The notes under the pieces: model-generated | Told to the model about the DNA's origin: nothing | What the model saw: the letters and a program-made list of their open reading frames with translations, nothing else | Database searches by the model: none | Made by a program: the position numbers and the translations under genes | Source of the DNA: Saccoglossus kowalevskii | Lineage: Eukaryota; Hemichordata; Enteropneusta; Harrimaniidae | Reading direction: 5' to 3' | Assembly: GCF_000003605.2 (NCBI RefSeq) | Contig: NW_003150758.1 | Span: 283,058 to 331,914 of the forward strand | Length of the DNA: 48,857 bases | Shown here: positions 1-48,857 of the stretch, piece by piece | Position numbering within the stretch: position 1 is the stretch's first letter | How the letters are laid out: each line of letters begins with the position of its first letter

Positions 1-455
1 ATACGATTAATTAAAATCTGTGCAATGTATTTATTACATCACACTTTAATATAAGATTAATTAAAATCTGTGCATTGTATTTATTAATCACACTTCAATA
101 TACGATTAATTAAAATCTGTGCAATGTATTTATTACATCACACTTTAATATACGATTAATTAAAATCTGTGCATTGTATTTATTACATCACACTTTAATA
201 TACGCTTAATTAAAATCTGTGCATTGTATTTATTAATCACACTTCAATATACGATTAATTAAAATATGTGCAATGTATTTATTACATCACACTTTAATAT
301 ACGATTAATTAAAATCTGTGCATTGTATTTATTACATCACACTTTAATATACGATTAATTAAAATCTGTGCATTGTATTTATTAATCACACTTCAATATA
401 CGATTAATTAAAATCTGTGCAATGTATTTATTACATCACACTTTAATATACGATT

Positions 456-459
<4 letters not shown>
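1..459. repeat. Satellite-like 49/50-bp tandem array with trimer higher-order pattern
   Basis: Nine units plus a partial tenth start at 1, 51, 100, 150, 200, 249, 299, 349, 398 and 448, each opening with ATACGATTAATTAAAAT or a one-base variant. Three unit types can be told apart: A (CAATG, ATTACATC, TTTAAT; 50 bp), B (CATTG, ATTACATC, TTTAAT; 50 bp) and C (CATTG, ATTAATC, TTCAAT; 49 bp). The order is A C | A B C | A B C | A, so two complete 149-bp trimers are visible. The array enters from the left edge, so its full length is unknown. Confidence 0.95.

Positions 460-486
<27 letters not shown>
460..486 (+). repeat. A27 homopolymer at the array edge
   Basis: An unbroken run of 27 A begins inside the last partial satellite unit, after its ATTAATTA. 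It marks the junction between array and unique sequence. It could be slippage on the unit's own A-run or the tail of a retroposed sequence; nothing next to it settles which. Confidence 0.9.
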
Positions 487-3400
487 CAGCCGAGCCAATA
501 ATGTCTTGCTCAAGATATATCTACAGCATAAAACATCGCAAATATTGAATACAACCCCACCTTATCTTGCCTACGAAAATCAGTATTGTTATTATTATAA
601 GATCAGATATTTTGCATGATGTAATATATTAAGCCCTTAGCTGTCCAAGCTAAATCTCTTGCTAATAAAACTCGAGCTACCACTCATGAGCACATACAAC
701 AAAAATGTATGAACTTTTTAAGCGATTACGGAAGCTTATGAGCTATATACTAATTCTAGTACTAACATACAATTCACACACCAAATAATACACTAATTTC
801 TGAGCACAACAAATTACGAGAAATTCAAAACTGTGGCAAATGCGAACTCGGGAGTTCGATTCTTCGCATCACGAGATGTGAATTATTGCAAACAAATAAA
901 TGTAGACAGAGTTGTATATTCAATTATGCAAGACACTTTGAAACAGAACTGAATCATAAACACACAAATACGCGACTGGTGCAGCAATTTCAATGTGTTT
1001 TATTATTACTAAAATGATATTGTTGTACATTGTATCAGAACTATATATTAGTTAATTGCTCAGCTTTTGAAATGAAACAATTCAATAATATAACATTTCA
1101 ATTTATAGCACTCATAAAGGGATCCCAGTTCAAAGGAATACATATGTTTATCTTTGGTGGTTCAAATTCACGAATTATTCTATGTGTTGATGATTGCACT
1201 CCCGCACACGCATGCGCAATGTCATACCGTAACGCCGTACACTGATGAATGATATGTATATTTGATTTCTATTAGCTGCAATTAATTTTGATTGTCATTG
1301 CTCTTTTTTTAGCAATGAGAACAATCGTCATCATTAATCAGTCAGACAGTATCTTGCAGGCAATTATTGAAAACGCTGTGGTCTCATTAAAAGACATCAA
1401 TCATGTCTTAGTGTAAACACGTGATGTCAGGAAAACATTACACTAATGAATTCCGCAATTTCGTAAAGTGTAAATGCATGTTATGTGTGGCAAGCAGTAC
1501 GAAAAGTGTCAAATAGAATATCCTGTTTGAACTCGTAAGCATATCTTGTGCCACAAAAATACAAAAGATAATAAATACCAAAATATAATTCAATATATCA
1601 AGACCCATTCAAATATAACTCATATTATCCCCAAGTAATCCAACGAGTGAAAAATACCATAATGCTAGCAGTGCTGAATATGGTGGTCTTATAAAGAATG
1701 TGATTTCTTATCTACTTTATTTTCTGCTTTTATATTATCCATCTAGCGATCACTATGCTAAAAGATAAAATGAGCAGATATTAGTATATAACAAATATTG
1801 TCCTATTCGATAACGCTATGAAACAGTTATTTCTATTGTGCACAGCAAATAAGGTGGGTATATATGTTTTTATTCTGAAATACTTGCAATCTCTATCTGC
1901 AAGGGGGTTGAACCGCTTATCTATGTAACCATGCACAGTCAACTGGCGTACAAGATGTGTCCAAGATGGCTGCCCCATATAGTAAATATCAGTAAATTGA
2001 TCGCATTTATGTTATTATATCATTCGCTTCGCGACTACTTGCGAAAGAGATATCCAATACAATTTAACAAATAAGAGAGCATGAACACGCAAACAATTTT
2101 GGAACCAACGTGAGTGATTTATTATTAAGTAATTGAAAATATAAAATCACGCCCAACGTTACGGACCGACAAATCGTATGATAGGTTGAGGCCAAGCCGA
2201 GTGTTTATGTATTTCTAATATCATGGATATTAAAACTGTGTTAGTGAATCCTCGTGGTAACGTATGTCCATGTTAATTTAAATTCGTTGCTGAAAAACAC
2301 ATTTATAATAAGAACGTGATAGTTTTCAATACCACATTCATTAAAAATGTGACTATTTTGATGTAAATTGTGCCTATCAATTACTAGTATTCCGAGACAG
2401 CTGTTGAAAGTAGGACAATATCAAATCATGATCCTAAAAGCACGAATGTTGTCTGTATAACGACAGCCTTTACATTTCTTTGTAAACATGCTTATTCTGC
2501 TGTAAACCACGGGTAATTTAAGCTACATCGACATATTTATCGAGTCGCCATAAATCCAACAATATTCGTTGCTATGGTTACCTCATTCATGCAAAATATA
2601 CTCGAAAAGACATTGTATGACAGTGTAAGTCTTGCATTGTTTACCCTTTGGAAGAACCCGCTGGCTGATCGCAAAACACTGCGATAATATCTCAATTTTT
2701 ACAATTTTGTCCAAAGTTAGAGTAAAAGGTTTAATAATTGCCACGCTATTTTACTCAGGATAGGCACATTAAATTACATCACCATGACAACACACAAAAG
2801 AAAATTACACGCAAAAATTGTATCCAATGGATGAAATAATTGGCGTTCCTATGCAACGCGTTCTAGTGTTTGGTGCATGAATGTACACATTCAAAAACGT
2901 TTCTTTATAGACAATTAAAGATTGTCCAGATTTAAAAATTTAGAATAAATATAAATGATGCATGGTAAAGAATTGATGTGAATTGTAAACTGGTAGTTAC
3001 ATGGATACCCGCATATACTGTACCCGCAATACATACATGCATGTACAGGAACATTCGGTATCACGTGACCACCAGTGATTTCGTTAACAGCTGTAATGTG
3101 AGAATGGGAACAGGCACCCGAGGGACTATAATTTCCTGTTGTCTCTTTTTAGTTTATGTCTGACCTTTCTGGGGGTTATTTAGAACAGATTTGTCATTAT
3201 CGACGTGATTAGACAACATATTCGGATAATTAAATGGACTGGAATTCCAAGCAACGACTGTGTGTAGATGTTCAATGTTTCTGTTATATGATGCATATAA
3301 TCTGTGTGTTATATAGTTTGTATATATCGTAATATAGGGTCGATCTACAACAATGCATTTGCCATGACAATAGTGGAAAATTGAATGACACGTGATGCCG

Positions 3401-5815
3401 GTAGGCCGTCAAGGCCGCCTTGTTCTTTCATAAAACTTTAACTGTATGTGCAAGCCTACGGCTTATTTTAGATGTACTGATCATTTGCTTAACAGAATAA
3501 AATTGGGTAAAAATTTGGGTACTTGAAACATGTAAAATGAATAAACAGGAGATATATTATTTGTGGAAGTATAACACCACATTGGGCCAATCATAAAATA
3601 ACACGATAATAAAATTAACAATATACATTAATAACGTACTCTGTTGTTGATTACCCAGTTATTAGTCATAAATTAAGCTTATCAACAGTGCGTACTCATC
3701 GATTATTAATATTATAATCCTAGATTGACCTATCAGGCTATATGCTCGCAGTTTCGTGTGCCTACTACTCATGTAATACGTATTAACCGTAGTGGAAGCT
3801 CGTAGGTCAACCCGGAAATGTTGGTTATTCAATAGAAAATGATAGAAAGTTCAAGTTGGTTGCATAATTACAGACGAATACACATTGCATGTTCCATATA
3901 GTATGTAAAAATGTAGCTTTTGAATATATCATGCAGATTGCACATGGACGTTGCACATTATTACCCTGGTTAATTGGTCGTAAAATATCTCAACTGGTCC
4001 GCAACTGTAAACACATATGATTAATGTGCAAAATATTCCAGTCAATGCCCAGAGAATGTACATGAATATAACAGTACACTTTGAGTCGAGCTCAAAATCA
4101 CCTTCTAACTTATAAACATGTGTTCAATATGCTCAGAATGAATACCACCTGTCACTACGCGTTATGCTTGTATATATATATTTATATGAATGTAGTTGTT
4201 TGTCAATTCCAATGTCACGAATAACAGGAAATTAATAACAATTTAGGTACAAATCATTTTATATTGAGAAAAATGGCGAATTTTCACGGCTCTTTACACG
4301 ATAACCTTTTTATGACATCATTACGCACGTTTTCTATTAAGTTAATCGTGCCGAAATTTAATAAAATCTGTCATTAGCAGAACAATTATTAGACAAGATT
4401 TATATTTACAACACACGGGGTAGCTGTACTATTCAGATACGAATGAATTATAATCTTGTCAACGTACAGCGGATGGAACATTAATTATTATTATATGGTC
4501 ACAATTCGAATTATGCTTCTATGTTTACAAATAATTCATCAATGCCATGTGTCAAATAGAATACTGAATAACATTTATCTTTTACATTATATGTTAAAAT
4601 GTGTGTAGTTTATCGTGACGTTTCAGATAAATTATGTGTTTTTGTAAGCAGTCCTAACACATCGCAAACGGTGATTTTTGTAATTGTGGTTACTCATCAT
4701 CTTATCCATCATGTACATGAATCTGATTATAATAATAAAATTGTATATCCATCTCTCTTCACGTACCATCTAAATGGTCTCTCCTATAATCAGCCTATTG
4801 TAGCTCCCAGTGTTGATTTTGCGCATTAGTTATTTTGAAACATAAAAAAATCATTGCAACTTTAGATTATTTTACTAAACCAGTATTATTTTGCCAAACT
4901 TGATAAAAGTATACTTTTAGTATATTGGTCTTAAATCACATATCTCTCTTGTGAAAACAATGGTACTCGACACACGCTTGATTTTTTGTTTAAAAACAAA
5001 CACGTAATTTGATTGAGTTCTTGACAGGTTAAGAATATGTTTACGTTATTTTTACTTCAATTAAAAATAATAATATATTATTATATTATATAAAATTAAA
5101 AACTAGAACACAGAGATGTTTAAATGATAACATTATTTCTACTTCAATTGAAATATTAGTATTCTAATAGTTGTGGGTTACATTTATTGCTTACATTTGT
5201 ATCTAACATTTGTAAAATAAAATCGAAACTCACTGATCAGAACAGATCATTGTAGGGTAATTTGGTTCATTATATTTCATTTCAGTATTGTATATAATAT
5301 ATTTGTACAGTAACAACATCGAGCTATTCAAATAAAAAAACTCTTTTTCGATGTCAATTATAGCATTGTTTTGACGACAATATTCGATATGCACATAGAG
5401 ATTACGTCACAAAATATACAACTATAATTTTCTTGTCAGCAACCAATGATTGTTGATATCTTATGATGCCAATGTCTGGTAAAGACCAACAAATCCCTGT
5501 TTTATTAAAATATTTGTGATGCGAGAAACATGCAATTGTATATATTCCAATGCCGTTTATTATTCCAATAAGCAAAAAAAAATGTATAATTGTTTTTGTT
5601 TTGTTTTCAACATGTTTAATATGTTTGGTGGTGATTACGATTTAAAATAAACACATACCAGTAGACAATTGTTAATCAACATTATATGTAGTAGTTTCAA
5701 TTTAAATTCTTTCAATTTTGTTTCTCTTGTAATGGAATATATTATTGACACAGCCCTTTTCACTATTTTCCTTACAAGACAAATTAATTATAATAATTTA
5801 GTTAGTTGTTATACA
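487..5815. other. AT-rich non-coding stretch, no gene recognised
   Basis: Only short open frames occur (76 codons or fewer), none with a recognisable domain or a plausible chain of splice sites. There are many homopolymer and TA-rich runs. I see no tRNA, no long repeat and no inverted-repeat element with clear ends. Confidence 0.6.
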
Positions 5816-6457
5816 TGACTTCCCAAGTATGGCTTTATGTACACAAATCAGAAACATACTTTTTACGCAAAATGTTCGGAACAGCATTAATTATACCAAA
5901 ATGGCCACCGGTCGGCCATTTTGAATCGGTTAGTAAAACAAAATACAGTGTATCAGGAACCATACTGTCTAGTTTATATACCAAGTTTGAACGAAATCTA
6001 TCTATCCATAAAAGACCGTGATCCGGTTCTGAAATGCCAGAAATGCTTGATTTGTTGATTTTTTAGCACAAAAATTACCATCATTCGGCTATTTTGATTC
6101 AGATCGTCAAATCAATATGCATGTCTATGACTTGATGTATAATAAATATTTGAAATTTGAACATAATCACTCAAACTAGAACTAGAACCGCATTCATTAA
6201 AACAAAATGGCCGCCAGTCGGCCCTTTTAAAATCCTATCTAAAAAACAAAATGACGTGCATCAAGGTCCTATACTGTTTAACGTGTGTACCAAGCTTGAA
6301 CAAAATATATCTGTAAACAGCCGACATCCGGTTCCGGAATTCCAGAAATGCTTGATTTCGGTGACATTTCAGCACAAAAAATGACCGGAATTCGGCCATC
6401 TTGAATCAGATTGTGAAAGAAATTGATGTGCATATCTGCGTCTGAACGGGAACTAAA
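5816..6457 (+). repeat. Dispersed repeat family (Helitron-like end), degraded copy
   Basis: It shares blocks with the copies at 37.2-38.4 kb and at the right end of the window: AAAATGGCC.CC.GTCGGCC near 5900 and 6207, a block around ATGACGTGCATCAAGGTCCT at 6251-6270, CCAAGTTTGAAC near 5982 and 6290, and AAATGCTTGATTT near 6040 and 6347. Two internal units of about 300 bp can be seen. The end near 6443-6457 (GAACGGGAACTAA) looks like a worn version of the family's 3' terminus. Open frames crossing it are by-products of the repeat. Confidence 0.7.
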
Positions 6458-7834
6458 AGGGGGACTGGAATTTTGAACTTATATGCAGACTATGAATACA
6501 ACACGGACTTCGTATATTCGGCGGCACTCCTTCGAATACATTTTCAATTGACAACTTCTTCGCCTAGGTAGGTGATCAATGGTTATGACACGTTTAAACT
6601 GCCTGAATGTATACACACATGTGTTCTTTGAAATACAAATTTAAATATCTGGGTGCCCAATTTCAACTTAAAATAAATACTATTCTATTTAAAATTGCAC
6701 TAAACCCCTTAGTAATTTTACTCGATTAATCTGTCACAGGATATTCACATCAGTCGTCGTCTACTTAGCTTTTCACGAGAACACAAAAATAAACAACTTC
6801 AAACCGATATTAAATATGACTTTATGTTCAATTAATATATGTCACACAACTGCAAGAATATCGTGTGTGTAACTGGTTTTTGAAATATAATTATCTGAAC
6901 AATATTTTCTCATTCCACTAAAATACATTGAATACACTTCGAACAAATGAATGCAATTGACTGAGCAAATAGTAGTATAGTAGTAGAAGCACTACTTGCC
7001 AATTGATCCAAGTTAATTTGGTACAAGAAAACGAATCGTGTACTGAGCTAAATGGACAAATTATTCATGTTAATCATCTCTAGTGTGTTACGTACGATAG
7101 TGTAAAATATTGATTGGGGTAATAAATGAGGCAGGAAATAGAGTTTGGGAATTTGTGTCATTAAACAAATTATACATGTGGAGTGGAACCGAAAAACAGC
7201 AGGACAATCGTCAGAATATCTGTAATCATTCTCAAATCACCCTCTTCATGGAGGGGTTGGTGGTCGCGGTAAATTGTCATAATGGTATGTTCATTATTCG
7301 TAGATTTTATAATCGGAATGTCGCTTTTCTGAAAAGTACTTGTAATGGTCGACGTTTCATTAATGTACCGGAAATTAAAACTTGTGGCGAATTTCATTTA
7401 CACTTTGCGGCCACCAATGGCTAAGACGATGAATGATGAATTACAAAATTTAACTAAACATCGAAAATTTTCAATATATTTATGTTTTAGTAGGATTTTT
7501 AACTTTTTACATGATAATGCTGCTTTTCAATGTTTTTTATTGAATGTAAAATTCAATATTATAGTGAAACAACAGCTATGCACTCTATGCTAATTCATAA
7601 CTAAATGCCTGATTTTATCCTTGTTGAATAAATGATTGATGAATATTCTTAAGGTACTTCAAGGTTACATGCATTCGAGACAGTTCATAACACTTATTCG
7701 TAGGCTTCAAAGATCCATCTATTGCATTATCAAGTGACTCATGGCATATTTCAACAGTAGACGGAAGAGTCGAGTAAGAACGTTAAAAGGGGTGACTGCC
7801 AATATTTTGTGTTAGTTTTGATACAAAGGTAGAT
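6458..7834. other. AT-rich non-coding stretch
   Basis: Overlapping open frames of 75-104 codons on both strands near 7110-7593 show no recognised domain, no splice context and no codon bias. No repeat boundary or RNA gene is visible. Confidence 0.5.
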
Positions 7835-7985
7835 ACAAATCAGCCCTCACCCGCACAAGAATATCATTTGTACGCGATTGAGCTATTGATGAACGCTTTG
7901 TCGGCAAAGATGTTTGATAGCCTATCAATTCATTGGGCTGTACGAGTCCCACGAGGGCAATAACTTGTATGATGTTCGATATCAA
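7835..7985 (+). repeat. Short third copy of the 9-16 kb segmental duplication
   Basis: The block with CACCCGCACAAGAA (near 7849), GTACGCGATTGAGCT, GTCGGCAAAGATGTTTGAT and TTGTATGATGTTC (7965-7977) aligns in the same order with 9255-9380 and 13630-13765. It is diverged and short. It shows that the duplicated unit had at least three copies or that a piece was moved separately. Confidence 0.65.
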
Positions 7986-8428
7986 ACGTGTCTATGTACA
8001 TTGACTCTGATATTGATGTAAAACCGCATCGGTGTTGAATGTTTAGCTTTTCTTAGCAGAATACCGAAGGGGATATTGCCTTAGAAACATGGACCGAAAG
8101 ATGTGGTTTTCCATGCCAACAGCAATGAAAGATTCTTCATCAATGACTGAGGGGGACATTGTCGGTTTCGTTGCGTGAGCACACCTTTATAGGCTCACAT
8201 TGGTGTTCGCTTTTTAAGATAAATATGTTTTGTCATAAGTGGGTACACCGACGCAAATATAAAGATACTTGTAAAGATACATTGCGAGACCCTTCATAGA
8301 ATACGTCTGTTAGAGCACCTAGTCTCGTTTATATATTATACATATTCAGTACATGATTCTGTCAGAATAATCGGCCAATTAGTTTGCTGTATGATAAACC
8401 TAATTTTTTCACGAATAAATTACGGACT
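7986..8428. other. Non-coding stretch before the 138-bp duplication
   Basis: No gene, RNA or repeat with clear boundaries is visible. An open frame of 167 codons starts at 8384 and runs through the following tandem duplication. It has no recognisable domain, and its length comes largely from the duplication. Confidence 0.5.
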
Positions 8429-8704
8429 GAATACCTGGACTTATTTCAGTATTTATCATTTTTCAAAATCGTCATGATTTTTACAATACAACGTTATCAT
8501 GATTTTAAAAATAGTATCCCCATTGTCAAAAACACTCCATACCAACCGATAATATATAGGGCAACGGAATACCTGGACTTATTTCAGTATTTATCATTTT
8601 TCAAAATCGTCATGATTTTTACAATACAACGTTATCATGATGTTAAAAATAGTATCCCCATTGTCAAAAACACTCCATACCAACCGATAATATATAGGGC
8701 AACG
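8429..8704 (+). repeat. Near-identical 138-bp tandem duplication
   Basis: Copy 1 is 8429-8566 and copy 2 is 8567-8704. I find one difference (GATTTTAAAA versus GATGTTAAAA), so the duplication is recent. The length is a multiple of three, so it keeps an open frame (8384-8887, 167 codons) with a repeated 46-residue block. The frame has no recognised domain; I infer chance preservation rather than a gene. Confidence 0.95.
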
Positions 8705-8924
8705 GAGAATAAATTATATATCGCAATTATTCTTGATTATCTATGTCCCCAGGCAGTATGTGTGACTGTTGAGCTAGTAATGTGTGTATACACGAGGGTC
8801 GTAAGCACGGTAAATGGAGTACTGATAAATGGTGTTTTAGTATGTATATATAACGATATCAAATATTTGATTTCCATTTTCTCCTAATCGACAGCAGTTT
8901 GAGCAAATGTTTGAAGTAAAGCAC

Positions 8925-11900
8925 GTATTAAAACCGCCCAGTTTACATTAGATCACGTTATCTGCTGTGAGAATGCACTCATTGTGGGTTAAGCACATCT
9001 AATACGATGAGAAAGTAGAAATGACATCATACATAAAGAATGCGACAAGACATTTCTACATTTAATTGATTCACAGAAAAAAACGGGATACTAGATAGAT
9101 AGAAAGACATTGTTATGAATATTCACATCGATTTATTCCCACCGTTTTGTCCAACATTTCATATCGTATAGTTCTTAAAATAATTTGTAGGATTCGTACC
9201 AGAAGATAACTCATTGCGTCTCTCTCTGAATTCGATTTAAAATTAAAATCTTTAGAATTAGCTCATATACACACAGGACTGCTATCCCGCGATATAAAAA
9301 CTAGGTCGGCGAAGATCTTTGACATCAAACGAATTCATCAACTCAAAGAAATCCCGCGGTGGCAACATCCTTGTATGATGTTTAGTAAAGATAACTGCAG
9401 AGCACTATGTGAAAATAATTGTGTCCCCGGGTTGACCGGTGCTGGTTCGCAGCAACGCTACTACCCGTGCCGTGGTCATGAGTTCGAATCTATTTCATAT
9501 CTTGTATCCCATGACTGACATCCTTAGATACGTTAACTCCGTCAGGGTGCATTTTTGATAATAATTATTATCTTTGACTGGACTGTAAAAATGATAAAAT
9601 GCAACAATGCATATCTTCAAGGTCATTTCCATAATTGCATTGAGTTTCGCAATATGTGTATGTGTGTAAATGGAATCATAAATATGAAAACTATCTGCTA
9701 TCGGTATCTGGTGAAGGTTTAGTGTAAATCCATCTGAAGTTTCAATTTAAGAACATCAATATACATCATAGATACGTGAACTAATTAATTATGTATAATG
9801 TAATTTATACTTTTCCAATCCACTGAATACATTTTTGAAAAATTAAATACATTATCATAACAGATAACGGGATATGTTCATATGTGCTGTTTATCAATTT
9901 ATTGCCACTGACCCAACCTCTTATGCCTCAATGAAAAATAGTAAAATAAAGGATATTGAAAATTCTTCTAGGAAATACGAGCACCTTTAAAAACACATTC
10001 CTTTTATGCAATCCGTGGTCTATACATCAAATATTGCATAATAATGCTAATTTATATTTCCACAGGTATCACGTTCTCACAAAGAAGTAAAACCCGATAC
10101 GTGCTTTTGAGCGACAAAAATCATTAGGCCCGTATCTGCCGACTAAACGGTGCCAAGATCACATCGCATCCAGACGAAGGGAAATATGCGTGTATCAGTA
10201 ATTCGAACACGCACTACTATAGTTATTATGAGCTGGTACATGCTAAAGTGTGAATACCACTGCTTCCAACGATCAGGGAAGAAAGTTGAAAATAGTTAGT
10301 TGTATCTCAGTTAGGTAGTGTATAGTTTAGAGTCGTTCGGATTTATTACCATTGCACTGAGTGACAACAATGTGTATGCCCAATGTCAGGATATAAAAAC
10401 ATCGATATATATATATATTCTATAGAAGTTGAACTCTGTGCTTTGGATTAATTTCATTTACACACAATTTACACACAACTTAGACCATGGCTTGATAGTG
10501 TACAGTTTTATATTCTATGTACCCAACAATTGTATTGCCACTTGTCACTGGCCGATTATATCAAAATATACGTAATACCTCAAATAATAATTGGTCCATT
10601 TCAATCAACGTTCCTATTTTATGGTATAGTATATACTGATTCATTACACTGTTTCAGATTAAATTACACAATGCTTGTCAAGTATACCCGAAACAAGTAG
10701 TATTTAAGCTGTTTTCTAGTATTCGCAATAATTTTTCTGGACAAAATTAGTGAGTTTGTTCACAAAATCAAATACATATCTCATCATATAAGTGTCATGA
10801 ACTTATTTCTATATGTCTAGATACCGACTTGTTAGCTGGTTTCTAGTGAAGTGCTGGTTGATATCATTCAACGCTCATTCATAACCTGTTATCATTAGGC
10901 TTATACGACGTGCTAGGCGAAGGTCGAGTCAGTGATTTGAACTACAAACAGATATAAACGTCACCAACGGACTGTTTTTCCCAGACTATTTGGTATGTAC
11001 CGGACAATTAATCAAGTATATATGACGTGTTAAGTACTTCGTGTAATTGGCTATATGCGAGTGGAATGTGTGGAGGCCACGCCTCAAGGTCTTAAACTTC
11101 CATGTGATAGGTTAAAGTTTTGAGAAGTGAATAAAGCTAGTCTTGAAGAGTGTTGGGGAGTTCTCCGGTGATGGGAGGGGGACTGGAAGCGATAATAACC
11201 TGTCAATTTTAATATTTATATCAGGAATATCTTGCATAAGTAATCATTTGAATTATTGAATAAAATCAGGGCATAAAAAGTATGCTGAGAAATGAACACA
11301 TACTAGTAAAAATTCAATCGCAATAACGAAATGCATAACATATCATGCAACATCTACGATTAATTCGAATCGGCCACAATAAATTGTCTTTACATTCACA
11401 TAATGCTTGAAATTAAAACAAGTGTAGTATACTTTCAGTGGATTCCATGGAGGAAATGATTTAAATAATACATAACATTCAATATAACTACACTTTCCAG
11501 CAAAAACACAAAAAAACTATAATGCAGTTTGTGAGTGCACCCCTCCGCCACAGCTGTAATATGCTTTACCGCTTTATAAAAATGTAGTTTATGAGAAAAT
11601 TTTGATTTTATGAAAGTCAACCCCTTCTAATAATGTTATCAGCACTTGTTCATGAAAAGTCATAAACATAACTTTATGTCCATCAGATCTGGTAAATATG
11701 GGTTTGTTTAGTCATACATTAGATGAGTGATCATAGCGTGGTACATTGACATAAAGCTCATTCCTGCAAAACTTGCTTTATCAGAGTGGAAACCAACGTA
11801 AAAGTAGCAATCAGTCGGAAAAACAGCAGTAGCAAAGCGAAATGGTGTAGTGTCCCGGGTAATTACTGTGCGTAGCTTTGCGTTACTCTTGATCGTTCTT

Positions 11901-11925
11901 CCTTCCAAATTAAACAAAATGTGGC
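8925..11925 (+). repeat. Segmental duplication, copy B
   Basis: About 3 kb is collinear with 13020-16370. Matched anchors: CTGTGAGAATG at 8964 and 13058; GCAACAATGC followed by CATTTCC at 9601 and 14018; CCCGATACGTG at 10093 and 14634; GGCTTGATA.TGTACA at 10489 and 15336; CATAAACATAACTTTATGTC at 11661 and 16127. Indels are frequent and no shared reading frame survives, so I call it old non-coding duplicated DNA, although a decayed gene or element cannot be excluded. Confidence 0.8.
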
Positions 11926-13019
11926 TGACTGATTAATTCATTAATAATTATCTTGCTATGATACATCCACCTGAATTTGAAATCAAGGAAACCACAGAAG
12001 TTCTTCTGCCTCATATATTTCCTCCTTGAATTTAACTAAGGGAAACCTTTCTACTAGACTGCATGACAAAAGAGATGACTTTGATTTACCACCAATCAAT
12101 ATCCCTTGTTCGATATGCTATACCTTTCCCTGGCTTTGGTGACTTTTTATAAGAACAAATCATCCAAACATTCAGTCGTTGTCATGGTAGATATTATGAA
12201 CTGGTGTCAAAATACAACATCACCTAGACAGATGATCCGTGATTTTTCAATACTATTTCCTTATGTAGAAGCTCATTTCTTTAATTGACTGCCTAGATCG
12301 ATACACGGCGGGTACTATCGGTGGGGCAAGCTCAATATTTTTCAAAACCTAATAGGAATGGTTGGTCTTAACCTTGAGGTCCATATATCATTCGTTTGTT
12401 CAGTAATTGTTGTGAATGCTCGGAGACTAATAATTTCCTCTCCTAATGTACTTTGCCCAATGTATATTTATATGTTATATGTTCCTCATATATCACTTTG
12501 AACTGGTTGATAGGTGTCAAAAATGTCATTTCTACTCAGTAGAGTGGTAATTAATGTTTATGTTCACCAGAAATGCTCCCATTCCAATCCTGTCACGAAT
12601 GTTGATTTTATTTATAAGGTGAGTTACGTCTATCTAAAAATTGTCTGCTTTTAAGCATGCCGATGAGTTCACATGATTATCCTATCATTCCCGACTCATG
12701 TACAAGAGAACAGAAAATCCTATCTCACAAATTATATTCTTAACATTACACCGTGAAAAGATTTTTTTTTTAAGTTTATGGAATTATTATACATTACGAA
12801 TGTAAACTCAATATACAATCAAACCAATACGGACAATCGACCTGATGGTTGACAGAGTTTCACTGTCCTATAAGAACATAACTATTAAAGTAATCAAGCT
12901 GTTAGAAAATAATCACAAAATTCTGATGTAGGTTCAACCTACTTAAGTATCATTTCAATCGGAGTAAAAATTACAAAAATAATTGCAACAAATAGAGAAC
13001 ATACTGCTTATATCGACTG
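11926..13019. other. Spacer between the two large duplication copies
   Basis: AT-rich; the largest open frame is about 60 codons and has no recognised domain. No element ends or RNA genes seen. Confidence 0.5.
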
Positions 13020-16000
13020 ATAATACATACCTAGTAATGTGTGAGTTAGTAATTCGCTGTGAGAATGTGAGTTGAACACATCAAGTGAGATGTAAAAGTG
13101 GAAATTATATCATACATAACGAAGTTTTACAAATTTCAAACATGACATCCCTATATTTAATTGGTGCGCATGTAAATAGATTGGGTTTAAAGCGGAGGGG
13201 TCGTCACCTGCGCACGCGCGGGATTTGAGTCCGAATCGTCGATAACAAGGAACGCTTAAAACGAGAAGGCTCATGGGCAGACTTTTGTTTATCAACAACC
13301 CGTCTGAAGCATGCGCAGGTGACGTGTTGTGATATTTAATATATTACTGAGATTGTTCGCATCGATTTATGGTCAACATTTTTGTTCAATCATATAGTCA
13401 CAATGGATATCAAAATTTAGTCATTTTTCCGAAAGTGTAAATGTAGGTTTCATACCACATTGTAGAAGTGGGTAGACGAGCATATAATATCACGGGTAAA
13501 TCAAGGTCATATGCATTTCAGAATTGCTGAATTAATATTGTGAATGCCAATATACATAAGTAGAAGTTAGAAACATAAGGATCACTGAACACATTGTGTC
13601 TCGTTACTCAATTCAAATTAAACACGTACAAATCAGAATTAGTTCACACCCGCACAAGAAGACCATCAGTACGAGATTGAACTTGGTCGGTGAATGTCTT
13701 CAACATCAAAACTGTTCATCAATCGAAATGAATCCTGCCTTGGCAACGTCTATGTATGATGAACAGTATAGTATCTATACTATAGTAACAGGAATTATGC
13801 CCGTAGGTATCTAGGGCTGGTGAGTATGTATTATGAGATACTCCAGTGAACACTGATTGGGAAATAAATTGTTCAAATCATTTACACATCAGTATATTTC
13901 AATACATGTATGACATCGCTATAGACATTAACTCGGTCATGATTAATATTTGAAAATAACAATTCATGTTCACGTATAGTTTCTGTGTGTTGGTTGAATG
14001 ATTAAGAATAGTGGAGTGCAACAATGCTTGTTGTCAAGGGCATTTCCGGACCAGAATGATATCGTGCACTGGCGGGGTGCGCAGAACGATAAATTGAAAC
14101 ATGCTTTGGACAAATTAAAGTGGAATGTTTCAAAATATGTTTGCGTAATTTTACTGAAATATAAATAAATAAATACCATTAGCAACTGGTGATTTTAATT
14201 TCAGGAACACTAATTTGGCACAAAGGTCTTTTCTAAAAAAAAAAACGTGGACTCACAATTATTTAAATGTAATTTATACTTTTTAAATTTACTGGATGCA
14301 TTCAAGGCATAGTGAACACATAATCACAGAACTAAGCTGTGTGTGGATGTTTGTGCTGAGATCGTCTTAAGCGTGTATTTGTTTATATACGTGTTTTTTC
14401 TATTTATCGTTATCGATCCCACCCAAGGAAAATAAACTAAAGAATTTATTATTTAATGATAATCATTTTATCAAATATGAATACCTGTAAAACTCATTCT
14501 TTTCATGCAATTCGTTTCGATGTTTACTTTTTTCTGAACGTACCTTGACCCGATCATATATATATGGCCTCAATAAATATTGCACAACATGCATATTTCA
14601 TATTTCCTCAACAAGTATCATATGCCCACGATACCCGATACGTGTTTTCGAGTGACGGAAATCATCTGATCATATTACGGTCAGACTAGGTCTGTATCTT
14701 TAACTTCGAACACACACTACTAGAAGTTATTATGAATTTGTTATGCCAAATTGTAAATATCACAGCTTTCAGTGAACACGAACTACACTTTTTTGGGTAG
14801 GAAATTTTCAATTCGGCAACCAAAACAAACAAAAGATTCCACTTTTTTTAGACATTATAGTGACTCCAAACATATACTGAATATACAATACAATCATGCT
14901 ATGGGTCACAATCGTACTTGTTGCTGTCATTGCTATTGGCACTGAGCGCTGACAATTTCCTAGAATGATATGAAAGCACTGTTCACAAACAACACATCTG
15001 AATTTGTTTTCCAGATATGACAAAAGAAAGTTGTCAAGTAACTCGAAGGTATGAATATGCAATTTGTATGTTTATCGGTTAAATATTCTAAATTCTATTT
15101 ACAAAATGGCGTAGAGATCAAGATGTCGGTAATGGCGCTTATACGCTTATATGTGCGGTATTCAGGCACTCAGGTGCATGCATATTTTGGCTGCAAAATA
15201 TTAATATAGAATGATAAAAAAATCAATAATAATACCCCGCTGTATAAAATATCACACACACTCTCTTAGGTATGGTTGATTTAAATTAACAATTTGTATA
15301 TTCGTCAGTGTCCATACACACATGATCTGCACCGTGGCTTGATAATGTACACTTTTATATTGTATTGCTGGAAAAGGTATATAAGCAAGTATTGTCACGT
15401 TTATATCAAACTATAGATCTTATTGCCACATTCAATAGTAATGATCGGTCCATTGCAATCCAGGACCCTTTTTATGGTATTATACACTTTACACTCTGAA
15501 TTCAGAATAAATTAAAACACATTGCTTGTCAAATATATGTAACACTTTAGCCGGAGTCCTGCGCGAGTAATCATTATAAATTGCTCACTATTTTGGATAT
15601 ATTAAAACAGCTGCATATTAAATCAATAATAATAAGTAGTTCAGGTTTTCTCAAAGAGACACTTAGTCCGATGTCTTTGTTTGCCGGTGCGGCGGACAGA
15701 TATCACGTTGATGGCGCAATCACGACAAGCAGTTTATCGTTGGCAAAGCACATATAGATACAAGAAAAATTGAAAACAGAATATTAAAATAAACATAATG
15801 TTATGGCATTCCAACATTTTATTCAAAGGGGTGAACTGTCGCGAAATTTTAAAAAGAAGAGATAAATAAATAATACTTCAAATTAAAAGAGAATAAAGAC
15901 AAGACCAGCGAAAATCCAATTTCCAAAACTCTATGAATGCAAACCCCCGCCACAGCCACAGATGTAGAGTACATATACCTTATTATAAATATGTTGTCTT

Positions 16001-16370
16001 ATGCATATGATCGTCCAGTTTGTTTGCGAAAAAAATATTAAATTAAGCTCGAATAGTTAATTCAGTTAGTATTTGTCTGAAGGTCAACCCCTTTTAATAA
16101 TGTCATCAACACTTGTAAATGTAAATCATAAACATAACTTTATGTCCGTCAGATCTGGTAAATATAGGTCTCCTAACTGCTTTACAGCAAGAACAACATG
16201 GCTGGCAGTACATTCACAAAGATCACATTCCCGCAGAATTCGCTCTATTAGTGTGAAAACACGACAGGCACTACTAAAAAAGTTCCCAAAAGAATCCAGA
16301 CCATATTCAGTCGGGAAAAGTTCACATTATACCTGGCACAGCAGTAGTAAAATAATGTAGTGTGTAGCTT
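13020..16370 (+). repeat. Segmental duplication, copy C
   Basis: Partner of copy B in the same orientation; offsets between matched anchors range from about 4.09 to 4.85 kb. It is longer than copy B because of insertions, one of them the TTAA-flanked element at 13187-13339. The best-preserved part is near the right end (16075-16200 versus 11615-11700). An open frame of 95 codons at 16073-16360 is not conserved as a protein in copy B. Confidence 0.8.
13187..13339. mobile_element. TTAA-flanked MITE with GC-rich terminal inverted repeats
   Basis: TTAA at 13187-13190 is followed by AGCGGAGGGG; the matching TTAA is at 13336-13339. A perfect 13-bp inverted repeat, CGTCACCTGCGCA at 13202-13214 and its complement at 13312-13324, lies just inside the ends. 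The outermost right end has drifted. The element is GC-rich compared with its surroundings. Copy B lacks this block between TTTAATTG (near 9060) and CATCGATTTA (near 9127), which supports insertion after the duplication. TTAA targets point to piggyBac or Kolobok-type transposition. Confidence 0.75.
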
Positions 16371-18157
16371 TGGCCTCCTGAGCCGTTGAATCTAACTACA
16401 TATATTTCTTTCCTACTTCCTATCTTCCTTTCTGACTGGACTTAATGTGAATGTAACCGACCAACCACCAACCAACCAAAACACACACTCATCCACCATT
16501 TGAATATACAAAAACAAGCAACAACGTCCTTTTCTTGACATTTATTCACTGTATGTGTGCTTTATGAATTGTGAAATTCACTGAACCGAATGCATATTCT
16601 AATTAATCAATTGAACAAAGGACATAAATCGCTAGGTCATTTAAATGTCAACAGTCCCAAATGAGCCATTGTTACTTCTAATCATGCAGACAGCATACCA
16701 CAATCTGTGTTTTTCAACAATAATCGGTGAAAGTGTCCGGCAATAATGTGCTGACCTTAGTGGTCATTTCTTATCTGGATATCGCGATACACTTGAGAAT
16801 TAATCCCATCAAATCGTTGTTTTAACGTCACTGCAAAGACAAATTGCTCTTATATTGCCTCAACAGGAAGCCATTCCAGTGGATTCTCACTTCACTGTGA
16901 TGGTTAACAAAAATTGTGGTAATCCTTGAAATTTCTCGAGAGTACACATTTGAATCTTCATTAAAGGTTATATTAACTTAGCAGTTACGTAACCACTTGG
17001 AGGTTACATCTAACGTAAATTGATTTTTAATACATTTTTTAATAAACAAGTCTTCTATGAGAGTAGGGTGAATTTTAATTCCTGAAAGAAGTCATTACAC
17101 GAGGAAACATATTCATTGGGGTAATCTCTCATGCCACAGCTTCAAGGCAGAGTTCAATTCAATATAGAACTTTAGATGTAAATATTTATAAAGAGTGATA
17201 CAAAACCCATGATACAACACCCATCTTTAATATTTTTAACATCGATTTATATATATATTATATGGTAGCTTGATTTCAGTTACTTCAAGTATATTAATTG
17301 TGTCACATCTGCAGAAAATCGGTTGAAGTTTTTGAATAAATCAGATGATGGAGATTTAAACTAGCTGCTATGAACGTGGTTATTATGTTCAGTTCAGAGT
17401 AAAAGATATAAATGTCTCAAAAACCTAACATTCCTCATCAATGTTGTCAATAATCGTTAAAAAATATAACCGTGTGTGTACGACACATTACCCAGACATA
17501 TTTAATAATAATGAAGTCACATGATACCCTTTTCCCCAGCAGTTATTTTGTACTATCACGGATTGGAGCAAATTCCGGCGCCAGACATTGCAATTGGCAA
17601 TTTCTTATCCATTATGCGTTGTTTTATTTCCAATTTCATGAATTGAAATAATATGTTATTTGAGGGTTATATATGAATATTTGTATAAAGTTCGGTGACA
17701 ACATTTGCTTAGTTAACACCTAAAATAAATTTTGCCTTTTGAAAATTATTAAATATAGCCGCAAAACTAAAAAGTGCTTCATATTTTTTGCACATTTTAA
17801 TGGTAATGTACACGATTGTCAAAACTTGCAGAAAATGTAAATTAGTAATTTGTATCATTGACGGGATATAAGGCCTGCTTACAGGAATATCGTGCGCCCC
17901 CATACACGTGCATATACATTCGTTTACTTAGCAGTATATAAAACGGTCTTCCAATAATGTGTTGTGCAGTCATGTATACATCATCACATAATTTAAATAA
18001 ATATCGAAACATAGAAATACCTATGAAATAAGTATGACTGTTATAATCCAGGTTATTTTCATGAAATCGCAACTGCATATGACATTATGTAAATTTATTT
18101 TTATAAAAACAATGACCAAAACGTTGAACACATTTAACAGGGTATATTGGATACATA
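16371..18157. other. AT-rich non-coding stretch
   Basis: No domain-bearing open frame, RNA gene or bounded element recognised. Short frames near 17709-18078 on the minus strand overlap one another and have no support. Confidence 0.5.
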
Positions 18158-18520
18158 TCAAACACCCTGTGTTCTTACCAAATCGTTGTAACGATTACAC
18201 ACACGTGCGCGCCATATTGAACAGGGTTTTAAGATTTGTATATATACTATGCGATGACGACGGCGTTAATGAGAATCTGTGCCGCATATACCTTTCTCTC
18301 GAACAACTCGGCCAGTAGTACAGTAACAAATTGATGAACATTTCTGTGCACATTACGTTGAAAGATAATCTACATTAAGTTTTATGCTTAAGGCGAACGC
18401 TTTTAATAGACTCATTTCCGCGACATGGGCTAATGGAGTAAGTAAGGTTAGTGCGACACGTAATTATCTTAGTTTGGTCAACTTGAGATTGTATACTTGC
18501 GGTCAGGGGTATCTTGAACA
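18158..18520 (+). repeat. Dispersed duplicated segment, uninterrupted copy
   Basis: Shares with 18999-20075 the blocks TGTGTTCTT.CCAAATCGTTGTAA, CGCGCCATATT, a block containing GTGCACATTACGTTGAAAGATAATCTACA, AAGGCGAACG, TTTTAATAG and GGTATCT.GAACAATA. It is continuous at 18217-18221 (TTGAA), exactly where the other copy carries about 790 bp of inserted sequence. It has about 85 bp near 18418-18500 that the other copy lacks. Confidence 0.85.
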
Positions 18521-18998
18521 ATAATCCTTCAGCTTAATTTCAATTTTTGTGTTTAGTTTCATTTTAGGATGTTAAATAGCATATAGAAATTGTCGTTCGT
18601 TGTGTATATATTTATGGCAATCCAAAATAGTGAATGACGACAAACTGTGTTTCAAACAGGGTATATAAAATTCAGTTTTTTTTTAATTGTAGTCACCTGG
18701 TTTTTTTTTATATTCTGTATGCGTTCAGAAAAGGCGCTATGAAGCGCTTGTTGACGGGTGCTTAGTTATTGACAAACATATTCAATGAAAGGTACGCTTC
18801 TGTAGAGTTTGTTCAGAGATTATCACTTTCGAACAAGGTCAAACATTTTTATTGAATGTACAAAGCTATACTTAGGTATTAATATTGTGAACCACGTACA
18901 GGGAATTGCGGGAATCTTTGCGAAATCGTCATAAGTGAAATGGTAAAGGATGTGGATTTAATTAGACAAATCATAAAAAGATTGAATATAATAGTGAA
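18521..18998. other. Spacer between the two duplicated segments
   Basis: T-runs and AT-rich sequence. A minus-strand open frame (18879-19184) runs into the repeat and insertion that follow and has no support as a gene. Confidence 0.5.
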
Positions 18999-19060
18999 AC
19001 AAAACAGTGTGTGTTCTTTCCAAATCGTTGTAAGAACTACACACATACACGCGCGCCATA

Positions 19061-19367
19061 TTAAAGCGCGGTAGTCGGCGCGCTGCGCATGTGCGAGATA
19101 TATGGGTCTCATATAAACAAAGATGGTGACTTTGACTGTTGCGCAGATCAACGAGTAAGAACTGGGGCGTTTTCCATGCTTCAATTAGGTAATTTTCATG
19201 TTATTCGAAGGTATCGAAGTAGTCACCGAAGGTAATCAATGCAAGTCGCGCCAGGTCAAACTTCATACTTGTGATTTCCATTTGAAGAGCGCATTGGATT
19301 GTGGGAAAATCAATGTTTATCAACACAAATGTGGCACATGCGCAGCGCGACGACTACCGTGCTTTAA
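19061..19367. mobile_element. TTAA-flanked MITE, second member of the 13.2-kb family
   Basis: TTAA at 19061-19064 and 19364-19367 flank an element whose ends are inverted repeats of about 30 bp with two mismatches: left AGCGCGGTAGTCGGCGCGC from 19065, right ending CGACTACCGTGCT at 19363. The ends resemble those of 13187-13339 (TTAAAGCG, a GG..GTCG block, CTGCGCA). The right interior also matches (TGTTTATCAACA followed by CATGCGCAG in both). It has no coding capacity for a transposase, so it would have to be mobilised by another element's enzyme. Confidence 0.85.
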
Positions 19368-19856
19368 GTTAGAAGGCTACACATGAATGCAAAAACCCAG
19401 AATTTATTCATTTCCAGTAAATTGTACTTGTACATTATAAGGATAATGACATCAACGATATTGGGGGTCACCTGCTCAATTTTCGGAAAATTAAGATGTT
19501 ACTTTAGTGGGTAGTGGCAATTTTGTCAGTATTATTATAATAACGCTTTTACCATAGGACTCTATGGCAGAAATATTAAGCCATATCTGTCTCAAATCAT
19601 ACATTATTTGGTGACATAGGCTGACGGGGTACTTATTGTTGTCCTAAGTTATTTAAAATAACTGGGTTCTAAAAATAGCGATTTTTGAAAAATATTGGGA
19701 TATGTTTCTCAAAATACGTCACTGTAACACACAAAATAATTGTATTTCATGGTGCCATGGGCCAATATCTTCATGATTTAACCTAATAGACCAATGACAC
19801 AGCCATGCGATTTATGACCAACTTTCTCCAAAATTATGAGTAGGATTCTACCTTAA
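19364..19856. mobile_element. Second TTAA-flanked insertion abutting the first
   Basis: A 485-bp block between TTAA 19364-19367 and TTAA 19853-19856. The ends are weakly inverted: GTTAGAAGGCTAC on the left and, read on the other strand, GGTAGAATCCTAC on the right (10 of 13). It is absent from the uninterrupted copy at 18217. Either two elements inserted in tandem sharing one TTAA, or the first inserted at the edge of the second. No transposase ORF. Confidence 0.6.
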
Positions 19857-20075
19857 ACAAGATTTCAAGATGTGTTTATGTACGAGGAAGACGTCGACAA
19901 TGAACATCTATGCAGCATATACTTTTCCTTTGAACAAATCACGCATTAGTACAGTACAAAAAATGATTGACATTTCTGTGCACATTACGTTGAAAGATAA
20001 TCTACACCAGCTTAAGTGTTATGATTAAGGCGAACGTTTTTAATAGCTTCATTTCAAGGGTATCTCGAACAATAT

Positions 20076-22051
20076 TCATAAAGTTATAAAAATTGTTACT
20101 TTAAGACTGTGCTTTGTTTGGCCAATTTTCGTTAAGCATACATTACGCTGACTGATCAGTGAAATTGTGCGTATAGAGCCCGCAACGAGTGTTAACAGCA
20201 TATTCAAAGATCAAAAAGATCGTACGGTGGCGCCCTTTAATAACCGAAATAACGCACGCAGCATGAATATTCAAAAATAGACAGATTGAATAGCATATTT
20301 ATTATTTTAAGTTGTAAGGCCAATTAAATGTTTAAATTCGCTTTGCCGTCATTTACCACCGATTATATTATATTAACATCAAATTTTAACTACTATTTTA
20401 ATCAACAAAACCTTGTGCGGTCACTGATCGCCAAAGGGACAGGACAACGAAAATCAACTCACCGTTTAATTACGTATCTGAATTTAGTTTTTTACAACAT
20501 CGTGTCACAAACAATACAGTTTGGGCCGAGTCTATAGCTTATTGTGGTGTTAAAATAATGAACGGTAATCGTCATGCACACGTGGTTCAAACTTGAATTT
20601 TCAAACCTTTAATAAAAATAACACATACAAAACTCCTGGTGTAAAGCCTGGTCACTTAAAAAAATACGTTGTAACGAATTAATTATTACATAACAAGCGA
20701 GTGGTAGCTTTCTTTGTAAACATAATGCGAATATAGACGTTAGATGTATTCACAATCCAAAAATCGTTGAATCACACATACCACACCTAAACGTCATTTA
20801 CTGTCATGAAAAGATAGAAACATGTACGCTACAAATATTTTTTGTTTTATCATTGAATAGTAATGTTACAACTGCAATTAAACACTAAAATCGATGTTTA
20901 ATTAATTTGGGTGAATATGTTTTAAAATAGGACAACTAAAAGTTTCCAAATCTGGATAAAATTGAATATATATCCAAAACTCGATAATTCAACAAATTAT
21001 GAATATTAAAGTAGACAAAACAAAACAAATGCTACCATCATACTATGAGGTTATTCACAAAATACCGAAATTTACGTCCGAGTTTACGAGTGTATCGTAC
21101 AGCAAAGGTATTGTCCAAGACGCAATTTACGGGGATGAAAATTCCGGTATTTTGTGTACAACCTTATTATTAGACGCCTTTTGTAGACTGAAACAATAAC
21201 AAATCAAAACAGAGCAGTCTGAAGTTGCCTTTACGCTGTGTTCGGGTTGTGCCTGACAAAACTCTTTTGCATAACATCTGGAATGTTGCTTCGGCTTCAC
21301 CATCCCCAACACTGCTTGTTGTCTGCTTTTTCAATCTCAAATAAACTGCGAGGATGGAGAAATATCTGAGATTACGTAAACTCAATAATTATTGTCTGTG
21401 GTATTCACCTATTATAAACAGAGAACGATCGAAAGCATTAACGTTCGAGCATTTTGAAATACGAGGAATGTTAAACGTGTCTATATTGTACATACTGGCA
21501 TTGTTAATTACATCACTAACATAGCCAGGTTCCACACCTGTATGTGCCTACATCTTACCTACCACGATACCTTGGACATTTCCTTAGTTTCCATTACGGC
21601 ATTGATGTAAACCCTAACGTTGTCCCACATCATTTTCATCATTGTCCCTACGGTCGTTAACTTTATCAACTTTTTGGCCTAATGTGTCAAATCAAGGTGA
21701 TTTATATGTTTATTTTATTTCGTTAACTGCACTCTTGAAGACCATTACACGATTTTCGTAATTCAACTTGCTTAGTTTTTATATCATGCAATTTACAATA
21801 GTCTACAGTTGCTCAAGCAATTCAGATAGCATGCACTCCATAACCTTCAGTAAGTCAGCTACAAGACCTGGGTTCACATAGTTTTTTTTATCCATGTACA
21901 AAATGAGTTTATCAGTTTAAAAATAGTGTTTTTTGACAAACGAAGTTAATACTACAACAACAACAACAGCACCACGATGACTAAACACGTGACACCTCTG
22001 TATTATTAGGTACTGTGATTAGATGCTTTGTTTTGTTAGATCGAATCGCGC
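20076..22051. other. AT-rich non-coding stretch with unsupported open frames
   Basis: Minus-strand frames at 21127-21385 (61 and 71 codons, overlapping) and a plus frame at 20999-21199 have no recognised domain. I see no splice chain linking them to a gene. Confidence 0.45.
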
Positions 22052-22111
22052 CTAATGAGCAACTAGTGCGCATGCACCAGTCAGTAATGTGGTTCTAGTT
22101 GCCGCCATCTT
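22052..22111 (-). promoter_or_regulatory. Promoter-like cluster: YY1-type and NRF1-type motifs plus a short ORF
   Basis: On the minus strand AAGATGGCGGC (22111-22101) matches a YY1 start-site element exactly. TGCGCATGCACC on the plus strand (22067-22078) is one or two bases from an NRF1 site. The ATG inside the YY1 motif opens an 18-codon frame (22108-22052). This is the architecture of a metazoan housekeeping promoter, much like the one at HERC1, but I find no following gene on the minus strand. It may be an orphan promoter, a non-coding RNA start or part of a repeat. Confidence 0.3.
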
Positions 22112-22939
22112 TGGTCCGTGTCTCAATAAAGGAAAAATCCGCTTACAACCTAGTGTAGTTTATCTTTATACCAAAGGTGTGTAATATCTACAAATTTCAA
22201 TTTCAGTGACAGTTTTAAGGGTTTACTTCGCTCTTTTGAGTGAACACAAAATCGATTTTTGATAAATTTATTATGAGCCACGCTCAGCGTTATATTGTGG
22301 ACGTGATTTTCACACATGATATTTGTAATATGTGTTTACTAGTGATTGATTTGAGGCATGTACGATGCATTGTATCTGATTACGTTCGTATTGTGTGAAG
22401 TGGTGCAGATAAAATTTTCAAGTTTAAATAAACATTGAGTACTCCTTCAAGACCATATTTGAGTTTAGAGTTTACGTTAAATAAACCTTCTTGCTGATGG
22501 CAAGTCTACAAGTGAAATAAAGTTCAAGTTGTTGTTGCGGATAGTTGTAAGGCGCTGTCAATTTAAAGCTTTTACATTAAACTATGTTGCCTCGGTCACA
22601 ACTGCCGTAGGACCAAATAGACTGAATGAACACGTTCAGAGGTGTGTCAAAAAACGTTACACAACAAGGATTTCTTCACGTTTCACCAGAAGCTAAGTTC
22701 ATTCCCATTTTCATTCAAAAATAAAACGACAAGCAGAACATAATAACTAGGGTGTAAGTAGTCATGGAGTAGGGATGACTGATGAAATCAGTAGTTTATT
22801 GATTGGAGTCAAATTGGCAAACACTATATTGGTGAAATGGCTGTTCGGTGTATCACAACAGAAAATTAAAAGCCACCAGTAAAACACTTTCTAAGTTTAT
22901 ATATCAGTTTACAACCAAAACAAGCACTTATTCCGACCT
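22112..22939. other. Non-coding stretch
   Basis: AT-rich sequence with no frame, RNA gene or element end that I can support. Confidence 0.5.
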
Positions 22940-23935
22940 AAGCGAGCACCATGTTGGGTGAATCTCAAGTGATGGGCTGTTCTGCAGATTTTCTAGTTGA
23001 GAAGATTGAAAAATATGGTAAACATGGGAATGCCAGTCATGATAATTCTAAGCTGGAATACAGAAGAGTACCTGGTGGCAGCTGAGATGATGCAGAATAT
23101 ATACTTCACAGACTGTGACCATGGAATTGGAAGGTTATATCTTTTTGGGGATAACTGTGGTACAGTGAGGGTTGGGGTATGTTTAGCACAGGCTTTAAAT
23201 CCATTGGCAAGGAATCACCCTATACAGTGACAAAACTGATACTAGAAGATATACATACTATTGACATTGACATACTATTGGGGAACCAACCAATTTCTCA
23301 CAGTCAGGAGTCAATTATTTTAAACGGTTTTAGAGTTGAGTGTTGTTCCTCTGTTTTGCAATATGTGCAGTTCACATTGCGCATATAGTCTTGACACTTG
23401 TTCCTGTATATGTGCTATTAGAATATTTGCTGCTGAAAGAGGTCCAGTACATAAGCTGGTATCTGATAATGAGACCAACCTATTTAGTGCACAATGTGAG
23501 TTTTGTGGCGGAGGTTGAGAAGTGGAACCAATCATGTATTCATTCTGCTTGGCGACAAATACACTATGAATTCAACTTTCCATATTCTTCCCATGATGGA
23601 GTTTGCGAAAGGCTAATTAGGTTAGTACAGAGTCCAACTTGATGATGAAGAGTTGCAAAGCGTCATGACAGAAGCAATAATCAACTGTAGGCCAAATGAT
23701 GCTGCAGATCTTCAGCCACAAACACCTGTTCATATTTTACGGTTGAAGCCAGGAAATACTCAAATAATAATTTGAGTATCTACCTTGTTTTCAGGAACAA
23801 CAGAAATGAATAAAGTCTCAGCAAAACACCATACAGTGGGACATTGTGTTGGTGTCATTGGAAGCTTGTCAGCTTATGGAATTTTTTCTGACAAGTATGT
23901 TACCAGATGGCATTCACTTTAACAAATTGTAATTT
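22940..23935 (+). pseudogene. Decayed BEL/Pao-like LTR retrotransposon fragment (integrase region)
   Basis: From about 23335 to 23770 the plus strand keeps, in shifting frames, the order of motifs typical of BEL/Pao integrases: a hydrophobic strand, an LDT-type stretch, SDNETN around the second catalytic Asp (near 23465-23482), a G-rich segment ending in a stop, a block around GVCERLIR with the catalytic Glu region (23600-23622), and a downstream DEELQ plus NCRP region (23645-23695). At least two frame changes and one stop break it. The upstream part (22940-23330) is coding-like but unrecognised. No LTRs, reverse transcriptase or gag were found. It cannot be active. Confidence 0.6.
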
Positions 23936-24021
23936 GTCTCTGTGTCATCCCTGCAATTGGATTATCTTCATGGCTTATAATATGTTGAAGTAAATGCTGC
24001 TGCTTAGTCTCGTTATCACAG

Positions 24022-24168
24022 GGTGCACCTGCACAACCTTCTTATCTGCTACAACATCAGTCAAGTACACCGCAAATGTTTGCAGAAACTGTAGCTCTGA
24101 TTCAACAGTCTACTTCAGCATTACTTGAAGGCATTAAGACATTCATCAATCAAGCAAAGTCTATGCAG
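24022..24168 (+). other. Exon-like block of unknown gene (49 codons)
   Basis: An open 147-bp segment is preceded by TTATCACAG and followed by GTAGGT, a plausible acceptor and donor pair, and is in phase 0 at both sides. The peptide is rich in Gln, Ser and Ala, with an amphipathic stretch (ETVALIQQSTSALLEGIKTF). I recognise no family. It follows the retroelement remnant, so it may be part of it or an exon of a decayed host gene. No partner exons could be joined with confidence. Confidence 0.3.
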
Positions 24169-25177
24169 GTAGGTCAAGCTGCTATGTTAGTAACATAGTA
24201 ACAGTCTTTCCCCAATGTTCTATACAGGATCAGGCACGAAGAGGTGTAACTGTGGCTATAGTAATTTGGTGGTAAATCAAAATGATTTGATGAGTTGGGT
24301 ACTCTTGTTGTCAAAATAATATGACAAACAGTAAACATTATCATTTATGCATCCTTAGAGTGATAGTCCATCGTTCTGCCTGATTTCTACTGACTGTTCT
24401 GAAAAATGGTCAAATTTAAGTATACCTACGATGGTACCGGTCTTATAAAATATAGGGGCTAGAGGAAAGAAGTTAAGGGACTATGACACATTTATCTTTA
24501 CTTGGGGTCAGTTGCACACTGTTGAAAGCAAAACAATTTTTTTATTTTTTCCCACAGGAGTTTTCATCAACCATTTCGTTCTCAAGGCTTCCTCCTAAGT
24601 GTGGCATGTTACAAGTACCAAAAGGAAAAACTATATTCGGGGTGAAACTATCCTCACAAATGTTGCTGGAACTCTTGATCACAGTGTTATTCACGTTTGC
24701 ACATTCGGTTCACATGCAGTTGCACTATTGTTTAGAATCAACAACTTGCATATTTAGGGTAGAGATTATGAACATATAATACAGGAATTTGAAAAGTAGA
24801 TTGTTTACTTATTGTATTTAGTAGTGGTAAAATTCGCAAGGCTTTAACCGGAAGACACATATTGAGTTTTGTAACCCTTTGGGTTAGAAGGAAGATAACA
24901 AAAGAAGATACCTTAGCTGACTTTTTGGAGGAATAAAGCTGAACTATATGTAATGTATTAAATGTGTATTCCTTTGGATCTGGTATCTCTATGTAAGTGT
25001 TATCTGCTAAGTGAGTCAAGTTCCCCGAACAAGAAGGTCTGTTCATAACACGAGGTTAGAAATGCAAAACCCATAAACAGGATCACTGCAAGAAAACGCC
25101 TAGTCATGTCAAGCAACACACGTTTTCCTAACAAGTCTATAACCCATCCATTAACTATTGAGCAGTTACAAATGAAG
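24169..25177. other. Unresolved stretch after the retroelement remnant
   Basis: A plus-strand frame at 24558-24779 begins right after CCCACAG and could be another exon-like piece, and 24800-24930 reads as a broken coding-like stretch. Neither matches a family I know. Confidence 0.35.
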
Positions 25178-25352
25178 TACTGTAAAAGGCTTAATTATTC
25201 ACTGGGTTTTAATTTTGATTATTTCGCTGACTGTAAAATTTAGCATAGAACATCTTAATGACAAAACCGTGAATTTAAAACCCAGTGAATATGCCTAAAA
25301 TAGAAAATCAGCGAAATTAAAACCCAGTGAAAATTAGTCATTTTACAGTAAC
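25176..25352. mobile_element. TA-flanked MITE, Tc1/mariner-like
   Basis: Inverted ends TACTGTAAAA (from 25178) and TTTTACAGTA (to 25350) enclose further inverted blocks: TTCACTGGGTTTTAAT on the left and, inverted, ATTAAAACCCAGTGAA on the right, plus CGCTGA/TCAGCG. If the outer TA is the target duplication, the terminal repeat starts CTGTAAAA. The element is about 170 bp and non-coding. A related element lies at 43668-43802. Confidence 0.8.
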
Positions 25353-27578
25353 CTGGATATGATTAAATTATATTATTGATGACTTTAGTTGTGCTTTTTC
25401 CATCGAAATATTTTGGGGTACTACAATTAACGTCTGATTTGAATAATTTTAGATTTGCTGTTGAGCAACTGGGGGTTGTTGGTAAAAGGTTACAGAAAGA
25501 GTTATCTGATGGCAGAACTGCATGTCCATTTTCGAAAAAAAAGGTTCAGCATTGGGTGCTGTTCCTATGAATGTACCAGCTGAATTCAAACTGATTTATC
25601 TAGGACGCATGGTAGCTAGATTAATGACAGCATTCCATCTGAGCTAACTAAAGCCAGTATGCATGACTGAATGTTATGTTGTAGGCAATAATACTGTTGT
25701 GTCATGGTTGCTACGGATATTCACTCTGCATTTAGGATTATCCCAGTTGAGTTTAGGTGGTAAGAACTTTTCCAATATGATAAATGTTTACCAATGAAAT
25801 GTGCCGCGTTCTGCCTCACAGGTTTTGAAAAGATGGCTAGCATTTTCCTAGACGCTTTATACCTAAAATACATCTAGTCAGGCGCCTGATTTCGCTTGCA
25901 TTGTTGCAACCCACAGGAAGGGCTTTTTAAGGCATCTAATTTATTTGGACTTTGGACTTTAACCCCTCCTATTAATCACTGTACTAAATTAGGTTTATTT
26001 GTTAGGGAAATTTACTGTTGCACCTCATGAGTCAATTCCTGGCGACAATTGAACTATAAAACTGAGAGAAGTACATTTCAGTTCAAATCGCATAGGATTG
26101 TGTGCAATTGCAAACACATTGTGTAGTTACTTGGCTATTCCGTTACATCTTTTCTGTATTACTAATGGTATAGACGATAATACCAGTAATTACTGATAAT
26201 ATGTTGTTGTAGCATAAATTCCGTTCACTGAAAATGCTATGGATAAAGAGCCATTGCTCGAAACGTTTAGCTATTTTTAATAGTTATTTAGGACTTCGAT
26301 TACCAAATATTATCTTCTATATATCAGTCGCACTGTAGTGCGATTCGTACGTCCCTACTACGTCACACTGATTGTTGAAATCGTGTGTTATTTGCAGGAT
26401 CCCAGAGTGAATAGTTGGAAATGCATAAGTCAAATCGACGACATGACCGTCTTCGTGTTAAAACTTGGCAGTGTATTGAACATTGAATGCTTCACGTCTT
26501 ACAACTGGTCGATTTCAGCTAATCGCGTTCTTTCTCTATATTCTACAGGAATCTGCCCAGGTTTAGCAATCAGTTTGCTATTCAGGAATAATTAAAGGAT
26601 TCTAGTGCTCTGTCGCTTATAGTTACAGTCAGTATGCGTCTTAAAGTCTAATTCCCCTTTTTACGCGAAAGTATCATTTAATTAACAATACACAAATATT
26701 ACTTCAGTTACAGTCTACAACTAAGTACCTTCAGCCCTAATTCCGATTTTAGGAGCCAATTTCAAACAGTTTTTCAAGGACGCATGAAGACACGTTATAA
26801 TTATAACTTTAGAATTCCAATTTATCAAATTTGTGTATTGAATAACACTACTTATCCTCTTTTTATAATTGTCAGAACTAATTATCATTCACATGAAGAG
26901 TTCACTATTGAGACAACTCACTCTCAAGTGGGGTACTGTCTGAAGAAACATACTAATTTGCATTTTACTAGATCTGTAATAAGTTCTGCTGATCAAGTTT
27001 ATTTAAGGATACAATATTTCGCAATGCACTATTTTAATTTCAACGTATACAGTGCTGACATCGTCTGGCAATTGACAAACGTGACACCCAAATCAACACT
27101 TCTTTGCTCTGGCATTATAATAGTATACACCATGCTCAGGGAATATATTTATTTATATTTCAGAACCTATGATGTACTCTTCAGTTGCCTTTCTCTGTGA
27201 GAATGTATGTTGGGTCTCTGACAACTTTAACACACCATAACACCAACCAGTTTCTTTTCATGAGCGAGGTGCTTATTTTAAGTAACACTAGATTCTTTAC
27301 CACAGTTATCAAGCAGGTAGTTAACATCAATATCACTACCTCTGACTTTTCTAAATATTCCTACAACTATAATGAAGCCTCCCTTCTAAAATATTCTCAT
27401 CTACCACATGGTTCGTGGTAGCAGGTGCAGTGAATTGTCACGATTTCAACTAAGAGCCAAAGGTGGACAAATTCCTCTATGTTTCTCAGGTTGAACAATT
27501 ACCAAATAATGACACAAATGTATGGGATAATATATTTTACTTTCATTTATAGTACTTTATAGTACTGCACCAGGAAAC
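25353..27578. other. AT-rich stretch with long but unrecognised open frames
   Basis: A 138-codon frame (26784-27200) and others of 64-85 codons occur. Composition is AT-rich and I see no domain. One frame of this length is roughly what chance allows in 49 kb of this base composition. Confidence 0.4.
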
Positions 27579-27875
27579 TTGCAGAGCGACGTCCCCCCCC
27601 CCCCTCGATACTGCGTACACGCAAGGAATTCGGGCGGCACTGACGAACCTCGCGGACCACTGGACCTGAAACAGGAGACACCTAAAAACAAGCCCCAATC
27701 TCAAAAAGGAAACAAGAGGAAAACAAACGAAACCACACACGTCGACGGTAAACCAAAAAGTGACCAAAACCCTCAGCTTTCTTACGCAAAGCACTGCGGA
27801 CTCAAAAACGCCATCAACGGCCAAAACCACATTCAACCAGACACAGGGGAGGGCGCTATCGAACTGAATTTCTAA
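27579..27875 (+). CDS. Lysine-rich ORF of unknown origin, possibly a retroelement ORF1 fragment
   Basis: 98 codons in a local GC-rich island (about 27580-27880) unlike the surrounding AT-rich DNA. The protein is basic and low-complexity in its middle (many Lys, Gln, Asn, Pro, Thr), with LSYAKHCG toward the end. LSYA-type segments occur in the N-terminal part of ORF1 proteins of some non-LTR retrotransposons, which is my best guess. A run of C near 27594-27604 lies at its start and could shift the frame. No reverse transcriptase follows. The minus strand is also open here (27543-27887); codon usage looks better on the plus strand. Confidence 0.3.
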   Translation: MQSDVPPPPRYCVHARNSGGTDEPRGPLDLKQETPKNKPQSQKGNKRKTNETTHVDGKPKSDQNPQLSYAKHCGLKNAINGQNHIQPDTGEGAIELNF

Positions 27876-29120
27876 ATCAAAACACACCTAAATCTCTTTG
27901 TAATATTTTATATTTAATTTATGCCGTACATAACAGAATTCAAAGCTCTGGATTGGGGTAGCTCTGCCTTCCCTTTCTGTCAGGATTATCATGATACTAA
28001 CAAGCTACAACAACCTGCTTTTGAAACAATAGTACCACTTTGCTTTTTACCACTTTGGTTGGCTGGACAAGTTTCATAACATCGTATACGTGTTTCTGCT
28101 GGTGGGCCATCCGCATTCAGTGCTGCTGTAGAGTTTCTAAAGATGAATCCTTTAAATTAAATTGATTAAATAATGTGTCCTGTGGATGAATCCTAACTTA
28201 TTATTGAACTTTTACCAGTGACATCTAATAGTGACGCCTAGATTTTATTATGGTCATACATTACTTCAGAGCCCACGTAGTGATGCCCCGCACCTGAATT
28301 ATCAATTTTTTTTAATTCCATTAATTCGTTTATTTTGTTGTAACACTTTGAACACCTATGTGCATCTGATTTTTCACTTCTAGTCTTTCTTTTATTCATT
28401 TTTATTGTCCAATACGGTTGGTAGGGAAACTGCTCAGTGCTTTGTGGTTCTTTTTTGGGTACTTATAGGCTTGTATTTAGTAGTGGGAATTACAGACCTA
28501 TTGTTCGCTTGACTACCATATCTATTTTTTAAAAAACACCAGATTGTGACGAGGATTGTTGAAGTAAATCCAGCAACATCTTCTCTATTGACTGACTTGG
28601 TAATTATATACTAGTGCTAAACAACTGTTTTGCACTAGATTTGACACCAGGTCTTGGTAAGTAGGTCAACAGATAAATTGAGGTCTTGACAAAATAAAAT
28701 AAAATTAAGGAATCGCCAAGGCACCCAATCGTTGGAGTGCTTTACTCTATTCTAAGATGAAGTTAATTTTTGAATTTGGGGACAAGGCCGAGCCATGCCC
28801 GAGAGTTTTGAAATTGATAATGATTGGTGCAAGAGAATAAACCCCACTAGATAAACATCTTTGGTGTGTGTAATGTTTGGAGAATGAAGTCAAGCAAATA
28901 CATGGATTAGTTATTTTAAGAATTAGAATTTAAGTTAGAATCAAGCCTAATAGCAGGTACATTCATAATGTAGTGACCACACATATATATATATCAGTCT
29001 ATTTGTTGAATAAGTACAACGTAGTTACCACTATGATTTTATGTGGAGTGGGTAGATTTATTAATTTCTTTTTTGCCTTAATATAGACAACTCAGTTTAT
29101 AATGAATGGATAGAATGTTT
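27876..29120. other. Intergenic stretch downstream of the glutaredoxin-like gene
   Basis: No gene, RNA or bounded element recognised. A short TA run lies near 28983-28993. Confidence 0.5.
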
Positions 29121-29126
29121 TTTATT
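29121..29126 (-). terminator. Candidate polyadenylation signal of the glutaredoxin-like gene
   Basis: TTTATT on the plus strand reads AATAAA on the minus strand, about 190 bases past the stop codon at 29316-29318. Spacing and strand fit a short 3' UTR, but other A-rich signals occur nearby. Confidence 0.45.
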
Positions 29127-29315
29127 GACAATTAAAAAAAAAAATTCCCAATGATGAAATCTTCAATTCAGTACATCAGAATAAGCATAAATGCAACTTT
29201 GAGGGAGCCGTCAATCACTTTGTCTCAGATTCTACATTAAATCAATTAGATTATTCTAGGATTCATTCTATGAGTTTTTTGTTGAAGAACATAGCATATG
29301 CAGTGTGTAAGAGTC

Positions 29316-29492
29316 TTAAGGGTCTTTCATGGCATTTTCATATGTCTGTAACATTTCATCAAGTAACTGTTCATTCACTCTGTGTTTCATCAGGAATTTT
29401 CCGTTGAAGTGAAATACTGGGATATCATAACGATAGAGTTTGTACCAGTCTTTGTTCTGTTTAGTAGTTATGTCCACTTCTTGTAATATAAA
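29316..29492 (-). CDS. Glutaredoxin-like protein (C5orf63-like), last coding exon
   Basis: This exon gives the C-terminal 58 residues and the stop. It follows an acceptor that reads TTAAATAG on the minus strand. The segment RYDIPVFHFNGKFLMKHRVN is the hallmark of the small glutaredoxin-like family (vertebrate C5orf63, yeast YDR286C type): the cis-Pro strand (IPVFH) and the following beta strand of a thioredoxin fold. Upstream, LQEVDIT is the second beta strand. Family members are thought to be small thiol-redox proteins; their substrate is not established. It joins the previous exon in phase 0. Confidence 0.88.
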   Translation of the reverse strand, partial: FILQEVDITTKQNKDWYKLYRYDIPVFHFNGKFLMKHRVNEQLLDEMLQTYENAMKDP

Positions 29493-30039
29493 CTATTTAA
29501 TACACAAGAAAACAAAGAATTAATCAAAGGAACAATGTGTTCGAGGGCTTGTATGTATTTTTAAAAATGTTTTTGTAATTTTATAAAATTCCTAATTTGT
29601 ATTCAAGTATAACAAATAATCATTGAGTTTTATAAAATTAACTTGTCATTTCTTTTTACAAATGGCAAACTTGATTTTTAGGAAAATCTGTATTTATATA
29701 GATTTAGATATTAGGAAAGGAAAAGTTGTGTGAATTTTTTGGTCTGATTATATTACATGGCATATACCATCCCCCTCCCCAGTAGACCCAACTGTACATT
29801 GCAATTGCACTGTTGATGGTGAGAAAGCCTTTTGATTGCCTCTATGTAGTAAACTTTGGACAAGCAAACCACTTGGCTATTAAGACAGTAGTTATTATCA
29901 TTTGATACCCATGCTGAAATGTCCCAAACGAGATTGTTTTGAGATGCTTGATACTCTCTGGAGTATTATCAGAAAATTTGACAGTTATTAATGACCTTTT
30001 ATTAAAGGATAAAACTTGGCTGAGAATTGAAACATCCAT

Positions 30040-30119
30040 GATATGCTATGATGCACCCTGATATGCTATGATGCACCCTGATATGCTATGATGCACCCTG
30101 ATATGCTATGATGCACCCT
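30040..30119 (+). repeat. Four perfect copies of a 20-bp minisatellite
   Basis: GATATGCTATGATGCACCCT is repeated four times without a mismatch, in the second intron of the glutaredoxin-like gene (29493-30798). The identity implies recent expansion and probable length polymorphism. Confidence 0.97.
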
Positions 30120-30798
30120 GTTTTGCCATATTCCATTTACATGGATGAATGCTATAATATGAAACAACTCATCAATAATGGGATACACTTGTGCATATTA
30201 AATATTCAAACTAATAGCATTGGTAGTTACGGTAATACTAGTAGCAGTTCATCTTAAAACCTTATTGTTGTTGGTCGCAAGTAAACATTCTGACAGAAAC
30301 TGTGTTTTCAATACTTTAGTATGTGCACCTTAAGGGAATTATACTTCAAAAAAGAACTGATTCTTTTTTTATATCATTTAGTCAGATGAAAAGTCTGTGT
30401 TAGATGTATTGAAAAGAGTATGTAGATCATAGCGATTGTGACGATACAGGATTTGGGTTAAAAAGTGGTGTGTCATCTATTCAGTGACAGCGATCTGGGT
30501 GAATACAGCAAGTCAACACAGCAAACATTTGCATCATTAGGGAAAAGACACTTTGATATAAAACATTCCCATTTCTTCAAGTATTCCTATGAGGTATTCC
30601 AGTCCATTAGGTGGAGTGTTTTTTTATTATAGATTGTTGATATCACACTCTCTCTTTTCAGCCTTGATTTTAAAAATCTAAGATTTAGCATGATTCACTT
30701 ACCTGTTATACACCCATATTCTACACTATTAATCACAAGTATCTTTGAGTTTGAATTTGGTTTTTTTATAAAATTGTGATTGTAAAGATTATACTTAC

Positions 30799-30855
30799 CC
30801 TACTGTCATATTTCTTCAGAATTTCCTTTGCATCATCACATAATGGGCATACTTT
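30799..30855 (-). CDS. Glutaredoxin-like protein (C5orf63-like), middle coding exon
   Basis: A 57-bp exon coding 19 residues, KVCPLCDDAKEILKKYDSR, bounded by a TGTAG acceptor and a GTAAGT donor, phase 0 at both ends. CPLC is the redox-active CXXC motif at the start of helix 1 of the thioredoxin fold, and DDAKEIL is that helix. The match to the C5orf63 family (CPLCDEAK in vertebrates) is what identified the gene. Confidence 0.88.
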
Positions 30856-31043
30856 CTACATTGCAAAAAGCATTCAGAAACACAATTTCAGATAAATTTA
30901 GTTCAATAAATAAGTAATATAATAATAAGTAATATAATTTCATGAGAAAAAACATTTATGGCAGTTATTAATTGTGTCCTTGTTCTTGCATAACAATACA
31001 TACCATTTGCATAATTGTGTGTGTGAATTAATAAGCTTCCCAC

Positions 31044-31091
31044 AACAAACAATGTGATACAAGTCAATCTTTCCCCCTTCTCCCTCAGCAT
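31044..31091 (-). CDS. Glutaredoxin-like protein (C5orf63-like), first coding exon (boundary tentative)
   Basis: Proposed start at the ATG on 31091-31089; the same frame has an upstream TGA. The 16 residues end in TCITLFV, the expected first beta strand just before the CXXC motif. The required phase-0 junction needs a donor reading GTGGGAAG at 31043, which is weak; the strong GTATGT further on gives the wrong phase. The predicted total is 93 residues, with no obvious organelle-targeting peptide. A different upstream exon remains possible. Confidence 0.5.
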
Positions 31092-31122
31092 GCACCGATC
31101 ACGATATCACAATGTGCATTAT

Positions 31123-31136
31123 GTCGCCATGGTTAC
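31123..31136. promoter_or_regulatory. X-box-like palindrome upstream of the glutaredoxin-like gene
   Basis: GTCGCCATGGTTAC resembles the RFX X-box (GTNRCC, spacer, RGYAAC), with the right half imperfect. It lies about 32 bases upstream of the proposed start codon, where a promoter is expected. The same bases hold an ATGGCGAC on the minus strand, so a YY1-type reading is equally possible. Confidence 0.3.
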
Positions 31137-31141
31137 TAAGG

Positions 31142-33355
31142 CACTCTTCTATGAGGTCAGTGATTGTCTTTTTTATCGACCATCGCGTCTAGAATCTTGA
31201 ATAAATTTGGCCTTGATTTATTTACACTTTTCTATCAAATGCGACTTCCTTTCATTTGTTTTTGATAATTTTTGGCAAGTGAGTAGTGAAAACTGCAAAT
31301 AACCATTGTGCAGCTGATCAGATTAGATCTTCTTGACATACACTGTGTTTGTGATTTAAAAGACCTTTTTTCTGTCACATTTTTGCTGTTAAATTATTAC
31401 TATTCTTATTAGTTTTTGAATTTAGAGATGCTGCACCCCTGAAAGACAAGGTAACTTCTTGCTGACTTCCGTTCATACCACTGTATAGTATTGCTAACAA
31501 AGACAGATTATCTTTCGATCAATGCATTTAATTTTTTAGTATATTGTATATTAGTAACGCATGTACTTACATTAATAACAGAAATGTTTCTATTGCCAAA
31601 ATAAGTAACATTTTAATGATTCAGAATATAACAATTATGATTTGGGGTTTATATACACTTCTGTTAGAGGCTTGCTGCTAATAGACTCAATATGGTAGTA
31701 TGCGATACCGTAATTGGCCGAGTGAGGGCCCAGGGTTCTGAACACGGAAAATTGCCAAAAAATGGGGGTGGGCCTATGCATAACAAATCTAAGTTGCATT
31801 TTCGTGGGAGTATCATGATCAAAGTACCAAAGTCTCGCATAGATGAGAAACAAGGTTATACATGGAATACAATTTTATTTCATTTCTTCTCTCCGATCAA
31901 TGATCTCATATACAATTCTTTGAGAATCACACAAATCTAATGGAAAAAAAGAATTAATTTTTTTTTTTTTCGCCCTCCACAAAAAAATTGCCTTATGAAA
32001 ACTCGCATTTACATTGGAGGTTATTTTTCGTATGTTTTCCATTTTGAAAGCTGGAGTGTTTACCCATTTTACAGACATCCTTATGCAATCATTGATTCTT
32101 ATTGCATTTTTCGGTTTTCTTCGTTGTGGTGAATTTACAGAATGACAAATGAAAAACAACGGGAATAAATGAACAATATGCTATATTAGAAGTATAAGAA
32201 AAATGATGCACTGGGTATTGCTTGTAATGTGACAAATAAACCAGAAATCAACAATGAAGAATCATTTGAATTAGGATTTCTCCATCCACAATCACGCCCA
32301 ATTTGTGTGAACCCTGGTCCCAAAATTAACTAAAATGTTACTGATCAAACTGTGTAAAATTATTTCCGGTTTTGACAAATACCGGATCAACACTCATTTT
32401 TTTTTTTACAGTCATACAAGATCAATAATGATTTACAAATTTACACAGTAAAAATTATAAAAGTCCCTCAAAAAACCCTCAAAGCCCTAGTTTGTGTCAC
32501 TGTTGTCATCGAAAATAATCCCTTCAGCTTCGTCTGTTGATGTTGTCTAACTTTTAATCAACAGATTTCACTGTCTGTCAGCTTGGGACTTTTAATTTAT
32601 GTCTAATCACAATAAAAAGACATAAAACATGGAGTCGCGTGCAAATGACTCTGCTACAATGGCAGACAATGTTTTTGTTTACAGTCTGTTAATCATCCTT
32701 GACCTTTAAGCATTACTTCATTGATTGGCTATGAATGACATCACTACTAGTATTTCATAATAGAGGTCAAGTCATCGGTGCCACATTGGAAAATTACTGG
32801 CTCCAGTTATGGATTCGCAAGCCAAAACAACATGCTTTCAACCACTCTCCCAGGTACGGGTTGCTACAATATTGCAACATTGGTTTCATTGCGATGATAC
32901 TAAACCATGGCAGAACAAGTTGCTTTGCCCCCCCCCCCCCCCATATACTGTAAGATATCATTTCTATGATAACACAAACCAAAAAGCCACAACATATTTC
33001 AAGAACGGAACTACCGTTTCTGCGATAATATACATTTTTTTAAACTTGCTGACTGTTATGATTCTGATAACAAATTTTTAAAAATAAATGTAAATGCCCT
33101 GAAGGCAGACACAAAATTACCTATTTTGCTGTCACACCTACTTTGCATTCATCCCTCATTTTACGCAATTGACATTGTTAATGCTGTTAATACAATGAAC
33201 AAAAATAGTTTTTTTAAATTTTTTTATTGTATAAAGATTGGGGGTGAGGGCGTTCACCCGGGCATGGGCGCTTACCTGGAGAACCACGGTATATATTGAA
33301 TACATTTGCTAATAAAATAAACTGACCTTTATTTCTAAGCAGTTATTGTAGAGGT
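31142..33355. other. Intergenic stretch, no gene supported
   Basis: Contains homopolymers (C14 near 32929-32942, long T-runs near 31960 and 32398) and short frames. A 60-bp minus-strand block at 32487-32546 reads as an acidic C-terminal exon after a TTAG acceptor, but has no polypyrimidine tract and no partner exon. Near 33238-33290 there is a GGGCGTTCACCCGGGC-type segment resembling the edge of a common MITE; its other end was not found. Confidence 0.4.
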
Positions 33356-35216
33356 CTTAAGTCCGAGGTGTTGAATTGTTTGAGTCACGGACATCGAGTT
33401 ACGAACATAGAGTTACGAAAACATTGAGTTACAGAAATGACCACGCCCACAAATTTTAAAACCACGCCATTTTTATGAAACCACGTCAAAATTGTAACTC
33501 GATGTTCCATTAACAGTTAACAGAACTTCGAGTTACAAGCAATATACATTTTGGTTTTTGTTGAACGTCCACATTCTGTAACTCGAAGTTTAAAAAACAG
33601 CTAACCAAACTTCGAGTTACGGGCAACATATATTTTTTGTTTTGTTTAACTTTCAAATTTTGTAATTCGACCTTTAATCAACAGTTATTCAAACTTCGAG
33701 TTGGTAACTCGAAATTTAATTAACAGTTAACCAAAGTTGGAGTTACGGACAACATAAAATTTGTTGTTGTTTAATGTCCATATTAAGTAACACAAATTTT
33801 AATTAACAGTTATCATAACTTCGGCCTGGATTACGGTAACGTGATCCCTGGCTAATGACGGCCAAGTGAATTTCTAATATTTTCTGGAATCTAACCGTGA
33901 CATCTTGGTTTTTGGCGTAATTCAACTAATGAATTGACGGAACAAAATCACAATTTAAAGTTTAGCTGTAGTTTTCAAAGTTATGATTTGGTGGCAACAC
34001 TGCCCTTTAGAAAATAGGATTTTGAAATGAACAATGGAAAATCAAAATGCTATTTTTAATTTGAGGCTTTTCATTTCATTGATGCGCTGGGGGGGGGGGG
34101 GGGTTACTGTCGTGGCCAAACGATAATAGATCAAATGCAAGCGGAATCAACGTATCCATATCCAATGTATCGTGTAATGTTTTAGACACGTAATTTTGTT
34201 TACAGACAACTTCATTTACAATGCGATCCACTTATTAGAGGGTGTACACCACGATGATTATAGAATCGTCGCACACCTCTTTCAGTAATTCCTCTATGCT
34301 CGTATATTGAGGGCCAACCATCATCCCGTTGTGAGAAGTCCCCTGTTTGACAAGAAAACTCATATACTCAATGTCACCAATTTTTTCGATCTCCATTTCA
34401 ATTAGCAAAGACATGAATCGATTAGCGTGGCTTAGTTCTAGAATATAATGACCTCACGTACGAAACGAGCACATGTCTATCTATACGAATATTAAAAAGT
34501 CAGCGTCAAACATTCACATCTACATACCGCCTTTCATTGTTGACCACAAGCTTGCTTGTTTCAACCTTTGGGCTTAGTCGCTGTGCGCGTTTGTAATGCC
34601 GCAACAATGTTACTGTTATTATTGCAACACCACGCGATGGAATTGACTATTAAATGTGAAGATTTGTGAATCTGTTTGTCTGATTACACGTGTTGAACCA
34701 GACACGGACGAAAGTTGTGCGCTGTTCAATTTACAATGAATCGTTAGATGATATAAGAGAGTGAGTTGGAGATGATGAATGATGGAATGACGCTGACGAA
34801 GAAGTATCATGACACCAGTCTATGCAAGACGTCGACAAAAAGTTGTGAAGATGTAGTACAGGTGAATAAGCCCAAAAGTCGAAACAAGCAATCTTAATGC
34901 GTGGTCAAAAAGAAAAGACTGTACGTGGACATTTGAACAATAACAAAAAACTACGTTGCCGTAACTCGAAGTTGAAGTTATGTTAACTGTTAATTAAATA
35001 TCGAGTTAATAAATAGTTAATAATAGTTAAGGTCGAAATACAAAATATGAAAGTTAAACAAAACAAAAAATATATGTTGCCTGTAACTCAAAGTTCTATT
35101 AACTGTTAATTGAACATCGAGTTACAAAAGTGGGCGTGGTTTTAAAAATATGGGCGTGGTCATTTCTGTAACTCGATATTTACGAAACTCGAACAATTCA
35201 ACATCTCCTTAAGTCC
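33356..35216. mobile_element. Complete foldback element with 9-bp target duplication (Mutator-like)
   Basis: CTTAAGTCC occurs at 33356-33364 and 35208-35216, directly outside inverted ends GAGGTGTTGAATTG (from 33365) and, on the other strand, GAGATGTTGAATTG (from 35207). Element length is 1843 bp. Terminal inverted repeats extend for several hundred bases on each side and contain ACCACGCCCA-type and GTAACTCGA-type blocks. The left arm holds repeats of about 84 bp starting at 33493, 33578, 33662, 33704 (after a short unit) and 33787. Each pairs GTAACTCGAAGTT with AACTTCGAGTTAC and so can fold on itself. A 9-bp duplication with long inverted ends is characteristic of Mutator-like elements. No transposase was recognised. 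Confidence 0.88.
34235..34414 (-). CDS. 59-codon ORF inside the foldback element
   Basis: The minus-strand frame opens after a TGA near 34441 and ends in TAA at 34235-34237; the first ATG is at 34414. It reads like real protein: a helix-like SLLIEMEIEKIGDIEYM, a central HNGMMVG, and an acidic IEELLKEVCDD stretch followed by IIIVVYTL. I recognise no family. It lies between the inverted arms, so it may be a captured gene fragment or a piece of the element's own protein. Not proven to be expressed. Confidence 0.35.
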   Translation of the reverse strand: MSLLIEMEIEKIGDIEYMSFLVKQGTSHNGMMVGPQYTSIEELLKEVCDDSIIIVVYTL

Positions 35217-35645
35217 ATTACTTTATGAATAATAGTCAATAAATCATTAACTTTAGTAATCAATTTGGTTCTTATGTAGTAATTACCTTTGTATACAATG
35301 TGAGAATCGGCAGTTTATCCAGGATTGCTGTGCTGTAAAAATACTTAGAAATGTGGCTTAGTTGAATCCTCAGCATAATTGTCTAAGAAAGAATGATATG
35401 AGCAAATAAATGAACAATCTGCAGCTCACTAAAGTACGTCAGCATTTTATGTGACTTGTTTGGTTGATTGAACATTGAATGACTTGACTAATAATTAATA
35501 ATGTTAAAATTACATTATCTATTGGCCTACATATCCCGCCAACTATTGGTAAATCCAAATACCCCAGTACAGCCATTTAAAACAAGTCATTGAAAATGAC
35601 ACAGTCCCCGTTAAATTTTTGAAAGTTCTCTTTGTGCTCGTCATA

Positions 35646-35705
35646 TTAAAGCGGAGGGGTTGTCGCGAGCGTGTCCTTGAAACTTGAGTTCCAAGTGGCG
35701 TATAC
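35646..35705 (+). mobile_element. Single left end of the TTAA MITE family
   Basis: TTAA at 35646-35649 followed by AGCGGAGGGGTTGTCGCG matches the left end at 13187 (AGCGGAGGGGTCGTC). TTGAGTTCCAAGT further on parallels the TTTGAGTCCGAATCG there. I did not find a matching right end; it is probably truncated or strongly diverged. Confidence 0.55.
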
Positions 35706-35749
35706 AACAGAATGTTTATTTACATCAAAACACGTGTTCCGTGTAGTAG

Positions 35750-36639
35750 TAATATGGCCAAAAATAAAAACAGCTGTTATTCTGCCATCTTTGATTTGAT
35801 TATGAAACACACTGATATGTATGATGTATGTGCAAAATACGAATGAAAATGGTACATAAATTGTGGAAATATAGTAGTAAGGCCAAAAAGTCAGATGGCT
35901 GTCAATCGACCATCCTTGACCAGATTTTGAAACAAATTGTCATGAACATGCATCCTAACATGTATAAAGTACATGTACATGTATGTGCCAAATTTGAATG
36001 AAAACTGACAGAGCACGTCCAAGATACCACATAAAAAAAAAAACAAGATGCCTGCCAGTCGACCATCTTTCATCCAATTGTGAAATAAATCGTCATGAAC
36101 ATGTATCCTAACATTTATAATCTATGTACCAAGTTTGAATGACAACTGACAAAGCATGTCCAAATACCACATTTTCAAAAAACAAGATGGCCGTCAGTCG
36201 GCCATTTTGAATTGAATCGCTAAACCACTGCATGTGCATATGTCCCACCATAAGGTACTAGGCACATGCAAAGAAAGAACGAAATCGGCCCACAGGATTC
36301 TGAAATACGACTCTGGACAGACTGACACAGGGATGGACGGACACACAGACGGACGGACGGACAGACTCAGGAACTCATGGATGGTCGGGGACATGTATTC
36401 CAAATTGTATGATCTATGTACTAAATTTGAATGAAAACTGACAAAGCATGTCCAAAATACAACATTTTCGAAAAACAAGATGGCTGCCAGTCGGCCATTT
36501 TGAATTGAATCCCTAAACCACTGCATGTCCATATGTCCCACATATGTCCGGACGGACGCACGGACGAACGCACGGACAGACGCACAGACGTACGAACACA
36601 CGGTTATAAGTTTTCGGACTTCGTCCGAACAGGGACTAA
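35750..36639 (+). repeat. Dispersed repeat family copy with Helitron-like 3' terminus
   Basis: Three internal units each carry AAACAAGATG.C..CCAGTCG.CCAT (near 36043, 36180 and 36474) and a block around TTTGAATGA.AACTGACA.AGC. GGAC-type tetranucleotide runs lie at 36340-36364 and 36548-36590. The right end has a perfect 7-bp stem with a 3-base loop (TTCGGAC TTC GTCCGAA, 36613-36629), then six bases and CTAA (36636-36639) next to T. That is the arrangement at Helitron 3' ends. The left end (expected A|TC) is not defined, so the start is approximate. Minus-strand frames here are by-products. Confidence 0.7.
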
Positions 36640-37159
36640 TTAATTTCACGACCTGTAGGGCTCATACCACTAATTGAATTTCCATAGACGACAATGTTAA
36701 CATATGACGAGATTGCTATATGAAAATGATGAAGAAAGTTGAAAACATGGCTCAAACATGGGAAATCAACATGCCAGTAATCAACCATATGAAAAAAACT
36801 AACATGTTGGCCAGCTCAAACTCTTACAAATCTCAGGTAAACAAGACACACCTACTGTATTTGGATTGCACCAAGAGAAATCACTGAAAAAAAACCAAGA
36901 TTAGAACATCCAAATACACACAGAATAAACCCACAGGTACACAGCCGCTAAGTAGTCAACAAAAGATCACATGTTGGTCTCACCTTTGACCCAGGTGATT
37001 ACGCCCTCAAACAGGGAGCACCTGAGAAAAAAAATATTTAACAAGCCATGCATGGCACAGTCCCTGTTAGTTATCAAATTTATTTAACATATCTAGTTTT
37101 GTTTATAGTAATATAGCTGGAATATAACCATGACAGGAATATGATTTTTTAACATTAAA
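36640..37159. other. Spacer between two copies of the dispersed family
   Basis: No gene, RNA or element end recognised. Confidence 0.5.
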
Positions 37160-38395
37160 ATGATTGACATTTGTATCTGATCGTCAAACAAGTACATGTC
37201 CATAGTGAGAGATATTGCTCTGGAACAGCATTCAAAATCAGCCATTTTGAACACATGTATATATATAACATGATGTATAACGAATATATAAAATTTAAAT
37301 ATAATACATGTAAGTCAAAGCATTTAAGAGATATGGCTCTAGAAGCCCAATCATTAAAACAAAATGGCCGCTAGTCTGAAAAATAAAATGACGAGCATCA
37401 GGAACCCGTAATGTCTAATGTATGTACCAAGTTTGAACGAAGTCCATCCATAAATGCTTGATCTTTGATGATTTTTTAACACAAAAATGACCACCATTTG
37501 GCCATTTTGAATAGGATAGTCAAACCAATATATCTGTTTGTCTATGACATGATGTATAATGAATATTTAAAATTTGAAAATATTAGCAGTCAAAACAAGT
37601 CCGATCTGAAAAATAAATGATGTGCATCAGGAACCTGTAATGTGTAATATATGTACCAAGTTTGAAGGAAATCCATCCATAAATGCCAGAAATGCTTGAT
37701 ATTTGATGATTGTTTAGCACAAAAAAGGCCATTTGGCTATTTTGAATAGGATCGTCAAACCAGTATATCTGTCTACCTATGACATGATGTATAATGAATA
37801 TATAAAATTTGAACATAATCAGTGAAAGCAAGTCAGAGATATGACACGAAAACCACATTCATTAATACAAAATGGCCGCCAGTCGGCCATTTTGAATCTT
37901 ATCTGTAAAAACAAAATTATTTTCATCAAGGTCCCATAATGTCTAATGTATATGCCAAGTTTGAACAAAATCCATCTGTAAACAGCCGAGAAATGGTTGA
38001 TTTTTAGGATTTTTTAGCACAAAAATGGCCGCCATTTGGCCATCTTGAATCAGATCGTAAAACAAAATGAAGTGCATCAAGGTCCTATAATGTCTAATGT
38101 ATATACCAAGTTTGAACAAAATCCATCTGTAAACAGCCGAGAAATGCTTAATTTGATGATTTTTAGCATAAAAATGGCCGCCATTCGACCATCTTGAATC
38201 AGATCGTGAAACACTTTGACGTGCATATGTATAATATCATGAATGATGTATGTGTGTAGTTTGATTGTGATTGGTCCAGGCATTTCTAAGATACAGGCAC
38301 GCTCGCGCACACACACACACACACACACAAGCATGCACGCACGGACACACAGAGGTCAAAACATAAGTCCCCGTTTTCGGACTGTGTGTTCATGT
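37160..38395 (+). repeat. Dispersed repeat family, long copy with internal tandem units
   Basis: CATGATGTATAA.GAATAT recurs near 37270, 37548 and 37782. AATGT.TAAT.TATGT/ACCAAGTTTGAA recurs near 37410, 37639, 37937 and 38089. ATGGCCGCCA recurs near 37871, 38026 and 38174. Thus four or more units of about 150-280 bp lie in tandem. A (CA)n tract precedes the end, which is cut short: AAGTCCCCGTTTTCGGACT near 38363-38381 matches the start of the family terminus at 48437, but the closing GGGGACTAA is missing. Confidence 0.75.
38308..38329 (+). repeat. (CA)11 microsatellite
   Basis: Uninterrupted CA dinucleotides near the right end of the dispersed family copy, where other copies carry GGAC/CACG-type runs. 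Confidence 0.95.
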
Positions 38396-38912
38396 TTTTC
38401 GTTTCATGGAAATTTTAAAATGAGGCGGCGAGGAGTTTTTTTTTTTAATACTGAGCTAAAATGGAGGCAATTTGAGACAAGTGCGAGTACAAGCGCATTT
38501 AGGAATGCTTTAGAAGGGAAAAAAAACATCTGAGGCGCATAGTTCACAATAATGCGCGTGGAAACGAGAAACAGAGATATTTTTTTTCTCAGCCTAAATC
38601 AACATGGCACGGTTTCTTTACGAGAGAAGCTGGAAAGCCATACACAGTCAACTTGGCAGAAAGGGCATGGCTAGAAATCAGAATCCTTTTTTTTTTCAAT
38701 TTTACTTGAAGATGATTTATTATTTAATTTCATTTATTTTTTTTTTTTTTTACAAATGCCCATTTCAGGGCAACAGAAACTAAAAACATACATAAATGTG
38801 TAGGTGGGCATTTCCCAGGCACTTTATGGAGACGATGCTATTCGAATTCAGGTTGCTGGCTGCCTGCAAGTAAATACAGAAAGCCTGCATATATAATAGA
38901 TGACAATGGTTA

Positions 38913-39032
38913 GGGAATGACCATTTATTATTCTTAAGGGGGGAGGGTCGGGCAATTTAAAAAAAAAAATCAATGGACCTCCCCTTATTTTGTAAAAGAG
39001 GGTAGGGTGCCCCCCTTTAGGAAAAATGATAA

Positions 39033-39091
<59 letters not shown>

Positions 39092-40020
39092 TGTAATTTT
39101 ATTGTTTATTAATTTTATAAAAAGGGGGTTTCACTCTTTACAGCAAGTCTCAGTAGCGAATTTGCTAACTGCTTTGGTTTTGACTAAACGGTTGGCTTTC
39201 GAATGTCGCTGCTGCCGTCTTGCGGTCACGCCTACTTAAGGTGAATCTATGTAACAGTAGGGGAAGATCCACCCACTTTTGGAGCTAATCAGCGACGGTC
39301 TTACAGTTGGATGGCGATTTCGCTTTGAAACATACCAGGAAAAGTGTTCTATGCTCTACGTGTCCACACAAAAACAACGAATGAGGTTGATTATTTCAGC
39401 GGTTGGCTTAATGTTACCTCAACGGATCGTTTGACTGTGAGAGTTTGTTATTTTCTCCCTGATTTGTCGAAACTGTATCTCAACTTGTCTATTTAGTGTT
39501 CAAGATGGTTACCCTCATATAATAAATAATATGTATGTATTTATGTTCCTTACCATACAAAAACCCTCTGAAGGTTTTTTAGTAGTGTAATAATAAAGTT
39601 ATTATTATAATAAATATCGGTGGATTAATTGCATTTATAATATCGCGTCAGCTGACTGTGGCCATTTTCGGCTCAAATCATTCAGGGGAATCCAGACATT
39701 ATGTACCAGCCTGAGGATGCGTAAAAACATTCTATGTCCCCTAATGCAATATAGACTCGCCAAGAGTGGACACGATCACAAAACAGCACCAACGAGATCC
39801 GAAAGCCAACTGTTTAGTCAAGACCCAAGCAGTTAATAGCCAATTCGCTAGCGAGTTTGCAAATTGGCTGCCCCAATACTTCTGAGACTTGCTGTAAGAG
39901 AAAAATACCCCCCCCCCCTCCCCAGCCTTGATAAAAAGTCAATGGCCCTTCTTTGTGGCTTTGGAAAATATGCTGACCCACTCTGCCTCCCCCCCCCCAG
40001 AGTAATGAATGGTCATTCCC
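38913..40020. mobile_element. Inverted-repeat element with TTA target duplication, PIF/Harbinger-like
   Basis: TTA at 38910-38912 and 40021-40023 flank inverted ends GGGAATGACCATT (38913-38925) and AATGGTCATTCCC (40008-40020). The similarity continues inward imperfectly. It resumes strongly at 39138-39215 versus 39800-39895: TTACAGCAAGTCTCAG, TTGACTAAAC.GTTGGCTTTCG and their complements. Length is 1108 bp, with no transposase frame. A 3-bp TTA duplication and GGG-type termini fit PIF/Harbinger. The right arm holds C-runs and the left arm a long TA microsatellite. Confidence 0.75.
39036..39088. repeat. (TA)n microsatellite
   Basis: About 26 uninterrupted TA dinucleotides inside the left arm of the 38.9-40.0 kb element. 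Likely length-variable. Confidence 0.97.
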
Positions 40021-40463
40021 TTAGTTTATTTACAGTCACTGTTACATAACCAATGATTGACAAGAGTTTATTCACGAAGGACTTCTATTTTTTCTCTCCT
40101 CTGCCCTCGAATCTAACTTAGTTTCTAAAGCAATATCGACATCCGGTTTCTACTCAACTCACCTGGTGTTTACTTGCCCTTTTTAATTTACGAGGTATTT
40201 GAGCACCAGTAACATTTTGCAGGATTTGCATGTCCGTCAGCTGTCAGCTAATTGGTCCCCTAAGTTTGTGATAATTGGAAGGAAACACTTTCCAATCCGT
40301 CAGTATATAACGATTATTTATTGTGAAAGTAATATTAGTAATCACCATAGGTGTATATTTTTATTCAAATTATATTTTAAATAAATGCATATTGTCTTTG
40401 ATTACTGTCGTTTTCACGTAACTTTTTTGTTTTGTTTTTTGTTGTGTGGGCTAGAGAGTCGTT

Positions 40464-40588
40464 ATGGCGCATGCGCAATGGAATCTAAAATGGCGACCTA
40501 TGGGCAGGTGTCATGTTATTTGCGAAATTTTCTACATATTTACAGAAATTAACAACATTTTGTCATATATTTAAGCTGCTTATTTAAG
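40464..40588 (+). other. HERC1: Probable HERC1 5' leader exon (start uncertain)
   Basis: The right boundary is the GTAAGT at 40589; the leader intron would be 40589-41902, ending at TGCTACAG. The left limit given here is only the first upstream ATG. Two upstream frames lie inside: 40464-40574 (36 codons) and 40490-40552 (20 codons). Both close before the splice, so neither fuses to the main frame. If the start site lies upstream of 40464, both would affect translation. Confidence 0.5.
40466..40497 (+). promoter_or_regulatory. HERC1: HERC1 core promoter motifs: NRF1-type and YY1-type
   Basis: GGCGCATGCGCA (40466-40477) matches the NRF1 palindrome at 11 of 12 positions. AAAATGGCGAC (40487-40497) matches the YY1 start-site element. 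They lie within about 120 bases of a strong donor (AAG|GTAAGT at 40588/40589) that can splice to the acceptor just before the HERC1 start codon. No TATA box is placed. The transcription start is inferred to be close to these motifs; I cannot fix it. Confidence 0.55.
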
Positions 40589-41910
40589 GTAAGTGGAGCT
40601 GTCGAATGTTTGGCTTGCGAGGATAGCAGCGTGACCGAAATAACGGACATATAATCTAAAAGTATTATCGACGCGAACGCTGCAAAATATGCATCGGTAT
40701 CGGTCGTTCACTTGTGTTTGTTGTGTTCATTTTTATATTATTCTGGGCGATGGTCATGTCTGTTCATCAGCTGTGTATCTGCATGAGTATGGTAGGGCGG
40801 TAAATCACATCGAGATCGCATAGGTTGGATTCCTAGTTAGATAAACAATGACTGCGTTAAAACCGGTTTATATTTAGCACGACCTGTTAAATGTATTTTG
40901 CAGAATAATTTAGCAGCAAACCATTAATTGAACGTTTGTCCTGTTGTGGTATTGAATTATACCAGTTATGAAATACTGCGTTATGGTTTTAGTGGCTTAA
41001 TTTGTTATTGTCGAATCGAACCAATACTGTATTGATTTGTTGTCATGGTTTGCGTGCAATCGGTAGTACAATAATACTGAACTACGGACAAAGACTTTAT
41101 TGTTGTAAGCACATCTACTGCTACAGTGACAACTTGACATTAATAAGATAAGATAATATGCGCAATATGTATCGCCTTTGGTGACGGTGGTTCACCTTAC
41201 ACTGGCAAATACTAGTATAATCTTTGAAAGGGTGAAATATTATCTATGATTCTGTTATGTGAAATCCAATACTATTCTTGGTCTAGTGTTTTAAGCCCAA
41301 CCTTGAAAATGAGTGACGATTTAACACCTTTGAGAGACAGCTGCATGCTCAAGGACAACTTTGAAACTTTAACACAGTGTACATGTACACTGTATGACAC
41401 CATGGAGCTAAAAAAAGAATGACACCAAGGTTGTCTGAATAGTAATGCTACAGATAATACATCAACAAGCGAGTGCAGATAAGCAACTACTGATTAGGTT
41501 ACTTAAAAACTGAACTGATGTAATTTTTGAACATTGCATCACTTGAAATGCAGGTGTCAAAGAGTTAAATGTTCACACGAATTGAGGCATGCAATTTTTG
41601 ATGCAAGTGCTTTACGTTTGTCAAGTTTGACAAAACTGATATCACCTGGTCGTGAATTGAAGATCCTATACATTTCAGTTATGTTCACTATGCAGCTTTT
41701 CAAAATCATAATATTAATTTTTTCTGTACATCCATGGCTTTTAGTGCATTCCATCTCATTTGTATCCATGATCATCAATTCTTGAATACAGTTGACTGAA
41801 AGTTATTATACAGCCAAGAGAATTTTTAGATTTGATTGGATTTATTAACATCTTCATTGCATTAATATTAATATATAATATTATTTTATATATGTGCTAC
41901 AGCTATCAAG

Positions 41911-42837
41911 ATGGCTGTAAATCCTCCTGTGAAACTGAAATGGTTGGAGCATCTGAATGCTTCTTGGATCTCAGAAGATGCAGAGACAATAGCAAGTCGT
42001 GAAGGAGTCATCACACTGTATGATAGACTGTTGATCAATAAAGAGGTTCTTGCTTTACCAAGACAAGCACTCCATCTGAAAGGACCACAGTTGCCTGATT
42101 TTGAAAGAGAAATACTAACACAGGAAGAACAAGAACACTATTTAGATTCTTTGTTGAATAGTCAGTTGATGCTCGCTAGGTCAGTCTGCTCGGAGTCACC
42201 ATTCGCTTCAACTCTGCGGAAAAGGCTTGTAGTATTACAGAGAATATTTTATGCTATTTCCAATAAATTTCATGATAAAGAAAAAGTGCAACAACAACAG
42301 CAAGCGCAAGAAGGACAGTCAAATGTAGTGGATGATAAAGGTAGCTCGTTGAAATCTAGATCTGGAACAGAGGCTTTGATAGAAATGGGAGTTAGAACTG
42401 GCCTAACTTTGTTGTTCTCACTACTGCGTCAAAGTTGGATTGCTCCAGGACCAAGTGGAAACATCCACTTGTGCAATGATGTTCTGCTTACAGCTACAGA
42501 GGTAGTCAGTTCATTACCACCACTTTCATTGGCAAATGAGAGTAAAATCCCACCAATGGGATTAGAATGTCTGAAACAAGTCACAGGATTTCTTAAAAGT
42601 GCCACCATGCCTACATCTGGGGCTGATATAATGGGGAAGAGACTCGCTTCTGAACTGCTTCTAGGGATTTCTGTTCAGAGAGGTTCGTTACAATATTTGC
42701 TGGACTGGGTTGAAATGGCATTAGGTGCATCAGCTGCTGCATGTGGAGCTGCTACTACAGAGAATGTTCTGAATAAACCTGGTATGATCTCTTCTGAATT
42801 CTATAGCATTGCATTACAGCAGATGAAGAAGGCAGAT
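41911..42837 (+). CDS. HERC1: HERC1, coding exon 1 (residues 1-309)
   Basis: HERC1 is a giant cytosolic HECT-type ubiquitin ligase with two RCC1-like domains, a SPRY domain and WD repeats (about 4,860 residues in human). This exon encodes the conserved N-terminal region. Residues such as PPVKLKWLEHLN near the start, LKGPQLPDFERE, LIEMGVRTGL, SSLPPLSLANESKIPPMGL and RLASELLLG are family hallmarks. The start is the first ATG after the acceptor TGCTACAG (exon from 41903), in a good context (AAGATGG). The exon ends before GTAAGTAT at 42838 in phase 0; open frame past that point is intron. A Gln-rich stretch (about residues 127-133) marks a variable loop. Confidence 0.96.
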
Positions 42838-42936
42838 GTAAGTATACCCGTTTCAATGTATAAGCACCAAATTGCATGTTTATTTATCAGTGTAAAACAT
42901 TACTGTGACAGTAACCATGTTTGAATTGGTTGGCAT

Positions 42937-43315
42937 TTAAAGGCCCAATTTACTTGCCCTGGGCAAGTGTGAATTGGAGGTGTGGCTATGCTAATGAGTG
43001 TTGTTAATCACTTGTATAGCCTATGACGCATCCTGTTTCAGCGGTCCAACATCATGTGACTTTGATTGACAGTAGTTAGTTATTCAAGATTAGTAGCGCA
43101 TCCCTTTCCTTGGTTCGTGTTTTTGACTTTTATCCGCCAAAATCTCAGCTCGTACATAGTCACATGCATCCACTTTGGCACGACATAATCGACCTGTAAG
43201 TTCGAGAAAACGCGTTTTTACGGGAGCTTGGCTGGAGTTGTTCACTACAATGTGACAAGCAAGGAATTAATTCCTATTGTTTATGAGCGTATTCATAGTA
43301 TACCTGGGCCTTTAA
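42937..43315. mobile_element. TTAA-flanked MITE in a HERC1 intron
   Basis: TTAA at 42937-42940 and 43312-43315 enclose a 371-bp non-coding element with short inverted ends AGGCCCA and TGGGCCT (right one offset by about a base pair in the inner part). The ends differ from the AGCG-type family at 13 and 19 kb, so this is a separate family using the same target. It lies in the intron between coding exons 1 and 2. Confidence 0.75.
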
Positions 43316-43667
43316 TTATTCGGTCATAAAGTAGTAAAGCTGCTTGGTGATAAAAATTATAAATATATACATTTATTAGAAAATGTATCCTTCAAAGATA
43401 CATGTAGGTTGGGTAATATTTCTCTTCTTAGATTTGTTTAGAGGTTCGATTTACTGTACAGAACTTGCTTCTCATCAACATGAGCACTTTTTGTACTGGA
43501 CACGAAAAATGTGCCATGTACAGTTGTATGTATTCGCCACAGTTGTTGTGTCAAATATAATTAGGTATCTTATTCGCTCTATTGGAAGCACATCACTAAT
43601 AGAAGTGCATAAAAACCAAAAAATATCATTGATATTAATTAAAATATTGCTTATTTATTTTTTTGAC

Positions 43668-43802
43668 TACTGTAATATACTTTGAAGCTGAAAAATATAA
43701 GAAAAAAGGTATATTCGCTGGATTTTTGTTCTCACTAAATCATTCCTTCAGCGAAAATAGCGAAAAAATTAATACCAAGTGAAAATAAAGTATTTTACAA
43801 TA
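43668..43802. mobile_element. TA-flanked MITE in a HERC1 intron, related to 25176-25352
   Basis: Left end TACTGTAATATACTTTG and, on the other strand, right end TATTGTAAAATACTTTATTT. The right arm continues with TTTTCACTTGG and TTTCGCT blocks, parallel to the TTTTCACTGGG and TTTCGCTGA of the 25-kb element. Diverged copy with no coding capacity. Confidence 0.6.
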
Positions 43803-44294
43803 TACATTCAGCCCTGTAATTAATTTATGTAAGCGCATGTGTTACTAGTAGAGCAAATACAGTATTTGTTCACATCAAGTTTGTAACATTCTATACATTG
43901 TCTGGCACTTCTACCTACATGAGGTTTAGTATTTTGGGTTTTATTGTGTTACATCACTTGCATGCATGGCATTCATGAAGTTCCACTAACTGTAAATGAG
44001 GCTGTGTTGATGTACCAGTAGTTTATACAGAACAGGCTTTATGCATTACCTCTAAAGATCACACATCCTTGTACAGTATTGAAGGGCATCATCTTAATAT
44101 TTGTGATTTGTTTTGTGATTCAATGACATCAGGTTACACATTGTTGGGGAAATAGTGGATGTACATTTACCTTTTTTGCAGCTTGTGCATATTAAGGTAT
44201 TCAGTTACTGTGTTCTTTGGTACATTATACTACCTACTGTCTTAATGAATAGATATATTAACTGATATTGTATGTAAAATTATTTGATCTACAG

Positions 44295-44390
44295 GGATCA
44301 TGTAGTGATAGAAACTCTGCATTGGCTGAGATTACATCATGTGATGGACTCTCACCTTTATACCAAGCTGCCATGTGTCTCATTGAAGAG
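44295..44390 (+). CDS. HERC1: HERC1, coding exon 2 (residues 310-341)
   Basis: A 96-bp exon between ATCTACAG and GTAAGC, phase 0 on both sides. It encodes a variable Ser-rich start followed by DGLSPLYQAAMCLIEE, which corresponds to the conserved helix (DGLCSLYEAALCLFEE in human HERC1) just ahead of the first RCC1-like domain. No alternative frame is open. Confidence 0.93.
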
Positions 44391-44771
44391 GTAAGCAAAC
44401 TTTAAATATTACTGTGCATACTAGAAATGTTTTCAATTCAATAAATTGGGAATTTTCATCAAAAGTTCATTCCACTGTTAATTATTACTGTTTAAAGAAC
44501 CCATAGTGAATTTTCACTACAACAAAATGTTGTGATTTTCCAGTCTTGAGTAATTCAAAAATACATTTCTCATGAGAATTTAAAGCATCATTTTCTATGT
44601 AGTACTATAAATTTATGCTTTTGTGATGCTCAGTTCCATTTTATGTAATTTGTGACTATTTGTGTGTCAATGGAATGAATCAAAAACATAATTTAAGCTG
44701 GATCCATAAAACACAATAGTTATTATGTTATTTATGTATTTAATCATTTAATTATCATCATTTTTGTTCAG

Positions 44772-44975
44772 GTGTGTAAATTAGCATCTGAGTATGCAAA
44801 GACATGCATCTCCCCTGATGAGAATAAGAATTGCAGTAAAGAAAACAGTAATATAGTTTCTGAGAATTGCGAAGTGTTTGTCTGGGGGAGTAACAGTAGT
44901 CATCAACTTGCTGAAGGAAGTCAGGAGAAGATATTACAACCTAAAATGGCACCTTCCTTTTCTAATGCTGTTGTG
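44772..44975 (+). CDS. HERC1: HERC1, coding exon 3 (residues 342-409; start of the first RCC1-like domain)
   Basis: A 204-bp exon between TTGTTCAG and GTGAGT, phase 0. After a helical VCKLASEYAKTC and a variable loop, CEVFVWGSNSSHQL (about residues 375-388) is the first RCC1 blade strand and QEKILQPKMAPSFS follows. In human HERC1 the first RCC1-like domain binds ARF and Rab GTPases and has been reported to stimulate nucleotide exchange. This exon carries its first strand. Confidence 0.95.
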
Positions 44976-45113
44976 GTGAGTAATTCATTACAATGTATAG
45001 TGTTCTACCCAGAATAACGTGCATAATAATATGATATGTTGATTGTTGCTGTTATGTGCATAGTTAAGACTCTAATCTAGTGCGCTCTGAGGAAAACCCT
45101 GTATATAAGTCTT

Positions 45114-46169
45114 GTAACACAGGGATCTCGTCACGCTGGTCGACCCCGACCGACACTCAAAATTAGCGACCACCACGGAAATGCTTCCGACCAGGACTAT
45201 TGTCCGATTGTTATTATTATTATTTACCGACCGACACGCATCCTGTCAGTCGTGGATTATAATTTGTAAACAATTGACCTCGTCGCACGATACATAGCGG
45301 CTAGTCAATTTTGTGAAATTAGCACCTCTTTGTTTGTTTGTAAGTAAATAATTTCTGTGATAGACAGTCTTTAGATTGAAAGCTAAAGTTCTTTCAAAAT
45401 CAATTCCACCTCGATATAACATGGTCAAAGCGGAGTTCACGATCAGTTTACGCTATTCAAGAAAAAAAAGCATGTTTATTGCGTGATTTGGTAAAAAACA
45501 TTTGAACTGTTATCATTGCGAATCATGTAAAAACTTTTCGTTCAAGACCTATTTAACCTTTTAAAAATTGCTAATCACCCTTTTTGAAAACCATCATGCA
45601 GTTTTCAACTGAAATCGATGCCAACACATCGTGCTACCACTTCGTTTTACTTCCGCAATGTAATTTTTATGATCACTACCATTCGGAAAACTTCGGATTC
45701 TACCGGCATTACCATGTGGCATTCTGATTGGTTAATGGCATTTTTGACCCATTGGGTGAAAGGACACATGCCGGTCAACTAATGCATCATGGCGGGTCTG
45801 TGTATTTTACCGAAGCGATCGAGTGTTCAAATAATTACGTGGTTTTTTTTTTTGAAGGAGAATGTTTTTGGAGTAAATTCCTGGCTGAAGCGTTTCAAAT
45901 GCGTTTTATTTAATTTTTTAAAATAGACATTAATTTTGCAACAATAATTTATTTGTTTCTGTTTTTAGTCTGCAGCATTCGCATTTCGAATATATTTTAT
46001 TTTTAAATTCAAACTCCTCTAAATTGTGAAACATAATGTCTTAATTCAAAAAAAATATTTGCCCTGCGACCAAACTCAATAATATTCATTGCTAATTAAT
46101 ATTCATATAGCTCGTTAATATTCATGACCGACCGGCACTCACGTTGGGCTAGCGAGATCCTTGGTAACA
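45114..46169. mobile_element. Inverted-repeat element with GTAACA target duplication in a HERC1 intron (hAT-like?)
   Basis: GTAACA at 45114-45119 and 46164-46169 directly flank ends CAGGGATCTCG (from 45120) and, on the other strand, CAAGGATCTCG (from 46163). Length is 1044 bp. GACCGAC and CACTCA blocks follow at both ends. CAGGG-type termini are typical of hAT elements, which normally duplicate 8 bp; only 6 bp match here, so decay or another superfamily is possible. No transposase frame is seen; the 64-codon minus frame at 45246-45440 is unsupported. Confidence 0.65.
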
Positions 46170-46772
46170 GTATAATGGCATGATGTAGCATATGCCATGT
46201 CTTTTCAACGTTGGTAACAAGTATCATGGTCAAATTGTGGTTTGTTTCCCTTAGGAAAAACAGTGATAAAACAGTGTTTCACTAGGGCTAAAATAGTCGT
46301 GATGGCTAACGTTGTTTTTCTTAGCCAATAGGAACTTGTTTTACCACAGACAGCGCAAAATTGCATTTCGACCGTTCATAATTTTTCAGATTCATGTACC
46401 AAAATTTGATAACTTGTCATGCTTTTGTGTTTCAAAAAAACAAACATAATAATTTTTCATTTTTATTTAATATCTTGAATGCCCACAAATGACCTTAAAG
46501 CAAAATGTTTATTTTTGTTTTTCTGTTGGTGATTGCATGATGTCTTTAAATGTCATCACCGTTTTTTTAAGAATAATTCATGGTTTGTAAATTGTCTTGA
46601 CTTAACTTCCGTGTATGATATGTAAGCAAGTATTTTCTACTTTATTCTTGAAAACTGTTTTTAACACATTGACAGCCATAGGATTATTTGTTGCCCATAA
46701 CGAATAGAGTAGAATTTGTGTGGCCTCCAGTGTGTTAGTCTAACTGGTGTGACTGTTTTTTTTTTTTTGCAG

Positions 46773-46940
46773 ATTGAGTCTGGTCAGTATTGTACATTTG
46801 TCATTTCACCTGATGGATCAGTAAGAGCTTGTGGAAAAGGAAGTTATGGACGTCTTGGCCTTGGAGATTCAAATAATCAACCACAACTTAAAAAAATCAA
46901 TTTTGAAACACACGTCATACGGAAAACCTCTTCATCTAAG
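46773..46940 (+). CDS. HERC1: HERC1, coding exon 4 (residues 410-465; RCC1 repeat)
   Basis: A 168-bp exon after a long T-tract and GCAG, ending before GTATGT, phase 0. It encodes GQYCTFVISPDGSVRACGKG and SYGRLGLGDSNNQ, a classic RCC1 repeat with the GxGxxGRLG turn, almost the same as human HERC1 at this place. The frame staying open past 46940 is intron. Confidence 0.95.
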
Positions 46941-47733
46941 GTATGTTGTATTGTTATATATGTATATAATCCCATGATATTTTCTCTTAGGTTGACACCA
47001 GCAGACAAGATTGAGATTATATATTTGAGTGTTGACAGTGGAATTATTGCTGAAAAAACACTGAATACAAATATATCATTTTGCAAGCCTTTTATGCTAA
47101 TTATTTTGACGGCAAGGTGTTTCGCATTGCTTGTGGGTCACAATACAGGTTTTATCTGTATTAGATTTTTGAAAAACATTCATAATTTTCTTGTTACATA
47201 TTGTGTGCGATATACATGTACACTACCATGGGAATATCTATTTCTATAGGCAGTGGGATGCTGTTTTAGATATGGATCTGACATTGTTTTTTGCCCTACT
47301 TTGACTACTACGGCTTACATTACCTTGACTGAATTCCACATATGCTTGTGCTCAACTGCTTCGGTTAATGCCGATGTAGCTCAGATTGTCATAACTCTAT
47401 TGTGACAGAAAGAGTGTCACACATTCCGGAGAGGTAGTTCCAAATATGAAAAATTCTTTCTGTATTAAAATGCACTATACCGGTATCTACCATCATCATC
47501 ATTTGCACTTACAATTTGTACATTAAAAAGGTCATGATAACAGTCAAATTCAGTGTTATTGTTGTCTATTAAAAAAAAACACATTCACAAACTCCAAAGT
47601 AAAGTAAATATCCATTTATATTAAGTAAGTAATTATTGATACACAAACAATACTACATTATTTTTGCTATCAGCAGCAAAGATGAAACTGCTATAAATGC
47701 TCTTATAAATGTACATGTATAAATTGCTTGCAG

Positions 47734-47971
47734 GGTTCTGATGGGCATACTTTAGCTTTGACAGCAGAAGGTCAGGTATTTAGCTGGGGAGATGGTGACT
47801 ATGGTAAACTAGGTCATGGTAACAGCTCTACACAGAAATACCCTAAATTAATCCAAGGTCCTTTGACTGGAAAGATTGTTAGATGTATATCAGCTGGTTA
47901 TCGACACAGTGCATGTGTAACTGAAGATGGTGAATTATACACTTGGGGAGAAGGAGATTATGGTAGACTAG
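47734..47971 (+). CDS. HERC1: HERC1, coding exon 5 (residues 466-544 plus one base; gene continues beyond window)
   Basis: A 238-bp exon between CTTGCAG and GTAAGA, ending in phase 1 with a split Gly codon (G|GN). It holds a complete RCC1 repeat (SDGHTLAL, VFSWGDGDYGKLGHGN) and the start of the next (GYRHSACVTEDGELYTWGEG then DYGRLG). Human HERC1 continues HGDSN here, so the next exon should begin with the rest of Gly-His-Gly-Asp. No such exon appears before the right edge. Confidence 0.95.
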
Positions 47972-48436
47972 GTAAGATTTTTATCATGTTCCCTGTTGTG
48001 TCAAAGATGTACCTGATCTGTTCAAACTAAAAGATTGTATAAAACATGATAACATACTGTAAGCTAGAGAAGTTTTCGTGATTTTAGGATTCTCTGTTAT
48101 TCGTGAAGGCGAAATGCAATGATACTCTTGGTGTAAGACTCAAGAGAAATTTTCAGTCATTACAGATTAATATTCTGGAGGAAATAGCACTGATACATGT
48201 AGAAGTTAGTTCTCAACAGTGTGTGTGTTTTCAGTAACTTCAGTAACTTAATATGTTTTTCTTGTGACAGCCAATTTGAGCCATCATAATGTGGGTCATG
48301 ATTATTGCAGTTTATATGAAATGCAAAACTATTATCATCAACATCTATAGAAGATGCATTAAACAATCATGCTAATGCATGTACCACACTTGATTTGTGG
48401 TGACTCTTCTACCACTTTGTCTGCATCTTTGTGTTA

Positions 48437-48857
48437 TTAGTCCCCCGTCGGTTGTAGTCCGAAAACGGGGACTTATGTTTTGCCCTGTGTGCGTGTGTCC
48501 GTGATCACCTGTATCTCGAACATGCATGGACCGATTAAGTTCAAACTTCACTCATACATCACACATTATATGGGACATATGCACATGCATTTTTTTCATG
48601 ATCCGATTAACGATAGCCGAATAGCGGCTATTTTAAGGCCGAAAATGCATAAAAATCGCACATTTTCACCATTCCGGACCCGGATCTCAGTTATGCATGG
48701 ACGGATTTCGTTCAAAGTTGGTACATACATTAAACATAATAGGACCTTGATGCACGTCATTTTTTTTTTCGGATCAAGTTCGAAATGGCCGACTGGCGGT
48801 GATTTTGTTTTAAAGAATTCAGTTCTGGATCCGTATCCGAGACATGTCTGGATTGAT
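48437..48857 (-). repeat. Dispersed repeat family, inverted copy in a HERC1 intron (runs off window)
   Basis: Read on the minus strand this is the 37-kb family: ATGACGTGCATCAAGGTCC, an ACCAACTTTGAACGAAATCC block and GCCAGTCGGCC. Its terminus AAGTCCCCGTTTTCGGACT leads to GGGGGACTAA, with CTAA at 48440-48437 followed by T. The GTCCCCGT and ACGGGGGAC segments can pair as a hairpin. This confirms CTAA|T as the family end seen at 36636. Confidence 0.75.

Follow-up and report, generated by a model that had tools for sequence, protein, structure and literature searches.

The Drosophila FB/NOF element and Phantom have long, internally repetitive ends, target duplications of about 9 bp and a MULE-type transposase, and Galileo makes 7-bp duplications. 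Phantom has been described with duplications of 8–10 bp and with a minisatellite in aphids (PMC6446971). Tm1, a Mutator/Foldback element of Meloidogyne root-knot nematodes, makes 9-bp duplications and has composite ends in which the number of ~14-bp repeats varies; its ends are unequal, and its copies are mostly non-autonomous, 0.17–2.6 kb in length and diverged, with one copy encoding a FLYWCH-MULE protein (PMC3169594). Tetris, a foldback element of Drosophila virilis, has repeat-built arms and duplications of 8–10 bp, no transposase having been found (PMC4079207). For Galileo, which belongs to the P superfamily of Drosophila, the THAP domain of the transposase binds several sites in the repeat-built arms, whereas for Foldback and Phantom elements a role of the repeats as binding sites was described as untested in the 2013 Discussion of the same paper (PMC3688188). 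MULEs have also been recorded in molluscs by a bivalve survey, in the main text of which the word 'foldback' is absent (PMC10294476).

The DNA analyzed here, called the window, is the whole stretch of 48,857 nucleotides from Saccoglossus kowalevskii (contig NW_003150758.1, positions 283,058 to 331,914). Comparison of flanks and ends in the window delimited an element with inverted arms, enclosed by a perfect 9-bp target site duplication, CTTAAGTCC, at 33356–33364 and 35208–35216 (0 mismatches). A foldback element with a 9-bp duplication and with ends at 33365 and 35207 had been proposed from the letters alone, and both the element and its coordinates were borne out exactly. The tips read GAGGTGTTGAATTGTT... 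on the left and ...AACAATTCAACATCTC on the right, with the complementarity of the arms arranged in blocks of 101 nt at 87%, 95 nt at 83% and, at the tips, 30 nt at 80%. The features of the element, with strand where one was assigned, were as follows.

33356..33364, plus strand: left target site duplication CTTAAGTCC, by flank match
33365..35207, no strand assigned: whole element, 1,843 bp, by arms and flanks; end pattern found 463 times genome-wide
33365..33840, plus strand: left arm, comprising the tip, the 14-bp tier, a spacer with GACCACGCCC and five 43-bp palindromic units
about 33380..33432, plus strand: outer tier of the left arm, four motif repeats at steps of 14, 14 and 16 bp
33494..33829, plus strand: inner tier of the left arm, palindromic units (43 bp) starting at 33494, 33578, 33662, 33704 and 33787
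33843..34504 (right limit approximate), plus strand: nested second DNA transposon, remnant
34507..34942, plus strand: middle that belongs to the family itself, with the innermost inverted part
34943..35207, minus strand: right arm, comprising two palindromic units (34967–35009 and 35083–35125), the GACCACGCCC spacer, two outer repeats and the tip
35208..35216, plus strand: right target site duplication CTTAAGTCC, by flank match

Elsewhere in the window, the frame at 46716–47246 matched RCC1 repeats, two tandem copies of 138 bp that are 99% alike were seen at 8429–8706, and a tandem array of about nine copies of a 50-bp unit occupied positions 1–463 at the window edge. No RNA family reached its gathering score in the window, and viral contigs contained no stretch that matched the end pattern of the family exactly.

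The arms are built in two tiers, with 14-bp repeats outside and ~84-bp units containing a 43-bp palindrome inside, having the core TCGAGTTAC in common. This core occurs in three settings: beside the tip, at steps of 14 bp (sometimes 16) inside the tip, and in both halves of the palindromes. Nine of its ten exact occurrences in the window fall within the arms, as do 16 of the 23 found when allowing at most one mismatch. Across the loci read, the commonest spacing of cores in opposite direction was 34 bp, and that of cores in the same direction 14, 84, 28 and 42 bp. The units of the left arm follow each other at 84, 84, 42 and 83 bp, the last of them (start 33787) being degenerate, and the two arms of the window copy are unequal, having five inner units on the left versus two, 116 bp apart, on the right. 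Thus, the proposal that the arms consist of ~84-bp units agreed with the 84-bp spacing, with one half-step; the sequence GTAACTCGAAGTT and its complement, which had been assigned to the units in general, were both exact in one unit only, with mismatches in the others.

Among 42 ends in 32 loci, the outer repeats numbered between 1 and 26, a count that omits ends lacking the core beside the tip, and the longest runs held 8, 12, 12 and 26 repeats. Where the arms could be distinguished, the inner units varied from none (left arm of L011) to five (left arms of the window copy and L010). The ends are, as in the foldback class, long, inverted and internally repetitive, with arm length and repeat number differing between arms and between copies. 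As a separate observation, the outer tier of one arm in L044 (about 3380–3759) consists of 26 repeats in exact 14-bp steps and resembles a satellite seed.

FB/NOF and Phantom can be likened to the window family by description rather than by sequence. With Tm1, as far as the available text describes it, the likeness covers the 9-bp duplications, the variable ~14-bp repeats, the unequal ends and the mostly non-autonomous, diverged copies; Tm1 differs in its asymmetric 7-bp motifs outside the repeat and in its FLYWCH-MULE-coding copy, and the inner tier of 84-bp palindromic units belongs to the window family, none being described for Tm1 in that text, in a comparison made by description without alignment (PMC3169594). 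The foldback arms with internal tandem repeats, duplications in the range of 8–10 bp and the fact that no transposase was found are shared with Tetris, which differs by its repeat, TIR-220, grown into satellite-like arrays (PMC4079207). Galileo likewise has long arms with internal repeats, which in Galileo contain extra sites for the THAP domain of its transposase; it differs in that this transposase is of the P type (PMC3688188). The architecture had been thought rarely described for animal Mutator-like elements, a view that is not supported in light of the composite ends, 9-bp duplications and MULE transposase of Tm1 (PMC3169594) and the similar build of Tetris (PMC4079207). Among the open-licence papers listed, no title or abstract opening described the window family itself, which is weak evidence. 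The window family is a further repeat-armed foldback family, with a design already described in animals.

The genome examined comprised 572 Mb in 4,830 contigs. Searching it with the end pattern at up to three mismatches gave 463 matches, versus one for the reversed pattern used as control, with 70 exact matches among the 100 places listed of the 463; a search with the left arm gave at least 79 matches (40 of 578 candidates scored). For closer study we used 39 loci, being the window copy and 38 places chosen by likeness to its left arm. Using relaxed tips, an end was recognized in 35 of these 39 loci (all except L009, L038, L039 and L043), and inverted end-pairs, 14 in number, were found in 12 of them. 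Flanks of 9 bp around paired ends were identical at the window copy, L010, L011 and L041, had one mismatch at L031 and L036, and two at L014 and L025. The best flank agreement of L028 was two mismatches at 8 bp, and the paired ends of L015, L017 and L033 showed no duplication at the lengths compared (6 to 12). Flanks with no or one mismatch were thereby seen for six of the 14 end-pairs at 9 bp and for none at 6–8 or 10–12 bp. When flanks were instead compared across different loci as a control, none of 154 combinations of paired ends, and none of 686 using all recognized ends, had zero or one mismatch, with two mismatches found in 2/154 and 2/686, respectively.

A perfect 9-bp repeat was also present at L016, although this locus failed the stricter tip filter, and at L022, where just 8 bp of one tip remains; L026, outside the tip filter, showed no duplication. 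In 28 loci, a repeat of the flank was sought from a single end over 5 kb, and 26 of these loci yielded no acceptable partner; the sequence of L021 is interrupted by an N gap, and that of L032 ends with its contig. The sequence-only reading had suggested a genome-wide search with the terminal sequence, and the outcome agreed with it on both counts, since the same ends were shared by other copies (463 matches) and perfect 9-bp duplications were found in L010, L011, L016, L022 and L041. The element is one non-coding copy of a dispersed family. Its unequal and internally repetitive arms could also be expected of an inverted repeat that arose by chance or recombination, as inverted duplications can look like this, but 463 dispersed ends and 9-bp duplications at unrelated sites make such a non-transposon origin so improbable that we give it practically no weight.

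Some individual loci can be mentioned here. L016 and L017 were considered as one insertion in two alleles, which was rejected with flanks being mostly 81–85% alike, and they are taken as old duplicated regions. Two family loci lie near coding stretches, L009 near one for CRAL-TRIO and L023 near one for tyrosinase; in L023, a one-armed copy (about 3022–3495) is located between two tyrosinase-matching stretches and, judged by eye, seems to take up the larger part of a short intron.

Comparison with other copies revealed that the stretch from 33843 to about 34504 is foreign to the family. In L010 it corresponds to another transposon, 972 bp long, whose ends are identical at 36 of 40 positions and which has CAACGT on both sides; this transposon is common to the window copy, L010 and L011, with an identical starting point in the arm of the window copy and L010. 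The window copy of the nested transposon lacks the right part. We infer from its presence in the three copies and the common start in two of them that it probably entered an ancestral copy and was carried along, with the window lineage later losing part of it. Parts of the nested transposon also match many places absent from the listed arm matches (40 of 137 candidates scored). The sequence at 34507–34942, on the other hand, recurs in other copies, e.g. L010, L017, L024 and L042, and its innermost inverted part pairs 34548–34579 with 34864–34895. The element had been called intact and full-length; the former is correct for the ends and the duplication but not for the middle with its transposon remnant, and the latter fails with the truncated nested insertion that the middle contains. 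Two further observations concern the nested sequence: a run of about 15 G at window positions 34089–34103 is located inside the remnant and missing from L010, and three partial matches to the nested transposon at C4698 positions 91, 7062 and 14036, at a spacing of ~7 kb, suggest a long tandem repeat there.

With regards to the age of the window copy, its perfect duplication had been interpreted as a sign of fairly recent movement. The left arm does not support this, as it differs by 9% from the consensus and by 10% from the nearest compared copy: its K2P distance to the consensus was 0.090 (median 0.0945 for 45 arms from 38 loci) and that to the nearest copy 0.104, with no arm pair below 0.059, for arms that were picked by likeness to the window arm rather than as a random family sample and where subfamily structure could inflate the distance. 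At ~9% change a perfect 9-bp pair is estimated to survive in roughly one case in five (0.91 to the 18th power), and with an arm 9% diverged the perfect pair therefore does not require recent movement. Judged by this divergence, the window copy is most probably old. In a search for the empty site, the right flank (35217–35700) had one full match, to the window itself, among the best 40 of 943 candidates, and these showed no second allele; just 40 were scored because the last 120 bases of the flank are a high-copy repeat. That part of the window (35580–35700) belongs to a very young high-copy repeat, found at 95–100% identity in at least 39 other places (40 of 943 candidates scored).

The palindromic units could be of importance either as structures or as paired motifs. 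Folding of six of the seven units as single-stranded DNA, scored against shuffles, gave strong hairpins for three of the five left units and for the single right unit included (z −6.0, −6.1, −3.0 and −4.6), and none for the remaining two left units. These four of six would agree with the units being kept as hairpins or cruciforms that are important for transposition or genome instability, the structure rather than the motif being selected, and so would the position pair 14–30, which exceeded the expectation (0.57 vs 0.41, with C-G and T-A types). However, when 112 units were taken from the 39 loci, complementarity did not exceed the prediction from column frequencies at the remaining 20 of the 21 position pairs, in a test limited by the selection of units by likeness to one reference palindrome (at most 12 of 43 substitutions). 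The hairpin has moreover been lost in two of the five left-arm units, and the core also occurs unpaired at 14-bp steps near the tips. We hence regard selection for hairpins as quite unlikely, and the near absence of compensatory change favours that the units would be paired protein-binding sites. Strong hairpins are formed by four of the six folded units, but the nested hairpins proposed earlier are not supported as the functional feature, since general covariation was not seen. A motif read by a protein would explain both the direct and the inverted repeats by one cause.

Duplications of nine bases point first to MULE-type enzymes, for which 8–11 bp, mostly 9, are typical; those of the window copy, L010, L011, L016, L022 and L041, as well as of L031 and L036 with one mismatch, fall in this range. 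The profile of the MULE domain matched the genome at 12 places, five of which were read (L047–L051). L047, about 1.5 kb long, has a MULE domain, ends with ~15-bp repeats in inverted runs (repeats identified by eye) and a perfect 9-bp flank repeat, ATGCAGTGG, on both sides, also found by eye; L049, which is related to L047, carries a 15-bp array on one side. In L048 (about 1176–4560), a MULE frame is located between inverted arms of 52-bp repeats, with 14 copies in one arm and 3 in the other, outside which lie 15-bp repeats; no target duplication was found. No inverted repeat-built arms were seen in the 4.0 and 3.4 kb read of L050 and L051. Elements that combine a MULE domain with inverted ends made of repeats do exist in this genome. 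The likeness of L047 and L048 to the window family lies in the repeat-built inverted ends, and for L048 also in the two tiers (15-bp outer and 52-bp inner); they differ in their repeat sequences and in holding MULE domains.

The link of these MULE matches to the window family is one that we infer. A tip like that of the family was absent from the stretches read around five of the 12 matches, with weak look-alikes (up to six mismatches, without the core motif) in L047 and L051, and none of the 12 was within 10 kb of family places among the matches listed (about 40 scored; 100 of 463; 100 of 166). When five MULE pieces from L047–L051 were compared by tblastn with the window and the 38 fetched loci, no match reached E≤1. 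A profile search of the genome for FLYWCH found no match, being silent also in every control genome. No transposase was present in any family copy read, nor was a partner with the same ends found. Assignment as Mutator-like is likely, as indicated by the 9-bp duplications, but unproven with no transposase in the copies read; among the 12 MULE matches as candidates for the autonomous partner, none of the five read has these ends.

The Merlin superfamily makes duplications of 8–9 bp, and a Merlin-type transposase domain, the single match of that profile search in the genome, was found at C3085:399124–399462 in an uninterrupted frame of 365 amino acids. Together with the description of Rehavkus as having 9-bp duplications, inverted ends of 26–400 bp and a minisatellite (PMC6446971), this would fit a mover outside the MULE type that gives duplications of ~9 bp, Merlin-like or Rehavkus-like. 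Rehavkus is characterized by a PHD-finger transposase along with its minisatellite. We consider such a non-MULE mover unlikely, as the Merlin contig is not among the family places listed and at least two of the five MULE matches read lie within inverted ends that are built of repeats in a similar style.

In our main reading, at a probability of roughly 0.75, the element is a foldback-type DNA transposon that moves by cut and paste but is non-autonomous, most likely depending on a MULE transposase acting in trans. The transposase would bind the many cores in the arms, these being putative binding sites, bring both ends together and cut at the tips, whereupon the ends would be joined to a target site cleaved with a stagger of 9 bp, repair of which would give the 9-bp duplication. 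The arm repeats would serve as extra binding sites, with their number drifting by slippage or unequal exchange. A more speculative extension, which we find doubtful but worth stating, is that the whole arm may have grown from one transposase-binding core in two ways, the core being copied head to tail in 14-bp steps near the tip and, further in, as an inverted pair with a spacing of 34 bp that recurs about every 84 bp (roughly eight helical turns). The elements would then be phased landing arrays, and at least one MULE lineage with unrelated repeats, that of L048, may have reached the same two-tier plan independently.

The finding adds a family with several hundred recognizable ends to the repeat-armed elements. 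Because one core is found in both direct and inverted settings, at regular spacing and with 1 to 26 outer repeats, this family provides a natural series for testing such arms as transposase-binding arrays.
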